Positions 1 through 64,000 of a DNA stretch of 64,000 nucleotides are shown piece by piece. Under the pieces are notes generated by a model. The model did not search any database, was not told the origin of the DNA, and saw only the letters and a program-made list of their open reading frames with translations. Every line of letters starts with the position of its first letter. Position 1 is the first letter of the stretch. The stretch comes from Limnohabitans sp. T6-5. GTDB lineage: Bacteria > Pseudomonadota > Gammaproteobacteria > Burkholderiales > Burkholderiaceae_C. The DNA is taken from contig NZ_NERV01000003.1 of assembly GCF_003063315.1 (NCBI RefSeq), forward strand, positions 682,001 through 746,000, read 5' to 3'. A program made the position numbers and the translations under genes.

Positions 1-1
1 G

Positions 2-85
2 GGCAAGCCGCCCAAGGGGTCGGGAGGCAACGGCAACAGTGGGCATGGCGGTGGCGGTGGCCGTCGTCCTCGTCACTTGCATTGA
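2..85 (+). CDS. C-terminal tail of an upstream gene, cut by window edge
   Basis: An open frame enters from the left edge and stops at TGA 83-85. The visible 27 residues are glycine-rich with a basic end (a run of Gly, then Arg-Arg-Pro-Arg-His-Leu-His). Low-complexity Gly/Arg tails occur on several RNA-binding proteins such as RNA helicases, but too little is visible to name the product. The next gene starts 12 bases later on the same strand, so the two could be co-transcribed. Confidence 0.45.
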   Translation, partial: GKPPKGSGGNGNSGHGGGGGRRPRHLH

Positions 86-97
86 ACGGGGTTTGCC

Positions 98-1411
98 ATG
101 GCAGCCCTGTTTACCCGCGATGTATTGAACCCTGGTGTCCGGTTGCGTGAGGTATTTGGTTGGGCGATGTATGACTTCGCCAATTCTGGTTACACCACCG
201 TGGTCATCACTGCCGTGTTTGCGGCTTACTTTGTGGGGGGTGTGGCCCAGGGCGCTGCATGGGCCACCTTGGCCTGGACGGTGGGTTTGAGTGTTTCTTA
301 TGCCATCGTGATGCTCACCATGCCCGGGCTTGGGGCATGGGCGGATCGCACGGCTGGCAAAAAGCGTTTGTTGATGAGCGTCACCGCTGCTTGCGTGATC
401 AGCACCGCTGCGCTGGCTTGGGTCGGCCCTGGACAGGTGGCCTTGGGTTTGGGCTTGTTGATCATCTCCAACACGTTTTTTTCATACGGCGAGTCCCTGA
501 CGGCTTCCTTTTTGCCTGAACTGGCCAAACCAGAGGCCATGGGCCGCATCAGCGGTTGGGGTTGGTCCTTGGGCTACATCGGCGGCATGCTGACTTTGGG
601 CGTGTGCCTGGCCTATGTGCTGGCGGCGCAAGCCCGTGGTGAGACAGGTAGCCAGTTCGTGCCGGTGACGATGCTGATCACCGCCTTGGTCTATGGCGCG
701 GCGGCATGCGTGACCTTTGCCCTCATGCGAGAGCATTCGCCCCCCCAGCCTGACGCGCCGGTGGTCAGCCTGCTGCAAAGCCTCAAACAACTCCAGCAAA
801 CTTTTCGGGATGCGCGGCCCTACCAGGACTTTGTCCGCCTGATGGCTTGCGCCGTGGCCTATCAGGGCGGGGTGGCGGTGGCGATTTCACTGGCTGCGAT
901 TTATGCCGAGCAAGTGATTGGTTTTCAGCCGCAAGAGACCATGGTCCTGATTTTTGTTCTGAACATTGCGGCCTTTGTGGGCGCCTTTGTGTTTGGTTAC
1001 GCGCAAGACCGCATTGGACACAAATTGGCGCTGACCTTGACTTTGCTGGGTTGGATATTGACCTGCGTGATTGCCGCCTTGTCGAGCACCAAAGAAGTGT
1101 TTTGGTGGGCTGCTGCCATCGCAGGGGTGTGCATGGGTTCGAGCCAATCGTCTGGCCGCGCCATGGCCGGGCTGATGGTGCCGCCTGCGCGCCTGGGTGA
1201 ATTCTTTGGCCTGTGGACCTTTGCGATCCGTCTGGCCAGCATCCTGGGGCCTTTGAGCTATGGCCTCATCACCTGGCTGAGCGGCGGCAATCAGCGCCTG
1301 GCCATTGGCTCGACTTCGCTGCTCTTTGTCTTGGGCTTGGTCTTGCTGATGCCGGTGAGCGTCGAGCGCGGACGCCGAATGGCGCTGGGACAGTCTGAGC
1401 CTTCTTCGTGA
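98..1411 (+). CDS. MFS transporter, UMF1 / Atg22-like family
   Basis: A 437-residue inner-membrane protein with about twelve hydrophobic segments. The N-terminal block 'GWAMYDFANSGYTTVV' (about residues 21-36) is the hallmark of the UMF1 (unknown major facilitator) family related to vacuolar effluxer Atg22. The loop 'GAWADRTAGKK' (about 79-89) is the cytoplasmic MFS signature between helices 2 and 3. The substrate is not predictable; some relatives are linked to amino-acid or small-metabolite export. It lies just downstream of the partial gene at the window edge and is convergent with murI. The REP pair at 1452-1526 sits between the two. Confidence 0.9.
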   Translation: MAALFTRDVLNPGVRLREVFGWAMYDFANSGYTTVVITAVFAAYFVGGVAQGAAWATLAWTVGLSVSYAIVMLTMPGLGAWADRTAGKKRLLMSVTAACVISTAALAWVGPGQVALGLGLLIISNTFFSYGESLTASFLPELAKPEAMGRISGWGWSLGYIGGMLTLGVCLAYVLAAQARGETGSQFVPVTMLITALVYGAAACVTFALMREHSPPQPDAPVVSLLQSLKQLQQTFRDARPYQDFVRLMACAVAYQGGVAVAISLAAIYAEQVIGFQPQETMVLIFVLNIAAFVGAFVFGYAQDRIGHKLALTLTLLGWILTCVIAALSSTKEVFWWAAAIAGVCMGSSQSSGRAMAGLMVPPARLGEFFGLWTFAIRLASILGPLSYGLITWLSGGNQRLAIGSTSLLFVLGLVLLMPVSVERGRRMALGQSEPSS

Positions 1412-1451
1412 TCCGGACCGCTGAAGTTTGAATTTTTTGCACCGCTACTCC

Positions 1452-1526
1452 GTAGGTCGGCAGCTTCAGCTCCGACAAGTGTCCACGCCGAAGTCAGTAA
1501 AGTCGGAGCTGAAGCTACCGACCTAC
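1452..1526. repeat. REP-like family A inverted pair (BIME-like)
   Basis: Two 25-base units face each other, 1452-1476 (+) and 1502-1526 (-), separated by 25 bases. Both begin with GTAGGTCGG, contain the small hairpin AGCT-TC-AGCT and end CCGAC. The arms are complementary at 24 of 25 positions, so the whole element can fold into one long hairpin. It lies between the convergent UMF1 transporter and murI and could work as a bidirectional transcription barrier. The same head recurs at 7641, 7759, 44381, 44472(-), 60885, 60991(-) and 61035. Confidence 0.8.
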
Positions 1527-1576
1527 AAAACCATGGCTTTTTGAACACTTTGCGGGGCAGGATCCATAAGCGCTGA

Positions 1577-2428
1577 TCAGACCTGCGGGTCGGCCTTGTG
1601 GCAGGCCGCATGCGGCAAATCCAGCCAACGCTTCGCCGCCGCTTGAAGGCTGCTCAGTTCGCCATTCGTCAATAGCTGCATGCGGGCCGAAGCGGCCAAT
1701 GGCGCAGGGCCTGCGCGCAGCTGGCCAGCCGCATCCAGCAGTCTTCGCGTTTGCCGGGCCACCGGTTCGCCGGTGGACACCAGCTGAATGTCGCTGCCCA
1801 GCAAGCTTTGCAGCGCCTTGTGCGCGAACACGTAGTGGGTGCAGCCCAACACCAGGGTGTCCATTTGACCTGCAGCCTGGCCAAACTCGCCCATCTGCTG
1901 TGTGTAGTCGCGCAGCAGTTGGGTGATTTTTTCAGAGGTCTGAGCACCGCTGGCGGCGTGTGTGCTTTGCTCGATGGCCAGCGCCAAGCCATTGCAAGGC
2001 TGAACCACGAAGTCGGCCTGGTCTTGCAGGCTGGTGAGCAGCCGATGGAATTTTTCGCTGGACAGCGTACCCTTGGTGCCAATGACGCCGATGCGTTTGG
2101 TTTGGCTCAGCGCCATGGCAGGTTTGAGCGCGGGCTCGACGCCGATCAAGGGCAAATGCGGGTACTGCGCACGCAAGGTGTGAATGGCCGCTGCCGTGGC
2201 CGTGTTGCAGGCCACCACCAGGGCTTTGATGTGGTGATGCTCGATCAGGTGCCGTGCAATGGCCAGGCTGCGTTGGCGCACGAAAAGATCGCTTTTTTCG
2301 CCATAGGGCGCATGACCGCTGTCGGCCCAGTACACAAAGTGCTCATGCGGCAGCTCGGCTTGAAGGGCCTGCAGAACGCTCAGGCCGCCGATGCCGCTGT
2401 CAAAAACGCCGATGGGGGATTCGGTCAT
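1577..2428 (-). CDS. murI: glutamate racemase
   Basis: Cofactor-independent racemase that makes D-glutamate for peptidoglycan. The 283-residue length is normal for the family. Visible motifs are 'IGVFDSGIGGLSV' at 6-18, the first catalytic cysteine in 'VACNTATAAA' (Cys74) and the second in 'GCTHYVF' (Cys196), so both acid/base cysteines are intact. The start at 2428 gives the typical short leader before the VFDSG block; no strong ribosome site is visible. Fumarase lies 55 bases upstream on the same strand, so the two could form an operon. Confidence 0.96.
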   Translation of the reverse strand: MTESPIGVFDSGIGGLSVLQALQAELPHEHFVYWADSGHAPYGEKSDLFVRQRSLAIARHLIEHHHIKALVVACNTATAAAIHTLRAQYPHLPLIGVEPALKPAMALSQTKRIGVIGTKGTLSSEKFHRLLTSLQDQADFVVQPCNGLALAIEQSTHAASGAQTSEKITQLLRDYTQQMGEFGQAAGQMDTLVLGCTHYVFAHKALQSLLGSDIQLVSTGEPVARQTRRLLDAAGQLRAGPAPLAASARMQLLTNGELSSLQAAAKRWLDLPHAACHKADPQV

Positions 2429-2483
2429 GAATGGGGTGAGGGCAGGGGCATCTTGTCAAAACAAAGCCCCCGACGCATCACAT

Positions 2484-4037
2484 TCAGGCAGCTGTGACGC
2501 CAATGCCCTTGAACTCGCCCGTGGCGATGCGTTTTTGCCATTCGGCCGGGCCGGTGATGTGGGCGCTGGTGCCGCCCGCGTCCACCGCCACCGTCACGGG
2601 CATATCGACCACGTCGAATTCATAAATGGCTTCCATGCCCATGTCGGCAAAGCCCACCACTTGGGCGTGTTTGATGGCTTTGGACACAAGGTAAGCCGCG
2701 CCGCCCACGGCCATCAGGTAAGCCGACTTGTGCTTCTTGATGGCTTCGATGGCGACCGGGCCACGCTCGGCCTTGCCGATCATGGCGATCAGGCCGGTGT
2801 TGGCCAGCATCATTTCGGTGAAGCCGTCCATGCGGGTGGCCGTCGTTGGGCCTGCCGGGCCCACAGCCTCGTCGCCCACGGGGTCAACAGGGCCCACGTA
2901 ATAAATCACGCGGTTCTTGAAGCTCACAGGCAGCGGCTCGCCCTTGGCCAGCATGTCTTGAATGCGTTTGTGGGCGGCGTCACGGCCCGTGAGCATCTTG
3001 CCGTTGAGCAGCAAGGTCTGGCCGGGTTTCCAAGCAGCGACCTGTTCGGGTGTCAGGGTGTTCAGGTCCACGCGCTGGCTCTTTTCGGTGTCGGCCGTCC
3101 AGCCCACGTTGGGCCACAGGTCGAGCGAAGGCGCTTCGAGGTACGAAGGGCCGGAGCCATCCAGCACAAAGTGCGCGTGGCGGGTCGCTGCGCAATTGGG
3201 GATCATGGCCACGGGCTTGCTGGCCGCGTGCGTGGGGTACATCTTGATCTTGATGTCGAGCACGGTGGTGAGGCCGCCCAGGCCCTGCGCGCCAATGCCC
3301 AGCGCGTTGACCTTGTGGTACAGCTCCAGGCGCATTTCTTCGACTGGGTCGAGCTTCTCGCCTTTGCTCGATTTTTCGAGCAGCTGGTACATGTCCAGGT
3401 CGTCCATCAGGCTCTCTTTGGCCAAGAGCACGGCTTTTTCAGCGGTGCCGCCGATGCCGATGCCCAGCATGCCGGGTGGGCACCAGCCCGCGCCCATGGT
3501 GGGCACGGTTTTGAGCACCCAGTCCACGATGCTGTCGCCGGGGTTGAGCATGATCAGCTTGGATTTGTTCTCGCTGCCGCCGCCTTTGGCCGCCACGGTC
3601 ACATGCACATGGTGGCCGGGCACGATCTTGGTGAAGATCACGGCAGGCGTGTTGTCTTTGGTGTTCTTGCGGTTGAAGTGCGGGTCAGACACCACGGAGG
3701 CACGCAGCATGTTGTCGGGGTGGTTGTAGCCACGGCGCACGCCTTCGTTCACGGCATCTTCCAAGCTGCCGGTGAAGCCGTCGAATTTCACGTCCATGCC
3801 GACTTCGAGGAACACGTTCACGATGCCAGTGTCTTGGCAAATCGGGCGGTGGCCGAAGGCGCTCATCTTGCTGTTGGTGAGGATCTGCGCAATGGCGTCC
3901 TTGGCGGCGGGGCTTTGCTCGCGCTCGTAGGCGCTGGCCAGGTGCGAGATGAAGTCAGCCGGGTGGTAGTAGCTGATGTATTGCAGCGCGGCAGCAACGG
4001 ATTCGATCAGGTCGTCTTGTTTGATCAGTGTGGTCAT
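2484..4037 (-). CDS. fumarate hydratase, class I (iron-sulfur)
   Basis: TCA-cycle enzyme interconverting fumarate and malate, 517 residues, the usual size for the single-chain class I [4Fe-4S] enzyme (FumA/FumB type). The N-terminal alpha domain carries 'RPICQDTGIVNVFLEVG' (about residues 64-80) with a cluster cysteine. Further cysteines occur in 'GAGWCPPGMLGIGIGG' and 'IPNCAATRHAHF', where the family has its ligands. The beta-domain end 'VDAGGTSAHITGPAEWQ' is typical. It is transcribed from the 4038-4079 gap towards murI. Oxygen-sensitive class I fumarases often coexist with a class II FumC encoded elsewhere. Confidence 0.95.
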   Translation of the reverse strand: MTTLIKQDDLIESVAAALQYISYYHPADFISHLASAYEREQSPAAKDAIAQILTNSKMSAFGHRPICQDTGIVNVFLEVGMDVKFDGFTGSLEDAVNEGVRRGYNHPDNMLRASVVSDPHFNRKNTKDNTPAVIFTKIVPGHHVHVTVAAKGGGSENKSKLIMLNPGDSIVDWVLKTVPTMGAGWCPPGMLGIGIGGTAEKAVLLAKESLMDDLDMYQLLEKSSKGEKLDPVEEMRLELYHKVNALGIGAQGLGGLTTVLDIKIKMYPTHAASKPVAMIPNCAATRHAHFVLDGSGPSYLEAPSLDLWPNVGWTADTEKSQRVDLNTLTPEQVAAWKPGQTLLLNGKMLTGRDAAHKRIQDMLAKGEPLPVSFKNRVIYYVGPVDPVGDEAVGPAGPTTATRMDGFTEMMLANTGLIAMIGKAERGPVAIEAIKKHKSAYLMAVGGAAYLVSKAIKHAQVVGFADMGMEAIYEFDVVDMPVTVAVDAGGTSAHITGPAEWQKRIATGEFKGIGVTAA

Positions 4038-4079
4038 GGTTCGTGAGTCCAGTGGAGAGTCAAAAATATCGAAAAGGGT

Positions 4080-4682
4080 TCAGTGGCCTGCGCTGTCGTG
4101 GTGCGACATCAGGCGGTCAGCCACGGCAATGGCAATGGCGCTGAGCAAGAAAGCGATGTGGATGATGGTTTGCCACATCAGGACTTTTTCGTCGTAGTTG
4201 GCGGCGTTGATGAAGGTCTTGAGCAGGTGAATCGAGCTGATGCCGATGATGGCCGTGCCCAGTTTGACCTTGAGCACCGAGGCGTTGACGTGGTCGAGCC
4301 ACTCGGGTTGGTCCGGGTGGCCTTCGAGGTTCAGGCGCGAGACAAAGGTTTCGTAGCCGCCCACGATGACCATGATCAGCAAGTTGGAGATCATCACCAC
4401 GTCGATCAGGCCCAGCACCACCAGCATGATCACGGTTTCGTTCAGGCTGGTGATGGCCGCATCCGTCTTGTAGCCAATGCTGCTGATCAGCAATTGCAAT
4501 GCGTGTTGGTTACCAAAGGCGGCTTCGAGCAGGTGCACCAGCTCAACCCAAAAATGGAACACATAAACCGCCTGCGCTGCGATCAGCCCCAGATACAGCG
4601 GCAATTGCAGCCAGCGGCTGGCAAAGATGAAGTTGTTGAGTGGGCTGGTGGCGGTTTTGACGCCCGAAGATGGTTTGGACAT
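4080..4682 (-). CDS. TIGR00645 / YqhA family inner-membrane protein
   Basis: A 200-residue protein with about four hydrophobic segments: 'LQLPLYLGLIAAQAVYVF', 'VIMLVVLGLIDVVMISNLLIMVIVGGYE', 'VKLGTAIIGISSIHLL' and a final segment near the C-terminus. The block 'LGLIDVVMISNLLIMVIVGGYETFVSRL' region is characteristic of the YqhA/TIGR00645 family. Function is not established. I chose ATG at 4682 because an AGGAAA site lies just upstream; an in-frame start 90 bases further out would add a non-conserved leader. It sits 42 bases downstream of the fumarase start and is divergent from acs. Confidence 0.88.
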   Translation of the reverse strand: MSKPSSGVKTATSPLNNFIFASRWLQLPLYLGLIAAQAVYVFHFWVELVHLLEAAFGNQHALQLLISSIGYKTDAAITSLNETVIMLVVLGLIDVVMISNLLIMVIVGGYETFVSRLNLEGHPDQPEWLDHVNASVLKVKLGTAIIGISSIHLLKTFINAANYDEKVLMWQTIIHIAFLLSAIAIAVADRLMSHHDSAGH

Positions 4683-4859
4683 GGTTTTCCTGAAACTTTC
4701 CTGAAGCCAGTGGCTTCTGGGGGTCCCGAATTTTAGGCGGTAGAACAGCAATTCAAAACCAAGTCCATGCAAGTCTGATGTCAGTCAGTGCTTTGTAAGA
4801 GCGAACGCCGACATTTGCACCAGTTTTGAAAACGCCATGTCATTGAGGAGACAAATCTG

Positions 4860-6821
4860 ATGAGTTCCACCATTTACCAACCGAGCGCTGATTTCGTTAA
4901 AAACGCCAACGTCTCGGGCATGGCCGCCTACGAAGCCCTGTGCAAAGAAGCTGACACCGATTACCAGGGCTACTGGGGTCGCCTGGCCAAAGAGCTGATC
5001 ACCTGGAAGACGCCTTTCACCAAATTGCTGGACGAGTCCAATGCACCTTTCTTCAAGTGGTTTGAAGACGGCACCTTGAACGTGTCCTACAACTGCCTGG
5101 ATCGCAACGTCGAAAAAGGCCTGGGCGACAAAACCGCCATCATCTTTGAAGCCGACGGCGGCGAAGTGACCAAAGTCACTTACAGCCAGTTGCTGGCCAA
5201 GACCTGTCAATACGCCAACGCGCTCAAATCCCTCGGCATCAAAAAGGGTGACCGCGTTGTCATCTACATCTCCATGTCGATTGACGGCGTGGCCGCCATG
5301 CAAGCTTGCGCCCGCATCGGCGCCACCCACTCGGTGGTGTTCGGCGGCTTTTCTGCCCAGTCGCTGCGAGACCGCATCGAAGACACCGGTGCTGTCGCCG
5401 TGATCACGGCTGACCACCAAGTGCGCGGTGGCAAGCAGTTGCCCCTCAAATCCATCGTGGACGAAGCCCTGGCCCTGGGCGGTTGCGACGCCATCAAAAA
5501 CGTGCTGGTCGTCAAGCGCTCGGGCGCCGACATCGCCATGACCGCAGGCCGCGACCTGTGGATGGCCGACGTGGCCGACCAGCAAGCCACCACCTGCGAG
5601 CCAGAGTGGGTGGGCGCTGAGCACCCCCTGTTCCTGCTTTACACATCGGGCTCGACTGGCAAGCCAAAAGGCGTGCAACACAGCACCGGCGGCTACTTGC
5701 TGCACGCAGCCTTGACCACCCAATGGACCTTCGACCTGAAGGCTGACGACGTGTTCTGGTGCACGGCCGACATCGGCTGGGTCACAGGCCACACCTACAT
5801 CACTTACGGCCCCTTGGCCCTGGGCGGCACCGAGATCGTGTTTGAAGGCGTGCCCACATACCCCGACGCAGGCCGCTTCTGGAAGATGATCCAGGACCAC
5901 AAAGTCTCGATCTTCTACACCGCGCCCACCGCCATCCGCTCGCTGATCAAAGCCGCTGAAGCCAACGACGCCGTGCACCCCAAGAGCTACAACCTGAGCA
6001 GCCTGCGCCTGCTGGGCTCGGTCGGCGAGCCGATCAACCCGGCCGCCTGGGAGTGGTACTACGAGCACGTGGGCGGCAGCCGTTGCCCCATCGTGGACAC
6101 CTTCTGGCAGACCGAAACCGGTGGTCACATGATCACCCCGCTGCCTGGCGTGACCCCCATGGTGCCCGGTTCTTGCACACTGCCGTTCCCCGGCATCCAG
6201 GCCGCCATCGTGAGCGAAACCGGCGAAGACATGCCCAATGGCCAAGGCGGCATTTTGGTCGTCAAGCGCCCTTGGCCTTCCATGATCCGCAACATCTGGG
6301 GCGACCCTGAGCGCTTCAAGAAGAGCTACTACCCTGAAGACTTCAAGGGCAAGTACTACCTGGCTGGCGACGGCGCGATCCGCGACGAGAAAACCGGTTA
6401 CTTCACCATCACCGGCCGCATCGACGACGTGCTGAACGTCTCTGGTCACCGCATGGGCACGATGGAAATCGAATCGGCGTTGGTGAGCTGCACCGAGCTG
6501 GTGGCCGAAGCTGCCGTGGTGGGCCGCCCTGACGACACCACGGGTGAGGCGATTTGCGCCTTCGTGGTGCTCAAGCGCGCCTTGCCAAACAACGACGAAG
6601 GCAAAGCGATTGCCAAGCAATTGCGCGACCACATCGCCAAAGAAATCGGCCCCATTGCCAAACCCAAGGACATCCGCTTTGGCGAGAACCTGCCCAAGAC
6701 CCGCTCGGGCAAGATCATGCGCCGCCTGCTGCGTTCGCTGGCCAAAGGCGAAGAGATCACGCAAGACATCTCGACCCTGGAAAACCCGCACATCCTGGGT
6801 CAGTTGGGTCAGGCGTACTGA
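4860..6821 (+). CDS. acs: acetyl-CoA synthetase (AMP-forming)
   Basis: Activates acetate to acetyl-CoA through an acetyl-AMP intermediate. The 653 residues match the family length. Seen in order: P-loop-like A3 motif '[19 protein letters not shown]' at about 261-279, 'GWVTGHTY', the adenylation motif '[10 protein letters not shown]', the hinge-region '[15 protein letters not shown]', and C-terminal '[11 protein letters not shown]' with the acetylatable catalytic lysine at about 618. GAGGAG sits 9 bases before the ATG. It stands alone as a transcription unit, divergent from the YqhA-like gene and closed by a strong terminator at 6858. Confidence 0.98.
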
Positions 6822-6857
6822 CCAAACGCGGGCGTCAGCCCGCTGTATCAAGCAAAA

Positions 6858-6888
6858 CAAAGGCAGCTTCGGCTGCCTTTGTTTTTTT
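6858..6888 (+). terminator. Rho-independent terminator of acs
   Basis: A 10-bp perfect stem CAAAGGCAGC / GCTGCCTTTG with a TTCG tetraloop (6858-6881) is followed by seven T residues. It begins 37 bases after the acs stop. Confidence 0.93.
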
Positions 6889-7055
6889 GGGTGTGGGTTT
6901 TTTATTTAAATAAAAAAATAGTACTTAAATTTTATAAAATCTCATCTTCAAAATTATTCCTGTACATGAGTTGAGCAGGACATCAAGGATAAAAAATGAG
7001 ATTCATAGTCAGCTGGGTCATGAATTTGGCTTCAAGTTTTTTGCATAGGATCTCC

Positions 7056-7586
7056 ATGAAAAATCTGCTGGGTACCATCCTGGCGGTTTTTATGAGTTCA
7101 ATCGCCATGGCTGAAAACGCCAGTCCTTTTGGCCTGGAGGTGGGCGTCGCTACTTTGTCGCAAGTGCAAAAGCAAATCGGTGACAAAACGTCACTGACCC
7201 CCACGGGCATCAATAAATACAGTGGTGGAAAGATGTTTGAAGTCGACGGCCATGGGCTGAACGTGGAAGGCGTGAATGCCGTGACCTTCATCTTTGATCA
7301 GGCTGACGTGTTGGTTGGGGTCCTCGTGTCCATGCCTAAAAATCCCAAATCACTGATCAAAACCTTTTCGGGAAAATACAAGGTGATCAACAACAAGGTT
7401 GACAACTTCATGAACTATGGCAGCGCCCAATTCAGCAAGGGAGACACAGTGATCGACATTGACGCGCCCCACCTGAGCTTTGTCATGGAAGTACGTTACT
7501 TGAGCAAACGCTTGCGAGATGCCTTCATGCAGCAATCGAATGCAGAAACGGCCGCCAAGCAAAAACGCAAAGCCGATAGTCTTTGA
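7056..7586 (+). CDS. small secreted/periplasmic protein of unknown function
   Basis: From ATG 7056 the product is 176 residues and opens with a clean Sec signal peptide (Lys-Asn, hydrophobic core LLGTILAVF, cleavage after 'SIAMA'). An alternative in-frame ATG at 6996 has an AAGGA site but would give an awkward 39-residue leader, so I prefer 7056. The mature part is mixed alpha/beta with no motif I recognise; it ends in a Lys/Arg-rich tail. Base composition is lower in GC than the neighbours, and the 100 bases upstream are very AT-rich. A terminator follows at 7611. I do not assign a function. Confidence 0.75.
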   Translation: MKNLLGTILAVFMSSIAMAENASPFGLEVGVATLSQVQKQIGDKTSLTPTGINKYSGGKMFEVDGHGLNVEGVNAVTFIFDQADVLVGVLVSMPKNPKSLIKTFSGKYKVINNKVDNFMNYGSAQFSKGDTVIDIDAPHLSFVMEVRYLSKRLRDAFMQQSNAETAAKQKRKADSL

Positions 7587-7610
7587 ATTGCTGATCTTCA
7601 AATAGGTTCA

Positions 7611-7640
7611 AAAAAACGGCAGCCGAGGCTGCCGTTTTTT
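7611..7640 (+). terminator. Rho-independent terminator
   Basis: A 13-bp stem AAAAAACGGCAGC / GCTGCCGTTTTTT with loop CGAG ends in six T residues. The A-run in the left arm makes it able to terminate from both sides, which suits the convergent gene pair 7056-7586 (+) and 7805-8788 (-). Confidence 0.9.
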
Positions 7641-7784
7641 GTAGGTCGGTGGTCGCAGACCATGGCAATTTTTCGTGTACCGGGCATGCCCTGTATGGAC
7701 AGTCAAAGGGCAATGTCGGACTCTTCGAGTGTCGACTTGCGAAAAGACCAGGGCTTTTGTAGGTCGGTGGTCGAAGACCCCGAC
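7641..7784. repeat. REP-like family A cluster
   Basis: Two units in direct orientation begin GTAGGTCGG at 7641 and 7759. Each is followed by a mini-hairpin: GGTC-GCA-GACC in the first (whose CCGAC end is degraded) and GGTC-GAA-GACC then CCGAC in the second. Between them, 7715-7738 carries a degenerate unit in the opposite orientation (GTCGGACTC-TTC-GAGTGTCGAC). The interior also resembles the interior of the 60885 and 61035 copies. It fills the gap between two convergent genes. Confidence 0.72.
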
Positions 7785-7804
7785 AAATTTCCGCAAACCC
7801 CGCT

Positions 7805-8788
7805 TCAACTCTTCATGCCCAGCCCCAGCTTCTCGATCAGCCGCTTTTCCTTCACATAGCTGGCGAGGATGAACTGGGTGTAGGCCTCGCTGTCCATGTA
7901 GATGACCGGCTGGTCGTACTTCTCAAAGGCGGCCACCACACCAGGGTCGCTCAGGGTTTTCTTGAAACCGTCTTGCAGCTTGCGCACGATCTTGGGGTCC
8001 ATGCCCTTGGGGCCTGCGATGCCAAAGGGCGAATCGGACACCGTGTCGTAGCCCAGCTCGTTGAGCGTGGGCACATTGGGCCAGCGTTTGGTGCGTTTGC
8101 TGCCGTAGGTGGCCAACAGGCGCAGGGTGCCTGCTTCAACGTGGGGTGCCCAGCCGGTGGCGTCGCTGTGGGCGTCGATGTGACCGCCTAAAAGCGCCTG
8201 CAGGCCGTCCGAGCTGCCTTTGAAGGGCACATGGGTGAGCTGGATGCCTGCCTTGCTGGCGAACTCTTCCACGGCCAGGTGTGGCGTGGTGCCGTTGCCA
8301 GTGGAGCCGTAGGCGAACTTGCCAGGGTTGGCTTTGGCGAAATTGACCAGGTCTTTGACCGTCTTGATGGGCGAGTCGGCCTTGACCACGATGCCGAAGG
8401 TGTAACCGGTCAGGCAGGCGATGTAAGTGAAGTCCTTGAGCGGGTCGAACTGCATCTTTTGCATGTGCGGCAAGCGGGCCACGCCGATCGTGATTTGCGA
8501 CAGGGTGTAGCCGTCGGGGGCAGCCTTGACGAGTTCGTTGGGGCCGAGCATGCCGCTCGCACCGGGCTTGTTTTCAACGACGACCTGCTGGCCCAGCACC
8601 TTGGTGGCGCCTTCGGCCAGGGCGCGCATCACGATGTCACTCGACCCGCCTGCCGGCCAGGGGCAGATCAGCTTGAGCGGACGGGTTGGAAAGGCGGGTG
8701 TCTGGGCCAGCGCGGGCAAGGCCAAAGCGGCGGCAGCGGCGATGCCACTTTGCACAAACTGGCGGCGTGAGGTGTCGTTGGTGTTCAC
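7805..8788 (-). CDS. TctC/Bug-family periplasmic substrate-binding protein
   Basis: A 327-residue extracytoplasmic receptor of the tripartite tricarboxylate transporter type. It starts with GTG at 8788, 6 bases after AGGAGA. The leader 'SRRQFVQSGIAAAAALALPALAQ' region has a twin-arginine-like SRRxF motif (residues 8-12), so export may be by Tat. Family blocks seen are 'PWPAGGSSDIVMRALAEG', 'VVENKPGASGMLGPNE', 'YGSTGNGTTPHLA' and 'PFKGSSDGLQALLGGHID'. No TctA/TctB membrane genes are adjacent, as is usual for the expanded Bug family in Burkholderiales; the ligand is unknown. The downstream REP cluster separates it from the convergent orphan gene. Confidence 0.93.
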   Translation of the reverse strand: MNTNDTSRRQFVQSGIAAAAALALPALAQTPAFPTRPLKLICPWPAGGSSDIVMRALAEGATKVLGQQVVVENKPGASGMLGPNELVKAAPDGYTLSQITIGVARLPHMQKMQFDPLKDFTYIACLTGYTFGIVVKADSPIKTVKDLVNFAKANPGKFAYGSTGNGTTPHLAVEEFASKAGIQLTHVPFKGSSDGLQALLGGHIDAHSDATGWAPHVEAGTLRLLATYGSKRTKRWPNVPTLNELGYDTVSDSPFGIAGPKGMDPKIVRKLQDGFKKTLSDPGVVAAFEKYDQPVIYMDSEAYTQFILASYVKEKRLIEKLGLGMKS

Positions 8789-8884
8789 AAGTCTCTCCTG
8801 ATGGGTTCAGCACGCAGTATGGCCCGGGCGTCTGCGCGTATGCATCGGGAGTTCCCTCAAAAGGTCGCGTGTGTGACCAACACC

Positions 8885-10711
8885 TCAGTCCCCGCGCACC
8901 ACACCTTCACGCCGGGGATCGGCTGCGCCAAACCAGCCTGTGGCGGTGCGCTCAATGGCTTGCAGCCCGCTGGTCATGTCGATCAGGCGTACTTCGTGGC
9001 CTCGGCCTTGCAGTGCTTGCACCGTGCTGGCGGGCCAGCGCTGGTTTTCGAGCAGCACGGGGCCACCCAGATTGGCAAAGTTGGGCAGGTTCACCGCCTG
9101 CTGCACGTTCAAGCCCCAGTGCAGGGTGCCCACCAGCACCTTGCTCGTGAAGTGGATGATGACGGCCCCGCCCGGGCTGCCTGCACTCAGCAGCAACTGG
9201 CCGCTGGCCTTGTCAAACATCAATGTGGGCGACATGGACGAGCGCGGGCGCTTGCCGGGCTCGACCCGGTTGGCCACCGGGCGGCCTTGCGCGTCGGTGG
9301 GTACGAAGCTGAAATCGGTCAGCTGGTTGTTGAGCAAAAAGCCGCCGGGTCGGGCTGGGTCGGTCGTCACCATGCGGCGCGAGCCAAAGGCGGCTTCGAT
9401 GGTGGTGGTCATGGCCACGGCGCGGCCTTGCGCGTCGACCACGCTGATGTGGCTGGTGCCGTATTCGGGCTGCGTGGGCATGGGGGCGTGAGCGATGGGG
9501 CTGGCTGCTGGTTGGCCTGGTAGGGCCACTTTCATGGCTTGGGCGCCGATCAGCTGGCTGCGTTCGCGCAGGTAGTCAGGGGCCAGCAGACTGCGCCAGT
9601 CACCGCCCGGCGCGTTCACAAAGTCGGGGTCGGCCACGTACTGCGCCCGATCGGCAAAGGCCAAGCGCGAGGCTTCGGCATAGCGGTGCAGCCAGTCGGG
9701 GGAGGGCAAGCCCTCGGCCAACTCAGGCCCTTGCGCGCGGGTGTGACTCAGCATGCCCAAAATTTGCCCGATGGCGATCTGGCCCGAGGAGGGCGGGGGG
9801 AAGCCGCAGATGCGGTACGCACGCGACGTGGCCGCGTGATCAAAACACAGGGCTTCGCGCATGCGGGGCTGGTAATTGGCCAGGTCTTGCAGGCTCAGCC
9901 CCCCCGGGCGCGGCGGCTGAGCCGTGCGGGCCACGATGGCTTGGGCCACAGGCCCTTCGTGCAGGGCGCGGCTGCCCTCGCTGGCCAAGCGGCGCAGCAC
10001 ATGGCCGTATTCGGGGTTGCGCAGCACATGGCCCACGGGCCAGGCTTGGCCCTGGGGGGTGTAGAAAAAGCGCAAGGCCAGTGGGTCTTTTCTGAGGTGC
10101 GGGTCGGCTTGTAGCAGGGTGTGCAGGCGTGGGCTGACCTTGAAGCCCTGTTCGGCCAGCGCAATGGCGGGCGCAAACAGTTGCGCCCAGGGCAGGGCGC
10201 CGTGCTGGCGGTGGGCCGCTTCGAGCATGCGCACCGCACCAGGCACGCCCACCGACTGGCCACTCAAGACCGCATCGTCAAAGGGCAGGGGTTTGCCTTC
10301 GGTGTTCAGGAACTGGTCACCCTTGGCCGCAGCGGGGGCGGTTTCGCGGCCATCGAAGGCTTGCACGCGCTGGCCGTCAAAGTGCAGTAAAAACGCGCCG
10401 CCACCGATGCCGCTGGACTGTGGTTCCACCAGGCCCAAGACCAGCTGCACTGCAATGGTGGCATCCAGCGCGGAACCACCGGCCCGCAAAATCTGGTGCC
10501 CTGCATCGGTGGCCAAAGGGTTGGCTGCCGCTACTGCTTGCCGCGTGGTGGCCCAGCCGGGTTTGTCGGTGAAGCCGCTGGCCGATTCGGGTTGGTCGGG
10601 GATGGTGTAGTGCCAGCCGCTGGCCAGGGGCTGCGTGGTGCAGGCGGTCAGCAGCGCCAAGGCGAACAGTGCGATCAGGCGATAGACGGTACTGTGCATG
10701 GATGGCATCAC
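8885..10711 (-). CDS. ggt: gamma-glutamyltransferase (lipoprotein-type signal)
   Basis: Self-processing N-terminal-nucleophile hydrolase that cleaves or transfers the gamma-glutamyl group of glutathione. The 608 residues match the family. The N-terminus has a lipoprotein signal ending 'LLTAC', so the enzyme may be anchored to a membrane. The processing site is 'EYGTSHISVVD', with the nucleophilic Thr at about 419. Other family blocks are 'ATDAGHQILRAGGSALDA', 'GIGGGAFLLHFDG' and 'LLSAGSPGGAVI'. An internal ATG at 10699 is an alternative start. The gene lies alone between a TctC protein and a short-chain dehydrogenase, all on the minus strand. Confidence 0.95.
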   Translation of the reverse strand: MMPSMHSTVYRLIALFALALLTACTTQPLASGWHYTIPDQPESASGFTDKPGWATTRQAVAAANPLATDAGHQILRAGGSALDATIAVQLVLGLVEPQSSGIGGGAFLLHFDGQRVQAFDGRETAPAAAKGDQFLNTEGKPLPFDDAVLSGQSVGVPGAVRMLEAAHRQHGALPWAQLFAPAIALAEQGFKVSPRLHTLLQADPHLRKDPLALRFFYTPQGQAWPVGHVLRNPEYGHVLRRLASEGSRALHEGPVAQAIVARTAQPPRPGGLSLQDLANYQPRMREALCFDHAATSRAYRICGFPPPSSGQIAIGQILGMLSHTRAQGPELAEGLPSPDWLHRYAEASRLAFADRAQYVADPDFVNAPGGDWRSLLAPDYLRERSQLIGAQAMKVALPGQPAASPIAHAPMPTQPEYGTSHISVVDAQGRAVAMTTTIEAAFGSRRMVTTDPARPGGFLLNNQLTDFSFVPTDAQGRPVANRVEPGKRPRSSMSPTLMFDKASGQLLLSAGSPGGAVIIHFTSKVLVGTLHWGLNVQQAVNLPNFANLGGPVLLENQRWPASTVQALQGRGHEVRLIDMTSGLQAIERTATGWFGAADPRREGVVRGD

Positions 10712-10787
10712 TGATGGCAGAGGCCGAACGGGTTTGACATGTTGATGGGGCGGTTTGCTGCCATCTTAGGCCTCTATCGGCCAATTT

Positions 10788-10851
10788 ATCGCCAGCAGGG
10801 CTGGCTCCTACAAAGATGGGTACCTGTGTGGGAGCTTGCCCTGCAAGCGAT
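10788..10851. repeat. REP-like family B inverted pair
   Basis: Unit one (minus, 10788-10811) reads GTAGGA, then stem GCCAGC-CCT-GCTGGC, then GAT. Unit two (plus, 10828-10851) reads GTGGGA, then GCTTGC-CCT-GCAAGC, then GAT. The two modules are the same two types found at 14191-14247, there in the reverse arrangement. It sits in the 147-base gap between ggt and the dehydrogenase, ending 7 bases from the latter's stop codon. Confidence 0.78.
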
Positions 10852-10858
10852 TGTCAGC

Positions 10859-11617
10859 TCACTTCGGTGCCAGACGGATCGCGCCGTCCAGGCGAATCAC
10901 TTCGCCGTTGAGCATGTCGTTTTCGAAGATGTGCTTGGCCAATTTGGCGTAGTCCTGGGGGGTGCCCAGGCGGCTGGGGAAGGGCACGCCTGCGGCCAGC
11001 GCATCTTGCACTTCTTGCGGCATGCCAAACAGCATGGGGGTGCCGAAGATGCCGGGGGCAATCGTCATGTTGCGGATGCCGTTGCGCGAGAGGTCGCGTG
11101 CGATCGGCAGCGTCATGCCGACCACGCCGCCTTTGGACGCAGCGTAAGCGGCCTGGCCAATTTGCCCGTCATAAGCGGCCACGCTGGCGGTGCTGATCAA
11201 CACGCCGCGCTCGCCTGTGGCTTCGGGTTCGTTTTTGCACATGGCTTCCGAGGCCAGTCGGATCATGTTGAAGGTGCCCACCAGGTTGACCATGATGGTC
11301 TTGGTGTAGACGGCCAAGTTGTGCGCGCCGTTCTTGCCCACGGTCTTTTCGGCGGGGGCGATGCCTGCGCAGTTGACCAAGCCCACCAGCTTGCCCATGG
11401 ACACGGCTTGGGCCACCACGGCTTGGCCGTCGGCTTCATTGCTCACGTCGCACTTGACGAAGGCGCCGCCCAGCTCTTTGGCCACCGCCTCGCCTTTTTC
11501 AGCCTGCATGTCGGCGATCACCACTTTGCCGCCGTTGGCCGCCAGCATGCGTGCCGTGCCTTCGCCCAGGCCCGATGCGCCGCCTGTGACGATGAAAACC
11601 TTGCCTTGAATGTCCAT
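10859..11617 (-). CDS. SDR family oxidoreductase, 3-hydroxyacyl-CoA dehydrogenase type II-like
   Basis: A 252-residue classical short-chain dehydrogenase. NAD-binding '[15 protein letters not shown]' is at 11-25, 'NCAG' is seen near 83, the catalytic Ser lies in '[13 protein letters not shown]' and the active-site 'YAASK' follows at about 157-161. The overall sequence, including '[21 protein letters not shown]' split blocks near the C-terminus, is closest to the HSD10/3-hydroxyacyl-CoA dehydrogenase group acting in short-chain or branched-chain acyl-CoA oxidation. AGGAG lies 7 bases before the ATG. A perfect 8-bp-arm palindrome 19 bases upstream (11636-11656) suggests a dedicated regulator. 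The substrate is inferred from family only. Confidence 0.9.
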
Positions 11618-11635
11618 GTCTGACTCCTGTATTGG

Positions 11636-11656
11636 TTGACGTTACGTAAACGTCAA
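11636..11656. promoter_or_regulatory. palindromic operator candidate upstream of the SDR gene
   Basis: TTGACGTT and AACGTCAA form perfect 8-bp arms around the 5-base centre ACGTA. It begins 19 bases upstream of the SDR start codon (minus strand) and faces the divergent cfa gene 168 bases away. ACGT-rich palindromes of this kind resemble sites of MerR-type regulators of branched-chain amino-acid or fatty-acid catabolism such as LiuR. That link is inference from memory of the motif style, not a match I could compute. Confidence 0.55.
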
Positions 11657-11823
11657 TTATGCACATTCATGGCTTGCGCATGCAGGGATGCGTAAGCTGA
11701 TCTCATTGGTTTACGGTAGCCGCGCTACATCAAAAGGCTGATGGTCATGGTTGCAGAGTCTTTCTAGCATGGGTTTGGACATCTACCAATGTCAGGTGGG
11801 TGGCTTTACATCAGGAGTATTGA

Positions 11824-12993
11824 ATGGCTTCAGGCATGGCTGTGGGTACGGGGGGCTTGATTCGCAACGATGACAACTGGCGCAGGGCGACCGAGTTGTT
11901 GGCGACTGCAGGCATCACTGTCGGTGGCACAAGTCCTTGGGACTTGCAGGTGCATCACCCAGCGACCTTTGATCGCATTCTGACCCGGGGCAGCCTTGGC
12001 TTGGGTGAGAGCTATATGGATGGTTGGTGGGACTGCGCTCAGATTGATGAGCTGATCACCCGCATCCTGCGTTCACGTCTGGATGAGCGGGTGGGGCGTG
12101 CAGGGTGGCTGTGGGCATCCTTGAAGGCGCGATTGACCAATCTGCAGTCCCAGCAAAGGGCTTGGCAGGTGGGTGAAGTCCATTACGACTTGGGCAATGA
12201 CCTGTATGAATCCATGCTGGACCCGTCCATGGCCTACAGTTGCGGCTATTGGGCGCAAGCGCAGACGCTGGAACAGGCTCAGGAGGCCAAACTCGACTTG
12301 ATTTGCCAGAAGCTTCAATTGCGGCCTGGCATGACGCTGCTGGACATTGGGTGTGGCTGGGGCAGTCTGATGTTGTTTGCGGCACGCCATTACCGTGTGC
12401 AGTGCGTGGGCCTGACCATCTCGAAAGAGCAAGCCAGGCTGGGCACTGAAAAAGCTCAGGATTTGCCCATTCGTTTTGAGTTGGCCGATTACAGGGCATT
12501 CAATTTGCAAGGCACTCAGCGCTTTGACCGCATTGCTTCGGTGGGCATGTTCGAGCATGTGGGGCATAAAAATTACCGCAGCTTTTTCGACATGGCCAGG
12601 CGCTGCTTGCGTGATGATGGCCTGTTTTTGTTACACACCATTGGCAAAAACAAGCCGGGTTGGGGCATTGATCCATGGATTGAAAAATACATTTTCCCCA
12701 ATGGCGTGTTGCCTTCTGTTTCAGAAATCGGTTTTTACAGCGTGAACGACTTTGTCATGGAAGACTGGCACAACTTTGGCTGTGACTATGACAAGACTCT
12801 GATGGCATGGCATGAGCGGTTTGAAGCAGCCTGGCCCCAATTGAAAGAGAAATACGGGGAGCGGTTCTACCGCATGTGGCGGTATTACCTGCTGTCTTGT
12901 GCGGGCACCTTCAGGGCACGGGACAACCAGTTGTGGCAGGTGGTGTTTTCGCCGCGTGGGCTTCCTGGCGGTTACAGGCGCCCGCTGGCGTGA
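11824..12993 (+). CDS. cfa: cyclopropane-fatty-acyl-phospholipid synthase
   Basis: Transfers a methylene from S-adenosylmethionine across the double bond of unsaturated membrane phospholipid chains. The 389 residues match the long (E. coli Cfa-like) form. Visible blocks are 'GLGESYMDGWWD' at about 59-70, 'HYDLGNDLYESMLDPSMAYS' at about 120-139 and the SAM-binding 'LLDIGCGWGS' at about 172-181. The C-terminal 'RMWRYYLLSCAGTFRARDN' is typical. AGGAG is 7 bases upstream of the ATG. It is divergent from the SDR gene and followed by a DUF423 gene. Confidence 0.96.
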   Translation: MASGMAVGTGGLIRNDDNWRRATELLATAGITVGGTSPWDLQVHHPATFDRILTRGSLGLGESYMDGWWDCAQIDELITRILRSRLDERVGRAGWLWASLKARLTNLQSQQRAWQVGEVHYDLGNDLYESMLDPSMAYSCGYWAQAQTLEQAQEAKLDLICQKLQLRPGMTLLDIGCGWGSLMLFAARHYRVQCVGLTISKEQARLGTEKAQDLPIRFELADYRAFNLQGTQRFDRIASVGMFEHVGHKNYRSFFDMARRCLRDDGLFLLHTIGKNKPGWGIDPWIEKYIFPNGVLPSVSEIGFYSVNDFVMEDWHNFGCDYDKTLMAWHERFEAAWPQLKEKYGERFYRMWRYYLLSCAGTFRARDNQLWQVVFSPRGLPGGYRRPLA

Positions 12994-13103
12994 ACGCAAT
13001 GGGCGTGCATGGGGCCATATGCAGGCGCTCATGGGGGAAAAGCAAGGGGTCGTAGACAATGAGGCTTTTGGCGATAGCTCGCCCCACTTCATTGATTGAA
13101 ACC

Positions 13104-13502
13104 ATGCCTGCACGCATTTTCCTGATCCTGGGCGCCTTGTTCGCTTGTCTGAGTGTTGTTTTCAGCGCGGTCATAGCCCATTTGTCCGATTTTGCAGGTG
13201 GCAGGGCCTTCATGGTGCAAACCGCATTGGGCCAGCAGCAATTTCATGCCTTGGGCTTGCTGCTTGTGGGGCTGGCTTGTCGTGGGCATGCGCCTTCGCG
13301 CTGGTGGCTGGCTTCGGGAGCGCTCATGGTGGTCGGCATGTGCCTGTTCAGCTTCAACATCTATGCCCATGCCTTGCTGGGTTTTGATGCCTTGCGCGCC
13401 CTGGTTCCCTGGGGTGGCGGTGCATGGATTGTGGCTTGGCTGCTGTTGTTGGTAGGGGCTCTCCGGTCATCGCCTGCGCGCGGCGGCTATGACCTTCATT
13501 GA
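13104..13502 (+). CDS. DUF423 family membrane protein
   Basis: A 132-residue protein with four hydrophobic segments. The N-terminal 'ILGALFACLSVVFSAVIAH' resembles the DUF423/YgdD signature (normally a GA.GVALGAFGAH-like block), and the helix 'GALMVVGMCLFSFNIYAHALLG' contains the conserved GxxLFSxSxY-like motif. I use ATG 13104 because an upstream in-frame ATG at 13059 adds a polar leader with no family counterpart. Function is unknown. It precedes ahpC by 105 bases on the same strand. Confidence 0.82.
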   Translation: MPARIFLILGALFACLSVVFSAVIAHLSDFAGGRAFMVQTALGQQQFHALGLLLVGLACRGHAPSRWWLASGALMVVGMCLFSFNIYAHALLGFDALRALVPWGGGAWIVAWLLLLVGALRSSPARGGYDLH

Positions 13503-13607
13503 AACTTCCAATCGTCAGGACCCTCTCGGGCCTGTGTATTCGACTTATGATTCGGATCAATGAGTTTTCTCATTCGATAGTTTTTTTCAACCACCAAAGG
13601 AAACACC

Positions 13608-14171
13608 ATGTCCCTGATCAACACGCAAGTTCAGCCTTTCAAAGCCAACGCTTTCCATAACGGCAAGTTTATTGAAGTGACCGAAGCCAGCCTCAAAGGC
13701 AAGTGGAACGTGTTCATCTTCATGCCTGCCGCTTTCACCTTCAATTGCCCCACAGAAATCGAAGACGCGGCTGACAACTACGCTGCTTTCCAGAAAGCCG
13801 GTGCCGAGGTGTACATCATCACCACCGACACCCACTTCTCGCACAAAGTCTGGCATGAGACTTCGCCTGCTGTGGGCAAAGCCAAGTTCCCATTGGTCGG
13901 CGACCCTACACACGCTCTGACACGCGCTTTTGGCGTGCACATCGAAGAAGAAGGCCTGGCACTGCGCGGCACCTTCATCATCAACCCCGAGTTGACCATC
14001 AAGACCCTGGAAATCCACTCCAACGAAATCGCCCGTGACGTGTCGGAAACCCTGCGCAAGCTGACGGCTGCCCAGTACACCGCCGCTCACCCCGGCCAAG
14101 TGTGCCCCGCCAAGTGGAAAGAAGGTGCCAAGACTTTGGCTCCCTCCATCGATCTGGTCGGCAAGATCTAA
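13608..14171 (+). CDS. ahpC: alkyl hydroperoxide reductase C, typical 2-Cys peroxiredoxin
   Basis: Reduces hydrogen peroxide, peroxynitrite and organic peroxides. It is 187 residues, as in E. coli AhpC. The peroxidatic cysteine lies in 'PAAFTFNCPTEIEDAAD' (about 43-59) and the resolving cysteine in 'HPGQVCPAKWKEG' (about 162-174). AAGGA lies 6 bases before the ATG. The upstream gap holds a short inverted repeat AATGAG-TTTT-CTCATT at 13558-13573 and a TATGAT hexamer at 13546. These may be promoter elements; a convincing OxyR site was not identified by eye. ahpF follows after 227 bases interrupted by a REP pair. Confidence 0.97.
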   Translation: MSLINTQVQPFKANAFHNGKFIEVTEASLKGKWNVFIFMPAAFTFNCPTEIEDAADNYAAFQKAGAEVYIITTDTHFSHKVWHETSPAVGKAKFPLVGDPTHALTRAFGVHIEEEGLALRGTFIINPELTIKTLEIHSNEIARDVSETLRKLTAAQYTAAHPGQVCPAKWKEGAKTLAPSIDLVGKI

Positions 14172-14190
14172 ACCTGCCAGCAGCCTCAAT

Positions 14191-14268
14191 GTAGGAGCCG
14201 GCCCTGCTGGCGATTGCTCACTGATCGCTTGCAAGGCAAGCTCCTAAAAAAAACCCTGCGGCGCAGGG
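14191..14268. repeat. REP-like family B pair plus hairpin between ahpC and ahpF
   Basis: The plus unit 14191-14214 is GTAGGA, stem GCCGGC-CCT-GCTGGC, GAT. The minus unit 14224-14247 has head TTAGGA and stem GCTTGC-CTT-GCAAGC. An A-run and a CCCTGC-GGC-GCAGGG hairpin (14254-14268) follow; read on the minus strand this looks like a terminator. The element lies inside what is usually a tight ahpCF operon and may lower ahpF relative to ahpC. The remaining bases to 14398 show nothing further apart from the ahpF ribosome site. Confidence 0.78.
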
Positions 14269-14398
14269 CGTTGAGCACAGCACAACAAGGCCACAAGCCG
14301 GGTGTGTGCTGTTCTCAACGATTCCCCCCCACCCCTTGATCTGAGGTCCCGCCACAAGCAGGGACCAGGATGAGTGCAGCCTGAAACCGGAGAAAACC

Positions 14399-15961
14399 AT
14401 GCTCGACGACACCCTCAAAGCCCAATTGCAACAATACCTTGGCTTGCTGCGCCAGCCGATTCGCCTGATCGCCTCGCTGGATGACAGCGAAACTGGCACC
14501 GACATGAAGAGCCTGTTGGAGACCATTGTGGGCCTGTCGGACAAGGTCACGCTGGACACCTCGGGCAACGATGCGCGCAAGCCTTCTTTTGTGGTGGCGC
14601 GTGAGGGCCAAAACGTGAATGAAGGGCAAGGCGTGCGCTTTGCGGGTTTGCCGCTCGGCCATGAATTCACCTCGCTGGTGTTGGCGCTGCTCTGGACCGG
14701 TGGCCACCCGCCCAAGGTCGAGACTGAAGTGATCGACGCGATCAAAGCCCTGGACGGCGACTTCAGCTTCGAGGTCTACATGTCCCTGAGCTGCCACAAT
14801 TGCCCCGACGTGGTGCAGGCCTTGTCGCTCATGGCCATCTTCAACCCCAAGGTCAAAACCGTGGTCATCGAAGGCGGTGCGTTCCAGAAAGAAGTGGAAG
14901 AGCGCCAGATCATGGCCGTGCCCATGGTCTTTTTGAACGGCCAGGTGTTCGGATCGGGCCGCATGAGCGTGGAAGAAATCGTGGCCAAGCTGGACACAGG
15001 TGCGGCCACCCGCGAAGCGGCCAAGTTGGACGCCAAAGACCCCTATGAAGTCTTGATCGTGGGCGGTGGCCCCGCTGGCGCGGCTGCGGCTGTGTACGCA
15101 GCCCGCAAAGGCATCCGCGTGGGCGTGGCGGCTGAGCGCTTTGGTGGCCAGACCAACGACACGATGGCGATTGAAAACTACATCTCGGTGCTGGAGACCG
15201 ACGGCCCCAAGTTTGCCGCTGCCCTCGAAGCGCAGGTGCGCCATTACGGCGTGGACATCATGAACCTGCAGCGGGCAGACAAATTGAGCCCTGCTGGCGC
15301 CGACGGTTTGGTGCACATCCAGATGGAAAACGGCGCGACGCTCAAGGCCAAGACGGTGATCTTGTCCACGGGCGCCCGCTGGCGCAATGTGAACGTGCCC
15401 GGCGAATCCGAGTACAAAAACAAGGGCGTGGCCTACTGCCCGCACTGCGACGGCCCGCTGTTCAAGGGCAAGCGCACGGCCGTGATCGGCGGCGGCAACT
15501 CCGGCATCGAAGCGGCCATTGACCTGGCTGGCATCGTCGAGCACGTCACCGTGATCGAATTTGCCGAGCAACTCAAGGCCGACGCCGTGCTGGTGAACAA
15601 GCTGCACAGCTTGCCCAACGTGACGGTGCACACCAACGCGCAGACCACCGAGATCACCGGTGACGGCAGCAAGGTCAACGGCATCCGTTACAAAGACCGT
15701 GCGACCGGCACCGAGCACCACGTGGAGTTGGCTGGCGTGTTCGTGCAAATCGGCTTGGTGCCCAACACCGAGTTCCTGAAGGGCACGGTCGAGCTGAGCA
15801 AGTTTGGCGAGATTGTGGTGGACGCCAAGGGCCACACCAATGTGCCGGGCGTGTTCGCGGCGGGTGATTGCACCACGGTGCCTTACAAGCAGATCGTGAT
15901 CGCCGCAGGCGAGGGTGCCAAGGCTGCACTGAGCGCTTTTGACCATCTGATCCGTAATTGA
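14399..15961 (+). CDS. ahpF: alkyl hydroperoxide reductase subunit F
   Basis: NAD(P)H-dependent flavoprotein that re-reduces AhpC. It has 520 residues, the family length. The N-terminal double-thioredoxin domain carries '[14 protein letters not shown]' (CxxC near 129-132). FAD binding is seen in '[21 protein letters not shown]' split around residue 220, NAD(P) binding in '[13 protein letters not shown]', and the reductase-type redox centre in 'AYCPHCDGP' (about 346-354). The C-terminal '[17 protein letters not shown]' closes the FAD fold. GGAG lies 8 bases before the ATG. A terminator follows at 15993. Confidence 0.97.
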
Positions 15962-15992
15962 TCTTTTACGGCGCGCAATGTGTCGCACTCAG

Positions 15993-16023
15993 AAAAACCG
16001 GATTGCTTACAGTCCGGTTTTTT
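15993..16023 (+). terminator. Rho-independent terminator of ahpF
   Basis: A 10-bp stem AAAAACCGGA / TCCGGTTTTT with a 10-base loop is followed by further T residues. It begins 32 bases after the ahpF stop. Confidence 0.88.
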
Positions 16024-16383
16024 GTTTGTGCACCCAGCATGGGCGCACACTTTCAGGTGCAAGTCCTGATGCGAACTGGTCACAGTGAGCAAAGAGAAGC
16101 CCAACTGCTTGAGGCTGGCATCGCGTGGCAAGCGTGAGTCAACTCACGCGTCGCTCGTGAGTGCTGGGCGAGTGGGTTGCGCCATCGGCAGAGGGGGCGA
16201 GCCCAGACAGTCATGACCTCCAGCTATCGAGTCGCCCGGTTCGGACCCGCACAGGCCTGGTGGTGTAGCAGGAGCGCCTCCGATCATGGGGGCCCTCCAT
16301 GCCGACATTGGAAGAATCTATCCGAAGCGTTGAACAATTGATCCCACTCTTTACGGCATTGGCACCAAGACTTGATGGATGCT
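16024..16383. other. 360-base gap with a triple palindromic motif
   Basis: No convincing gene. At 16132-16149 there is an 18-base palindrome (GCGTGAGT-CA-ACTCACGC), and a third copy of the arm, CGTGAGT, follows at 16155-16161, so the middle arm could pair with either neighbour. A short open frame from ATG 16299 (MPTLEESIRSVEQL...) runs antisense into hemP and is not supported. The region lies between the convergent ahpF and hemP genes; no terminator with a T-run was seen for the hemP side. Confidence 0.5.
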
Positions 16384-16596
16384 TCATTTTGTCAAAATCA
16401 GCTTGCCCTGCCGAGTGGTTTGCAGGCGGTAGACCTCACCCAGATGGCGGATCAGCAGCGACGATTGGCCCGCCAGCAGGTCGCGGCTGTCGATGATGCG
16501 CAAACCACCGGATGCGGATGAAACCGGTGTCGTGAACGCCTCGGAGGGCACAACAGTCTCATCCAAAAGGCGTTTGCGATCATCGCCGGGTGTCAT
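16384..16596 (-). CDS. hemP: HemP/HmuP-like hemin uptake protein
   Basis: A 70-residue protein. The C-terminal half 'LRIIDSRDLLAGQSSLLIRH' followed by 'GEVYRL...TRQGKLILTK' is the HemP signature (IDSR, then Y-R-L, then GKLIL-K). HemP proteins accompany haem uptake genes and in some species act as regulators of them; the exact activity here is not shown. Its ATG overlaps the exbD stop by four bases (ATGA), so it is the last gene of the tonB-exbB-exbD run. No haem receptor is next to it, which is unusual. Confidence 0.85.
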   Translation of the reverse strand: MTPGDDRKRLLDETVVPSEAFTTPVSSASGGLRIIDSRDLLAGQSSLLIRHLGEVYRLQTTRQGKLILTK

Positions 16597-17006
16597 GGCT
16601 TGCTGCCTTCGGTCACAAAACCGATCTTGGTCAGGCCTGAGCGTTGTGCTGCGGTCATGGCCTGGGCCACATGTTCGTAGGGCACTTTCTTGTCGCCTCG
16701 GATGTACAGATGCGGCTGCGGGTCCTTGGCGGCATGCAAGCGCAGAGCTTCTTCCAGGTCATCGGCTGCAATGGCCTGCTTGCCCAAAAAGAACTGGCCT
16801 TGCGCATCCACGGCCAGCTGCAGGTTGTCGGGTGGCGTTTTGTCCCGCGTGCTGCTGGTGCGGGGCAGTTCCACTTTCACGGCGTGTTGCACCACCGGAA
16901 TGGCAATCATGAAGATGATGAGCAGCACCAGCATGACGTCCACCAAGGGCGTCATGTTGATTTCGCTCATCACGTCATCGGCGTTGTCGTTGACTTCAAA
17001 GGCCAT
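16593..17006 (-). CDS. exbD: ExbD biopolymer transport protein
   Basis: A 137-residue part of the TonB-ExbB-ExbD motor that couples proton-motive force to outer-membrane receptors. A single membrane segment is preceded by 'SEINMTPLVDVMLVLLIIFM' (about 14-33), with the conserved proton-path Asp at about 23. The periplasmic part includes 'LYIRGDKKVPYEHVAQAM', the usual ExbD/TolR fold. It follows exbB by 62 bases and overlaps hemP. ExbD rather than TolR is favoured by the adjacent tonB and siderophore receptor. Confidence 0.95.
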   Translation of the reverse strand: MAFEVNDNADDVMSEINMTPLVDVMLVLLIIFMIAIPVVQHAVKVELPRTSSTRDKTPPDNLQLAVDAQGQFFLGKQAIAADDLEEALRLHAAKDPQPHLYIRGDKKVPYEHVAQAMTAAQRSGLTKIGFVTEGSKP

Positions 17007-17068
17007 GGGGCTCTCCTTGGGGGCTGCGCAGCGTTCAGGCGTGGCTCTGATTTAGTGGGGATCTGGGC

Positions 17069-17779
17069 TCAGTGCACTGCCGGAGTCAGGCTGGACGCTT
17101 GCGACGAGGGCGCGATGCGGGTGCCCGTCACGTAATAGGCGTGCAAGTCGTGGGCAAAACGGTTCATTCGGGAAATGATGAATTTGTTGCCACGCACCAG
17201 CGCGTTGTAGCCCAGCACCGCCGGAATGGCGACTGTCAGACCGAGCGCGGTCATGATCAGGGTCTCTCCAATGGGGCCGGCTATGGCGTCGATGCTGGCG
17301 TTACCGGTGACCCCAATGGCCACCAAGGCGTGGTAAATGCCCCATACGGTACCAAACAAGCCGACGAATGGTGCGGTGGAGCCGATGGAGGCGAGGATCG
17401 CCAGACCGTTTTGCAACTTGCCCGTGCTGTCGTCAATGGCGTTGCGCAGGCTGCGGGTGACCCAGTCGCTCACGTCCAGGCGGTCGTGCAATTGTTTTTG
17501 CGCGGCCTGGTGGTGGTCGGTGGCTTCTTGGCCGGTGATGGCCAGGTCGTGGAACAGGTTGCCTTTGGAGCCCAGGACGTTCAGGCCCTCGCTCAGGCTG
17601 TGGCTGTGCCAGAAGGCTTCGCTGCCCAGCGCTTGCTGTTTGTAGCGCCAGACGTCGAGCGCCTTGAGCACGATGACGATCCAGCTGACGATGGACATGC
17701 CGATCAGCAAAGCCATGATGGCGCGTGTGATGGCATCGCCATGGAGCCAGATGTGAGAGAGACCAAAAGATTCGTACAT
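17069..17779 (-). CDS. exbB: ExbB/MotA-TolQ family proton channel protein
   Basis: A 236-residue inner-membrane protein starting 'MYESFGLSHIWLHGDAITR'. Three hydrophobic segments are seen: 'AIMALLIGMSIVSWIVIVLKAL', 'IGSTAPFVGLFGTVWGIYHAL' and 'LIMTALGLTVAIPAVLGYN'. The 'STAPFVGLFGTVWG' block is the ExbB/TolQ/MotA signature. I chose ATG 17779; a longer in-frame extension overlaps tonB and is not conserved. It begins 8 bases after the tonB stop, indicating one operon. Confidence 0.95.
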   Translation of the reverse strand: MYESFGLSHIWLHGDAITRAIMALLIGMSIVSWIVIVLKALDVWRYKQQALGSEAFWHSHSLSEGLNVLGSKGNLFHDLAITGQEATDHHQAAQKQLHDRLDVSDWVTRSLRNAIDDSTGKLQNGLAILASIGSTAPFVGLFGTVWGIYHALVAIGVTGNASIDAIAGPIGETLIMTALGLTVAIPAVLGYNALVRGNKFIISRMNRFAHDLHAYYVTGTRIAPSSQASSLTPAVH

Positions 17780-17786
17780 GATTTTT

Positions 17787-18494
17787 TTACTCCAAAACAA
17801 ATCGAACAGGGACGTTGAACCACATGGCTTCGGGGGTGCCGTGGCGTTTGCCGGGCACATAGCGCCAGCGTTGAACGGTTTCGAGGGCTGTTTTGTCCAG
17901 TCGGTCGTAACCGCTGGACGTGCGGATTTCTGCTTGTTCGGCAGTGCCTTGCAGGCCAATGAATACGCGCACGATCACGGTGCCTTGCTCCCCCATGCGC
18001 TTGCTCATGCGAGGGTAGACAGGCGCCGGGTTGTTCAGGTAGTCGGCGTCAGACGACGGCAGCACCAGGCTGGGGGGCGTGGGTTTGCCGACACTCGCGC
18101 TGGGGGCTGCAGCGGGGGTGGCGGGGCTGACGGGGGAGCTGCTGGTCGCCGCCACGACTGGCGCGTTTGGGCTGGCTTCAGCTGACTTGCTGACCGTTGG
18201 CAAGGGGGTAGGGGCCGGTATGGGTCGGGGCCGGGGCACAGCGGGTGTGACCGGTTTGGGCCGTGGCTGCTGTTTGGGTTGCGGTGCTGGTGGCGTGGGT
18301 GCCTCCAGCATCACAGAGGCCATGATGACCTGGGCTTCTTCGACGAAGGCGGGTTGTTCCAGCCAACCTTGTTCAATCGCCCAGAGCACGCCCATGTGAG
18401 CCAGCAGCACCACCCCTGTGACACGCCAGATACGGTTGTTGTGGCTGCGGTCAGGTCTGCTGGGCACTTCGAGGGAGGCTTTTGGGGTTGTCAT
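17787..18494 (-). CDS. tonB: TonB energy-transducing protein
   Basis: A 235-residue protein with a short cytoplasmic end, one membrane anchor ('VVLLAHMGVLWAIEQ', about 26-40), a Pro-rich periplasmic spacer with many Pro-Lys, Pro-Arg and Ala-Pro pairs (about 65-140), and a C-terminal TonB domain. That domain carries 'NNPAPVYPRMSKRMGEQGTV' and the 'SSGYDRLDKTALETVQRWRY' region. I chose ATG 18494; an upstream in-frame ATG at 18563 would overlap the previous gene by 62 bases. It starts 7 bases downstream of the hydroxy-acid oxidase stop. Its likely client is the receptor at 20358-22655. Confidence 0.93.
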   Translation of the reverse strand: MTTPKASLEVPSRPDRSHNNRIWRVTGVVLLAHMGVLWAIEQGWLEQPAFVEEAQVIMASVMLEAPTPPAPQPKQQPRPKPVTPAVPRPRPIPAPTPLPTVSKSAEASPNAPVVAATSSSPVSPATPAAAPSASVGKPTPPSLVLPSSDADYLNNPAPVYPRMSKRMGEQGTVIVRVFIGLQGTAEQAEIRTSSGYDRLDKTALETVQRWRYVPGKRHGTPEAMWFNVPVRFVLE

Positions 18495-18501
18495 GGAGAT
18501 T

Positions 18502-19644
18502 TCAGGCAAGGCCTTTTGCACCTTGCAAGTGGACGTTGACGTGTTGTTCCAGTGCGGCAACATGGTTCAGATGGATGTCTTGCACTTGGGCGCAACCGCA
18601 CAGGGCCAGGGTCATTTCAAATTCATCGCGCAACAGGCGCAGCACATGGGCCACGCCTTGCGCGCCCGCATGGGCCAAGCCAAACACGGCGGGGCGGCCC
18701 AGCAGCACCGCATCGGCCCCCAGCGCCAGGGCCTTGAAGATGTCGGTGCCGCGTCGGATGCCGCCGTCCACCAGGATATTCATGGTGTGGTTGGTGGCCG
18801 TGTTTTGACAGCGCACCGCAACGGCAATCGGGGCCAGCAAGTGGGCGGTGTCGGGCAGGGTGTCCAGCGTGCGGCCGCCGTGGTTGCTGACGATGACGCC
18901 CGCCACTTGCAGGCGAGCCGCTTGCAAGGCGTCTTGCGGGTGCGTGATGCCTTTGAGCAAGATGGGCAGTCGGGTCATGCTTTGCAGCCAGGCCACATCG
19001 GCCCAGGTCGGGGCTGCGTTGGCCAGGCCTGCGCACAGGCCGCTGGTGTCGGTGGATGGGGCGGCTTCTGGTGGCCAATGCACAGCACGCACGCCCAGGG
19101 GCAGTTGTATGCCTTTGCGGCGTTCTCGGTCGCGCACGCCGTGTACAGGGGCGTCTACGGTGAGCACCAAGGCTTCGTAGCCTGCGGCCTCGACCTGCTG
19201 AATCAGGTCTTGTAAATAGACTTTGTCGCTTGGCCAGTACAGCTGAAACCACAGCGGCCCCCGGTCAGGCTCGGCCAGCATCAGGGGTGCCACGGTGTGC
19301 AAGGGTGTGCTGGTTTGGTGGCTGAGCACCAGGCCGCATTGTTGGGCGGCAGCCGCCATGGCCATACCGGCTTCCCCATCGGCATGGGCCCAGCGCTGAA
19401 AAGCCATGGGCGCCACCAGCAAGGGGAAAGGCCAGGTTTTACCCAGCAATGTGCAGCGGGTGTGGCCGCCGCTCAAGTCTTGCAGCACGCGCGGTGCCAG
19501 GCCCCACTGTTGCCAGCCGCGCAGGTTGCTGCGCAGGGTAATTTCGTCTGCCGCACCGCCGCTGAAATACGCCCAGGCAGACGCAGACAGCGCCGCTTGT
19601 GCGGCATGTTCGTGGTCTTGCAGGTTGACGATGGGGGTGGGCAT
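18502..19644 (-). CDS. FMN-dependent alpha-hydroxy-acid oxidase/dehydrogenase
   Basis: A 380-residue TIM-barrel flavoprotein of the lactate/glycolate/mandelate oxidase family. Seen: 'AWAYFSGGAADEITLRSN' near 24-41, 'LVAPMAFQRWAH', 'WFQLYWPSDK', 'VLTVDAPVHGVRDRERR', the active-site His in 'VSNHGGRTLD' and the FMN-phosphate site 'ILVDGGIRRGTDIFKALALG'. These enzymes oxidise 2-hydroxycarboxylates to 2-keto acids. It is embedded between a PiuC-type gene (18 bases upstream) and tonB (7 bases downstream), an unusual place that suggests co-regulation by iron. The substrate is unknown. Confidence 0.92.
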   Translation of the reverse strand: MPTPIVNLQDHEHAAQAALSASAWAYFSGGAADEITLRSNLRGWQQWGLAPRVLQDLSGGHTRCTLLGKTWPFPLLVAPMAFQRWAHADGEAGMAMAAAAQQCGLVLSHQTSTPLHTVAPLMLAEPDRGPLWFQLYWPSDKVYLQDLIQQVEAAGYEALVLTVDAPVHGVRDRERRKGIQLPLGVRAVHWPPEAAPSTDTSGLCAGLANAAPTWADVAWLQSMTRLPILLKGITHPQDALQAARLQVAGVIVSNHGGRTLDTLPDTAHLLAPIAVAVRCQNTATNHTMNILVDGGIRRGTDIFKALALGADAVLLGRPAVFGLAHAGAQGVAHVLRLLRDEFEMTLALCGCAQVQDIHLNHVAALEQHVNVHLQGAKGLA

Positions 19645-19662
19645 GCGCTTGTTTTCTGGGGG

Positions 19663-20349
19663 TCAGGTGCTGGCCCATTGGCGCAGCAGGTTGTGATAAA
19701 CGCCTGTCAGCCCGATGGTTTCTGACGTTTCGCCGTGTTGCTCGCGCAGTTTGAGCAAGTTCATGTCCAGATCGAACAGGATGCGGCGCTGCTCGTCTGA
19801 GCGCACCATGCTTTCGATCCAGAAGAAAGAGGCCAGCCGCACGCCCCGCGTGACCGACTTCACTTGGTGCAGGCTGGTGCCGGGGTAGAGCACCGCATCA
19901 CCTGCCGCCAGCTTCACATCATGACTGCCATAGGTGTCTTGCACCACCAACTCGCCGCCGTCGTAGTCGGCTGGATCGGACAGGAACACGGTGCACGAGA
20001 CATCGGTGCGCACCCATTCCTGGGTGGTGCTGGAGCGCAGCACGGCCCCATCGATGTGCGGGCCATAAAAATTGCTGTTGCCGCCATAACGGTTGAACAG
20101 CGGGTTGTAGATCTTGCGCGGCAGAGCCGCCGAAAAGAACAAGGGCTCACGTTGCAAGGCCCCCAGGATCAGTGCTTGCAGGCTGTGCGCCGCAGCACTG
20201 GTCTGCGACAGTTGTTGGTTGTTCTTTTGTGTCAGTGCTTGTGCGCCCGCGCTGCTGCGCCCGTCGATCCACGGCGCATCCTCGCCCAGCAAAGACCGGG
20301 CAGTGTGGAGTTCTTCCGTGGTCAACAGGTTTTTCAGGGGCAGCAGCAT
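19663..20349 (-). CDS. PiuC/YbiX-type Fe(II)/2-oxoglutarate dioxygenase (PKHD hydroxylase)
   Basis: A 228-residue cytoplasmic protein of the Fe2+-dependent dioxygenase family commonly encoded beside TonB-dependent siderophore receptors. The iron facial triad is visible as 'HIDGAV' (His and Asp, about 97-99) and the distal His in '[15 protein letters not shown]' (about 158). The Arg of '[14 protein letters not shown]' should bind 2-oxoglutarate. The family start '[13 protein letters not shown]' is intact. It sits 8 bases downstream of the receptor gene. The physiological substrate of PiuC proteins is not established; a role in handling imported siderophore is inferred from context. Confidence 0.93.
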
Positions 20350-20357
20350 GGGATACC

Positions 20358-22655
20358 TCAGAACAAGGTCTTGAGACTCAGTTCCACGCGACGTGGGGTG
20401 CCTGGGATGTAGAAGCCCGAATAGACCTGGTCGATGTAACGCTGGTTGCTCAGGTTGGAGACGTTCAACTTGAGCACGGTGTTGTCAGACAGGGTGTGCT
20501 CGACCATGGCATCGACGGTGGTGAAGGCTGCGGTGGTGAGGGTCGAGTTGATCAAGGGGGTCTGTTTGCTTCGGTAGTTCAAACCGGCGCCCACACGCCA
20601 CATGGGGGCCACGCGGTAGGTGCTCCACAAGCTGGCGCTGTGCTCGGGCGTGAGGCCCGGGCGATCGCCTTGCACCATGTTGCCGGTGGCGCTGCTGACG
20701 TCGATGCGTGCCGTTGGAATCCAAGTGTGGTTGTAGAACATCTCCCAGGCCGCCGAGAGACGACCCGCGAAGTTGAACTCCAGGCCTGTGGCATGGCGCT
20801 TGCCGGACAACAGGTATTGGTTGGCTGCTGTGTCCACATCGGTGTTGCGCTCGTTGTATTTTTCGGAGTGGAAAAAAGCCAGGCCCAACAGGGATTTACC
20901 TTCGAACAGCTCCCACTTGCCACCCACTTCAAAGTTCTGGCTTTTCTCGGGCGGGGTGTTCAAGGTGGTCAAGTTGGCGTTGGCCACGGTCTTGCCGTTT
21001 TGCACCACCGTCGGGCTCAGCTGAGTACCCACGCCATAGAGGTAGGTGTCGCCCGAGGTGTTGTAGGACGTGCCCCAGGATGTGTAGTAAGTGGTGCTGG
21101 GGTCGGGCTGCCACAGAGTGCCGATGCGTGGACTGGCCAGTGTTTTGCCCAGAGCCACGCTGTAGCCTTGGGCATCGGTGTACCGGGCCGAAAAACGTTC
21201 CAGCCGCAGACCGCCTTGCAGCTTGACGGTGTCGTTCAGTTGAACCGTGTCTTGCACGTAGGTGCCCAGATTTTGGGATTTGAAGGACAGCGTGGGCGCC
21301 CACGGCCGACCATCGACGATGCCCACGCCATTGTTGGGCGTGCCCACCAGGGTGCTGTCGTAGGGTGTGGTCAAGCCTGCGGTGGCGTTGTTGTTGCGAC
21401 GGGCTTTTTCATCGTTGAAGTCAACACCTGCGATGAGGCTGTGTTGATGGCCCAGCCATTGGAATTTGCTGGTGTAGTCGCTTTGCGCTTGCAGCACATC
21501 ACTGTCGCCATAGCGTGCTTTGGGATTGCGGCTGAGTTCCGTGTTGTCGTTCAAGCCTGAAAAGGAGGTCAGGCGCTTGAAGCCGACCTGGGTGCCCAGT
21601 AAATCGCGGCTGTAGTGGCCCATGCGCACAGTGGTTTTGAGTTCATTGTCTTGGTCAAAACGGTGTTGGTGCGCGAAGGTGCCATAGGTGGAGTCGGTGC
21701 GCAGGTGGTCGCTGGACATGCCGTAATAATTTTTCGCATCCAGCACCGGCACCATCGTGCCGCTGGGGTTTACTCCGCTGTTGCGCGGGCCACCATTGAT
21801 GGATGTGCCGTTGTCCACCATCCAGGGGTGGCTGTACAAGGGACGGCCGTTGGTTTCAAGGTGGTAGAGGCTGGTGGTGAATTCATCCCGTTCACCGATG
21901 CCCCAGCGGTAGCTGGCCGCAGCGCCTTTTTTATCGACCGATGCCCCCCAGTTATCGGCTTTATGGAGCATGGCGTTGAGGCGCAGGGCTGTGTTCTCGC
22001 CGGTCTGTTTGTTGAAGTCGCCGGTCAGGCGCCGCGAGTTGCCGCTGCCCACCGTCACGTTGACCTCGTTTTGGTCCATGAGGAAGGGTTGTTTGTTGAC
22101 CTGGTTGACCACGCCGCCCGTGGAGCCTTTGCCAAACAGCATGGAGGCCGAGCCTTTGAGCACCTCCACGCGGTCGAGGTTGAAGGTGTCGCGCTCGACC
22201 AAGGGTGCGTCGCGCAGCCCGTCGACATAAAGGTCGCCCGCTTGTTGCAGTGAAAAACCGCGCATGCGCACGTCTTCTTCACCGGTTTCGCCCGCCAGAA
22301 AAGTCACGCCCGAGGTGGTTTTCAGCACTTGGCGCAAGTCGTCCAGATTGCGGTCGTTCATGAGCTTTTCGGTCATGACGGTGACGGTCTGGGGAATGTC
22401 CTTCAAGGCCTGATCGCCTTTGGCGATGCCGGTTTTCTTGACCAGCAGATTTTCCTTGGCCGAGGTCGGTGACTCCTGCTGATCGCGCACCGTCACCGTT
22501 TTGAGGGTGCCTTCGGCGGATGCCTCTTGAGCTGCCGCCAGCTGAGGGCTCGACAGCGAGCTTGCCAGCATCAGGGCAGCCAGAGGCAGCATTTTTGCGG
22601 GAGGTTGCGTTTTGATGACGTGGTTGTTTCTTTGAGTCATGGTGATGCGAGTCAT
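20358..22655 (-). CDS. TonB-dependent siderophore receptor (Fiu/PiuA-like)
   Basis: A 765-residue outer-membrane protein. A signal peptide covers about residues 18-43 ('[20 protein letters not shown]'). The plug domain begins with a TonB-box-like segment '[11 protein letters not shown]' and includes '[14 protein letters not shown]', '[13 protein letters not shown]', 'RMRGF' and '[23 protein letters not shown]'. The barrel ends in the expected aromatic residue ('LSLKTLF'). The plug style and the adjacent piuC-like gene point to a catecholate-type receptor. Start at 22655 or an ATG 15 bases in; neither has a clear ribosome site. It follows the iron-binding protein after 106 bases that contain a GC-rich hairpin near 22711-22731. 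Confidence 0.94.
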
Positions 22656-22761
22656 TGAGTGAAAGGAAGTGACAAACCTGGTTTGTCGGCAAGTTCAATG
22701 GCTGGCTATCACCACCCGGGTCTTGTCCCGGTGTGAATGGCTGGCTGTCTAAATCGAGGCT

Positions 22762-23805
22762 TTACTTGAAGCCCACGCGGTCGAGCATTTGCTGGACCTT
22801 GATCTGGTTCTGTCCTACTGCACTGATTGGGATCAGCTCGCTCTTGAAGCTGCCCCCGGTCATGGCCTTGAGGGCCGGGTTGTCAAAGCTCACGCCTTTG
22901 GACACGGGCCACTCGTTGTTGCCGTTGGCAAAGTGGTTCTGCGCCGAAGGGCTGGCCAGGTACTCAAGGAACTTGACGGCGTTGTCCACGTTCTTGGCGT
23001 TTTTGGCCACCGCTCCCCCGGCAATGTTGACGTGTGTGCCCCAGCTTGACTGGTTGGGGAAGACCACGCCAATCTTTTCAGTCACGGACTTGTCGGCGGG
23101 GTTGGTCGATCGCATCAAGCGGGCCAGGTAATACGTATTGGTCACGGCCACACCGCATTCGCCCGCAGCCACAGCCTTGATCTGGTCGGTGTCACCACCT
23201 TTGGGGCTGCGCGCCATGTTGTCTACCAGGCCTTTGAGCCAGGCTTCCGTCTTTTCAGCACCCAAATGCTCTGTCATGGCGCCAAACAGACTCAGGTTGT
23301 AGGGGTGCGAGCCAGAACGGATGCACAACTGGCCTTTGTATTTGGGGTCGGCCAGCTTTTCGTAACTGTCAAAGTCCGATTTTTTATATTTGATCTTGTC
23401 GAACACCACCACCCGGGCGCGGGTGGACAGGCCAAACCACGCAATGCCGCCGTTGTCGGCAGCCTTGGCGTGAAGCTGGCTGGGCACGGCCTCTTCAAGC
23501 ACCCTGGACTTGATGGGCAGGAACAAGCCATCCACTTCGGCACGCCACAGACGTGACGCGTCCACCAGCAAAATGACATCGGCAGGGGAGGCGGCCCCTT
23601 CTGCTTTGAGACGGGCAAGAATACCGGCATCGTCGGCGTCCACGCGGTTGATCTTGATGCCCGTGGATTTGGTGAAGTCAGCGTACAGGGCTTCATCGGT
23701 CGGATAATGGCGCGCCGAGTAAATGTTGAGTTGTTTGTCCTGGGCAAGCACAGAGGTGCAAACCAGGCATGTGGCAACAAGGGCGGCGGTTTTCAAAATG
23801 GACAT
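22762..23805 (-). CDS. ferric iron ABC transporter, periplasmic Fe(III)-binding protein (FbpA/FutA-like)
   Basis: A 347-residue class II periplasmic binding protein. The Sec signal runs to 'LVCTSVLAQ' and the mature start 'KQLNIYSARHYPTDEALYADF' region is the FbpA/FutA signature. The paired tyrosines in 'VTNTYYLARLMRS' and the upstream Tyr of 'SARHYPTD' are the usual Fe(III) ligands. I chose ATG 23805; an in-frame extension to 24003 runs through the promoter. A near-consensus promoter overlapped by a Fur box lies directly upstream (23839-23867). Its cognate ATPase and permease are probably the pair at 25052-27870, separated by a patatin-like gene. Confidence 0.93.
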   Translation of the reverse strand: MSILKTAALVATCLVCTSVLAQDKQLNIYSARHYPTDEALYADFTKSTGIKINRVDADDAGILARLKAEGAASPADVILLVDASRLWRAEVDGLFLPIKSRVLEEAVPSQLHAKAADNGGIAWFGLSTRARVVVFDKIKYKKSDFDSYEKLADPKYKGQLCIRSGSHPYNLSLFGAMTEHLGAEKTEAWLKGLVDNMARSPKGGDTDQIKAVAAGECGVAVTNTYYLARLMRSTNPADKSVTEKIGVVFPNQSSWGTHVNIAGGAVAKNAKNVDNAVKFLEYLASPSAQNHFANGNNEWPVSKGVSFDNPALKAMTGGSFKSELIPISAVGQNQIKVQQMLDRVGFK

Positions 23806-23838
23806 GTGTTGAATGATCTTTGGATCGTTGATGGAAAA

Positions 23839-23867
23839 ATTATAAACTAAATGCGAATCATTATCAA
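23839..23867 (-). promoter_or_regulatory. Fur-controlled promoter of the iron operon
   Basis: On the minus strand, -35 TTGATA (23867-23862) and -10 TATAAT (23844-23839) are separated by 17 bases. A Fur-box-like sequence on the plus strand, 23847-23865, matches the 19-base consensus at about 14 positions, with GAATCATTATC as its best half. It covers the -35 and spacer, as expected for iron-dependent repression. The leader to the ATG of the iron-binding protein would be about 26 bases. Confidence 0.85.
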
Positions 23868-24867
23868 TGAATTGAATTCGAGGCGCAATCAAGCCGCAGC
23901 AGCGTCGAACAACAAACGGAGACCTTTCTTCTGGGGCCATGCTTGCATGGCACTCGCGTGCGCCCTCCTGGCGGGGTGCAGCACAGTGATGCCTACGTCT
24001 CAAGCGCCTGGGAGCATGAGCAAAAGTGGGACAGGGGAAACGTTGGCCAACCCTGAACAGGCGCTACAGCGCGAACGCCGGCAGGCCCGCATTGGTTTGG
24101 CCTTGGGCGGCGGCGCGGCACGCGGTTTTGCACACTTGGGCGTGATCCAGGTGCTGGAAGAAGCAGGCTTGCGTCCGAGTCTGGTGGTGGGCACTTCTGC
24201 CGGAAGTTTGGTTGCTGCGCTGTATGCCAGCGGCAAAACCACCCAGGAGTTGCGACACGTGGCTGAAACCATGGAAGAGGCCGAGATCACCGACTGGATG
24301 ATGCCCATCGTTAATCGGGGGGCTCTGCGAGGCGAGGCGCTGGCGCGGTATGTCAACAACCAAGTAGGTGGCAAGCTCATTGAGCAGATGAAGATCCCGT
24401 TGGGCATCGTGGCCACGGATCTCAAGAACGGTAATGCCGTGACCTTCCGGCTGGGGAATACCGGTTCGGCCGTTCGCGCTTCCAGTGCCGTGCCCGCCGT
24501 GTTCCAGCCCGTTCGCATTGGTGAACGTGAATATGTGGACGGCGGCCTCGTCGCCCCCGTGCCCGTGCACCAGGCTCGTGAGATGGGGGCCAACTTTGTG
24601 ATCGCGGTCGACATCTCCAGCGACCCGGAAGGCAATCCATCAGGCGACACCTTCCAGATCCTCTTGCAAACCTTCGCCATCATGGGCAAGAGCATCAACA
24701 GCTTGGCTCTCAAGAACGCCGAGTTTGTGGTGCGTCCCCCTTTGATGGGCTTCAAGAGCGCGGACTTCACTGTGCGTCGCCGCTCCATTGAGGCCGGGCG
24801 GTCTGCCATGCAAGCCCAGCTGCCGCAGCTGCGGGCCCGCATTGCGGCCTTTGAAGCCGGGCAGTGA
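23851..24867 (+). CDS. patatin-like phospholipase, lipoprotein (RssA-like)
   Basis: A serine acyl hydrolase with a Ser-Asp dyad. The oxyanion motif 'LALGGGAARGFAHLGV' is at about 78-93, the nucleophile in 'VGTSAGSLVAA' at about 112-122 and the Asp in 'DGGLVAPVPV' at about 230-239. A lipoprotein-type leader 'ACMALACALLAGCS' precedes the domain. The longest start (ATG 23851) lies inside the divergent Fur-box promoter and lacks a ribosome site, so the true start may be a downstream codon (for example TTG 23872 or ATG 23947). It is divergent from the iron-binding protein gene. The acyl substrate is unknown. Confidence 0.88.
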   Translation: MRIIINELNSRRNQAAAASNNKRRPFFWGHACMALACALLAGCSTVMPTSQAPGSMSKSGTGETLANPEQALQRERRQARIGLALGGGAARGFAHLGVIQVLEEAGLRPSLVVGTSAGSLVAALYASGKTTQELRHVAETMEEAEITDWMMPIVNRGALRGEALARYVNNQVGGKLIEQMKIPLGIVATDLKNGNAVTFRLGNTGSAVRASSAVPAVFQPVRIGEREYVDGGLVAPVPVHQAREMGANFVIAVDISSDPEGNPSGDTFQILLQTFAIMGKSINSLALKNAEFVVRPPLMGFKSADFTVRRRSIEAGRSAMQAQLPQLRARIAAFEAGQ

Positions 24868-24871
24868 AATG

Positions 24872-24960
24872 AAAAAGGGCTGATCTTGCAATCAGTCCTT
24901 GAAAGAATTCCTGTTAAGAATCCTTGTTTCCCAGTCGAAATTCAAAAAGGTTCTGATCCG
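24872..24960 (-). terminator. terminator with repeated flank, copy 1
   Basis: On the minus strand the stem formed by GGACTGATTGCAAGATCAGCCC-like sequence (GGGCTGAT / ATCAGTCC, one mismatch) runs into five T residues, a terminator for the ABC ATPase gene that ends at 25052. The flank (tgtttcccag, then gaaattcaaa, then gatccg on the plus strand) is shared with 28074-28142, so terminator and flank are a duplicated module. The rest of the gap to 25051 shows nothing else. Confidence 0.72.
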
Positions 24961-25051
24961 GTGATGCAATTGCAGCAGGTGCGCGAACTTTATTTGGAGC
25001 AGGAATTCAAGACTTAAGGTTGGATGTGGCGATCCCCAACAGGGCTGGAAT

Positions 25052-26140
25052 CTACTGAGCAGGCTGAGCTGCAGGGGCCGAGCGCTTGAAGGTCACCACA
25101 TGGTCCACCTCGGCGCGAATGCCAATCCACTCGCCAAGTTTGTGGTCGTGGTGGCTCGGCACATGGGCCATCAACAGCTCGCCCGTGGCCAGGCGCAATG
25201 TGTAAAGAAATTCCGAACCCCGGAATGATTTGCGGATGATCTCGGCCTTCACCGGGGCGTGGTCGTCGTGCACGATGTCGTCGGCGCGCAGCAGCACATC
25301 GCACTGGCCGCTTTCAAAAGCGCTGGGCAGAGGGCACTCTGCCACATCGCTCAAATCGCCCACGGGGGTTTGCACCACAACCTGGCCACCGACCTCGCGC
25401 AGCGTGGCCGGGGTGAACACACCGTGCCCGATGAAGTCGGCCACAAAGCGTGTGGCCGGGCGGTGGTAGAGGCTGTAAGCATCGTCCCACTGGTGCAACT
25501 GGCCCTGATGCATCACGCCGATCACATCGCCGATGGCAAACGCTTCCAGTTGGTCGTGCGTGACCAGCAGCGCAGTGGCGTTGGCCGCTTTGAGGATGTT
25601 GCGCACCTCATGCGCCAGCCTTTCGCGCAAGTCCACATCAAGGTTTGAAAACGGCTCGTCCAGCAGCAGCAAGTCAGGGCGGGGGGCCAGCGCCCGGGCC
25701 AGGGCCACGCGTTGCTGTTGGCCGCCCGAGAGTTGATGCGGGAAATTTTTTTCGGCACCGGTCAGGCCCACCAGTGCCAGCACCTCGCTCACGCGTTGCT
25801 GGCGCTCGGCGCGGGGCAGGTGGTTCAGGCCAAAGCCCACGTTGCGGGCCACATCCATGTGGGGAAAGAGCGCGTAATCCTGGAACACCATGCCAATGCG
25901 GCGGCGCTCGGCCGGCTCGGTGTGGCCCGGTGCACTGACCACCCGGCCCGACAGCAGGATCTTGCCGCCCGACACGGGCTCCAGCCCCGCCACTGCACGC
26001 AGCAAGGTGGTTTTGCCGCAGCCCGAAGGCCCGATCAGCACCCCGATGTCGCCCTTGCGCAGACCCAGGTTGACGCCTTGCACAGAGGGCGTGTTGCGGC
26101 CCGGATACTGGATGTCGAGTTGGCTCAGCGCTAGAAACAT
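25052..26140 (-). CDS. iron(III) ABC transporter ATP-binding protein (FbpC-like)
   Basis: A 362-residue nucleotide-binding protein. Walker A 'GPSGCGKTT' is at about 38-46, the Q-loop in 'GMVFQDYALFPHM', the signature 'LSGGQQQRVALARAL' at about 138-152, Walker B 'LLLLDEPFSNLD', and the H-loop in 'LLVTHDQ'. The C-terminal third ('CDVLLRADDIVHDDHAPVKA') is a TOBE-type regulatory domain as in FbpC/FutC. It is divergent from the permease gene across 95 bases containing two hairpins. The pairing with the Fe(III)-binding protein is inferred from family type and position. Confidence 0.93.
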   Translation of the reverse strand: MFLALSQLDIQYPGRNTPSVQGVNLGLRKGDIGVLIGPSGCGKTTLLRAVAGLEPVSGGKILLSGRVVSAPGHTEPAERRRIGMVFQDYALFPHMDVARNVGFGLNHLPRAERQQRVSEVLALVGLTGAEKNFPHQLSGGQQQRVALARALAPRPDLLLLDEPFSNLDVDLRERLAHEVRNILKAANATALLVTHDQLEAFAIGDVIGVMHQGQLHQWDDAYSLYHRPATRFVADFIGHGVFTPATLREVGGQVVVQTPVGDLSDVAECPLPSAFESGQCDVLLRADDIVHDDHAPVKAEIIRKSFRGSEFLYTLRLATGELLMAHVPSHHDHKLGEWIGIRAEVDHVVTFKRSAPAAQPAQ

Positions 26141-26151
26141 CGCCCGATTGT

Positions 26152-26225
26152 AGGCAGGTTGCCGCCTGCCTCGAGGGTGCCCGGAGGCGAGCCGGGCCTG
26201 CGGTGTTCTGGGGCGCTTCTACAAT
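26152..26225. promoter_or_regulatory. divergent gap with two hairpins and a TACAAT box
   Basis: A hairpin AGGCAGG-TTGCCG-CCTGCCT at 26152-26171, preceded by GT to give a GTAG-like head, and a second hairpin GCCCGG/CCGGGC at 26179-26197 fill the space between the ABC ATPase and permease genes. TACAAT at 26220-26225 is a plausible -10 box 10 bases before the permease ATG, implying a very short leader. No Fur box was seen here. Confidence 0.45.
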
Positions 26226-26235
26226 ACGCGGCTCT

Positions 26236-27870
26236 ATGTCCCGCACTTTGGCCCGAGGTTTTTCGGGCATTCCCTCTTTGCTCTTCGCCTTGCTGGCCCT
26301 GATTCTGGCGTTGCCGGTGCTGGCCGTGCTCGGCTCATGGCTTCAGTGGAGCGGCTCAAGCGCTGAGATTTTGCAAGAGATGGCCCGCACCGTATTGCCC
26401 GACTACGCGCTCACTTCGCTGGGTCTGTGCCTCATGGTGGCCGTGGGTGTGACGGTGCTGGGTCTGTCCACCGCGGCGCTGGTGACCTTGTTTGATTTTC
26501 CGGGGCGGGGCGCTTTTGAATGGCTCCTGCTGTTGCCGCTGGCCATGCCCGCTTACGTGGTGGCCTATGCCTACACCGACTTTTTGCAGTTCAGTGGCCC
26601 CTTGCAGATGGCGCTGCGGGACTTGCTTGGCCTGCAAGGCCGCCTGTGGCCTGACGTGCGCAGCGTCTGGGGCGCAGCGCTGGTGTTCACCTTGTCGCTT
26701 TACCCCTACGTCTATTTGCTGGCCCGCACCGCCCTGGTGGAGCGCGCTGGCGGCCTGATGGAAGCGGCCCGCCTGCTGGGTGCACCGCTGCCGCGCCGCA
26801 TCCGCGAAATCGCCTTGCCGCTGGCGCGCCCCGCCGTGGCCGCAGGTGTGGCCTTGGCCCTCATGGAAACGCTGGCCGACTTTGGGGTGTCCAGTTATTT
26901 CGGCATCCAAACCTTCACGGCCGGTATCTACAAAGCCTGGCTGGCCATGGACAACCGCATCGCAGCAGCCCAACTGGCCACCTTGTTGCTGGCCGTGGTG
27001 GTGGTTTTGCTACAGCTTGAGCAGCGTGCCCAAAAGCGCATGCGCTTCAATCAGGCCCGAGGCAGCCGTCAGGGCTCGGCCGAGGCGCAACCCGTGCAAC
27101 TGGTCGGCGGGGCGCGTGTGCTGGCATGGTGCTTGTGCGGTGTACCCGTGCTGTTGGGTTTTGCGCTGCCAGTGCTCATTTTGTGCCACGCCATGTTGGG
27201 TGAAGCCACCGAGCTGCCCTGGGCTCGCTTTGGCCAATGGGCCTTCACCAGCTTGCGCTTGGGGGCTTTCACCGCTGTGCTGGCCGTGGGCGTGGCGCTG
27301 GCGTTGGCCTTCAGCGTTCGCACCCGTGCCGATGCCCTGAGTCGCACCGCCATCGGTTTGGTGGGTCTGGGCTATGCCATTCCGGGGGCCGTGGTGGTGG
27401 TGGGCTTGCTCTTGCCGGTAGGCTGGATTCAGCACACCTGGCCCGCCTCAAAGGCCGGCGCCTGGGTCACAGCCACCGCATTGGGGCTGGTGTGGGCCTA
27501 TCTGGTGCGCTTTTGTGCGGTGGCCTTGCAGTCGGTACAAAGTGGTTACGCTCGCATTCCGGTCAGTCTGGACGATTCGGCCCGCATGCTCGGGGTGACC
27601 GGCTGGGGCTTGCTGCGCCGTGTGCATGCGCCGCTGCTCAAGCGCACGACCCTGGCGGCCGTGTTGCTGGTGTTTGTCGACGTGATGAAGGAGCTGCCCG
27701 CCACCATGGTGCTGCGCCCGTTCAACAGCGACACCCTGGCCGTGGTGGCCTACCAATTGGCGCGTGACGAGCGCCTGGGAGAAGCCGCCTTGCCCTCGCT
27801 TGCACTGGTGCTGGTGGGCTTGATTCCCGTCATCTTGCTCAGCCGTACCTTGCGCCAGCCTCTGAAATGA
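26236..27870 (+). CDS. iron(III) ABC transporter permease (FbpB-like, fused two-domain)
   Basis: A 544-residue inner-membrane protein with about twelve hydrophobic segments arranged as two MetI-like permease halves. Each half has an EAA loop: 'EAARLLGAPLPRRIREIALP' (about 176-195) and 'DSARMLGVTGWGLLRRVHAP' (about 447-466). Fused permeases of this kind serve FbpABC/FutABC ferric-iron importers. I chose ATG 26236 over an in-frame GTG at 26203 because the TACAAT box lies between them. It is divergent from the ATPase gene, so the three transporter genes lie in three transcription units. Confidence 0.92.
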   Translation: MSRTLARGFSGIPSLLFALLALILALPVLAVLGSWLQWSGSSAEILQEMARTVLPDYALTSLGLCLMVAVGVTVLGLSTAALVTLFDFPGRGAFEWLLLLPLAMPAYVVAYAYTDFLQFSGPLQMALRDLLGLQGRLWPDVRSVWGAALVFTLSLYPYVYLLARTALVERAGGLMEAARLLGAPLPRRIREIALPLARPAVAAGVALALMETLADFGVSSYFGIQTFTAGIYKAWLAMDNRIAAAQLATLLLAVVVVLLQLEQRAQKRMRFNQARGSRQGSAEAQPVQLVGGARVLAWCLCGVPVLLGFALPVLILCHAMLGEATELPWARFGQWAFTSLRLGAFTAVLAVGVALALAFSVRTRADALSRTAIGLVGLGYAIPGAVVVVGLLLPVGWIQHTWPASKAGAWVTATALGLVWAYLVRFCAVALQSVQSGYARIPVSLDDSARMLGVTGWGLLRRVHAPLLKRTTLAAVLLVFVDVMKELPATMVLRPFNSDTLAVVAYQLARDERLGEAALPSLALVLVGLIPVILLSRTLRQPLK

Positions 27871-28073
27871 AACGCGATGGCACGGAGGGTGCCACCTGTG
27901 CTTTTCGGTCACCCTACAGTCAGCCGTCGCTTGCAATTGTCTATTTGAATGTCGCCTTGATGCAGACATGTCCATGCACAGCAAGCCATGATCGGCTTTC
28001 GAGGCCTGGGCAAAGGGCATGTCTTGTGGGATGGGCCAGCCTGCTCGCCTCCATGCTCTGCGGCCCATAAAAA
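27871..28073. other. 203-base gap after the permease
   Basis: No gene is supported. A short frame continuing from 27867 has no family features. The right end joins the bidirectional hairpin at 28074. Confidence 0.5.
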
Positions 28074-28142
28074 AAGGGCTGATCTTGCGATCAGCCCTTG
28101 AAGGGATCCCTGTTTCCCAGATGAAATTCAAAGAGATCCGAG
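28069..28142 (-). terminator. terminator with repeated flank, copy 2
   Basis: A perfect 11-bp stem AAGGGCTGATC / GATCAGCCCTT with loop TTGC (28074-28099) is followed on the minus strand by a run of seven T. It closes the phasin gene that ends at 28199 and may also stop the convergent permease transcript. The bases to 28142 (tgtttcccag, gaaattcaaa, gatccg) repeat the flank seen at 24920-24960 minus a 14-base segment. Confidence 0.85.
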
Positions 28143-28198
28143 GAGACAACTTGCAAAAACAGCAGACAGATCCTTGCAAAACCTGTCTGTCGTGAAAA

Positions 28199-28732
28199 TC
28201 ACTTCTTCTTGGCAGCTTTAGGGGCAGCAGTTTGGGTCACGGCCGCCAGGTTGGACTCGGCCAGATCGGTGGCTTGCTTGACCGCTTTTTGCACGGTTTC
28301 GAATGCGCTGTTGGCGGCAGTCACGGCACCCTTCATCATGGCCACAGCTTGCTCGGAGCCAGCTGGGGCGTTGGAGGCGGCGCTGTCAACCAAAGAAGCG
28401 AATTGCTGTTGTGCAGCAGCGGCTTGGGCTTCGAACGCTTTGGTGAATTCGCCACCGGTGCCGGTTGCGATGTCGTACAAGTGGCGGCTGTAAGCGGCGG
28501 TTTTTTCAGCCAAAGGCTGGAACAGGCTGGCTTGCATGGCCACCAACTCTTGGGCATCTTTCACGCTCAGAGCGGCTTGGGTGTTGCTGGACGATTCGTC
28601 CAGGGCTGCTTTGGCGGCAGTCAGGTTCAACTCGACCAGTTTTTCCACGCCTTCGAAGGCTTTGGCGGTCAGACCAAACAGGGTTTCAACATTGGCTTTG
28701 TGCGAAGCGACGATTTGTTCAGCGGTCATCAT
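28199..28732 (-). CDS. phasin family protein
   Basis: A 177-residue, Ala-rich, almost wholly helical protein. The start '[20 protein letters not shown]', the central '[17 protein letters not shown]' and '[20 protein letters not shown]' blocks are typical of the granule-associated PhaP family. The C-terminus is Lys-rich ('APKAAKKK'). Phasins coat polyhydroxyalkanoate granules, so the host probably stores PHA. GGAG lies 6 bases before the ATG. The gene stands alone, with its own terminator at 28074 and a 195-base divergent gap to the deacetylase-like gene. Confidence 0.93.
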
Positions 28733-28927
28733 GAGAATCTCCAGATCAAGGTTTCAAAAAAAGGTTTCAAGTGACTGCGCCGAAACTGGCCTGGGCCGTA
28801 CAACTTTGTTGCAGTGCAGCATGGTTTTGATTTTAGGGGTTCTAGCGATTCATGCAAGGGGATTGAACCCTTTTGAATCCAATTTAGAGAGCATTTTCTA
28901 GAATCGATCGATTGCCACCGAATTGAC
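28733..28927. promoter_or_regulatory. divergent promoter region, phasin / deacetylase-like gene
   Basis: A perfect 12-base palindrome AATCGATCGATT at 28902-28913 lies 15 bases before the deacetylase-like start and overlaps a TAGAAT hexamer (28899-28904) that could be a -10 box. A well-placed -35 was not seen. The phasin ribosome site is at the left edge. Confidence 0.4.
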
Positions 28928-29857
28928 ATGCACGCCTATTACGCCGATCACTTTGTTTTGCCCTTGCCCGAAGGACACCGTTTTCCGATGCACAAGTACA
29001 GCCGCTTGCGTGACCGACTTACGCAAGAGCTGCCACGTGTCGTCATGCGCGAAGCGCCGACGGCCAGCGATGGCGAGCTGGCGCTGGTGCACACGCCGGA
29101 CTACATCCGGGGCGTGGCCCATGGCAGTCTGGACGCTGCGCTGCAAAGAGAAATCGGTTTTCCATGGAGTGTGGCCATGGCAGAGCGCGCACGTCGTTCT
29201 GTAGGGGCTTCGGTGGCTGCTGCGCGAGATGCCCTGGTGCAGGGCGTCGCTGGCAATCTGGCGGGCGGCACCCACCATGCCTATGCCCACAAAGGTGGCG
29301 GCTTTTGCGTCTTCAATGACATCGCAGTCACGGCCCGGCTCATGCAGGCCGAGGCGTGGCGACACCGGCGTCAAGTCCTGCATGTGGCAGTGATTGACCT
29401 GGATGTGCACCAGGGCAACGGTACGGCGCACATCTTCGCCAAAGATCCCAGTGTGTTCACCTTGTCGCTGCACGGTGAGAAGAACTTTCCGTTTCGCAAA
29501 GAAATGAGTGATCTGGATGTGGGCCTGCCCGACGGCTGCACCGATGCGCCTTATCTGGAAGCGCTGCACCAGGCACTGCAAACCCTGCAAGACCGCTTTG
29601 ATCCGCATCTGGTGATTTATCTGGCCGGGGCTGACCCGCACGAGGGGGACCGCTTGGGGCGGCTGAAACTGAGCGCAGACGGCATGCAGGCGCGCGACCG
29701 AGTCGTCATGGACTGGGCCTGGCAGCGGCGCCTGTCCGTGGTGCTGTGCATGGGCGGAGGTTACGGTCATGACATTGAAACCACGGTGCAGGTGCAAGTA
29801 CAGACCTGGGCGGTGGCGCTGGGGTATTGGCAACGCTGGCACAATCTCGGGCGATGA
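28928..29857 (+). CDS. histone deacetylase family protein (class II HDAC-like amidohydrolase)
   Basis: A 309-residue zinc hydrolase of the arginase/deacetylase fold. The active-site pair is in 'AGGTHHAYAHKGGGFCVFND' (about 115-134), the zinc Asp and His in 'VIDLDVHQGNGTAHI' (about 155-169), and further family residues in 'YLAGADPHEGDRLG' and 'CMGGGYG'. Bacterial relatives deacetylate acetylpolyamines or small acetylated compounds, or act on acetyl-lysine. The substrate here is open. It heads a three-gene unit in which each junction is an ATGA overlap. Confidence 0.93.
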   Translation: MHAYYADHFVLPLPEGHRFPMHKYSRLRDRLTQELPRVVMREAPTASDGELALVHTPDYIRGVAHGSLDAALQREIGFPWSVAMAERARRSVGASVAAARDALVQGVAGNLAGGTHHAYAHKGGGFCVFNDIAVTARLMQAEAWRHRRQVLHVAVIDLDVHQGNGTAHIFAKDPSVFTLSLHGEKNFPFRKEMSDLDVGLPDGCTDAPYLEALHQALQTLQDRFDPHLVIYLAGADPHEGDRLGRLKLSADGMQARDRVVMDWAWQRRLSVVLCMGGGYGHDIETTVQVQVQTWAVALGYWQRWHNLGR

Positions 29858-30306
29858 ACACCCCTGCCACGCCCCCCTTGAAACCCCAGGCCGATGCCCG
29901 CAGCAGCTACAAGGCGTTTCGCGCCATCAGCACCCGCTGGATGGACAACGATGTGTACGGTCATGTGAACAACGTGGTGTATTACAGCTGGTTCGACACC
30001 GCCGTGAACGCCACACTGATTGAAAAAGGCGTGCTCGACATCCACGCGGGCTCGACCATTGGCCTGGTGGTGGAAACCCAATGTTTCTACTTTGCCCCCC
30101 TGGCTTTCCCGCAAACCATTGACGCCGGTATCCGTGTGGCCAAGCTCGGTACATCGAGCGTGCGTTACGAGGTCGGTCTGTTCGCCCAAGGCGAAGAGAT
30201 GAGCGCCGCCCGGGGCCACTTTGTGCATGTGTACGTAGACCGTGAAACCCGCCGTCCAGTACCCCTGCCACCCGAATTGAAAACTTTTTTGGAGACTTTG
30301 ACATGA
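29854..30306 (+). CDS. acyl-CoA thioesterase (4HBT/YbgC-like hot-dog fold)
   Basis: A 150-residue hot-dog-fold enzyme. The block 'TRWMDNDVYGHVNNVVYYSW' (about 28-47) carries the catalytic Asp and the conserved His-Val-Asn-Asn of the 4-hydroxybenzoyl-CoA thioesterase family. Hydrolyses an acyl-CoA, substrate unknown. I chose ATG 29854, which overlaps the deacetylase-like stop (ATGA), over an upstream in-frame start. It also overlaps the nitroreductase start. Confidence 0.92.
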   Translation: MNTPATPPLKPQADARSSYKAFRAISTRWMDNDVYGHVNNVVYYSWFDTAVNATLIEKGVLDIHAGSTIGLVVETQCFYFAPLAFPQTIDAGIRVAKLGTSSVRYEVGLFAQGEEMSAARGHFVHVYVDRETRRPVPLPPELKTFLETLT

Positions 30307-31040
30307 GCACCCCCACCATCACCCAACAAGTCAGCACCCGCGTGAACGACCCGGCCAGCGTGGACGCCGCCATCCTCAGCCGTTTCTCGGCGCGCGCCTA
30401 TTTGCCCAAACCGGTCGATCGCAGCGTGTTGCAGGACATCCTGGACATCGCGGCCCGCGCGCCCAGCGGCACCAACACCCAACCCTGGAAGGTGTATGTG
30501 CTGCAAGGCGCCAAGCTGGAAGAACTGGTGACCAAGACCTGCGCTGCACACGACGCCATGAGTGCCAACCCCGCCTTGGCAGCTGAATACGCCGAGTCCT
30601 ATGACTACTACCCCGAAAAATGGGTCAGCCCCTTCATCGACCGCCGCCGCGAGTGCGGCTTTGGCCTGTATGGCGTGCTGGGCATAGGCAAAGGCGACAA
30701 AGACCGCATGCACGAACAGCACCAAAAGAACTTCCGCTTCTTTGACGCACCGGTGGGCCTGATCTTCACCATCGACAAAGTCATGGGCCGGGGCAGCTTG
30801 CTCGACTACGGCATGTTCCTGCAAACCCTCATGATCGCAGCCCGTTCGCGTGGCCTGCACACCTGCCCACAGGCGGCGTGGAACAATTTCTCCAACATCA
30901 TCTTGCCGCTGGTGGGCGCGGGCGACAACGAAATGGTGGTCTGCGGCATGTCGCTGGGCTATGCCGACGAAGCGGCCGTGGTCAACACCTTTCAGACCAC
31001 CCGTGTGGCCGCGCAAGACTTCACCCACTGGGTGGACTGA
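30303..31040 (+). CDS. nitroreductase family flavoprotein
   Basis: A 245-residue FMN oxidoreductase. 'ILSRFSARAYLPKPVDRSVL' (about 22-41) and 'IAARAPSGTNTQPWKVYVL' (about 50-68) are the FMN-phosphate-binding blocks of the family. The C-terminal 'GDNEMVVCGMSLGYADEAAVVN' is also typical. It probably uses NAD(P)H to reduce nitro compounds or quinones; the natural substrate is unknown. The ATG overlaps the thioesterase stop. A 65-base gap separates it from mod. Confidence 0.93.
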   Translation: MSTPTITQQVSTRVNDPASVDAAILSRFSARAYLPKPVDRSVLQDILDIAARAPSGTNTQPWKVYVLQGAKLEELVTKTCAAHDAMSANPALAAEYAESYDYYPEKWVSPFIDRRRECGFGLYGVLGIGKGDKDRMHEQHQKNFRFFDAPVGLIFTIDKVMGRGSLLDYGMFLQTLMIAARSRGLHTCPQAAWNNFSNIILPLVGAGDNEMVVCGMSLGYADEAAVVNTFQTTRVAAQDFTHWVD

Positions 31041-31105
31041 ACCGTTGCGTTTGACGATCCGGCGCAGGCCTGCCGCTGTGCCAAGTTCCCTTTTTTGAGT
31101 TCCCC

Positions 31106-33124
31106 ATGAGCCACCCCATCTTCACAGCCCCCAGCCCCGCCGCTCAAAAACTGGAACTGCTGCGCGAATTGTTCCCGCAAGCCATTGAAACAGCCCCTGA
31201 TGGCAGCGTGCGTGTGAACGCCGCCGCCATCCAGCAAGCGCTGGACCCGGTCAACCCCGAAGGCATTCGGGTCGAAGAAGACGGCTATGAACTGCGCTGG
31301 GTGGGCAAGCGCGAGGCGTATCACACCGCTTTTGTGCCGCCGCAGAAAATTTTGAAACCCTTGCATGCTGACAGCCAAGACTGGGACACCACCGGCAACC
31401 TGCTCATCAAAGGCGACAATCTTGATGCGCTGCGTCTGCTGCGCCAAAGCTACTTTGGCAAGGTCAAACTGATCTACATTGACCCGCCTTACAACACGCA
31501 AAACGATACGTTCATCTATCGAGACGATTTCAGCGCGAAGCAAAACGAGGTTCTCAAACAGCTGGGATACAGCGCCGACAACATCGACTACATCAAAAAC
31601 ATCTACGGTGCCCGCACGCACAGCGGCTGGTTGAGCTTCATGTACCCGCGTCTGCTGCTGGCCAAAGACCTGCTGCGTGAAGATGGCGTGATCTTCATCT
31701 CGATTGACGACAATGAACAGGCGCAGTTGAAGTTGTTGTGTGATGAGGTGTTTGGGCAGGAGAATTTTGTAGCAGAGATTGTCTGGGAGGGAGCCAACAA
31801 GAACGATGCACGTCAAGTCGGAACCGTTCATGAATATGTTTTGGTCTATGCTCAAAACCGTAGTGAACTGCCTCGCGAATGGAGCCTCAAAAAAGAAGGT
31901 GCAGAACCAGTATTTGCTGAGGTCAAGCGATTAAAAAAATTGCATGGTTCGGACTTTGAAACCATTTCCAAAGAACTTGCGGGCTGGTTCAGAGCAATGA
32001 AAGCTAAACCTTCATTTGCGTTGCGCCGCTTTCGCTATGTTGATGAGAGAGGTGCATACAAAGAGGACGATCCGACAGCGCCAGGAGGAAGAAAGTTTGA
32101 TTTGATTAATCCCCAAAATAACCAAGTATTACCGCTGAGAAAAAATCGCGGCTGGGGGTTTGATCAAACTGAATTCAATCGTTTAGTTGATGAGGGCCGT
32201 GTCTCGTTTATTACAGATTCGAGTGTCATGATTCGTCGATATCTTCATGAAACCGACACCATTACACCGCCCAGTGTGCATTACCAACCGGCACGCTCAG
32301 CTTCTGAGCGGTTGACACGCATGATGAATGGGAATGTTTTTGAATTTCCCAAGGACGAAACGGTACTTAACAAGTTTGTCGAAATGGCAACTGATCCTAA
32401 CGATGCCAATTGCATAGTTCTGGATTTCTTCGCTGGCTCAGGGACCACAGCTCATGCTGTGATGTTGCAAAACGCGTTGGATAGCGGTTGTCGGCGTTTC
32501 ATTCTCGTTCAAATCCCCCAGACCATCGACCCCAAGAAACAAAAAGAAGCCCACAGCTTCGTGACCGACACCTTGGGCAGACCCGAGGCCACGATTTTTG
32601 AAATCACCGCCGAGCGCATCCGCCGAGCCGGAGCCAAGTTGCAGGCCGACCGAAAAACCGACTTGGCGACCGATCCCACCCATTTGGACACGGGTTTTCG
32701 CGTGTTCGAGCTGACCGACGACCCCGATGCCCTGATCTTGCAAAAGCCGCTGGCCGAGGCCACGCAGGCCGACTTGGTCAAGCTGCAAACCACCATCGCC
32801 ACGCCTCAGCCTGAACAACTTCCGCGTATCCTTTACAACCTGCTGCTGGCCGAGGGCCTGCCCTTGTCCACCCGCATTGAGGCCGTGCAAGCCGAGCAGC
32901 ACCCGCAAGCGCTGTACCGCGCAGCTGATGTGCTCATCATCTTGCAGGCGGTGGACACCGAAGACCTGCGCCAAGCATTGACCCAACTCAAGGCCGCTGG
33001 CACCCCGGTGCAGCACCTGAGCGTGTATGCGCCCTGGGTGCAAGACAACAATTTCTTGCTGGGCCTCAAAACCTTGCTCGAAACGCTGGGTCTGTCGGAA
33101 GACAAGCTGCGCTTACGGGGTTGA
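31106..33124 (+). CDS. mod: type III restriction-modification DNA methyltransferase (Mod)
   Basis: A 672-residue beta-class N6-adenine/N4-cytosine methyltransferase. Catalytic motif IV 'LIYIDPPYNT' is at 122-131 and the SAM-binding motif I 'LDFFAGSGTTAHA' at 439-451, the order expected for Mod subunits. Residues about 215-435 between them form the target-recognition domain. The DNA for this part (roughly 31740-32480) is visibly AT-richer and differs in codon use from both ends, which suggests a domain swap. Mod gives the sequence specificity to the Res subunit at 35142. Here two other genes separate mod and res. Confidence 0.95.
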   Translation: MSHPIFTAPSPAAQKLELLRELFPQAIETAPDGSVRVNAAAIQQALDPVNPEGIRVEEDGYELRWVGKREAYHTAFVPPQKILKPLHADSQDWDTTGNLLIKGDNLDALRLLRQSYFGKVKLIYIDPPYNTQNDTFIYRDDFSAKQNEVLKQLGYSADNIDYIKNIYGARTHSGWLSFMYPRLLLAKDLLREDGVIFISIDDNEQAQLKLLCDEVFGQENFVAEIVWEGANKNDARQVGTVHEYVLVYAQNRSELPREWSLKKEGAEPVFAEVKRLKKLHGSDFETISKELAGWFRAMKAKPSFALRRFRYVDERGAYKEDDPTAPGGRKFDLINPQNNQVLPLRKNRGWGFDQTEFNRLVDEGRVSFITDSSVMIRRYLHETDTITPPSVHYQPARSASERLTRMMNGNVFEFPKDETVLNKFVEMATDPNDANCIVLDFFAGSGTTAHAVMLQNALDSGCRRFILVQIPQTIDPKKQKEAHSFVTDTLGRPEATIFEITAERIRRAGAKLQADRKTDLATDPTHLDTGFRVFELTDDPDALILQKPLAEATQADLVKLQTTIATPQPEQLPRILYNLLLAEGLPLSTRIEAVQAEQHPQALYRAADVLIILQAVDTEDLRQALTQLKAAGTPVQHLSVYAPWVQDNNFLLGLKTLLETLGLSEDKLRLRG

Positions 33125-33171
33125 CCGACCATGGACGAAGCCGCAGTAAACAACACCATACGAGGTGAAAT

Positions 33172-34572
33172 ATGAAAATTGCCATTGAAAATTTTGGTGC
33201 CATTAAAAAGCGCATCGAAATCGAGCCCAAACCGCTTACCATCTTTTGCGGAAGCAACAACACGGGCAAGACCTATGGCCTGTATGTGCTTAACGCTTTG
33301 ATGGACTCACGTTTTGTTGCCTCTTTTGATTGGGCAAAACACAACGCCAAATTGTTGCTTGAACAGGGTCGATTGCTGATTGATCGAGAGTCTTGGCTGG
33401 GGGAAGATGCGCTCAAACTCGCACAAAAGAACATCTCTCAAGGTCTGAAAAGCTCACTTGCTAGATTTTTTGTGGCAGACAGCGGCCTGACAGACGACGC
33501 CATTTTTGAAGTTTCACTGTCCTTGTCTGAAATCGAGGCAAGTGTGGTTAATTTCGAACTTTCGTATGGGGAGTCCACCAACTCATCACAAAAGAAACCA
33601 ATGGGGCTGAGAGGTGAATTCAGTGGCAAACGCATTGGGCTTATCTTGTATGGTGACTGGCCAAACATTGCAGCCGTGGAGCGAGTGATTAACAACGCAT
33701 TGATGGCGCTTTACTGTCCGATTCGTCAGGGGCGTGCCTTGTTGTTGCCTGCGGAGCGTACAGGGATTAACTTGTTTTTTCGCGAGCTGAATTCGCGGCG
33801 GGCCGCTTTGCTGCGTCATGTCACTAGCCAAACGCTCGATACCAACGAGCTGCTCAAGGACATCATCGTTTCACGGTATCCGCAGCCGATTCATGACTAC
33901 ATTGAATTCATGAATGCGCAGCCAGAAATAAAACGCCAGACCAGTGAAAATTTTGCAGATTTGGCCGCTTGGTTGCAAAAAGAAGTTTTGAGGGTGAAGT
34001 ACAAGGTCGATCGTTACGGCGATATCAGCATTGCGCCCTTGCGCAGTAAGACGGAGTTAGGTTTGCACTTGGGTTCGTCAACTGCTAAAACTTTCTTTGG
34101 ACTTTGGTCGTATCTCAATCATTTGGCGCAGCCGGGGGATTGTTTGATGATCGACGAACCAGAGTTGAACCTTCATCCGCTGAACCAGCGCAATATTGCC
34201 CGCTTGCTGGCTGAGTTGGTTAATCGCGGTATTCGTGTGGTCGTTAGCACCCATTCCGACTATATGGTTCGTGAATGGGGCAACCTTGTGATGCTTAGCG
34301 AAGATTTTCCTGGGCGGGATGCGCTTTCGAAGCGTCATGGGCTGAGCAGTTCGCAGTGGCTGCCAGCCGATAAGGTCCACGCTTACGAATTCCATTCTGG
34401 CGGTGTCGAAGCTATGTCTGTTGATGTGGGCAGTGGCATCCGTACCCCGTTGTTTGACGAAAGCATTGAGCAACTCAACGCAGCGGCACAAGATATTTAC
34501 TTTGCAGTGCAGGAGGCAAGACCAGCTGAACCTGAGCAAAAGGTGCTCAAGGCGCGCAAGGGCAAGGTATGA
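33172..34572 (+). CDS. AAA ATPase, OLD/ABC-like (AAA15-type), embedded in the type III R-M locus
   Basis: A 466-residue SMC/OLD-like ATPase. 'ENFGAIKK' then Walker A 'GSNNTGKT' (27-34) open the protein. A degenerate ABC signature 'LGSSTAKTF' is near 300-308, Walker B 'CLMIDEPELNLHP' is at 324-336 and the switch His in 'VVSTHSDYMV' at 357-366. No TOPRIM domain is evident after it, unlike full OLD nucleases. AGGTG lies 6 bases before the ATG. Base composition is more AT-rich than the flanking core genes. Its stop overlaps the next start (ATGA), so the pair probably works as a complex. Similar ATPase-effector pairs (RloAB, AbiL, PARIS, Septu) are anti-phage systems. Confidence 0.88.
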   Translation: MKIAIENFGAIKKRIEIEPKPLTIFCGSNNTGKTYGLYVLNALMDSRFVASFDWAKHNAKLLLEQGRLLIDRESWLGEDALKLAQKNISQGLKSSLARFFVADSGLTDDAIFEVSLSLSEIEASVVNFELSYGESTNSSQKKPMGLRGEFSGKRIGLILYGDWPNIAAVERVINNALMALYCPIRQGRALLLPAERTGINLFFRELNSRRAALLRHVTSQTLDTNELLKDIIVSRYPQPIHDYIEFMNAQPEIKRQTSENFADLAAWLQKEVLRVKYKVDRYGDISIAPLRSKTELGLHLGSSTAKTFFGLWSYLNHLAQPGDCLMIDEPELNLHPLNQRNIARLLAELVNRGIRVVVSTHSDYMVREWGNLVMLSEDFPGRDALSKRHGLSSSQWLPADKVHAYEFHSGGVEAMSVDVGSGIRTPLFDESIEQLNAAAQDIYFAVQEARPAEPEQKVLKARKGKV

Positions 34573-35132
34573 CAGAAAACGAATATTTTGAAACGCTGCG
34601 AGAAGTGCTTAACCCGCCACTCAGAGATGGCCGCAAAAATGTTGGAGGTCATTTTGTGATCGAAGAGAAAGATCAAAAACCGTTTGGATTGAATGTAAGC
34701 GGATTAGGCGGTCACGAAGCGATCAAGCTAGAGGGGATGAAGACAGACTGGCCATGCTTCAGAGGTTCTCATCGATTTGCGCATCGTCGCTGCGACCGCA
34801 TTGTGGTTGCTTGGAACAAGAGCAAAGGAGTTCCCCAGTTTCTACTCGTCGAGCTAAAAAGTGGAAATTCGGCCGGTGCACGTGCACAACTGGGCGCATC
34901 GCTGGCGTTCTGCCAGTTTCTGCATCACATGGTTTGCGTGGGTCAAGCAAATCCACCAAAGCCTGAGTTTTCTGCTGTCACGGTGAGTTCAACCCCGTTT
35001 GCACTCAAGCTCGGCAGCACGCCCGGTTTGCCATCTTGGAGTTCAAATGGTATTCATCCTGATTGTCGGCACATGGACTTTCCGCGTTCACGGGGCTCAC
35101 TGCCTGTAAAAGCTGTACTGATCAAGGTTTGA
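34569..35132 (+). CDS. uncharacterised protein with a PD-(D/E)XK-like pattern, partner of the ATPase
   Basis: A 187-residue protein with no family I recognise. The segment 'HRRCDRIVVAW' (Asp76), then 'FLLVELKSGN' (Glu95-Leu-Lys97), then Gln107 in 'ARAQLGAS' has the spacing D...ExK...Q of PD-(D/E)XK nucleases and looks like the core beta-strands of that fold. A Cys/His pair late in the protein ('HPDCRHMDF') is also visible. It overlaps the ATPase gene by four bases and ends 9 bases before res. The likely role is an ATPase-controlled nuclease effector; this is inference. A non-nuclease regulatory role cannot be excluded. Confidence 0.75.
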   Translation: MTENEYFETLREVLNPPLRDGRKNVGGHFVIEEKDQKPFGLNVSGLGGHEAIKLEGMKTDWPCFRGSHRFAHRRCDRIVVAWNKSKGVPQFLLVELKSGNSAGARAQLGASLAFCQFLHHMVCVGQANPPKPEFSAVTVSSTPFALKLGSTPGLPSWSSNGIHPDCRHMDFPRSRGSLPVKAVLIKV

Positions 35133-35141
35133 GTCAGTAGC

Positions 35142-38123
35142 ATGACCGCCCAATTCCAATACACCCGCTTGGCGTACCAGGCCCAAGCGGTGAACAGCAT
35201 TTTTGAGGTGTTTGCCGATGTGCGCTTTGTTGCGCCCAAGAGTGTTCATGCCAATCCGACTTATGTGGCGCATGAGGCGTCCAAGACGATTCTCGCCAAC
35301 ATTGAGCGGATACGGACCGAAAACCATGTGCAGGCGGGTGAGGTGACGGTGGCAGGTTCAGTGACGCCCGCTTTGTCCCTGGATGTGTTGATGGAGACGG
35401 GTACGGGCAAGACCTTCACCTTCATCGAGACGATTCACCGGCTGCACCAGAAATACCAGCTGTCCAAGTTCATCGTGCTGGTGCCCAGCAATGCCATTCG
35501 GCAGGGCACGGTCAAGAGCTTGCAGTCCACCGCGGATTTTTTTGCCAAGGAATACAACAACCAGAAGATCAATGTCTTCAATTACTCTGACAAGACGGTA
35601 AAGGGCTTCATTCACGCGGCCAACATGGGTATTTCGGTCATGGTGGCCACATACCAGTCGTTTGCAGGGGATGGCCGGATCATCAACAAGCGCGGGGTGG
35701 AGTCCAACCTTTTTGGCCAGGCCAAAAGCTACATGGAGGCACTGGCCGCCATTCGGCCCGTGCTGATCATTGACGAGCCGCACCGCTTTGACGGCAAGGT
35801 GGTCAAAGAGTATTTGCCCAAGTTCAACCCACTTCTCACCATCCGGTTTGGGGCCACTTACAAACGTGACGAGTTCAAAAACCTGGTTTACACACTGGAC
35901 AGTCTGGAGGCTTTTCGCCAGCGGCTGGTCAAAGGCATCACAGTAGATACCGTGGGCACTGGGTCCACGATGGCGCAAACCCTGTGTTTGCAGCAAGTCA
36001 CGGGCACCGCCAAAGAGCGTTTGGGGCATGTGAGTTACCAGACAGCCGCGGGCAAAGCTGCCACCACAGAGCTCAAAGCCAAAGACAACTTGGGCGAAAA
36101 AACCGGTCTGGCTTATCTGGATGGTCATGTGGTGGAGAGCGTGACGACCAAGGAGCTGGTGTTCACCAATGGCTTTGCCTTGCCGCTGGGCGAGGCCACG
36201 GCTTACGGCATGCTGGCCGATGAGGTGCAGTCGCTGTTGATCCAGTGCACGGTGGCCAACCACTTTGAGCGGGAACAGGCCTTGTTCAAGCGCGGCATCA
36301 AGGCCATCAGTTTGTTTTTCATTGATGCGGTGGCCAAATATTTGCCAGATGGGCAACGGCCCGCCGTGTTGCGCGAAACGTTTGAGCGCCATTACAAGGC
36401 TGAATTGGCCAAGGTATTGGCCGATGCCGATCTGGACCCGGATTACCGTGCTTATCTGGAGCGCACGGCAGAGGATGTGGGCAAGGTTCACAAAGGGTAC
36501 TTTGCCCGCTCGCACAGCGAGAAGGGTGAAGAGGAAGCCATCAAGCTGATCTTGCAGGAGAAAGAAAAGCTGTTGTCTTTCGACACCGACTTGCGCTTCA
36601 TCTTTTCGATGTGGGCGTTGCAAGAGGGTTGGGACAACCCCAATGTGTTCACCCTGTGCAAGCTGGCCCCCAGTAACTCCAAGATCACCAAGCTGCAACA
36701 AATTGGCCGGGGTTTGCGCTTGGCAGTGAACCAGAGGCTGGAGCGGGTGCATTCTGACGATGCCGCGTTTGACGAGATCAACGATTTGGTGGTGGTGGTG
36801 CCCGCCAGCGAGGGCGATTTTGTTCGGGCTATTCAAAGCGAGATCACTGAGCACAGTGTCAAGCGTGTGGCGGGCGTGTTTGACGATGCCGTTTTGGCCG
36901 AATTTGGCGTGGCGGCGAGCACGCGCCAGGCCAACAAGGTGTTGGATGCCTTGGCGGGTTTGGGCCTGATTGCGCTGGATGACATGTCGGGGCAGGCCAC
37001 GGTACTTTGGCAACGTCCGCAGTACCAGGCTCAGCGCGAGGTGATTGTGGCGGCACTGAACAAAGTGACAGGCATGACGCCAGAAAATGTGCAGAACATG
37101 CTGCGTTATCTGGATTTGTACTTTGATGGGGCAGGGCAAGTCAAAGCCAAAAAGAACAAACAAACACCTGTATTGACGATCAACCCCGGTCAATATCAGA
37201 AGTTCAAACACCTGTGGCAGAACCTGAACCGTCATGCGGTGCTGCGCTACGAGCTGGACACGGAGCAGCTCAAATTGAATGTTCTGGCCAGCATTGAACG
37301 CAACTTCAATGTGCGGGCTTTGTCTGTCACTGTCACCACGACTTCAGGGGTGCAAAACCTGCACCAAGCGACGGCAACGCAAGGCGAATACACGATCAAG
37401 CCGCATTCGGTTTACACGTTGGCTCAGTTTGTGCGCGAGCTGGCCAATATGACGCGCCTGTCCATGCACACGGTCAGTGACATTTTGTGTCGCATGCCCG
37501 CCGACAAGTTTGCGAAGATCAAGGACAACGAAAATCGCGCCTTGCTCAGCCTTCGAGATTTGATTCAAAAGTGCATTCATGCGCTGGTGGTGAACAAACT
37601 TTGCTACGACTTGCGCGAGATCCGGGTGCAAACCTCTTTGACCGACAAAAATGGCCAGTTGCTCAAGACCATTCCTTTGTCGCTTTGTGGTGTGGAGGCG
37701 CATGACGTGGTCAATCCGGCGGTGCGGGAGCGGTCCTTGTACAAAGAGCCATGGATGCCGGTGGACAGTCAGATTGAGCGCTACACGGTCGATGAATCCA
37801 ATCACCAGCGGATCACGGTGTTTGCCAAGCTGCCCAAGATCAATATTCCAACGCCGCTGGGGAATTACAACCCGGATTTTGGCTACGTGATTGAGCAAGA
37901 AGGACAGGCTCAAGCCTTGTATTTGGTGGTTGAAACCAAAGGCTATGACAACCTGCAAGAAATCCCTGACCCGGAACGATGGAAGATCGACAGCGCCAAG
38001 CATTTCTTTGCTGCGTTGAAACAGCATGGCGTTGATGTGCATTACAAGACCAAGATCAATCAAGACACTTTGGCTCAGCTCATGATAGAGATTGATCCCG
38101 CCATCGGTGGCGCCAGAGATTAA
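35142..38123 (+). CDS. res: type III restriction endonuclease subunit (Res)
   Basis: A 993-residue superfamily 2 helicase-nuclease. Motif I 'METGTGKTFTF' is at 84-94, motif II 'LIIDEPHRFDG' at 208-218 (DEPH rather than DEAH) and motif VI in 'QQIGRGLRLAV'. The C-terminal nuclease domain shows 'YNPDFGYV' (Asp about 912) and 'LVVETKGYDN' (Glu931, Lys933), a complete PD...ExK site. It needs Mod for target recognition and cuts after translocation along DNA. Start ATG 35142 follows the small partner gene by 9 bases, so all four genes can be one operon. Confidence 0.95.
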   Translation: MTAQFQYTRLAYQAQAVNSIFEVFADVRFVAPKSVHANPTYVAHEASKTILANIERIRTENHVQAGEVTVAGSVTPALSLDVLMETGTGKTFTFIETIHRLHQKYQLSKFIVLVPSNAIRQGTVKSLQSTADFFAKEYNNQKINVFNYSDKTVKGFIHAANMGISVMVATYQSFAGDGRIINKRGVESNLFGQAKSYMEALAAIRPVLIIDEPHRFDGKVVKEYLPKFNPLLTIRFGATYKRDEFKNLVYTLDSLEAFRQRLVKGITVDTVGTGSTMAQTLCLQQVTGTAKERLGHVSYQTAAGKAATTELKAKDNLGEKTGLAYLDGHVVESVTTKELVFTNGFALPLGEATAYGMLADEVQSLLIQCTVANHFEREQALFKRGIKAISLFFIDAVAKYLPDGQRPAVLRETFERHYKAELAKVLADADLDPDYRAYLERTAEDVGKVHKGYFARSHSEKGEEEAIKLILQEKEKLLSFDTDLRFIFSMWALQEGWDNPNVFTLCKLAPSNSKITKLQQIGRGLRLAVNQRLERVHSDDAAFDEINDLVVVVPASEGDFVRAIQSEITEHSVKRVAGVFDDAVLAEFGVAASTRQANKVLDALAGLGLIALDDMSGQATVLWQRPQYQAQREVIVAALNKVTGMTPENVQNMLRYLDLYFDGAGQVKAKKNKQTPVLTINPGQYQKFKHLWQNLNRHAVLRYELDTEQLKLNVLASIERNFNVRALSVTVTTTSGVQNLHQATATQGEYTIKPHSVYTLAQFVRELANMTRLSMHTVSDILCRMPADKFAKIKDNENRALLSLRDLIQKCIHALVVNKLCYDLREIRVQTSLTDKNGQLLKTIPLSLCGVEAHDVVNPAVRERSLYKEPWMPVDSQIERYTVDESNHQRITVFAKLPKINIPTPLGNYNPDFGYVIEQEGQAQALYLVVETKGYDNLQEIPDPERWKIDSAKHFFAALKQHGVDVHYKTKINQDTLAQLMIEIDPAIGGARD

Positions 38124-38288
38124 GCGTCCATCATTTTGGAGAGCCTTCGGGCTGACGCCAGGGCTGGCCGGGTGCTTTGAATCACGAAACGCATGTTTAC
38201 CCGCAGGCTTGAGCCTGTTCCTTTGCCTTAACATCCAAGCTCTTGCCCTTCGCGCTGCCTTTGTCCTTTTTGGGGGCCAAAATTCGCC
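38124..38288. other. gap between res and pncB
   Basis: 165 bases with no gene, no clear terminator and no attachment-site-like repeat. This is the right-hand junction of the restriction-modification locus. Confidence 0.4.
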
Positions 38289-39473
38289 ATGATCATCACC
38301 AGTCTGCTCGACACCGACCTCTACAAGTTCACCATGATGCAGGTCGTGCTGCACCAGTTTCCGGGTGCGCAGGTCGAGTACAAATTCAAGTGCCGCAACC
38401 CGGGCATACCTTTGGCCCCTTTTGTCAACGAGATCCGGCAGGAAATTCGTTCGCTGTGCAACTTGACCTTCACCGAGTCGGAGTTGGACTATCTGGGTTC
38501 ACTGCGTTTTATCAAAAGCGACTTTGTGGACTTTCTGGGCTTGTTCAAGCTCAACGAGAAATACATCCAGGTCACGGCCTTGCCCTCGGGTGAGATCGAC
38601 ATCACCATTCAGGGCCCTTGGCTGCACACCATCTTGTTTGAAATCCCGGTGCTGGCCATCGTCAACGAGGTGTATTTCCGCAACACCCAGAAAGTGCCCG
38701 ACCTGATGGAGGGGCGGCGCAGGGTGGATCAGAAGATCGCTCAATTGCAGGGCACTGGCCTGGAGACCCTCAAGATTGCCGATTACGGCACACGCCGCCG
38801 CTTTTCACGGGCCTGGCACGAAGAGGTGCTGCGCGTCTTGTCGGCCCGTCTGGGCACAGGCCCCGAGGGGCAGTTTGCGGGCACCAGCAATGTCTATTAC
38901 GCCTACCTGCTGGGTTTGACCCCCCTGGGCACCATGGCGCACGAGTATTTGCAGGCCGCGCAAGCGCTGGGGCCACGCTTGCGGGACAGCCAGGTGTTTG
39001 CCTTTGAGTCCTGGGCCAAGGAATACCGGGGCGACCTGGGCATTGCCCTGTCCGATGTGTACGGTTTCAACGCCTTCCTGCGCGACTTCGACATGTACTT
39101 TTGCAAGCTGTTCGATGGCGCACGGCACGACAGTGGTGACCCGTTCAGCTGGGGTGAACGCATGATCGCCCACTACCAGCTCAACCGGGTGGACCCCAAA
39201 ACCAAAACCCTGATCTTCAGCGACAGCCTGACGATTCCGCGCACCATCGAGCTGTACCAGCAGTTCCGGGGGCGCTGCCAGCTGGCTTTTGGCGTGGGCA
39301 CCAACCTGACCAACGATCTGGGCTACGAGCCGCTGCAAATTGTCATCAAGATGACCCGCTGCAACGGCCAGCCCGTCGCCAAGTTGTCAGACACGCCGGG
39401 CAAAGGCATGTGCGATGACGAAAAATACCTGGCCTACCTCAAGCAGGTGTTTGAGATCGACCAGACGGCCTGA
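38289..39473 (+). CDS. pncB: nicotinate phosphoribosyltransferase
   Basis: First enzyme of the Preiss-Handler NAD salvage route, joining nicotinate to PRPP. The 394 residues match the bacterial PncB length. The start '[20 protein letters not shown]' is the family N-terminus. '[18 protein letters not shown]' carries the regulatory phosphohistidine region, followed by 'GTSNVYYA' and '[19 protein letters not shown]'. It heads a run of closely spaced plus-strand genes (antiporter, dehydrogenase, rmuC, MFS). Confidence 0.97.
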
Positions 39474-39503
39474 GCCATCTTGAGTCAGCCCCCAGAGCTT
39501 CAC

Positions 39504-40832
39504 ATGAACTACCTCAAAATCGCCGTCCTGTTCGTCATCGCCGCTGTGCTCAACGCGCTAGCGCCTTGGCTGCTGCAGCGCATCGCGCAGCTGGGCGGCA
39601 CCGAGACCGCCATCGCCTCCACTTTGTGGTGCTTGAGTCTGTTTTTGGGTTTTGGCTGGGCCTGCAGCAAAGTGGCCGAGGGCACGGTTTTTCCGAGCTT
39701 CACCATACAACTGCTGATCGGCATCGTGCTGCACGACGCGCTGGCGCCCCTGTCGGTGGAGCTGGCTTTGGCGGTGGTGGTCTGCACCGCGCTGGCGGCG
39801 GTCATCCTCAAGTCCGGTGGCGACGAAATCGACCGCAAAGCCTTTGTGAAGATCGCTTTCCCGACCCTCATGATCGCAGTGGTGGGCTACTTGATCACGT
39901 TTTTCATCACCTACGCACTGCTGCTGGCGCTGGGGTTGGCGGGCAACACGGCCGCCCTGTTGGCGGCCATTTTGGGCTCGACCGATCCGGCGGCCCTGAT
40001 CCCGACGCTCAAACAGTTGACCATCAAACCCGAGTACCGCCGCGTCTCGGACATGGCCGTGGCCGAGAGTGCGCTCAACGACGCGGTGGGCGCCATCTTC
40101 ACCTCGGCCATCGCGGCCATGGTGCTGGGCGGCATGAAGCTGGACAACATGGGCGGCCTGGCGGGTGGACTTTTCAGCGCCGACAACCTGATGCTTTTGG
40201 GGCAGCAGTTTTGGTGGGGCACGGTGGCGGGCATCGTGGGGTGGCTTTGCATGTACGGCTTTGATTGCTATAAGGCCACGCACCATGCGAGCGGGGCCGA
40301 CGAGCCGATGTACGACTTTGCCATTGCCCTCGCCGGGCCGCTGGTGACCTTCATGTTCGCGCAGCTCATCCACGGCAATGGTTTTCTGGCCGCCTTCATC
40401 GCGGGCTTGCTGGGCAACTTCAACCGCGGCTCCAAGGCCTTCCATTCGCTGATCCACAGCATGGAAACCAAGATCGAGAGCATCGCCAAACCCACCATCT
40501 TCATGATGGTCGGGCCTTTTGTAGCCTTGCCTGACTTGGTCAACACCGCCGGGCTGGGCTTGGCAGTGGCCCTGCTGTTCATGCTGGTGGCCCGTCCGGT
40601 GGCGGTGATGGTCTCGCTGCTGCCCACCCGCATCAGTTTCAAAGAAAAATTGTTTTTGTGCGCCGTGCGCGAGACGGGGGTGATCCCGGTGGTGCTGGCG
40701 GTGATGACGGTGGCCCAGTTTCCGCAGATGACGCAACTCATGCCGCTGACCGCCTGGGTGGTCATCTGGACGCTGACGCTTCTGCCCGCCATCACACCCT
40801 GGTGGTCGCGCAAGCTGGGTATTTTGGAATGA
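39504..40832 (+). CDS. cation:proton antiporter (CPA1/NhaP-type)
   Basis: A 442-residue membrane protein with about twelve hydrophobic segments. The motif 'AAILGSTDPAALIPTLKQ' (about 154-171) is the Asp-containing core of Na+/H+ antiporters, and 'AVAESALNDAVGAIFTSAI' (about 188-206) supplies the conserved Glu/Asn-Asp pair. It probably exchanges Na+ or K+ for protons. I use ATG 39504; a TTG at 39480 in frame is an alternative. It begins 30 bases after pncB. Confidence 0.9.
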   Translation: MNYLKIAVLFVIAAVLNALAPWLLQRIAQLGGTETAIASTLWCLSLFLGFGWACSKVAEGTVFPSFTIQLLIGIVLHDALAPLSVELALAVVVCTALAAVILKSGGDEIDRKAFVKIAFPTLMIAVVGYLITFFITYALLLALGLAGNTAALLAAILGSTDPAALIPTLKQLTIKPEYRRVSDMAVAESALNDAVGAIFTSAIAAMVLGGMKLDNMGGLAGGLFSADNLMLLGQQFWWGTVAGIVGWLCMYGFDCYKATHHASGADEPMYDFAIALAGPLVTFMFAQLIHGNGFLAAFIAGLLGNFNRGSKAFHSLIHSMETKIESIAKPTIFMMVGPFVALPDLVNTAGLGLAVALLFMLVARPVAVMVSLLPTRISFKEKLFLCAVRETGVIPVVLAVMTVAQFPQMTQLMPLTAWVVIWTLTLLPAITPWWSRKLGILE

Positions 40833-40849
40833 ATGAAAGAGAACAAGAC

Positions 40850-41833
40850 ATGAAACCCAAGATTTTGGTCGCGTGCCCGATATTTGAAGATGTGCTGGCT
40901 GGCCTGCGCGAGCATTTTGATGTCACCGACAACCAGGCCGGTGAAAGCTGGAGCAAAAGCGAATGGATGGCGCGTTTGTCGGGCCATGTGGGTGCCTTGA
41001 CCGTGGGGGCCAACCCGGTGGATGCCCAGGTGCTGGCTGCCAACCCTCAAGTGCGCATCGTCGCCAACATGGCCGTGGGTTACAACAATTTCGATGTGCC
41101 CGCCATGACGGTAGCTGGCGTGCTGGCCACCAACACCCCTGATGTGCTGACCGAGACCACGGCTGATTTTGGCTTTGCTTTGCTCATGGCCACGGCCCGA
41201 CGCATGGCTGAGAGCGAACACTACCTGCGTGCCGGACTTTGGAAAAATTGGCGCTATGACATGTTTGCCGGGGCCGAAGTGCATGGCTCGACCATCGGCA
41301 TCATCGGCATGGGCCGCATCGGGCAGGGCATTGCCCGCCGCGCCGCGCACGGTTTTGGCATGAAGGTGATCTATCACAACCGCTCACGCCTGAGCCCCGA
41401 TCTGGAGGCCGAGTGCAAAGCCAGCTACATGAGCAAAGAAGCGCTGCTCAAGACGGCAGACCATGTGATGCTGGTGGTGCCCTACAGCGCCGAATCGCAC
41501 CACACCATTGGCGCAGCAGAACTGGCCATGATGAAACCGACCGCCACCCTGGTGAACATTGCGCGCGGCGGCATCGTGGACGATGCGGCCCTGGCGACGG
41601 CCTTGCGTGAGCAGCGCATCGCGGCGGCAGGCCTGGATGTGTTCGAGGGCGAGCCTGCCGTGCACCCTGATTTGCTCACCGTGCCCAACGTGGTGCTCAC
41701 GCCCCACATTGCCAGCGCCACGGTCAAAACGCGCCGCGCCATGGCGCAGTTGGCGGCCGACAACCTGATCACCTATTTCAGCCGTGGACAAGCCTTGACG
41801 CCTTTGAACACCGTGCCTGGGCGTGCCGCATGA
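40850..41833 (+). CDS. D-2-hydroxyacid dehydrogenase (glyoxylate/hydroxypyruvate reductase GhrB-like)
   Basis: A 327-residue NAD(P)-dependent oxidoreductase. The nucleotide-binding 'GIIGMGRIGQGIARRA' is near 147-162. The catalytic Arg lies in 'LVNIARGGIVDDAAL', the Glu in 'AAGLDVFEGEP' and the His in 'VVLTPHIASAT', so the triad is complete. It likely reduces glyoxylate or hydroxypyruvate. I chose ATG 40850; an ATG at 40829 overlapping the antiporter stop is an alternative. Its stop overlaps rmuC (ATGA). Confidence 0.92.
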   Translation: MKPKILVACPIFEDVLAGLREHFDVTDNQAGESWSKSEWMARLSGHVGALTVGANPVDAQVLAANPQVRIVANMAVGYNNFDVPAMTVAGVLATNTPDVLTETTADFGFALLMATARRMAESEHYLRAGLWKNWRYDMFAGAEVHGSTIGIIGMGRIGQGIARRAAHGFGMKVIYHNRSRLSPDLEAECKASYMSKEALLKTADHVMLVVPYSAESHHTIGAAELAMMKPTATLVNIARGGIVDDAALATALREQRIAAAGLDVFEGEPAVHPDLLTVPNVVLTPHIASATVKTRRAMAQLAADNLITYFSRGQALTPLNTVPGRAA

Positions 41834-43203
41834 ATGAGTGGGTATTGCTGGCGCTGGGGGGATTGAATCTGCTGGTGCTCCTGGTGCTGTTGCTTCGATC
41901 CCAAGCTGCACCAGACAACGGGGCGGACAAGACCGCTGAACAAACGGCCTGGCAACAGCAGCAGTTTGGTGCTTTGCAGGTGCAAACTGAGCGGTTGCAA
42001 CGAGAGCTGCGCACCGAAATCAGCCAGTCTGGTGTGCAGGGTCGGCAAGAAGCCATGCAGACGCTGACGTTGTTTCAGCAATCGCTTTTGCAACAAAGCG
42101 CTGAAGCCACCCGCACCCAAAACCAGCAGATTGACGCCTTGGCCCAACAGCTGGCCTTGCTGCAAAAAAGCCTGACCGACAGCCTGGCCCAACAGGTCAA
42201 TGCGCTGTCTGAGGCCAATGCCCGGCGCCTGACCGAGATGCGCGGCACCATGGAAACCCAGCTGGCGCAGTTGCAACAAAGCAATGCCGCCAAGCTCGAC
42301 GAAATGCGTCAGACCGTGGATGAAAAACTGCAGGCCACCTTGCAAGCCCGCTTGGGCGAGAGCTTCAAGCAAGTGGCCGACCGGCTCGAGCAGGTGCACA
42401 AAGGCCTGGGCGAAATGCACCACCTGGCGCAGGGCGTGGGCGACCTCAAACACCTGCTGACCAACGTCAAAACGCGCGGCATATTTGGCGAAGCGCAACT
42501 GGGCGCACTGCTCGAACAGGTACTCGCTCCGGAGCAATACGCCGAGCAGGTGGCCACCAAACCCGGCGACAAGAACCGCGTGGACTTTGCCATCCGCTTG
42601 CCGGGCCGCTCGGACAACGGTCAGCCCGTGTGGCTGCCGATTGACGCGAAGTTTCCCAACGAAGATTACGAGCGCCTGCTCGAAGCTCAGGGCCGCGCCG
42701 ACCCAGTGCAGGCCGAGCTGTGCGCCAGGGCATTGGAGGCGCGCATCAAGCTCGAAGCCCGGTCGATTGCCGACAAATACCTGGAGCCACCGCACACCAC
42801 CGACTTTGCGGTGATGTTTCTGCCCACCGAAGGCCTGTACGCCGAGGTACTGCGTCGTCCCGGCCTGATGGAAAGCCTGCAGCGCGACCACCGCGTGACG
42901 TTGGCCGGTCCGACCAACCTGATGGCCATGCTCAATGCGCTGCAAATGGGCTTCAGAACCCTCGCCCTTGAAAAGCGCTCCAGCGAGGTCTGGCACGTTT
43001 TGGGTGCGGTCAAGACTGAATTTGGAAAATTTGGTGATGTGCTGACCAAGGTGCGCAACCAGACCCAGACCGTGCTTAACACGCTCGACCAGGCCCAGAC
43101 CCGAAGCAATGTGTTGAACCGAGCCTTGCGGCAGGTCGATGCCTTGCCTGAGACTGCGGCACAGGCGCTGTTGCCTGGCTCGGCAGAAGAGGGCGCTGAG
43201 TGA
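41830..43203 (+). CDS. rmuC: DNA recombination protein RmuC
   Basis: A 457-residue protein with one N-terminal membrane anchor ('LALGGLNLLVLLVLLL', about 6-21), a long coiled coil rich in Gln and Leu to about residue 200, and a C-terminal RmuC domain. That domain carries 'TRGIFGEAQLGALLEQ', 'LPIDAKFPNEDYERL' and 'FLPTEGLYAEVLRRP', a PD-(D/E)XK-related fold where 'IDAKFP' corresponds to the catalytic strand. RmuC limits inversions and certain recombination events. Starts by ATGA overlap with the dehydrogenase gene and ends by GTGA overlap with the next. Confidence 0.95.
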   Translation: MNEWVLLALGGLNLLVLLVLLLRSQAAPDNGADKTAEQTAWQQQQFGALQVQTERLQRELRTEISQSGVQGRQEAMQTLTLFQQSLLQQSAEATRTQNQQIDALAQQLALLQKSLTDSLAQQVNALSEANARRLTEMRGTMETQLAQLQQSNAAKLDEMRQTVDEKLQATLQARLGESFKQVADRLEQVHKGLGEMHHLAQGVGDLKHLLTNVKTRGIFGEAQLGALLEQVLAPEQYAEQVATKPGDKNRVDFAIRLPGRSDNGQPVWLPIDAKFPNEDYERLLEAQGRADPVQAELCARALEARIKLEARSIADKYLEPPHTTDFAVMFLPTEGLYAEVLRRPGLMESLQRDHRVTLAGPTNLMAMLNALQMGFRTLALEKRSSEVWHVLGAVKTEFGKFGDVLTKVRNQTQTVLNTLDQAQTRSNVLNRALRQVDALPETAAQALLPGSAEEGAE

Positions 43204-44384
43204 GCCAAGAGCTGGCCCGCCTGATCGCAGGCCAGATTTTTTTACATGCTTGCATGGCGGGCATGCGCATGGCCACTCCATTGTTGGCCCTCAAGCAGGG
43301 CTACAGCGCCATGGCGGTGGGCGCTTTGCTCTCCTTGTTTGCCCTGACGCAGGTGTTTCTGGCCATTCCTGCCGGGCGCTACACCGATCGGCATGGCCTT
43401 AAAAAACCCCTGCGCTTCAGCATTGCCATCGCCAGCATCGGCGCCATGCTGTCGGCCATCTGGCCGGTGTTCCCGATGTTGTGCGTGAGCGCCCTGGCCT
43501 CGGGCGGCGCCACGGGCATGACCGTGATCGCCCTGCAGCGCCATGTGGGCCGTTCTGCCAAAGATGGCGTGGCGCTCAAAACTGCGTTCAGCTGGCTGTC
43601 GATCGGCCCGGCCATCTCCAACTTTTTGGGACCTGTGGTGGCGGGGCTGCTGATCGACCACGCGGGCACGCAAGCGGCCGACACCACAGGCTTTCAGGTG
43701 GCTTTTGCGGCCATGGCCTTGTTGCCGCTGGTGACGTGGTTTTGGGTGCGCCATGTCCAGGAACACCTGATCCAGCCTGCACCAGACAACGCAGCCCCAC
43801 GCAATGCACTGGACTTGCTGCGCGAGCCGCTCATGCGCCGACTCTTGATGGTCAATTGGCTGTTGTCGTCCTGCTGGGACGTGCACACCTTCGTGGTGCC
43901 CATCCTCGGGCACGAGCGGGGCTTCAGTGCCTCGGTGGTCGGTACGATTTTGGGCTCGTTTGCCATGGCCGCGGCCTTCATCCGGGTGTGCTTGCCGTGG
44001 CTGGCGCGCCATGTGCATGAGCACCAGATCATCACCTTCGCCATGGTGGCGACCGGGCTGCTGTTTGGCCTTTACCCCTGGCTACCCAACGCCTGGGCCA
44101 TGGGGGCCTGCTCGGTCACGCTGGGCCTGGTGCTGGGCAGCGTGCAGCCCATGATCATGAGCACCTTGCACCAGATCACCCCGGCCCACCGCCAGGGCGA
44201 GGCGCTGGGCCTGCGGCTCATGAGCATCAACGCGTCCAGCGTGTTGATGCCCACGCTCTTTGGCGCGGCCGGGGCCATTGCGGGCGTTGCGCCTGTGTTC
44301 TGGGTGGTGGGCACGGCAGTGGGCTGGGGCTCACTGCTGGCCTGGAAACTGCGACCGGAGCGCACCCACTCACCCTCATCGTAG
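43200..44384 (+). CDS. MFS transporter
   Basis: A 394-residue, twelve-helix transporter. The loop 'PAGRYTDRHGLKKPLRF' (about 59-75) is the MFS signature between helices 2 and 3. GTG start overlaps the rmuC stop (GTGA), so its reading is tied to rmuC. The stop codon TAG is the TAG of a REP head (GTAG at 44381-44384), so the C-terminus ('HSPSS') may have been set by insertion of that element. The substrate is unknown. Confidence 0.9.
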   Translation: MSQELARLIAGQIFLHACMAGMRMATPLLALKQGYSAMAVGALLSLFALTQVFLAIPAGRYTDRHGLKKPLRFSIAIASIGAMLSAIWPVFPMLCVSALASGGATGMTVIALQRHVGRSAKDGVALKTAFSWLSIGPAISNFLGPVVAGLLIDHAGTQAADTTGFQVAFAAMALLPLVTWFWVRHVQEHLIQPAPDNAAPRNALDLLREPLMRRLLMVNWLLSSCWDVHTFVVPILGHERGFSASVVGTILGSFAMAAAFIRVCLPWLARHVHEHQIITFAMVATGLLFGLYPWLPNAWAMGACSVTLGLVLGSVQPMIMSTLHQITPAHRQGEALGLRLMSINASSVLMPTLFGAAGAIAGVAPVFWVVGTAVGWGSLLAWKLRPERTHSPSS

Positions 44385-44472
44385 GTCGGCGGTCCAAGGC
44401 CCCGGCCAATGCGAGTGGAATGGCAGCGTCTTTTCAAGCGGCAGATGCCGGACTCTGCGAGTGCCGACCTAC
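44381..44472. repeat. REP-like family A inverted pair containing two stop codons
   Basis: The plus unit 44381-44406 is GTAGGTCGG, C, GGTC-CAA-GGCC, CCGGC. The minus unit 44447-44472 is GTAGGTCGG, C, ACTC-GCA-GAGT, CCGGC. The TAG of the left head is the stop of the MFS gene (44382-44384). The TAG of the right head is the stop of the convergent LOG-family gene (44471-44469). The 92-base element therefore is the whole intergenic region. Confidence 0.85.
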
Positions 44473-45356
44473 GAAGGCGAGGTGGCTTGGTGGCTCAATT
44501 GGTAGAAATCGCAGATGGCTTTCCAGGCGTCCTCAGGCGTATCCACGTAGCGAAATAAATGCAGGTCTTCTGCCGTGATGGTGCCTTCTTCGACCAACAC
44601 ATCCATGTTGATCAGCCGTTTCCAGTAATCCGTTCCGAACAAGAGGATGGGCACCGGACGGGCTTTGCGGGTTTGCACGAGGGTCATCACTTCAAACAGC
44701 TCGTCCAGCGTGCCAAATCCACCGGGAAAAGCCACCAATGCTTTGGCTCGCATCATGAAATGCATCTTGCGCAACGCAAAGTAATGAAACTTGAAGCTCA
44801 GATGGGGGGTGACGTAGGGGTTGGGGTTTTGCTCATGGGGCAAGGCGATGTTCAAGGCCACAGAAGGCGCGCCGGCTTCATGCGCGCCCCGGTTGGCCGC
44901 TTCCATGATGCCGGGGCCGCCGCCCGTGCAGATGAACAGTTTTTCTTCATCGGGCAGGTTGGCCGAGGAACGGGCCACCAAGCCTGCAAAAGTGCGTGCG
45001 TTTTCGTAATGCTGCGCATTGCGCACCAGGGCTTGCGCTTTGGCGATGGCGGGTGCCAGACCGCTTTGCTGGGCAAGCACAAGCTGGGCCTGAGCAGTCA
45101 ACCTGTCCGTGAACCGGGCACTGCCAAAAACCACCACGGTGTGGTCGATGTGGGCTTCGGTTTGAGCCAAATCAGGCTTGAGCATTTCCAGCTGGAAGCG
45201 GATACCCCGTGTTTCGCGCCTCAGTAAAAATTCGGGGTCGGCAAAGGCCAATCGACTTGCTTGCGGTTCCAGCCAATCGGCATCGTGAAAATCGGGTTTG
45301 GTTTCCGCCCAGGCATGGGGCAGGGACGGGGATTGGAGATCTGGGGTCGATTGCAT
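44469..45356 (-). CDS. LOG family protein / TIGR00730-type Rossmann fold (nucleotide 5'-monophosphate phosphoribohydrolase)
   Basis: A 295-residue protein. The catalytic signatures are 'GGGPGIMEAANRGAHEAG' (about 145-162) and 'FPGGFGTLDELFEVMTLVQ' (about 213-231), together the PGGxGTxxE motif of LOG-type phosphoribohydrolases that release cytokinin-like bases from nucleotides. The N-terminal 90 residues are an extension found in the longer proteobacterial members. Its stop codon lies in a REP head. Divergent neighbours are absent; efp lies upstream on the same strand. Confidence 0.9.
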   Translation of the reverse strand: MQSTPDLQSPSLPHAWAETKPDFHDADWLEPQASRLAFADPEFLLRRETRGIRFQLEMLKPDLAQTEAHIDHTVVVFGSARFTDRLTAQAQLVLAQQSGLAPAIAKAQALVRNAQHYENARTFAGLVARSSANLPDEEKLFICTGGGPGIMEAANRGAHEAGAPSVALNIALPHEQNPNPYVTPHLSFKFHYFALRKMHFMMRAKALVAFPGGFGTLDELFEVMTLVQTRKARPVPILLFGTDYWKRLINMDVLVEEGTITAEDLHLFRYVDTPEDAWKAICDFYQLSHQATSPS

Positions 45357-45415
45357 GCTGTGATTGTGCCTCTGCCCATCTCGGAGGCTCTGTGGATTAT
45401 TGTGCTCTGCCCATG

Positions 45416-45438
45416 AAAAAAGCCCCTGTCGGGGCTTT
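45416..45438 (-). terminator. Rho-independent terminator of efp
   Basis: An 8-bp perfect stem AAAGCCCC-TGTC-GGGGCTTT. On the minus strand the stem ends in a run of six T residues. It lies 20 bases beyond the efp stop and 60 bases upstream of the LOG gene start. Confidence 0.88.
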
Positions 45439-45458
45439 CTTAGGAGAGTCGTCTTCGA

Positions 45459-46013
45459 TCAAACGCGCTTGCGGTATTCGCCAGTGCGGGTGTCGATTTC
45501 GATTTTGTCGCCTTGGCTGACGAACAAAGGCACTGGCACTTCCATGCCGGTAGCGATCTTGGCGGGCTTGAGCACTTTGCCGGAGGTGTCGCCTTTGACC
45601 GCGGGCTCGGTCCAGGTGATCTCGCGCACCACGCTGGTGGGCAATTCGACCGAGATGGCTTTCTCGTTGTAGAACACCACTTCGAGTTCCATGCCGTCTT
45701 CGAGGTAGTTCAGGGCGTCACCCATGTTGGTGGCTTCGACTTCGTACTGGTTGAAGTCGGTGTCCATGCAGACATACATCGGATCAGCGAAGTAAGAGTA
45801 AGTGCAGTCTTTCTTGTCCAGAATGACCTGGTCCATCTTGTCGTCGGCGCGGAACACCACTTCGGTGCCGAAGTTGGCGATCAAACTTTTGAGCTTCATG
45901 CGCACGGTGGACGAGCCACGGCCACCCCGTTGGTATTCGGTGCGCAGGACGACCATGGGGTCTTTGCCGTGCATGATGACGTTGCCAACGCGGATTTCTT
46001 GAGCGGTTTTCAT
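45459..46013 (-). CDS. efp: elongation factor P (Arg32 type)
   Basis: Relieves ribosome stalling at polyproline stretches. It is 184 residues, the usual length, from ATG 46013 (an upstream in-frame start adds a non-family leader). The tip loop '[17 protein letters not shown]' places Arg at position 32 where E. coli has lysylated Lys34. Arg32 EF-Ps are rhamnosylated by EarP in betaproteobacteria and pseudomonads. earP itself is not in the window. The KOW-like and two OB domains are intact to the end '[10 protein letters not shown]'. Confidence 0.97.
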
Positions 46014-46109
46014 AGGAATTGAGTCTGAAATGAAAAAGGGGTGACCTGAGGTCAAGCCCACTATTCTAACCTGCGGGGCAGGATTGGCTGGTCGGCAAGG
46101 CTTGGTCGA

Positions 46110-46535
46110 TCAATCGCATGCCGTCAGTCCTTGCACCAGAGCGCCCAGCACAATGCCGCCCAAAGCCCACAATATGTCGGTGTTGCCGGTGCCCAAGGCC
46201 GCAATGGCTGGGCCAGGGCAGACCCCGCTCAGACCCCAGCCCATGCCAAAAATGGCCGAGCCGATGACGGTCTGGCGGTTCCAGCTGGCGGGTTGGGTGA
46301 GGAACTGGCCACCCAACAGCGGACGGCCAAACCAACGCGGAAACCCCTTGTAAGCCACCATCGCCAGACCGGCTGCACCGCCCATCACCAGCATCAAGCC
46401 CCAGTCCTTGAATCGCAAAAAGCTGATCACGACTTCAGGCTGAACCATGGTGGCCAGTGACAGGCCAAAGCCAAACAGCGCCCCGGCCAGCAAGGTGATC
46501 AGTGCTTTGGGAAAGGTGAGGGTGTGCGGGTTCAT
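46110..46535 (-). CDS. YeeE/YedE family membrane protein, second half
   Basis: A 141-residue protein with about four membrane segments. 'FGMGWGLSGVCPGPAIAALG' (about 97-116) is the second-half cysteine motif of YeeE/YedE (TsuA-like) thiosulfate/sulfur transporters. It starts by ATGA overlap with the upstream half, so the usual single-chain transporter is encoded as two proteins. A longer in-frame start was rejected because it overlaps the partner. It probably imports a reduced sulfur compound. Confidence 0.9.
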   Translation of the reverse strand: MNPHTLTFPKALITLLAGALFGFGLSLATMVQPEVVISFLRFKDWGLMLVMGGAAGLAMVAYKGFPRWFGRPLLGGQFLTQPASWNRQTVIGSAIFGMGWGLSGVCPGPAIAALGTGNTDILWALGGIVLGALVQGLTACD

Positions 46536-47005
46536 GCCAGGCTCCAGGCGATCAGGTTGGCGGTCAGAAAGGCTGTGGCCATGAAAGTGAGCACTGCGCC
46601 CAGCGAAGGCAGCTGCAACGAGCCCAGCCCGCAAATGCCATGGCCCGATGTGCAACCGTTGCCAAGGCGTGCACCGTAGCCCACCAAAAAACCGCCAATC
46701 AAGAGTTGCCAGGCTGGCACGCTGGTGTGCTGTGCTTGACCGCCTGCCAGCGCAAAGCGCCAGACCAAAGCCCCCAGCACCACACCCAGCGCGTAAACCA
46801 GCCGCCAGTTGCGGGAGTTGAGAAAGCGGTCTTGCTGAAAAAACGAGCGTTTGAACACGAGGGACCAGCTGCTGGAAAACACGGTGCTCATGCCGCCCAC
46901 CCAGCCATTGAATACATAAAGCAGCGCCACACCAGCGCCAATGGTCAGGCCGCCCAACAGGTAGTGCTGCCAGCCGAGGGGGAAGAGGGTGTTGATGAGG
47001 GTCAT
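46532..47005 (-). CDS. YeeE/YedE family membrane protein, first half
   Basis: A 157-residue protein with four to five membrane segments. 'GARLGNGCTSGHGICGLGSL' (about 111-130) is the first conserved cysteine motif of YeeE/YedE transporters. It is the upstream member of a two-gene unit and overlaps the second half by four bases. The substrate (thiosulfate or related sulfur) is inferred from family. Confidence 0.9.
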   Translation of the reverse strand: MTLINTLFPLGWQHYLLGGLTIGAGVALLYVFNGWVGGMSTVFSSSWSLVFKRSFFQQDRFLNSRNWRLVYALGVVLGALVWRFALAGGQAQHTSVPAWQLLIGGFLVGYGARLGNGCTSGHGICGLGSLQLPSLGAVLTFMATAFLTANLIAWSLA

Positions 47006-47345
47006 GGTTGGGATTATCGGGGTGAATCGCTATGGGCTTTGCTCAAGCAGCTGCCTTGGGCTTTTTATGGATCCGGCCCATTCAAGTCATTGCATTTGTC
47101 CTGAATCTGCCGCGTCACAGCTGGGCCTCGTTTGGTCGGTCAAAGTGCGGTGTTTGCGCCATTCGACCTTGAAATGTGAATTTTGATGGTTTGAGTGTTT
47201 CCAATTTTCCGCCGGTGCCTACTTTTTAAGCGCGCTCCGCCAGCCCTTGCTGGGTGGGGCTTTGGCGGCTTGTCCCTGTAGTTGTCCACAACTTTGGGCA
47301 CGGACTTTGGGGACTGTTCTGGGGGTTGTCGGGTGTGTATTTAAT
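47006..47345. other. 340-base gap before the feo promoter
   Basis: No gene is supported. A GC-rich hairpin with arms CCGCCA/TGGCGG spans about 47237-47268. The right end leads into the feoA promoter. The left end should contain the promoter of the YeeE pair, but no box stands out. Confidence 0.4.
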
Positions 47346-47367
47346 TGAGAATGATTCTCGATATAAT
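47346..47367 (+). promoter_or_regulatory. feoAB promoter with Fur box
   Basis: TGAGAAT-G-ATTCTCG at 47346-47360 matches the 7-1-7 Fur consensus at 11 of 14 positions. It is followed directly by a perfect -10 TATAAT (47362-47367), so Fur would cover the spacer. The -35 is weak. The feoA ATG is 26 bases downstream. Confidence 0.85.
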
Positions 47368-47393
47368 TGGAGGACTGTCATTTGAGACGTCCC

Positions 47394-47636
47394 ATGAACC
47401 TCGATCAAGCCCCTTTGTCCAGCGTTTGGCGTGTCGCGCGCGTGCGAGTTCCTGTGGGGCAAGGTGCTCAGGCTCGGCAGTTGGAGGAGATCGGTTTTTT
47501 GCCGGGTGAGCCTGTGTGTGTGATGTCGCGTGGCTTGTTGGGTGGCGATCCGCTGGCGGTGCGGGTGGGCTTGTCCACCTTTGCGCTGCGCCGCGCTGAG
47601 GCTCGTTGCATCGAGCTGGAGTCTGTGGATGCGTGA
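47394..47636 (+). CDS. feoA: ferrous iron transport protein A
   Basis: An 80-residue cytoplasmic SH3-like protein that accompanies FeoB. 'QARQLEEIGFLPGEPVCVMS' (about 27-46) is the FeoA core (LxxLGhxPGxxVxV). The C-terminal 'GDPLAVRVGLSTFALRRAEA' matches the 'DPI.hxh.G..halR..EA' family ending. I use ATG 47394; an in-frame ATG at 47367 overlaps the -10 box. It overlaps feoB by 8 bases. Confidence 0.93.
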   Translation: MNLDQAPLSSVWRVARVRVPVGQGAQARQLEEIGFLPGEPVCVMSRGLLGGDPLAVRVGLSTFALRRAEARCIELESVDA

Positions 47637-49527
47637 ACAACGCCTGTACCTGATGCCACGCGGCACCATGCTGGCATTGGTGGGCAATCCCAATTGCGGT
47701 AAAACGGCTTTGTTCAATTTGCTGACGGGCAGCCGCCAGAAGGTGGCCAATTACGCAGGCGTCACCGTTGAGAAAAAAGAGGGTAGTCTGCCCATGCCTG
47801 ACGGTGCTGCGTTGCGTGTGCTGGATTTGCCGGGTGTTTACAGCCTCTACCCACGTTCGGACGATGAGCGCGTGGCCTGCGATGTGCTCATGGGCAAATC
47901 TGCCGGAGAAAAGCGCCCAGATGCTTTGGTCTGCGTGGTGGATGCCACCAACTTGCGTCGTGGTCTGCGCTTGGTGCTGGCGGTCAAGCGCTTGGGCCTG
48001 CCGTGTCTGGTCGTGCTCAACATGGCCGATCAAGCGGAAGGCCGGGGCTTGAAGATTGATACCGAAGCGCTGTCTGAGGCCTTGGGCTTGCCGGTGGTGA
48101 CCAGTGTGGCTGTGCGTCAAGGGGGCGAGGCCGCCATTCGGCAGTGGTTGGTCAAACGGCCTTGGACCCACAGTTCCCCTCTGCCAGGGCGTGTCGAAAG
48201 CCCTGAGGTGCAACAGGATGCGGGCCACATTGAGGCCGACCATGTCGTGGTGCAGGACATCTTGCGTCGCTTGCAGCTGGATTCGTTGGTGCCCGATGTG
48301 TTGAGCGACCGCATTGACCGCGTGGTGCTGCACCCGTGGATTGGGCCGCTGATTTTGCTGGCCGTCTTGTTTTTGGTGTTTCAGGCGGTGTTTGCCTGGG
48401 CTGTATGGCCCATGGACCTGATCAAGTCCGGTACGGACGCGCTGTCGGCGGTGGCCCTGCAGGTGCTGCCCGAGGCCTGGTGGCGCGACCTGCTGGTGCA
48501 GGGGTTGCTGGCGGGCATGGGCGGCGTGCTGGTGTTTTTGCCGCAAATCCTGATCTTGTTTTTCTTCATCTTGCTGCTCGAAGAGTCAGGCTATTTGCCG
48601 CGCGCGGCGTTTTTGCTGGACCGCATCATGGGCGGGGTGGGGTTGTCGGGGCGTTCGTTCATTCCGCTGCTGTCGAGTTTTGCTTGCGCGGTGCCGGGCA
48701 TCATGGCCACGCGCACGATTGCCAATCGGCGTGACCGGCTGGTGACGATCCTGATCGCGCCTTTGATGACTTGCTCGGCCCGTTTGCCGGTCTACACCCT
48801 GCTGATTTCGGCCTTTGTGCCTGCCAAAACGTGGGGCGGCATGCAGTTGCAAGGGTTGGTTCTCTTGGGTCTGTATCTGGCGGGCATTGCGGGTGGCATG
48901 GGTGTGGCCTGGGTGCTCAAGCAGCTCACATGCACGGGGCGCCAGACGCGTCCGCTGATGATGGAGTTGCCGTCTTACCATTGGCCCACGCTGCGCAATC
49001 TGGCGCTGGGTTTGTGGCAACGGGCCTGGATTTTCTTGCGCCGCGTAGGCACGGTGATTTTGCTGTTGACCGTGGTGCTGTGGGGGCTCGCCAGTTATCC
49101 GGCTGCGCCTGCAGATGCGGTGGGATCAGCCATTGAATACAGCTATGCAGGTCAGATCGGGCGGGCTTTGCAAGTGCTGTTTGCGCCGTTGGGCTTCAAC
49201 TGGCAGATCAGCGTGGCCCTGCTGACGGGCATGGCTGCCCGCGAAGTGGCCATTGGTGCGCTGGCCACGGTCTATGCCGTGGTGGCGGCCGATGGCGGTG
49301 GTGCGGCCACTGCATTGGCACCGGTGCTGGCCGGGCAGTGGAGCCTGGCCACAGGCATGGCACTTTTGGCTTGGTACATCTTTGCACCCCAATGCCTGTC
49401 CACGCTGGTGGCCATTTACCGCGAAAGCGGTGGCTGGAAGTTGCCCGCCATCACCGTGCTCTATCAGCTGGCGCTGGCCTATGGCGCGGCCTTCATCACC
49501 TTTAGGTTGGTTTCAGTTTGGACCTGA
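47629..49527 (+). CDS. feoB: ferrous iron transporter B
   Basis: A 632-residue GTP-gated Fe2+ importer. The N-terminal G domain shows G1 'GNPNCGKT' (19-26), the G2 region in 'YAGVTVEKKEG', G3 'DLPGVYSLYP' (about 66-75) and G4 'NMAD' (about 129). The membrane part has two Gate motifs, 'SFACAVPGIMATRTI' and 'LIAPLMTCSARLPVY'. It is shorter than E. coli FeoB (773) and lacks the long C-terminal cytoplasmic tail. I chose ATG 47629, which overlaps feoA; a longer in-frame start lies antiphase to feoA and has no family similarity. Confidence 0.95.
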   Translation: MREQRLYLMPRGTMLALVGNPNCGKTALFNLLTGSRQKVANYAGVTVEKKEGSLPMPDGAALRVLDLPGVYSLYPRSDDERVACDVLMGKSAGEKRPDALVCVVDATNLRRGLRLVLAVKRLGLPCLVVLNMADQAEGRGLKIDTEALSEALGLPVVTSVAVRQGGEAAIRQWLVKRPWTHSSPLPGRVESPEVQQDAGHIEADHVVVQDILRRLQLDSLVPDVLSDRIDRVVLHPWIGPLILLAVLFLVFQAVFAWAVWPMDLIKSGTDALSAVALQVLPEAWWRDLLVQGLLAGMGGVLVFLPQILILFFFILLLEESGYLPRAAFLLDRIMGGVGLSGRSFIPLLSSFACAVPGIMATRTIANRRDRLVTILIAPLMTCSARLPVYTLLISAFVPAKTWGGMQLQGLVLLGLYLAGIAGGMGVAWVLKQLTCTGRQTRPLMMELPSYHWPTLRNLALGLWQRAWIFLRRVGTVILLLTVVLWGLASYPAAPADAVGSAIEYSYAGQIGRALQVLFAPLGFNWQISVALLTGMAAREVAIGALATVYAVVAADGGGAATALAPVLAGQWSLATGMALLAWYIFAPQCLSTLVAIYRESGGWKLPAITVLYQLALAYGAAFITFRLVSVWT

Positions 49528-49539
49528 TGGCCACAGCAC

Positions 49540-50307
49540 TCAGGCCGAAAACAGCGCAAACAGTTCACTCTTGAAATGAATGCCCAGCCGTGCAAAAGCG
49601 CGGTTGCGGTAGGTCTTGACGGTGGGCAGGCCCAAGCCCAGATCCAAGGCAATGCCCTCTTGCGTCATGCCTGTCAGCAGACGGGCGCAGACTTCCCGCT
49701 CGCGTGGTGTCAGTGCGGGCTCGAACTGTTGCAGTTGCATGACCCATTCTGAGGTGCTTCGGCGCGCCAGCCGGGGCCGGGTGAGTTCGATTTGTTTTTG
49801 CGCCAGAGACAGCAGCGCCGGGGCCAGCGATGCAAAGTCGGACAGCTGGCCGTCACTGAAGGGGTGCTGGTGATCGTGCCGGTAAAAGTTGATCGCAAAA
49901 ATCGCCGCGTTCTGACGCTGGACGATCGAAACCCGCTCGGCCATGCCATGGGCTTCATACACACGGGCCCGGTGTTGGGCGGGGACTTCGGGGGCCGTGA
50001 TGTGGCACAGCACCAGGCTGTCTGTTGATTCGTCCTGAGCGGCCAAGGTGCGGTCGCTCAGATAAGGCCCCGACAGGTAGGCGTTCCAGCATTCGCGGGT
50101 GGTGTCCGGAATGCCCAGGCTGGCGGACATGAAGCGGGTCGGGTCACAGCCACGCCCAGTCTGGTAAATCGAATAGGAGGCCGCTGGCACCAGGGGCTGC
50201 AGGTGCTCGAGCAGCGAGGTTTCAAATGCGTTTTGGCCCATCAGACCGATGAGCCCTGGCAAGACCTGAACGGAATGGTTGGAACAGGAAGGGGTCCACT
50301 GACGCAT
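49540..50307 (-). CDS. LuxR-family transcriptional regulator
   Basis: A 255-residue protein with a C-terminal GerE/LuxR helix-turn-helix: 'LTPREREVCARLLTGMTQEG' (about 196-215) then 'IALDLGLGLPTVKTYRNRAF'. The N-terminal 180 residues show no receiver Asp pattern or Walker A, so this is neither a typical response regulator nor a LAL protein. A ligand-sensing domain is likely. It is convergent with feoB (12-base gap) and divergent from the DUF3237 gene, which is a candidate target. Confidence 0.9.
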   Translation of the reverse strand: MRQWTPSCSNHSVQVLPGLIGLMGQNAFETSLLEHLQPLVPAASYSIYQTGRGCDPTRFMSASLGIPDTTRECWNAYLSGPYLSDRTLAAQDESTDSLVLCHITAPEVPAQHRARVYEAHGMAERVSIVQRQNAAIFAINFYRHDHQHPFSDGQLSDFASLAPALLSLAQKQIELTRPRLARRSTSEWVMQLQQFEPALTPREREVCARLLTGMTQEGIALDLGLGLPTVKTYRNRAFARLGIHFKSELFALFSA

Positions 50308-50391
50308 GGGTATAAAGCAAAGAGGGCTGGGGTTTTCCCGTCATCTTAAGGGAGGACAGACAGGCCCTTGAATTGGGAATACCCTAGCGCC

Positions 50392-50859
50392 ATGCTGAAC
50401 TTGCCAACACCCACACTGAACTTGTTTGCCGATTTGTCCGTCCAGGTGGACAAGCCCCAGGAGGTCGGCCAGACCCACCACGGCGTGCGCCGTTTGATTC
50501 CGATTCTGGGCGGGCAGGTGCAGGGGCAGGGTTGGACGGCCCGTGTGTTGCCCGGCGGCGCTGACTTCCAGCTGATCGTGAACGAGCGCATGGCCGAGCT
50601 GGACGCCCGCTACACGATCGAGACCGATGGCGGTGATCTGATTTTTGTGCAAAACCGTGCCGTGCGCACCGCCGCGCCCGAGGTGATGGCGCGCTTGGTG
50701 CGCGGCGAGCCGGTGCCGCCTGAGTCGGTGTATTTCCGCTGCAGCCCGAGTTTTGAGACAGCTTCGCCCTCACTGCGATGGATCACCGAGCGCCTGTTTG
50801 TGGGCACCGGTGCCCGCCACCCGGACCGGGTGGTGATGCGCTTTTTTGAGGTGGCCTGA
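50392..50859 (+). CDS. DUF3237 domain protein
   Basis: A 155-residue cytoplasmic protein. 'GVRRLIPILGGQVQGQGWTA', 'VLPGGADFQLI', 'ARYTIETDGGDLIFVQNRAV' and 'YFRCSPSFET' are the beta-barrel blocks of DUF3237, a family often encoded in aromatic-degradation regions. Its activity is not known. I use ATG 50392 rather than an in-frame TTG at 50368. It is divergent from the LuxR regulator and 59 bases upstream of a TctC gene. Confidence 0.88.
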   Translation: MLNLPTPTLNLFADLSVQVDKPQEVGQTHHGVRRLIPILGGQVQGQGWTARVLPGGADFQLIVNERMAELDARYTIETDGGDLIFVQNRAVRTAAPEVMARLVRGEPVPPESVYFRCSPSFETASPSLRWITERLFVGTGARHPDRVVMRFFEVA

Positions 50860-50918
50860 AGCCCATTTTTTCTTATCCACCCTGATGGGTGTCTTTTTTC
50901 CCCTGTCTGAAATACCAC

Positions 50919-51941
50919 ATGACCCGAATCGCATTGAATACCGTTGCTTCCCTGGCCCGCCGCCATGCCCTTTTGACTGCAGCATGCACGCTGTGCGCCG
51001 TGATGAGCGTGGGTGCGCAAGCACAAACAGCCGCACAGGGCTACCCCAATCGCCCGGTGCGCGTGATCGTGGGCTTTCCGGCTGGCACCGGTCCCGATAT
51101 CGTGGCGCGTTTGCTGGCGCAAAAGCTGTCCGAGGGCTGGGGCAACATGGGTGTGATCGTGGACAACAAGCCCGGTGCCGGTGGCCTGATCGCTGCCAGC
51201 GAAGCGGCCCGCGCCGCGCCCGATGGCTACACCCTGATGCTGGGCGAAACCGGTCAGCTGAGCATCGCGCCCAGCAGCTACAACAAGCTACCTTATGACC
51301 CGGCGAAAGACTTTGCCGCCGTCAGCCAGGTGGTCAGCGCCGACTTTGTGCTGCTGGTCAACCCGCAAAAGGTGCCCGCCAAAAACGTCAAAGAGTTTGT
51401 GAGCTGGACACAGCAGCAAAAGGGCCTGTTCATGGCCACCTTTGGTGCAGGCACGCCCGGCCACTTTGGCGCTTTCATGTTTGGCGATGCGGTCAAGCTC
51501 AAGCCCGAAGCCGTGCACTACAAAAACACCGGCGATGCGTTGGGCGGGCTGTTCAGTGGTGACGTGCAAGGCGTGTTTGCCAGCGTGGGTCTGGCTGCGC
51601 CCAACGTCAAGGCGAGCAAGCTGGTGGCTTTGGGCAGCACCGGGGCCACCCGCACGGGCGCACTGCCCGATGTGCCCACCATCAAGGAGCAGGGCTACAG
51701 CAACCTGGAGTTCTCGTCGTGGTTTGGCATCGTGGCACCGTCCAAGGTGCCCGCCGACATCCTGGCCAAACTGAGCGCCGACATCCAGAAAGCGGTCAAG
51801 TCGCCCGACCTCAAGGCCAAGCTCGAAGAGTCGGGCTTTCGCGTGACGGGCACCAGCCGCGAAGAGTTTGCCCGCACCATCGCGGCCGACACCGTGACCT
51901 GGGGCAAGGCTGTAGCGGCCACGGGCTTCAAGGCTGATTGA
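50919..51941 (+). CDS. TctC/Bug-family periplasmic substrate-binding protein
   Basis: A 340-residue secreted receptor. The signal peptide ends 'VGAQAQ'. 'YPNRPVRVIVGFPAGTGPDI', 'VIVDNKPGAGGLIAASE', 'ATFGAGTPGHFGAFMFG' and 'VHYKNTGDALGGLFSGDVQ' are Bug-family blocks. I use ATG 50919 instead of an in-frame GTG at 50889. No membrane subunits are adjacent. It lies 43 bases upstream of two tannase-family hydrolases, so it may bind a product or substrate of theirs; the aromatic acid receptor TphC belongs to the same family. Confidence 0.93.
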   Translation: MTRIALNTVASLARRHALLTAACTLCAVMSVGAQAQTAAQGYPNRPVRVIVGFPAGTGPDIVARLLAQKLSEGWGNMGVIVDNKPGAGGLIAASEAARAAPDGYTLMLGETGQLSIAPSSYNKLPYDPAKDFAAVSQVVSADFVLLVNPQKVPAKNVKEFVSWTQQQKGLFMATFGAGTPGHFGAFMFGDAVKLKPEAVHYKNTGDALGGLFSGDVQGVFASVGLAAPNVKASKLVALGSTGATRTGALPDVPTIKEQGYSNLEFSSWFGIVAPSKVPADILAKLSADIQKAVKSPDLKAKLEESGFRVTGTSREEFARTIAADTVTWGKAVAATGFKAD

Positions 51942-51984
51942 CACGGCCCGTTTTGCATTTACCCCTCTTTCAAGGAGACACACC

Positions 51985-53712
51985 ATGCGTTCCATTTCCA
52001 TCCACCGAGCCTTTCAGGGCCTGGGCGTTTTGTCTGCGGTCGGCGTGCTGGTCGCTTGCGGCACTTTGCAAAGCACATCGCCTGCCCCTCTGAAAGCGGC
52101 CACAGGTGCCAGCTTGCCCAACTGTGAGGCCTTGGCGTCCAAGCTCCAGTTGCCCAACACGCGCATCGAATCGGCGGCTTCTGTGGTTGCGGGCGCAGTG
52201 ATGCAAGGCGACAAAGCCGTGCCAGCGCACTGCCTTGTGAAAGGCCGCATGCACGAGCGCAAAGGCAGCGATGGGCGTGACTACGCCATTGGCTTTGAGA
52301 TGCGTTTGCCGGTGGCTTGGAATGGCCGGTTTTATTACCAAGGCAATGGTGGGCTGGATGGGGCGGTGGTGCCCGCTTTAGGCGCTTTGGGCGGTGGACC
52401 GCTCACGGGCGCACTTATGCAGGGCTTTGCTGTGATCAGCTCCGACGCTGGGCACAGTGGCCCGCAAACCACGGTGTTCGGTCTGGAGCCACAGGCGCGG
52501 CTGGACTACGGCTATCAGGCCGTGGAAAAACTCACGCCCATGGCCAAGCAGCTGATTGCCGGGGCTTACGGCAAAGGGCCTGACCGCTCGTACATCGGCG
52601 GCTGCTCCAACGGCGGGCGTCACGCCATGGTGGCGGCAGCGCGTGTGGGTGAGCAATACGACGGCTATCTGGTCGGCGCTCCTGGCTACCGCCTGCCTTA
52701 TGCGGCGCTGGCGCAAATCTGGGGTGCCCAGCAGTGGGCACCGCTGGCCACACCCGGTGCCACGGTGAAGAACCCGCTCAACCCCAATGGCACCTTGCCC
52801 GATCTGGCCAGTGCCTTCACCTCGCAAGAGCGCCAGACTGTGGCCAAAGCGATTGCTGATAAATGTGATGCCCTTGACGGCGCGAAAGACGGCATGGTGC
52901 AGGCCACACAGGCTTGCCAGGCGGCTTTCAACGTGAAGACCGATGTGGCCACCTGCACGGGTGAGCGCAACGGCGCTTGTTTGACCTCTGCACAAAAAGA
53001 CGTGGTGGCCCGCGTGTTTGGTGGCGCGCACACGGCGGACGGCCAGCGCATTTACGCCAGCTTCCCTTACGACACGGGCGTGGCCGGGGCCAACTGGGGC
53101 ACCTGGAAGTTTGTCGACTCGTTGATCCGTGATCCGCTGGCCATTGGCACCATCTTCAGCGTGCCGCCTGCGCCACTCAAGCCGCTGGATGAAAACGTCA
53201 GCCAGCGCTTGGCCATGTTCTCGGCCACCAACGACAGCTACCGCGAATCGGGCTGGTCGCTGATGACACCGCCCGGAGAGGCCAACCCCGCCAACATGGC
53301 CGCTTTGCGTGCGCGGGGAGCCAAGGTGGTGATGTACCACGGCGTGAGCGATGCGATCTTTTCGGCCGAAGACACCCGCCAGTGGGTGGAGCGCCTGAGC
53401 CGCGCCAACGCCAATCCGGGTTCGGACTTGGCCCGCTACTTCCCGGTGCCCGGCATGAACCATTGCAGCATGGGCCCGGCCGCTGACCAGTTTGATTTGC
53501 TCGGTCCGCTGGTGCAATGGGTGGAGCAAGGCGTGGCACCGCAGGCCGTGGTGGCCAGTGTGCGCGGCGCGGGTAATGCGGGTGGTGTGAACACCGAGCT
53601 GCCTGCCGACTGGTCTGCGAAGCGTACCCGTCCGTTGTGCGCCTACCCCACGGTGGCCACTTACAAAGGCAGCGGTTCGCTGGAAGACGCCAGCAACTTC
53701 TCGTGCAAGTGA
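51985..53712 (+). CDS. tannase/feruloyl esterase family hydrolase, lipoprotein
   Basis: A 575-residue serine esterase (tannase fold, also containing fungal feruloyl esterases and bacterial MHETase). A lipoprotein signal ends 'VGVLVAC'. The CS-D-HC active site is complete: Cys207-Ser208 in 'IGGCSNGGRHAM', Asp456 in 'HGVSDAIF' and His493-Cys494 in 'PGMNHCSMG'. It should hydrolyse an ester of an aromatic acid outside the cytoplasm; the substrate is not determined. AGGAG lies 9 bases before the ATG. A paralogue follows after 37 bases, so they form a tandem pair. Confidence 0.92.
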   Translation: MRSISIHRAFQGLGVLSAVGVLVACGTLQSTSPAPLKAATGASLPNCEALASKLQLPNTRIESAASVVAGAVMQGDKAVPAHCLVKGRMHERKGSDGRDYAIGFEMRLPVAWNGRFYYQGNGGLDGAVVPALGALGGGPLTGALMQGFAVISSDAGHSGPQTTVFGLEPQARLDYGYQAVEKLTPMAKQLIAGAYGKGPDRSYIGGCSNGGRHAMVAAARVGEQYDGYLVGAPGYRLPYAALAQIWGAQQWAPLATPGATVKNPLNPNGTLPDLASAFTSQERQTVAKAIADKCDALDGAKDGMVQATQACQAAFNVKTDVATCTGERNGACLTSAQKDVVARVFGGAHTADGQRIYASFPYDTGVAGANWGTWKFVDSLIRDPLAIGTIFSVPPAPLKPLDENVSQRLAMFSATNDSYRESGWSLMTPPGEANPANMAALRARGAKVVMYHGVSDAIFSAEDTRQWVERLSRANANPGSDLARYFPVPGMNHCSMGPAADQFDLLGPLVQWVEQGVAPQAVVASVRGAGNAGGVNTELPADWSAKRTRPLCAYPTVATYKGSGSLEDASNFSCK

Positions 53713-53749
53713 ATAACCCTACGAACAGCCGTCATAAGGAATGTCATCC

Positions 53750-55345
53750 ATGCAAAAACTGAAATTGAATACGACGTTGATCCTGGGCGCGCTGTTGTCT
53801 GCCAGTGGTGCGGCTTGGGCGCAGACCTCGGACTGCGCCGCTTTTGCGGCCACAGCCTTGCCAGGCATGACCCTCAAAACCGAAGCTGTGGCGGGTGACA
53901 GCACGCGCCCGCCGGGTGCTTCAGCAGGCCCCACACTGGTGGCGCATTGCAAGGTGAACGGCAAGATGGCCGAGCGCATGGGCCAGGACGGCAAGCCGTA
54001 CCACATCGGCTTTGAGCTGCGCTTGCCCACCGCCTGGAACGGCCGCTTTTTGTACCAGGGCGGTGGCGGCAACGACGGCGTGGTGCGCCCTGCCGTGGGG
54101 CCGCAAGCCGCACCTGGCTATGCGCTCAACCGCGGCTTCGCCGTGGTCACGACCGATGCCGGGCACCAAGGGCCCACGGCCGATTTCGGTTTTGACCCCA
54201 TCGCCCGGACCGACAATGCCTACAACGCGCACGACAAGGTGGCGGTGACGGCCAAAGAGCTGATCCGGCGCTTCTACAGCAAGCCCGCTGATAAGTCTTA
54301 CTTCATCGGCTGCTCGGGTGGTGGGCGTCAGGCCATGATGTTCACCCAGCGCTTTCCGAGTTACTTTGACGGTGTGATCGCCATGGCCCCGGCCATGCGC
54401 GTGTCCAAGGGCGCAACCATTGCGGCGACCTGGGACACGCAAGCGCTGCAGGCCATTGCGCCCAAAGGCGCAGACGGCCAACCGGTGCTCAGTCAGGCGC
54501 TGTCGGATGGCGATCTGGCCTTGGTGCGCAAAGGCGTTCTGGACGCGTGCGACGCCCAGGATGGTGTGGCCGATGGCCTGGTGTCGAACCCTGCGGCCTG
54601 CAAATTCGATGTGGCGGCCTTGCAGTGCAAGGGCCCGAAAGACGACAGTTGCCTGGCCCCCGCGCAAGTGGGTGCGCTGAAGAAGATGTTCACAGGGCCT
54701 AAGAACTCGGCTGGCCAGCCGCTGTATTTCTCTTGGCCTTGGGATGCGGGCATTGGCTACCCCCAAAACGACTGGCGCATGTGGAAGCTGGGCAATTCGC
54801 CCACGGGCAAGGCCAATTCGCGCCATGTGTTCCTGATGGAAGACGCGCTGCAGGGCTACTTTGTCACGCCGCCCGACCGCAGCCTGAGTATTTACAAGTT
54901 TGACTTTGACCGGGACCCACAGCGCATGGATGCGCATGCGTGGATCTTCAACACGGCCGACGATGCCAAGTTGACGGGTTACCAGGCGCGTGGTGGCAAG
55001 CTGATGTTCATCCACGGCATGGCCGACCCGATCTTCTCGGCCGACGAGATGGTGGACTACTACCAGCGCCTGACGGCCCAGAACGGCCCGAAGACGAATG
55101 AGTTTGCGCGCCTCTTCCTGGTGCCTGGCATGGGCCACTGTGCAGGCGGCGCGGCCACTGACAGCATCGATGGTCTGGGCAGCCTGGTGGACTGGGTTGA
55201 AAAAGGCCAGGCCCCCCAAAGCGTGCCCGCCAGCGGCACAGCGGTGTACCCGGGCCGCACACGCCCGCTGTGCGCCTACCCGCAATACGCGCACTACAAA
55301 GGCACAGGCAACCCTGAGGATGCAAGCAACTTCAGCTGCCGGTGA
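53750..55345 (+). CDS. tannase/feruloyl esterase family hydrolase, secreted
   Basis: A 531-residue paralogue of the preceding gene, with a Sec signal ending 'SGAAWAQ' instead of a lipobox. The CS-D-HC site is intact: Cys188-Ser189 in 'IGCSGGGRQAM', Asp426 in 'HGMADPIFSADE' and His463-Cys464 in 'PGMGHCAGG'. Both paralogues end in the same 'RTRPLCAYP...YKG.G..EDASNFSC' block. I chose ATG 53750 because AAGGA is 9 bases upstream; ATG 53741 abuts that site. The differing localisation suggests sequential or partitioned hydrolysis, which is inference. Confidence 0.91.
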   Translation: MQKLKLNTTLILGALLSASGAAWAQTSDCAAFAATALPGMTLKTEAVAGDSTRPPGASAGPTLVAHCKVNGKMAERMGQDGKPYHIGFELRLPTAWNGRFLYQGGGGNDGVVRPAVGPQAAPGYALNRGFAVVTTDAGHQGPTADFGFDPIARTDNAYNAHDKVAVTAKELIRRFYSKPADKSYFIGCSGGGRQAMMFTQRFPSYFDGVIAMAPAMRVSKGATIAATWDTQALQAIAPKGADGQPVLSQALSDGDLALVRKGVLDACDAQDGVADGLVSNPAACKFDVAALQCKGPKDDSCLAPAQVGALKKMFTGPKNSAGQPLYFSWPWDAGIGYPQNDWRMWKLGNSPTGKANSRHVFLMEDALQGYFVTPPDRSLSIYKFDFDRDPQRMDAHAWIFNTADDAKLTGYQARGGKLMFIHGMADPIFSADEMVDYYQRLTAQNGPKTNEFARLFLVPGMGHCAGGAATDSIDGLGSLVDWVEKGQAPQSVPASGTAVYPGRTRPLCAYPQYAHYKGTGNPEDASNFSCR

Positions 55346-55369
55346 CGTGGGCGCTTGGGTTTTGCCTGC

Positions 55370-55521
55370 GTAGGAGCCCACCCTGTGGGCGATGGTTCGG
55401 GTATCGCCATGCCACGCCCATCGCGCACGGGGTGCGCTCCTACAAAAACATCCTCGGCTCGTTGCAGCCCACCGCGTCGGCGCTGGCTTTTCTCCTTGTA
55501 GGAGCCCACCCCGTGGGCGAC
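55370..55521. repeat. REP-like family B cluster (three units)
   Basis: The plus unit 55370-55393 is GTAGGA with stem GCCCAC-CCT-GTGGGC. The minus unit 55420-55443 is GTAGGA with stem GCGCAC-CCC-GTGCGC. The plus unit 55498-55521 is GTAGGA with stem GCCCAC-CCC-GTGGGC. All end GAT or GAC. The stems differ but stay fully paired. The cluster fills most of the 360-base gap after the tannase pair. Confidence 0.82.
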
Positions 55522-55684
55522 AGGCGAGGCACACGCGCCTGAAATATCCACGAAAAATTCAACCATCACGGGGCCGGATCAACGAGACAAGCCCCCGGAT
55601 TGATGCGGCAGGTCCGCTGGTCGCTCCTTCAGGAACCGATTCGTGGGCACAGCAAGGGTTTGTACTGAATTAATTTTCGGACGG

Positions 55685-55697
55685 ATTGTCCGACAAT
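55685..55697. promoter_or_regulatory. GntR/FadR-type operator candidate
   Basis: ATTGTC-C-GACAAT is a perfect 13-base palindrome of the TTGTnnnACAA kind bound by FCD-domain GntR regulators. It overlaps a second palindrome TCGGAC-GGATT-GTCCGA (55677-55693) and ends 8 bases before the ATG of the APH-like gene. The GntR/FCD regulator at 57909 is the obvious candidate to bind it. No second copy was seen in the window by eye. Confidence 0.65.
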
Positions 55698-55705
55698 TAT
55701 TTTCA

Positions 55706-56800
55706 ATGAACACCACCGAACTTGACCGCCCCCAGGCCACGCCGAAGTCGGCCAGCGGGTCCCTGAACCTGCCTGCCTTGGTGGCCTGGCTGGCTCCGCG
55801 TGTGCCGGGTGCGGACGCGCAATTGCGCGCTGAGCGCATGGACGGCGGTCAATCCAACCCGTCGTGGTTGCTGCACGGGGCAGGGCAGTCGTGGGTGCTC
55901 AGGGCCAAGCCCGCACCTGCGGCCGAGTTGTTGCCGTCGGCCCATGCCATCGAGCGCGAATACCGCATCCTGCAGGCGCTGGCCAGCACCGATGTGCCGG
56001 TGCCGCGCGTGCGGGCGCTGTGCGAAGACGAGTCGGTCATCGGCGTGGCGTTTTACGTGATGGACTTTGTGCAGGGCCGCATCTTTCGCGATGCCACCTT
56101 GCCCGAAGTGCCCGCTGCCGAGCGCAGCGCCTACTTCATGGCGGCCAACCGCGTGCTGGCTGCCTTGCACCAGGTGGACTGGCGGCAGCTGGGTTTGCAG
56201 GACTTTGGCCGACACGAGGGCTATTACAGCCGCTTGATCCGCCGCTGGACGCAGCAGTACCAGGCCACGCGCCAAGCACCCGTGCCCGCGATGGAGCAGC
56301 TGATCGCCTGGTTGCCGCAGCACATCCCGGCCGGGGCCGATGGCGCAGAGCACACCTGCATCACGCACGGCGACTACCGCATGGAAAACCTGATGTTCCA
56401 CCCCACACGCCCGGAAGTGGTGGCGGTGCTGGACTGGGAACTGTGCACGCTGGGCCACCCTTTGAGTGACCTGTCGTACAGCGCCTTGGCGTGGCACATG
56501 CCCGCAGGCATTTTGCGCGGCTACGGTGACCAGAACCTGCCTGCGCTGGGCCTGCCCGCCGAGCAAGACTACGTGGCCAGTTATGCCGAGCGCATGGGGC
56601 TGGACACGCAGGCCGTACTGAAAGACTGGCCGTTTTACCTGGCCTTCAACCTGTTTCGCCTGAGCGCCATCCTGCAAGGCATTGGGCAGCGCGAGCGCGA
56701 AGGCACGGCGTCCAACGCCACGGCCAAAGAGATTGCCGCCATGGCCGAGCCGGTGGCGCAGTGGGGCTGGGCCATCGCCCAAGACCAGCCTTTGCCTTGA
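55706..56800 (+). CDS. phosphotransferase family protein (APH/choline-kinase-like)
   Basis: A 364-residue kinase-fold protein of the group annotated as aminoglycoside phosphotransferase and often found beside acyl-CoA dehydrogenases. The catalytic loop is 'CITHGDYRMENLMFHP' (about 218-233) and the metal-binding motif 'VLDWELCTLGHPLSDLSY' (about 243-260). Drug resistance is not implied; a small-molecule or acyl-CoA-pathway substrate is more likely. The ATG at 55706 is 8 bases downstream of the palindromic operator. A TctC gene follows after 43 bases. Confidence 0.9.
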   Translation: MNTTELDRPQATPKSASGSLNLPALVAWLAPRVPGADAQLRAERMDGGQSNPSWLLHGAGQSWVLRAKPAPAAELLPSAHAIEREYRILQALASTDVPVPRVRALCEDESVIGVAFYVMDFVQGRIFRDATLPEVPAAERSAYFMAANRVLAALHQVDWRQLGLQDFGRHEGYYSRLIRRWTQQYQATRQAPVPAMEQLIAWLPQHIPAGADGAEHTCITHGDYRMENLMFHPTRPEVVAVLDWELCTLGHPLSDLSYSALAWHMPAGILRGYGDQNLPALGLPAEQDYVASYAERMGLDTQAVLKDWPFYLAFNLFRLSAILQGIGQREREGTASNATAKEIAAMAEPVAQWGWAIAQDQPLP

Positions 56801-56843
56801 TCGTTTTCTGGCCCCGGATTTTCAAACCCCAAAGGAGACAAAC

Positions 56844-57836
56844 ATGAAACCATTGAACAGCCCTGTGACTCGCCGATTGAGCCTCAGCACCTTGCTGGTC
56901 AGCTTCTTGGGTATGGCCTTTGCTGTGCCCGCCAGTGCGCAAGAGGGCGCACCCGCCAAGATCATCGTAGGCTTCCCGGCCGGTGGCTCGTTTGACGCGA
57001 TCGCCCGTCTGATTGCCGACAAAGCCAAGACCGAGCTGAACCGCCCCATCGTGGTGGACAACAAGGCTGGTGCCGGTGGCCGCATTGCGGTGGATGCGCT
57101 CAAGGCTTCGCCTGCAGATGGCAGCGTGGTCATGTTGGGCCCTGACGCCCTGACGGCTTTGTACCCCTTCACCTTCAAAAAGCTGAACTACGACCCCAAG
57201 AAAGACATCGTGCCGATTGGCACCGCGGCTGAGTTCGCTTTCAGTTTTGCTGTGGGCACAGCCCCCAAGGTCAATACCTGGGCAGAGTACGTGACGTGGG
57301 CCAAGGCCAATCCCAAGGATGCCAATTTCGGCATTCCCGCATTGGGCGCACCGCACCACTTCTTTGGCATCCTGCTGGGCAACGCCATCAACGTGCCCAT
57401 GCAGCATGTGCCCTTCCAGGGCAGTGCCCCGATCAACCTGGCCCTGATGGGCGGTCAGATCAGCTCGTCCATCGATGTGGCCAGCAGCCAGGTGGAAAAC
57501 CACAAGGCTGGCAAGATCAAGATGCTGGCGGTGTCCACCGAGCAGCGCATCCCGCAGGCCCCCGATGTGCCCACCTTCACCGAGCTGGGCTTTCCGGCCA
57601 TCAGTGGTGCTGGTTTCAACGCGCTGTATGCGCCTGCAGGCACACCCGCCAATGCAGTGGACGCCTGGAACAAGGCCTTGGCCAAGGTCATGGCCATGCC
57701 CGATGTGAAGGACAAGCTGGTCGCCATGGGTTACCTGCCGGTGGGCAAGTCCACCCAGGAGCTGATCGACCGCCAGAACGCGTCCATCAAGAAATGGGAG
57801 CCAGTCATCAAGGCTTCGGGCTTCACGGCCGACTGA
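56844..57836 (+). CDS. TctC/Bug-family periplasmic substrate-binding protein
   Basis: A 330-residue secreted receptor from ATG 56844, with AGGAGA 6 bases upstream. A Sec signal ends 'FAVPASAQ'. 'KIIVGFPAGGSFDAIARLIAD' region, 'VVDNKAGAGGRIAVDALK', 'PALGAPHHFFGILLG' and 'PFQGSAPINLALMGGQI' are Bug-family blocks. A much longer in-frame extension overlaps the APH-like gene and is rejected. It is probably co-transcribed with the APH-like gene under the palindromic operator. The ligand is unknown. Confidence 0.92.
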   Translation: MKPLNSPVTRRLSLSTLLVSFLGMAFAVPASAQEGAPAKIIVGFPAGGSFDAIARLIADKAKTELNRPIVVDNKAGAGGRIAVDALKASPADGSVVMLGPDALTALYPFTFKKLNYDPKKDIVPIGTAAEFAFSFAVGTAPKVNTWAEYVTWAKANPKDANFGIPALGAPHHFFGILLGNAINVPMQHVPFQGSAPINLALMGGQISSSIDVASSQVENHKAGKIKMLAVSTEQRIPQAPDVPTFTELGFPAISGAGFNALYAPAGTPANAVDAWNKALAKVMAMPDVKDKLVAMGYLPVGKSTQELIDRQNASIKKWEPVIKASGFTAD

Positions 57837-57851
57837 TCCAGTGGCTGTCCA

Positions 57852-57881
57852 GGCGCCATGCGACCGCGTGGCTCCTACAAT
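57852..57881 (-). repeat. REP-like family B single unit overlapping a TACAAT box
   Basis: Read on the minus strand, GTAGGA is followed by stem GCCACGC-GGTC-GCATGGC with one mismatch. The complement of its head gives TCCTAC on the plus strand, and with the next bases forms TACAAT (57876-57881), a plausible -10 box 27 bases before the GntR start. Confidence 0.5.
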
Positions 57882-57908
57882 GCGCCATCTCTTTTTTGTG
57901 CCGACCCG

Positions 57909-58637
57909 ATGATGGACATTCCCAAACTGCAGATGACCCCCGCTTACCGCGTGGTGTCGGACGATTTGCGCCAGCGCATTGTGCGCGGGGAGGTCCAGGC
58001 CGGGCAGGCCTTTCCAACCGAGGCTGACCTGGCCACGCGCTTTGGGGTGCACCGATCCACCATTCGCGAAGGCTTGCGCCAGCTGGAGCAAGACGGTTTG
58101 CTCCAGCGCGTGGGCAAGCGTCTGGTGGTGACCATTCCGAAGCACGCTGACCTGGCCCACGCGGCCGAGCGGGCCTTGCGCATGCATCAAGTCAGCTACC
58201 GCGATGTCTGGGAAGTTGCGTCAACGCTGGAGCCCATGTGCGCCAGCTTGGCGGCCGAACGCATCAACGACGAAGAATTGGCGCAGCTCGAACGCAATTT
58301 GGAACACACCGCAGTGTTGGTGCAAAGCGGTCAGTCGCCCATCACGGCCACCATCGAGTTCCAGTCACTGATCGCGGAGGCCACGCACAACCAGGCCTTG
58401 TTGCTGGCGCGTGCACCCGTGAGTTTGCTGATGCGCTCGGGCTATGCGGCCATTGCGCCTGCATTGCCCCAGTCAGGCGCCCGCTTGCTGGAAGCGCACC
58501 GCCATGTGTACGACGCGCTCAAGCAAGGCGATGCCGAATCGGCTGTGGCCTGGACCCGCAAGCATTTGATGGACCACAAGCGGGGGTTCGAATTTGCCGG
58601 GCTGGACTTTGATTCGCCCATTCCCGAGTCCGCCTGA
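57909..58637 (+). CDS. GntR family transcriptional regulator, FCD/FadR subfamily
   Basis: A 242-residue regulator. The winged helix-turn-helix covers 'QRIVRGEVQAGQAFPTEADL' and 'ATRFGVHRSTIREGLRQLEQ' (about residues 22-62). The C-terminal helical ligand domain (about 85-230) carries 'EAHRHVYDALKQGDAESAVA', the FCD-type metal/ligand region. FCD regulators respond to carboxylic acids. Start at 57909 or the adjacent ATG 57912. It lies at the end of the catabolic cluster and could bind the palindrome at 55685. Confidence 0.93.
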   Translation: MMDIPKLQMTPAYRVVSDDLRQRIVRGEVQAGQAFPTEADLATRFGVHRSTIREGLRQLEQDGLLQRVGKRLVVTIPKHADLAHAAERALRMHQVSYRDVWEVASTLEPMCASLAAERINDEELAQLERNLEHTAVLVQSGQSPITATIEFQSLIAEATHNQALLLARAPVSLLMRSGYAAIAPALPQSGARLLEAHRHVYDALKQGDAESAVAWTRKHLMDHKRGFEFAGLDFDSPIPESA

Positions 58638-58668
58638 AGACAGCGGGCACCCCGGGTCTGGCAGGGTC

Positions 58669-59184
58669 TCAGCCCTGCGCGCCGATCAAATAATCGACCT
58701 TGCCCACTTCCACACCGTTGTGCCGCAGGATGGCGTAGGCCGTGGTGATGTGGAAGTACATATTGGGCAGCATCCAGCCCGTCAGGTAGTCCTGTCCAGT
58801 CATGGTGCGGGTTTTGCCCGGACCTGCAGGGAAGGTGATTTCTTTGTCTTCGGTGCCGTCCAGCGCAGCAGCAGGCACGGTGGCAATGAAAGCCAGGGTT
58901 TTTTGGATGCGTTCTTGCAACTGGGCCAGCGTGGTTTCGGTGTCGTCGAACTTGGGCGCTTCCACGCCTGAAATGCGGGCCACGCCGTTTTTGACTGCGT
59001 CGCAGGCGATCAGCACCTGGCGGGTGAAAGGGAACATGTCAGGCGCCAGGCGGTAAGTGGTCAGCGCTGTGGGGTCGATCTTTTTGGCTTCGACAAACTG
59101 CTCGGCTTTGGCCAGGATGTGGCTCAGGTTGGTGAGCATGCGGGTGCACACGGGCAAGCTGGCGCTGGACATGGAAAGGGTCAT
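58669..59184 (-). CDS. DUF1993 family protein
   Basis: A 171-residue helical protein. 'FTRQVLIACDAVKNGVARI', 'LQERIQKTLAFI' and 'MLPNMYFHITTAYAILRHNG' followed by 'GKVDYL' are the DUF1993 blocks; the family has a DinB-like four-helix fold. The function is unknown. ATG 59184 has GGAG 8 bases upstream. It is the last gene of a minus-strand run that starts with the RidA-like gene. Confidence 0.87.
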   Translation of the reverse strand: MTLSMSSASLPVCTRMLTNLSHILAKAEQFVEAKKIDPTALTTYRLAPDMFPFTRQVLIACDAVKNGVARISGVEAPKFDDTETTLAQLQERIQKTLAFIATVPAAALDGTEDKEITFPAGPGKTRTMTGQDYLTGWMLPNMYFHITTAYAILRHNGVEVGKVDYLIGAQG

Positions 59185-59222
59185 GGAAGTCTCCTGTTGG
59201 AAATGAAGGGTCAGGCACAAGG

Positions 59223-59801
59223 TCAGGCATTCGCCACGGGCAGGGCGCGCACGGGCTCGCCAATGGCGTAGAAGTTGCCGCCTGCCACATGGTGCAGGCT
59301 GCGCAGCTCGGGCGGGGCGTCTTCAAAGTGCCAGCGGCCTTCGGTGAAAACGCGTTCGTCGGCCCAGGCGGCGATCACCTCGGCCAGGATCAAATCGTGT
59401 GGACCTGCCACATGGGCGGTGGCGGGCAGCACGCGGCATTCGAGTTGCGCGATGCAGCCTTGCACCAGCGGCACGCCGGTGTGTGGTGCGGCCAGGGTGC
59501 TGATCTGGCAGCGGGCCAATTTGTCTGCGTGGTTCTTGCCGCTCATGCCGCCAGCGGCCATGACCTGGTCTTTCATGGCCACGGTGGGCACATTGATGCT
59601 CAGCACGCCCGAGGCGTCGATCAGCTCGCGGGTCAGCGTGGCCTTGTCGATGACGACTGCGATCTTGGGCGTGTCAAAGTCCAGCGGCATGGCCCAGGCG
59701 GCGGCCATCACATTGCTGCGGCCTGCATGCTGGCTGCCCACCAACACCGTGGGCCCGTGGTTGAGCAGGCGGTAGGCATGTTTCAGGTCAACGGTTTGCA
59801 T
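59223..59801 (-). CDS. flavin reductase / FMN-binding split-barrel protein
   Basis: A 192-residue protein of the flavin reductase-like family (HpaC/Rutf-type barrel, DIM6/NTAB group). 'PTVLVGSQHAGRSNVMAAAW' (about 17-36), 'IAVVIDKATLTRELIDASGV' and 'AQLECRVL...GPHDLILAEV' form the FMN-binding barrel. It probably binds FMN and reduces flavins or acts as an oxidoreductase component. It is 6 bases downstream of the lipoprotein gene and 38 bases upstream of the DUF1993 gene. Confidence 0.88.
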   Translation of the reverse strand: MQTVDLKHAYRLLNHGPTVLVGSQHAGRSNVMAAAWAMPLDFDTPKIAVVIDKATLTRELIDASGVLSINVPTVAMKDQVMAAGGMSGKNHADKLARCQISTLAAPHTGVPLVQGCIAQLECRVLPATAHVAGPHDLILAEVIAAWADERVFTEGRWHFEDAPPELRSLHHVAGGNFYAIGEPVRALPVANA

Positions 59802-59807
59802 GGGATG

Positions 59808-60011
59808 TCAACGGGCCTCGGGGGAGAGGCCGGAGCGCTCTTTTTGGTATTGGTCGTAACGCGGCAAGCCATTGCTGGGCGCAGCACCGGTGCCGACCGC
59901 CTTGGTTTTTTCCTGGGCGCGGATTTCTTCGTACACGGCTTGTGTCGAGACCAGGCCACAGCCCGTCAAGCCGGTCAGCAGCGTCAGGGTGAAAAGTGTC
60001 TTGGCAGTCAT
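59808..60011 (-). CDS. small lipoprotein
   Basis: A 67-residue product. Signal 'MTAKTLFTLTLLTGLTGC' ends in a lipobox Cys (about 18). The rest is short, polar and without a family I recognise. The ATG overlaps the DUF2164 stop (four bases), so translation is coupled. An in-frame upstream ATG at 60035 would add eight residues in front of the signal. Confidence 0.78.
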   Translation of the reverse strand: MTAKTLFTLTLLTGLTGCGLVSTQAVYEEIRAQEKTKAVGTGAAPSNGLPRYDQYQKERSGLSPEAR

Positions 60012-60271
60012 TTGCGTGTGTTGAATTTTTGCCAATATTGAAATTCGTCTTCGCGGATTTCGTATTCCAGGTCTTCCACGCGCATGAGCATGCGCTCTTT
60101 GGCGTCGCTCAGCGCGCGGTTGTAGATGCAGGGGCCGATTTCTTCGAGCACAAAGCCGAGCAGGGCGCCGGCAGAAATGTTGCCGATGCGTTGCTCGAAG
60201 TTGGCTTCAAAGTAGCGCTCAATGCTGGCAATGGCCTGGGCGCGGTCTTCTTTGCTCAGCTCAATGGGCAT
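60008..60271 (-). CDS. DUF2164 family protein
   Basis: An 87-residue protein. 'ELSKEDRAQAIASIERYFEA', 'GALLGFVLEEIGPCIYNRAL' and 'REDEFQYW' are the DUF2164 blocks. The function is unknown. It lies 13 bases downstream of the RidA-like gene and overlaps the lipoprotein gene. Confidence 0.88.
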   Translation of the reverse strand: MPIELSKEDRAQAIASIERYFEANFEQRIGNISAGALLGFVLEEIGPCIYNRALSDAKERMLMRVEDLEYEIREDEFQYWQKFNTRK

Positions 60272-60284
60272 GGTGCCGAGGGCG

Positions 60285-60743
60285 TCAAGCCAATTCGGCG
60301 ATCAATTCGATCTCGACGCAGGCACCCATCGGGATTTGCGCCACGCCAAAAGCGCTGCGGGCGTGGGCGCCGACTTGCGGGCCAAACACCTGGCCCAGCA
60401 ATTCGCTGCAGCCGTTGGTCACCAGGTGCTGCTCGGTGAAGTCGCCGGTTGAGTTGACCAGGCTCATCACCTTGACGATGCGCTTGACCTTGTTCAGGTC
60501 GCCCACGGCGGCGTGCAGGGTGCCCATCAGGTCAATGGCCACAGCACGGGCCGCTTGTTGGCCTTCGGCTGTGCCGATGTCTTTGCCCAGCTGACCGGCC
60601 CAGACCTTGCCGTCTTTTTTGGCAATGTGGCCGGACAAGAAGACCAAATTGCCGCTTTGCATGAAGGGCACATAGGCCGCAGCGGGCACAGCCACCGGAG
60701 GCAGTTCGATGTTCAGGGATTTGAGGGTGTCGTAAACGCTCAT
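60285..60743 (-). CDS. RidA family protein (YjgF/YER057c/UK114)
   Basis: A 152-residue protein of the long RidA subgroup. 'VPFMQSGNLVFLSGHIAKKD' (about 25-44), 'QQAARAVAIDLMGTLHAAVG' and the C-terminal 'GVAQIPMGACVEIELIAELA' are family blocks. The catalytic Arg that enamine deaminases carry (usually 'R.A' near residue 105) appears as 'GAHARSAFGVAQIP', so it may be active. True RidA hydrolyses reactive imines. I chose ATG 60743; a 332-residue in-frame extension runs through the REP cluster and is not real. Confidence 0.9.
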   Translation of the reverse strand: MSVYDTLKSLNIELPPVAVPAAAYVPFMQSGNLVFLSGHIAKKDGKVWAGQLGKDIGTAEGQQAARAVAIDLMGTLHAAVGDLNKVKRIVKVMSLVNSTGDFTEQHLVTNGCSELLGQVFGPQVGAHARSAFGVAQIPMGACVEIELIAELA

Positions 60744-60863
60744 GGCAAGGGGTCGTTTCAAGTTGAAAAGTAAGAGTTCAGCAGGCGCTGAAAAGACAGA
60801 AAACAGGCCAGATTGTCGCCGAAGCGCCGCCAGCATTTGACCTTGTGGCTTTGGCACACAACG

Positions 60864-61071
60864 GGGATGTGGCGCTGTGATGGTGTAGGTCGGTACTCGA
60901 AGAGTCCGATATTGTCGAATTGCCCCACAGAGACAGACACGGGCATGGGCGGCAAGCGAGCGCATGTCGGGGTCTTCGACCACCGACCTACAAGACGGCA
61001 GGAGCCCTGGTTCGGGATGTGGCGCTGTGATGGTGTAGGTCGGTACTCGAAGAGTCCGACGTTGACGGCTT
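60864..61071. repeat. REP-like family A cluster with a 46-base exact direct repeat
   Basis: 60864-60909 and 61014-61059 are identical over 46 bases and start exactly 150 bases apart. Each contains the head GTAGGTCGG (60885 and 61035) with hairpin ACTC-GAA-GAGT. A minus unit at 60966-60991 (GGTC-GAA-GACC) closes the first copy. The bases after the second repeat (61060-61100) still resemble those after the first, so this is a diverging tandem duplication of a roughly 150-base element. Confidence 0.82.
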
Positions 61072-61135
61072 GATCCATAGAGCCCGACACGGGGCATGGA
61101 CGGTAAACGTGCCCGTGCCGAGGATGCCGTGAATT

Positions 61136-62035
61136 TCACCCGTCCATCGGCGCCACGGTGACCGCCACTTCCAGCGTGTGTTCGCCGCCGCCTTGCAGCA
61201 CGCCGCGCAGGGGCGAGACATCGGCAAAATCGCGGCCCACGGCCAGCCGCACATAGTCCAGGCCGGGGCTGGCCAGGCCGCATCGGTTGTTGGTCGGGTC
61301 CAGATCGAGCCAGCCCTGGCAGGCGTGGCTGGCCAGCTCGGGCAGATACACGGAGGCCCAGGCGTGCGAGGCATCGCTGCCTATCAAACGGGCTTGACCG
61401 GGCGGCGGCTGGGTCAGCAGGTAGCCGCTCACGTAACGGGCGGGCAGGCCCAGCGATCGCAGGCAGGCCAGCAGGATGTGTGCAAAGTCCTGGCAGACGC
61501 CGCGCTTGGCCTGCAGGGCTTCGAGCGCCGGGGTGTTGATGTCGGTGCTTTGCGAGGCGTAGGTGAAGTCGCGGTGCATGCGCGCCGTCAGGTCTTGCGC
61601 GGCTTGCATCAAGGGGCGATCGGGTGAAAAGCTGCTTTGTGCGTAGGCCGCAAAGGCTTCGTGCACGGGCGCATGGTGTGAGCCAAAGACAAAGCCGTTG
61701 TTCACGTCGGCCGGATGCCCGCCCCGGTAGCGCAAATGCTCGCGCACCGATTCCCAGCTTTGAGATGACGTGGCGGGTTCAATCACTGAGGTGTTCAGTT
61801 CGCTGTAGGCGCGCACCAGCAAGCCGTCGTGCGGGTGGGTCAAGGCCCAATAGGCGCGGTGGTTGCAATAGGCGTCCACACTGTGGTGCACGTACGCTGG
61901 GGGCTCCACATGCAGGTGGTGGTTGAGCACCTGCTGGCAGGGTGAGTTGGCCGGTTGCAGGTGCGCCACATGCTGCGCGGTTTGCACGGCCGGGCTGTAG
62001 CTGTATCGGGTTTCGTGGGTGATGGCCAGACGCAT
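61136..62035 (-). CDS. transglutaminase family protein
   Basis: A 299-residue cytoplasmic-looking protein. The catalytic triad is visible as Cys in 'AKRGVCQDFAHILLACLRS' (about 174-192), His in 'SDASHAWASVYLP' (about 220-232) and Asp in 'WLDLDPTNN' (about 243-251). The N-terminal 'MRLAITHETRYSYSPAVQTA' region is the bacterial transglutaminase-like N domain. Family members act as proteases or amide-bond enzymes. It begins 12 bases after the ATP-grasp/alpha-E gene ends, an arrangement seen in a conserved peptide-ligase-like gene set. Confidence 0.92.
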   Translation of the reverse strand: MRLAITHETRYSYSPAVQTAQHVAHLQPANSPCQQVLNHHLHVEPPAYVHHSVDAYCNHRAYWALTHPHDGLLVRAYSELNTSVIEPATSSQSWESVREHLRYRGGHPADVNNGFVFGSHHAPVHEAFAAYAQSSFSPDRPLMQAAQDLTARMHRDFTYASQSTDINTPALEALQAKRGVCQDFAHILLACLRSLGLPARYVSGYLLTQPPPGQARLIGSDASHAWASVYLPELASHACQGWLDLDPTNNRCGLASPGLDYVRLAVGRDFADVSPLRGVLQGGGEHTLEVAVTVAPMDG

Positions 62036-62047
62036 GGGAACAATCGA

Positions 62048-64000
62048 TCAAGCGCCAAAGCTGAAACGGGCTTCACCGCTGTGGGTGAAAAACAGCGCGC
62101 ACAGCTGGTCGGACACCTGCCGTGCGGCGCTTTGGCAATGCCCCAAAGCCGCATGCAAGGGCAGGGGCTGGGCCGAGCCCATGAAGTGGGCATCGGGCGC
62201 ACTGTACAGAGGCCACAAGGCTTCGGGCGTGAGGTCCACCAAACGCGGCACCAAACCTGCCAGCGGCACGGTGGCGCCATCGGCCAGATTGCCCATGCGC
62301 AGCAGGCGCGAACGCAAAGTGTGCGCCACCCAGCCCAGGGCGCGGGGGTTGTCGGGGTTGGTGACCAGCAGGTCCATCAGGGCCTGTGGCGTGCGGCTTT
62401 GCTGGTATTGCGCGTGGAAGCTGATGGTGCTGTCAAACAGGTCCAGCACCGCATCAAAGCCCGCTTGCTCGCCAATCAGGCCGCCTTGCACGGCTTCGCT
62501 CAGAGCGCTCGACAAAAACTCCAGCCGCTCGATGTGGCGGCCAATCGACAAGAGGCGCCAGCCATCGTCGCGCGTCATGCGGTCGGTTTGCGCCCCAGTG
62601 AGCGCTGCCAGCATCTGACTGGTTTCGCCCAGCAGGGCTTGCACTTCCACCGTGTCTTGCGAGTTGTCGCTGGCCACCGAGTTGAAAAAGCGCGATTCGG
62701 CTTGCTCCAGCAGCCGCCAGTGTTCGGGCGACAGGCGCTCGCGCACCGAAGAGGCGGCCAGCCGCACCGAGCGCAGGTTAAAACCCACGCTGGTGGCCAA
62801 GGTCTTGTCCCAAAGCCCAGCGATCAGCGAACGCTCAAACACGCGGTGCGACAGCGCGGCGGCAGGCACACCCGGGCGCACCAGGCCGTGGCGCGTGGCC
62901 ATGCGGGTGATGAAGTTCAAAAGCAGTGGCTGGTTCTGGTTTTCGCTGTTCAAAATCTCCAGACTCATGCGCACCAGACGCAAGGTGTTTTCGGTGCGCT
63001 CGGTGTAACGACCCATCCAGAACAGGTTTTCTGCGGCGCGGCTTGTGACCAGGCGCTGGCGCTGGGCCAGTATCTGGGCCGAGGGCTGTGCCGACTCGGC
63101 TTGGGGCGGCTTTGCTTCGCTGGCCGCAGTGGGCTCAGGCGGGGCGGCCGTGGCGGGCGCGACCGTGTCGTTTGCAGGTGCGGCCGATGCGCTCTGCACC
63201 CACACATCGGCGCTGCTGCCGCCGCGTTGCATGGAGGCAATGCCATCGCGCGTGCCCAAGCGGGCCAGGCCGCCGGGCAAAACTTGCCAGCCGCCTTGCG
63301 CGTCGGCCACGGCAAAGACGCGCAGCACCACCGGACGCGACTCGATCCGGGCCTGGCCGCCGGGCGGTGTTTGCCAGGTGGGCTGGTGCGACAGCGGCAA
63401 GCACGACTGCAAGGTGTGGGCGTCCGGGTCACGCAAGATGCGCCCGGCCCATTCGTCTTGCTCGCGGCGGCTGAGCTGGTGACCGAGCACCGGCTCGAAG
63501 CTTTGGCGGTCGGTGTTGTAGGGGTAGGTGGGCTTGATCACGCAACTCTGGATGCGTGGCAGCACGTCTTGCAAGGCCGCCGCTTCGCCGCACCACCAGC
63601 TGGGGATGGCGGGCAGTTGCAGCTCTTCGTTCAGCAGCGCACGCGCCAAGGAGGGCATGAAGCCCAAGAGCGCGTTCGATTCCAGAAAACCCGAGCCGGG
63701 CGTGTTGGCCACCAGCAGGTTGCCGCTGCGCACCGCTTGCAAGAGGCCGGGCACGCCCAGCGTCGATTCGGCGCGCAGCTCCAGCGGGTCGAGCCAGTCG
63801 TCGTCCACCCGCTTCAAGAGCCCGTGCACCGGCTGCAGGCCTTGCAAGGTCTTGAGGTAAAGCCGTTCATCGCGCACCGTCAGGTCGTTGCCTTGCACCA
63901 GACTCAGGCCCAGATAGCGGGCCAGGTAGGCGTGCTCGAAATAGGTTTCGTTGTAGGGGCCGGGCGTGAGCAGGGCGATGTGGGCCGAGGCCCCAGCTGG
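62048..64000 (-). CDS. circularly permuted ATP-grasp / alpha-E domain fusion, 5' end cut by window edge
   Basis: 650 residues are visible and the frame runs unbroken to the right edge. From the edge, 'HIALLTPGPYNETYFEHAYL' and 'VRDERLYLKTLQGL...VHGLLKR' belong to the circularly permuted type 2 ATP-grasp domain. A Pro/Ala-rich linker lies near window position 63070-63190. The rest is an alpha-E (DUF403) helical domain with 'SRAAENLFWMGRYTERTENT' then 'LRLVRMSLE'. Such proteins are predicted to ligate amide bonds. A GTG at 63898 is internal, not the start. Transglutaminase follows 12 bases downstream. Confidence 0.92.
   Translation of the reverse strand, partial: PAGASAHIALLTPGPYNETYFEHAYLARYLGLSLVQGNDLTVRDERLYLKTLQGLQPVHGLLKRVDDDWLDPLELRAESTLGVPGLLQAVRSGNLLVANTPGSGFLESNALLGFMPSLARALLNEELQLPAIPSWWCGEAAALQDVLPRIQSCVIKPTYPYNTDRQSFEPVLGHQLSRREQDEWAGRILRDPDAHTLQSCLPLSHQPTWQTPPGGQARIESRPVVLRVFAVADAQGGWQVLPGGLARLGTRDGIASMQRGGSSADVWVQSASAAPANDTVAPATAAPPEPTAASEAKPPQAESAQPSAQILAQRQRLVTSRAAENLFWMGRYTERTENTLRLVRMSLEILNSENQNQPLLLNFITRMATRHGLVRPGVPAAALSHRVFERSLIAGLWDKTLATSVGFNLRSVRLAASSVRERLSPEHWRLLEQAESRFFNSVASDNSQDTVEVQALLGETSQMLAALTGAQTDRMTRDDGWRLLSIGRHIERLEFLSSALSEAVQGGLIGEQAGFDAVLDLFDSTISFHAQYQQSRTPQALMDLLVTNPDNPRALGWVAHTLRSRLLRMGNLADGATVPLAGLVPRLVDLTPEALWPLYSAPDAHFMGSAQPLPLHAALGHCQSAARQVSDQLCALFFTHSGEARFSFGA

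Follow-up and report, generated by a model that had tools for sequence, protein, structure and literature searches.

In a 64,000-nucleotide stretch of the Limnohabitans sp. T6-5 genome (4,166,903 bases, 7 contigs), hereafter called the window, a single pair of inverted REP elements supplies the stop codons of both flanking convergent genes, an MFS transporter gene and a LOG-family gene. The pair forms a 92-bp REPIN (44381..44472, window coordinates) with its two GTAG heads facing outward, and the TAG of each head is in frame with the gene that runs into it. We regard it as likely that the REPIN, having symmetrical ends, gave both genes these in-frame stops. The principle of REP-borne TAG stops is already in print, and the window offers a tidy two-sided example.

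Two convergent genes end within the heads of one REPIN

The MFS gene (43200..44384, + strand) encodes a protein of 394 aa that matches Pfam PF07690 (E 7.8e-44), and the convergent LOG-family (Lysine_decarbox) gene (44469..45356, - strand) encodes one of 295 aa that matches PF03641 (E 3.8e-33); the identity of the neighbouring genes, RmuC and EF-P, was also confirmed by Pfam. The TAG stop of the MFS gene (44382..44384, + strand) lies in the GTAG of the left head (44381-44384), and that of the LOG gene (44469..44471, - strand) in the GTAG of the right head (44472-44469). As the gap between the stop codons measures 84 bp (44385-44468), the 92-bp element corresponds to the intergenic space plus the two heads. 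The first-pass annotation had claimed that one REP pair provides both stops and that the element is exactly the intergenic space, and both claims held, with positions exact to the base.

Both genes end in TCG TAG, in which TC is followed by the GTAG of the head (44379..44384 on the + strand for the MFS gene, where it fits the flank rule described below, and 44469..44474 on the - strand for the LOG gene). When the REPIN was deleted in silico and its flanks were joined, the MFS frame ran on for 34 codons and the LOG frame for 50 codons to the next stop. Therefore, both genes are at present terminated by the TAG triplets of the heads.

Each half of the element consists of a GTAG head and a hairpin with a C.C mismatch, of the GGTC type in the left REP (44381..44407, + strand; predicted fold -14.6 kcal/mol, z -2.3) and of the ACTC type in the right REP (44446..44472, - strand; -11.0 kcal/mol, z -2.7). 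The whole REPIN was predicted to fold into one long hairpin on the + strand (-45 kcal/mol, z -3.6), with -36.5 kcal/mol (z -2.2) for the - strand. A consensus scan at the REPIN detected no intrinsic terminator and no promoter.

The element is an ordinary REPIN of a high-copy family

The motif GTAGGTCGGY was present in 1,024 copies in the 4.17-Mb genome, compared with 70 for a reversed-pattern control. A sample of 80 stretches (L045-L084 and L198-L237) taken outside the window and amounting to 1.6 Mb, or 38% of the genome, was analysed with a simple custom codon-usage caller, which called 1,337 genes. As expected for a high-copy, mostly extragenic repeat, 415 of the 428 sampled heads were located outside called genes. 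Both halves of the window element show the GTAG head and imperfect palindrome that define GTAG-class REPs, and together they show the arrangement that defines a REPIN, with inverted REPs less than about 100 bp apart and heads outward. The pairing of GGTC and ACTC arms recurs in other copies. In 0.8 Mb plus the window, 77 inverted outward pairs were found within 200 bp, most commonly with lengths of 105-111 and 75. In the window and the first half of the sample, 157 pairs of neighbouring heads less than 200 bp apart alternated in orientation and 27 had the same direction, such alternation being typical of REPINs and REPIN arrays.

Three Y1_Tnp genes in the genome matched PF01797 above the cut-off, one of them barely. 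Two of the three adjoin GTAGGTCGG heads, one within an array, which would be the position of a RAYT gene beside its REPs. The window element is an ordinary, non-autonomous REPIN of the GTAG class. In L166 (1354-3328), a RAYT-like gene is found within a REP array and the adjacent gene has its TAG stop in a REP head. The copy number of the family was very uneven between species, as GTAGGTCGGY counts across 60 genomes of the genus, including T6-5, ranged from 1 to 2,334, with 46 of the 60 below 20 (2,334 copies in G042, 1,024 in T6-5 and 322 in G075). When stretches of T6-5 and G042 were compared, no clean pair of an empty and a filled REP site was found, the relatives being too distant; the absence of such a pair means that the insertion is one that we infer.

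Two pyrimidines (TT, CC, TC or CT) preceded 404 of the 428 sampled heads, and 86 of 100 when only the outer ends of clusters were counted. With such a flank, an in-frame insertion gives TTG, CTG, TCG or CCG followed by TAG. According to the available text of PMC8266576, the REP transposases studied cleave at CT, or at CT or CA in one of them, which would fit the pyrimidine rule loosely; in the same text, GTAG was shown to help site choice by one REP transposase. These observations suggest that GTAG is part of the element and not of its target. A CGCCTTC flanking the window element, which recurs at copies in one array (L073), was also considered as part of the element and rejected, as it can be explained by the pyrimidine-rich flank.

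In relatives, both genes mostly end with TGA or TAA, and the T6-5 proteins are not consistently shorter

The LOG comparison covered 40 relatives, the best 80 of at least 588 loci and 6 chosen genomes, whereas the MFS gene was sought in 90 genomes of the genus, matched in 88, and its C-terminus was read in the 30 best loci (T6-5 and 29 relatives). Among the best 80 of at least 588 LOG loci, 48 had a convergent MFS gene within 1.5 kb, at 226 bp or less in 47 of them and at 1,240 bp in one, and in 33 of these 48 the two genes overlap. GTAGGTC was absent within 60 bases on either side of the MFS-LOG junction in all 48, with isolated ACCTAC in two. The LOG stops in the best 80 of at least 588 loci were TGA in 53, TAA in 18 and TAG in 9 (71/80 TGA or TAA), and the MFS stops in the 48 convergent loci among them were TGA in 26, TAA in 12 and TAG in 10 (38/48 TGA or TAA). 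In G017, a REPIN of another subtype occupies the same MFS-LOG gap, and neither stop lies within a head.

The closest LOG genes found, those of G042 and G075, end at the same residue, 295, by means of a TAA with no REP at the stop, the nearest GTAGGTC being 1,037 bases further on in G042 and absent from the G075 locus; their last codons and stops, CTG TAA in G042 and CCG TAA in G075, align with TCG TAG of T6-5. Compared with the 29 relatives, of which 19 are shorter, 9 equal and one longer by 17 residues, the MFS protein is not shortened, and its three closest relatives are shorter by 4, 1 and 1 residues. Neither protein is consistently shortened. It had been proposed that the insertion may have trimmed both C-termini, with REP-free orthologues ending at the same residue through an independent stop as the observation that would refute it; this is what the LOG genes of G042 and G075 show, and an MFS protein at least as long as in 28 of 29 relatives gives the proposal no support.

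As the heads follow a pyrimidine pair and the relatives mostly use TGA or TAA, the TAG is most likely brought in by the element. The other proposal of the first-pass annotation, a GTAG-targeted insertion that favours genes already ending in TAG, was not supported for the same two reasons, nor by the rarity of TAG as a stop in T6-5 (54 of 1,337 genes in the sample).

REP heads provide part of the rare TAG stops

In the 1.6-Mb sample, exact GTAGGTCGG heads supply the TAG stops of five of the 1,337 genes. Of the 54 TAG stops, near-exact or decayed heads account for three more and a second GTAG repeat family for two, which brings the total to 10. Two consecutive genes in L061 (986-2910) end in TAG within this second family (GTAGGAGC...).

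When the distance between stops and heads was considered, 39 pairs were found at offsets from -67 to -1 (stop before the head), or 0.58 per base, and none from +1 to +60. At offset 0 there were five, about nine times the neighbouring rate (Poisson P 3e-4). Of seven genes that read into a same-strand head, five met it in the stop frame, compared with one third expected (P 0.045). In contrast, when the comparison was made with all TAG triplets, 4.5% of which lie in heads, the five of 54 TAG stops represented a twofold excess only (P 0.10). All these statistics are built on the custom gene caller and on five cases, of which those in L074 (279 bp) and L204 (truncated at the end of its stretch, score 13) are perhaps not genuine genes. 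In a further sample from G042 (295 kb, 261 genes), exact heads contained none of the 10 TAG stops, which counts against a general effect. The first-pass annotation had called for a genome-wide count of heads at TAG stops; in the sample, such heads were in excess at the exact offset and not clearly in excess over TAG triplets.

In 24 of the 44 stop-head pairs within 67 bases, the TAG of the head lies 49-67 bases past the stop, perhaps because REPs settle behind the T-tails of terminators; a REP in such a position seems to be present at 7641 in the window.

The sample contained 116 REP clusters, 49 of them between convergent genes. At these 49, four of the 98 flanks take their TAG from a REP, or seven of 98 with near-exact heads included, and none of the 49 has both stops in heads as in the window. 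One cluster in L201 is flanked by TAG stops on both sides, only one of which is inside a head. From the single-sided rates, and under the assumption of independence, 0.2-0.65 doubles are expected in the whole genome, so that the double in the window is notable and not anomalous.

Other genes and species also have REP-borne stops

Four other genes stopped by a REP were each read in the 12 best loci (T6-5 and 11 relatives). At L201 (DUF1854), all 11 relatives end at the same residue, two with a TAG in a REP or its remnant and nine with TGA or TAA, one of these nine being a TAA, in G017, that itself lies within a REP-like remnant. At L048 (LysR type), all 11 end within one residue, four of them one residue later than T6-5, and the TAG is REP-borne in G004 and G076; in the latter, TGATCAAAACGGG, which is the gene end in the REP-free G065, is located past the REP array.

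The position of the stop varied more in the other two genes. At L074 (hydrolase), a TAGGTCGG stop ten residues earlier is common to G004, G060, G064, G075 and G076, and as for the remaining relatives, G042 has the same stop as T6-5, four have TGA and one has TAA; one of the 11, G079, is 18 residues longer than T6-5. At L211 (methyltransferase), the stop is common to T6-5 and G075, nine relatives have a TGA two residues earlier and G042 stops five residues later. Degraded REPs that keep their TAG were also found at L290 and L266. REP-borne TAG stops thus recur in other genes and species, and the four comparisons indicate that some persist while the repeat decays. The lengths at these genes shift in both directions, and either shared descent or repeated insertion may account for the pattern.

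Origin of the double stop

The following course of events is the one we consider likely. A REPIN, presumably moved by a RAYT/TnpA-REP transposase, would have landed in a single event where the 3' ends of two convergent genes meet; in most of the relatives examined, these genes overlap or come close to touching. As both ends of the element read GTAG outward and heads follow two pyrimidines, an in-frame insertion gives YYG and then TAG; with the right frame on both sides, the MFS and LOG genes would each have received a clean new stop, and the native stops would then have decayed or been lost. The excess of heads in the TAG frame could reflect survivorship, if frames that read into the hairpin were selected against.

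A tentative alternative, possible though we doubt it, is that recombination at or near the REP joined a G013-like RmuC-MFS segment to a LOG gene like those of G042 and G075, in which case the two REP-borne stops may come from two one-sided events. Within 41830-45356, the nearest relative indeed switches between the MFS and LOG genes, where the REPIN lies: RmuC is closest to G013 (95%, compared with 88% for G042), as is MFS (91%, compared with 75%), whereas LOG is closest to G042 and G075 (88%, compared with 72% for G013). With different nearest relatives for its two genes, the junction may be a product of recombination. The LOG and MFS genes of both G042 and G075 lie on different contigs with other neighbours. 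However, the order RmuC-MFS-LOG-EF-P is found in other members of the genus (G013, G060 and G078), so that the adjacency is probably ancestral, and GGTC and ACTC arms are the usual partners within one REPIN. Furthermore, EF-P does not discriminate, with 97% identity to G042, G075, G060 and G078 and 96% to the G013-like G101 and G022, and the nucleotide identity windows are too noisy to place a breakpoint to the base.

That REP heads and stops are unlinked, and that the double is pure coincidence, appears improbable. The modest excess over TAG triplets, the fraction of a double expected per genome and the lack of cases in G042 would all agree with it, but chance fits poorly with the offset test, with the finding that several species share the codon position of a REP-borne TAG stop, or with the published statement, in the available text of PMC3733652, that stops of this kind are frequent.

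It is also conceivable, and in our opinion quite doubtful, that REP insertion recognises a YYG followed by TRR and lands there. Such a codon followed by a stop does occur at the residue of the head in REP-free relatives, in LOG (CTG TAA in G042 and CCG TAA in G075), at L201 (TTG TAA in G042) and at L048 (TCG TGA in G051), although other REP-free relatives have different codons at the same residue (CTT or CTC at L201, CCC at L048). Moreover, with 428 heads in the sample, a head supplies the stop of only five of the 1,337 genes; in the other 39 stop-head pairs within 67 bases, the TAG of the head lies 12-67 bases past the stop. For MFS, L211 and L074, most comparisons with REP-free relatives show a difference in position of 1-10 or more residues. 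An extended version, in which REPINs in Limnohabitans take over stops by insertion on a native YYG-TRR, both convergent stops being replaced, the proteins unchanged and the REP-born stops outliving the repeat, seems equally hard to accept. Stop targeting is the bold step in it, and selection for constant protein length, which would yield the same picture, may suffice as an explanation.

That the insertion trimmed both proteins is very improbable, since LOG and MFS have the lengths described above, even though relatives are longer at L048 (by one residue in four of 11), L211 (by five in G042) and L074 (by 18 in G079), and one MFS relative is longer by 17.

The insertion of a REPIN with symmetrical ends, which we favour, illustrates how gene ends can tolerate a repeat that carries TAG at each of its ends. 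REP heads also explain part of the rare TAG stops of the T6-5 genome. As a caution for annotation, in REP-rich genomes the last codon and the stop of some genes are repeat sequence.

Relation to known REP systems

In a limited literature search, no description was found of a single REP pair that serves two convergent genes at once, and no paper on repetitive extragenic palindromic elements in Limnohabitans. GTAG REPs often provide TAG stops, according to the available text of Di Nocera et al. (2013; PMC3733652). As described there, the GTAG class shares with the T6-5 family the GTAG head, the short palindrome, the dimers in opposite orientation and the preference for convergent and unidirectional gaps. 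The section concerned contains no count of TAG stops and no element serving both flanking genes, and Limnohabitans, Rhodoferax and Burkholderiales do not occur in the available main text.

The family also resembles the REPINs and REPtrons described with RAYT (TnpA-REP) genes in its inverted pairs with outward heads, its copy number of about 1,000 heads and the presence of Y1_Tnp genes beside heads, but its heads follow any two pyrimidines (TT, CC, TC or CT) and not CT alone. The REPs that control translation in E. coli, located within 15 nt of the stop according to the available text of PMC12306157, are similar in having a hairpin directly after the stop, which could act on the upstream mRNA here as well; in contrast to them, the stop in T6-5 is located within the REP head itself.
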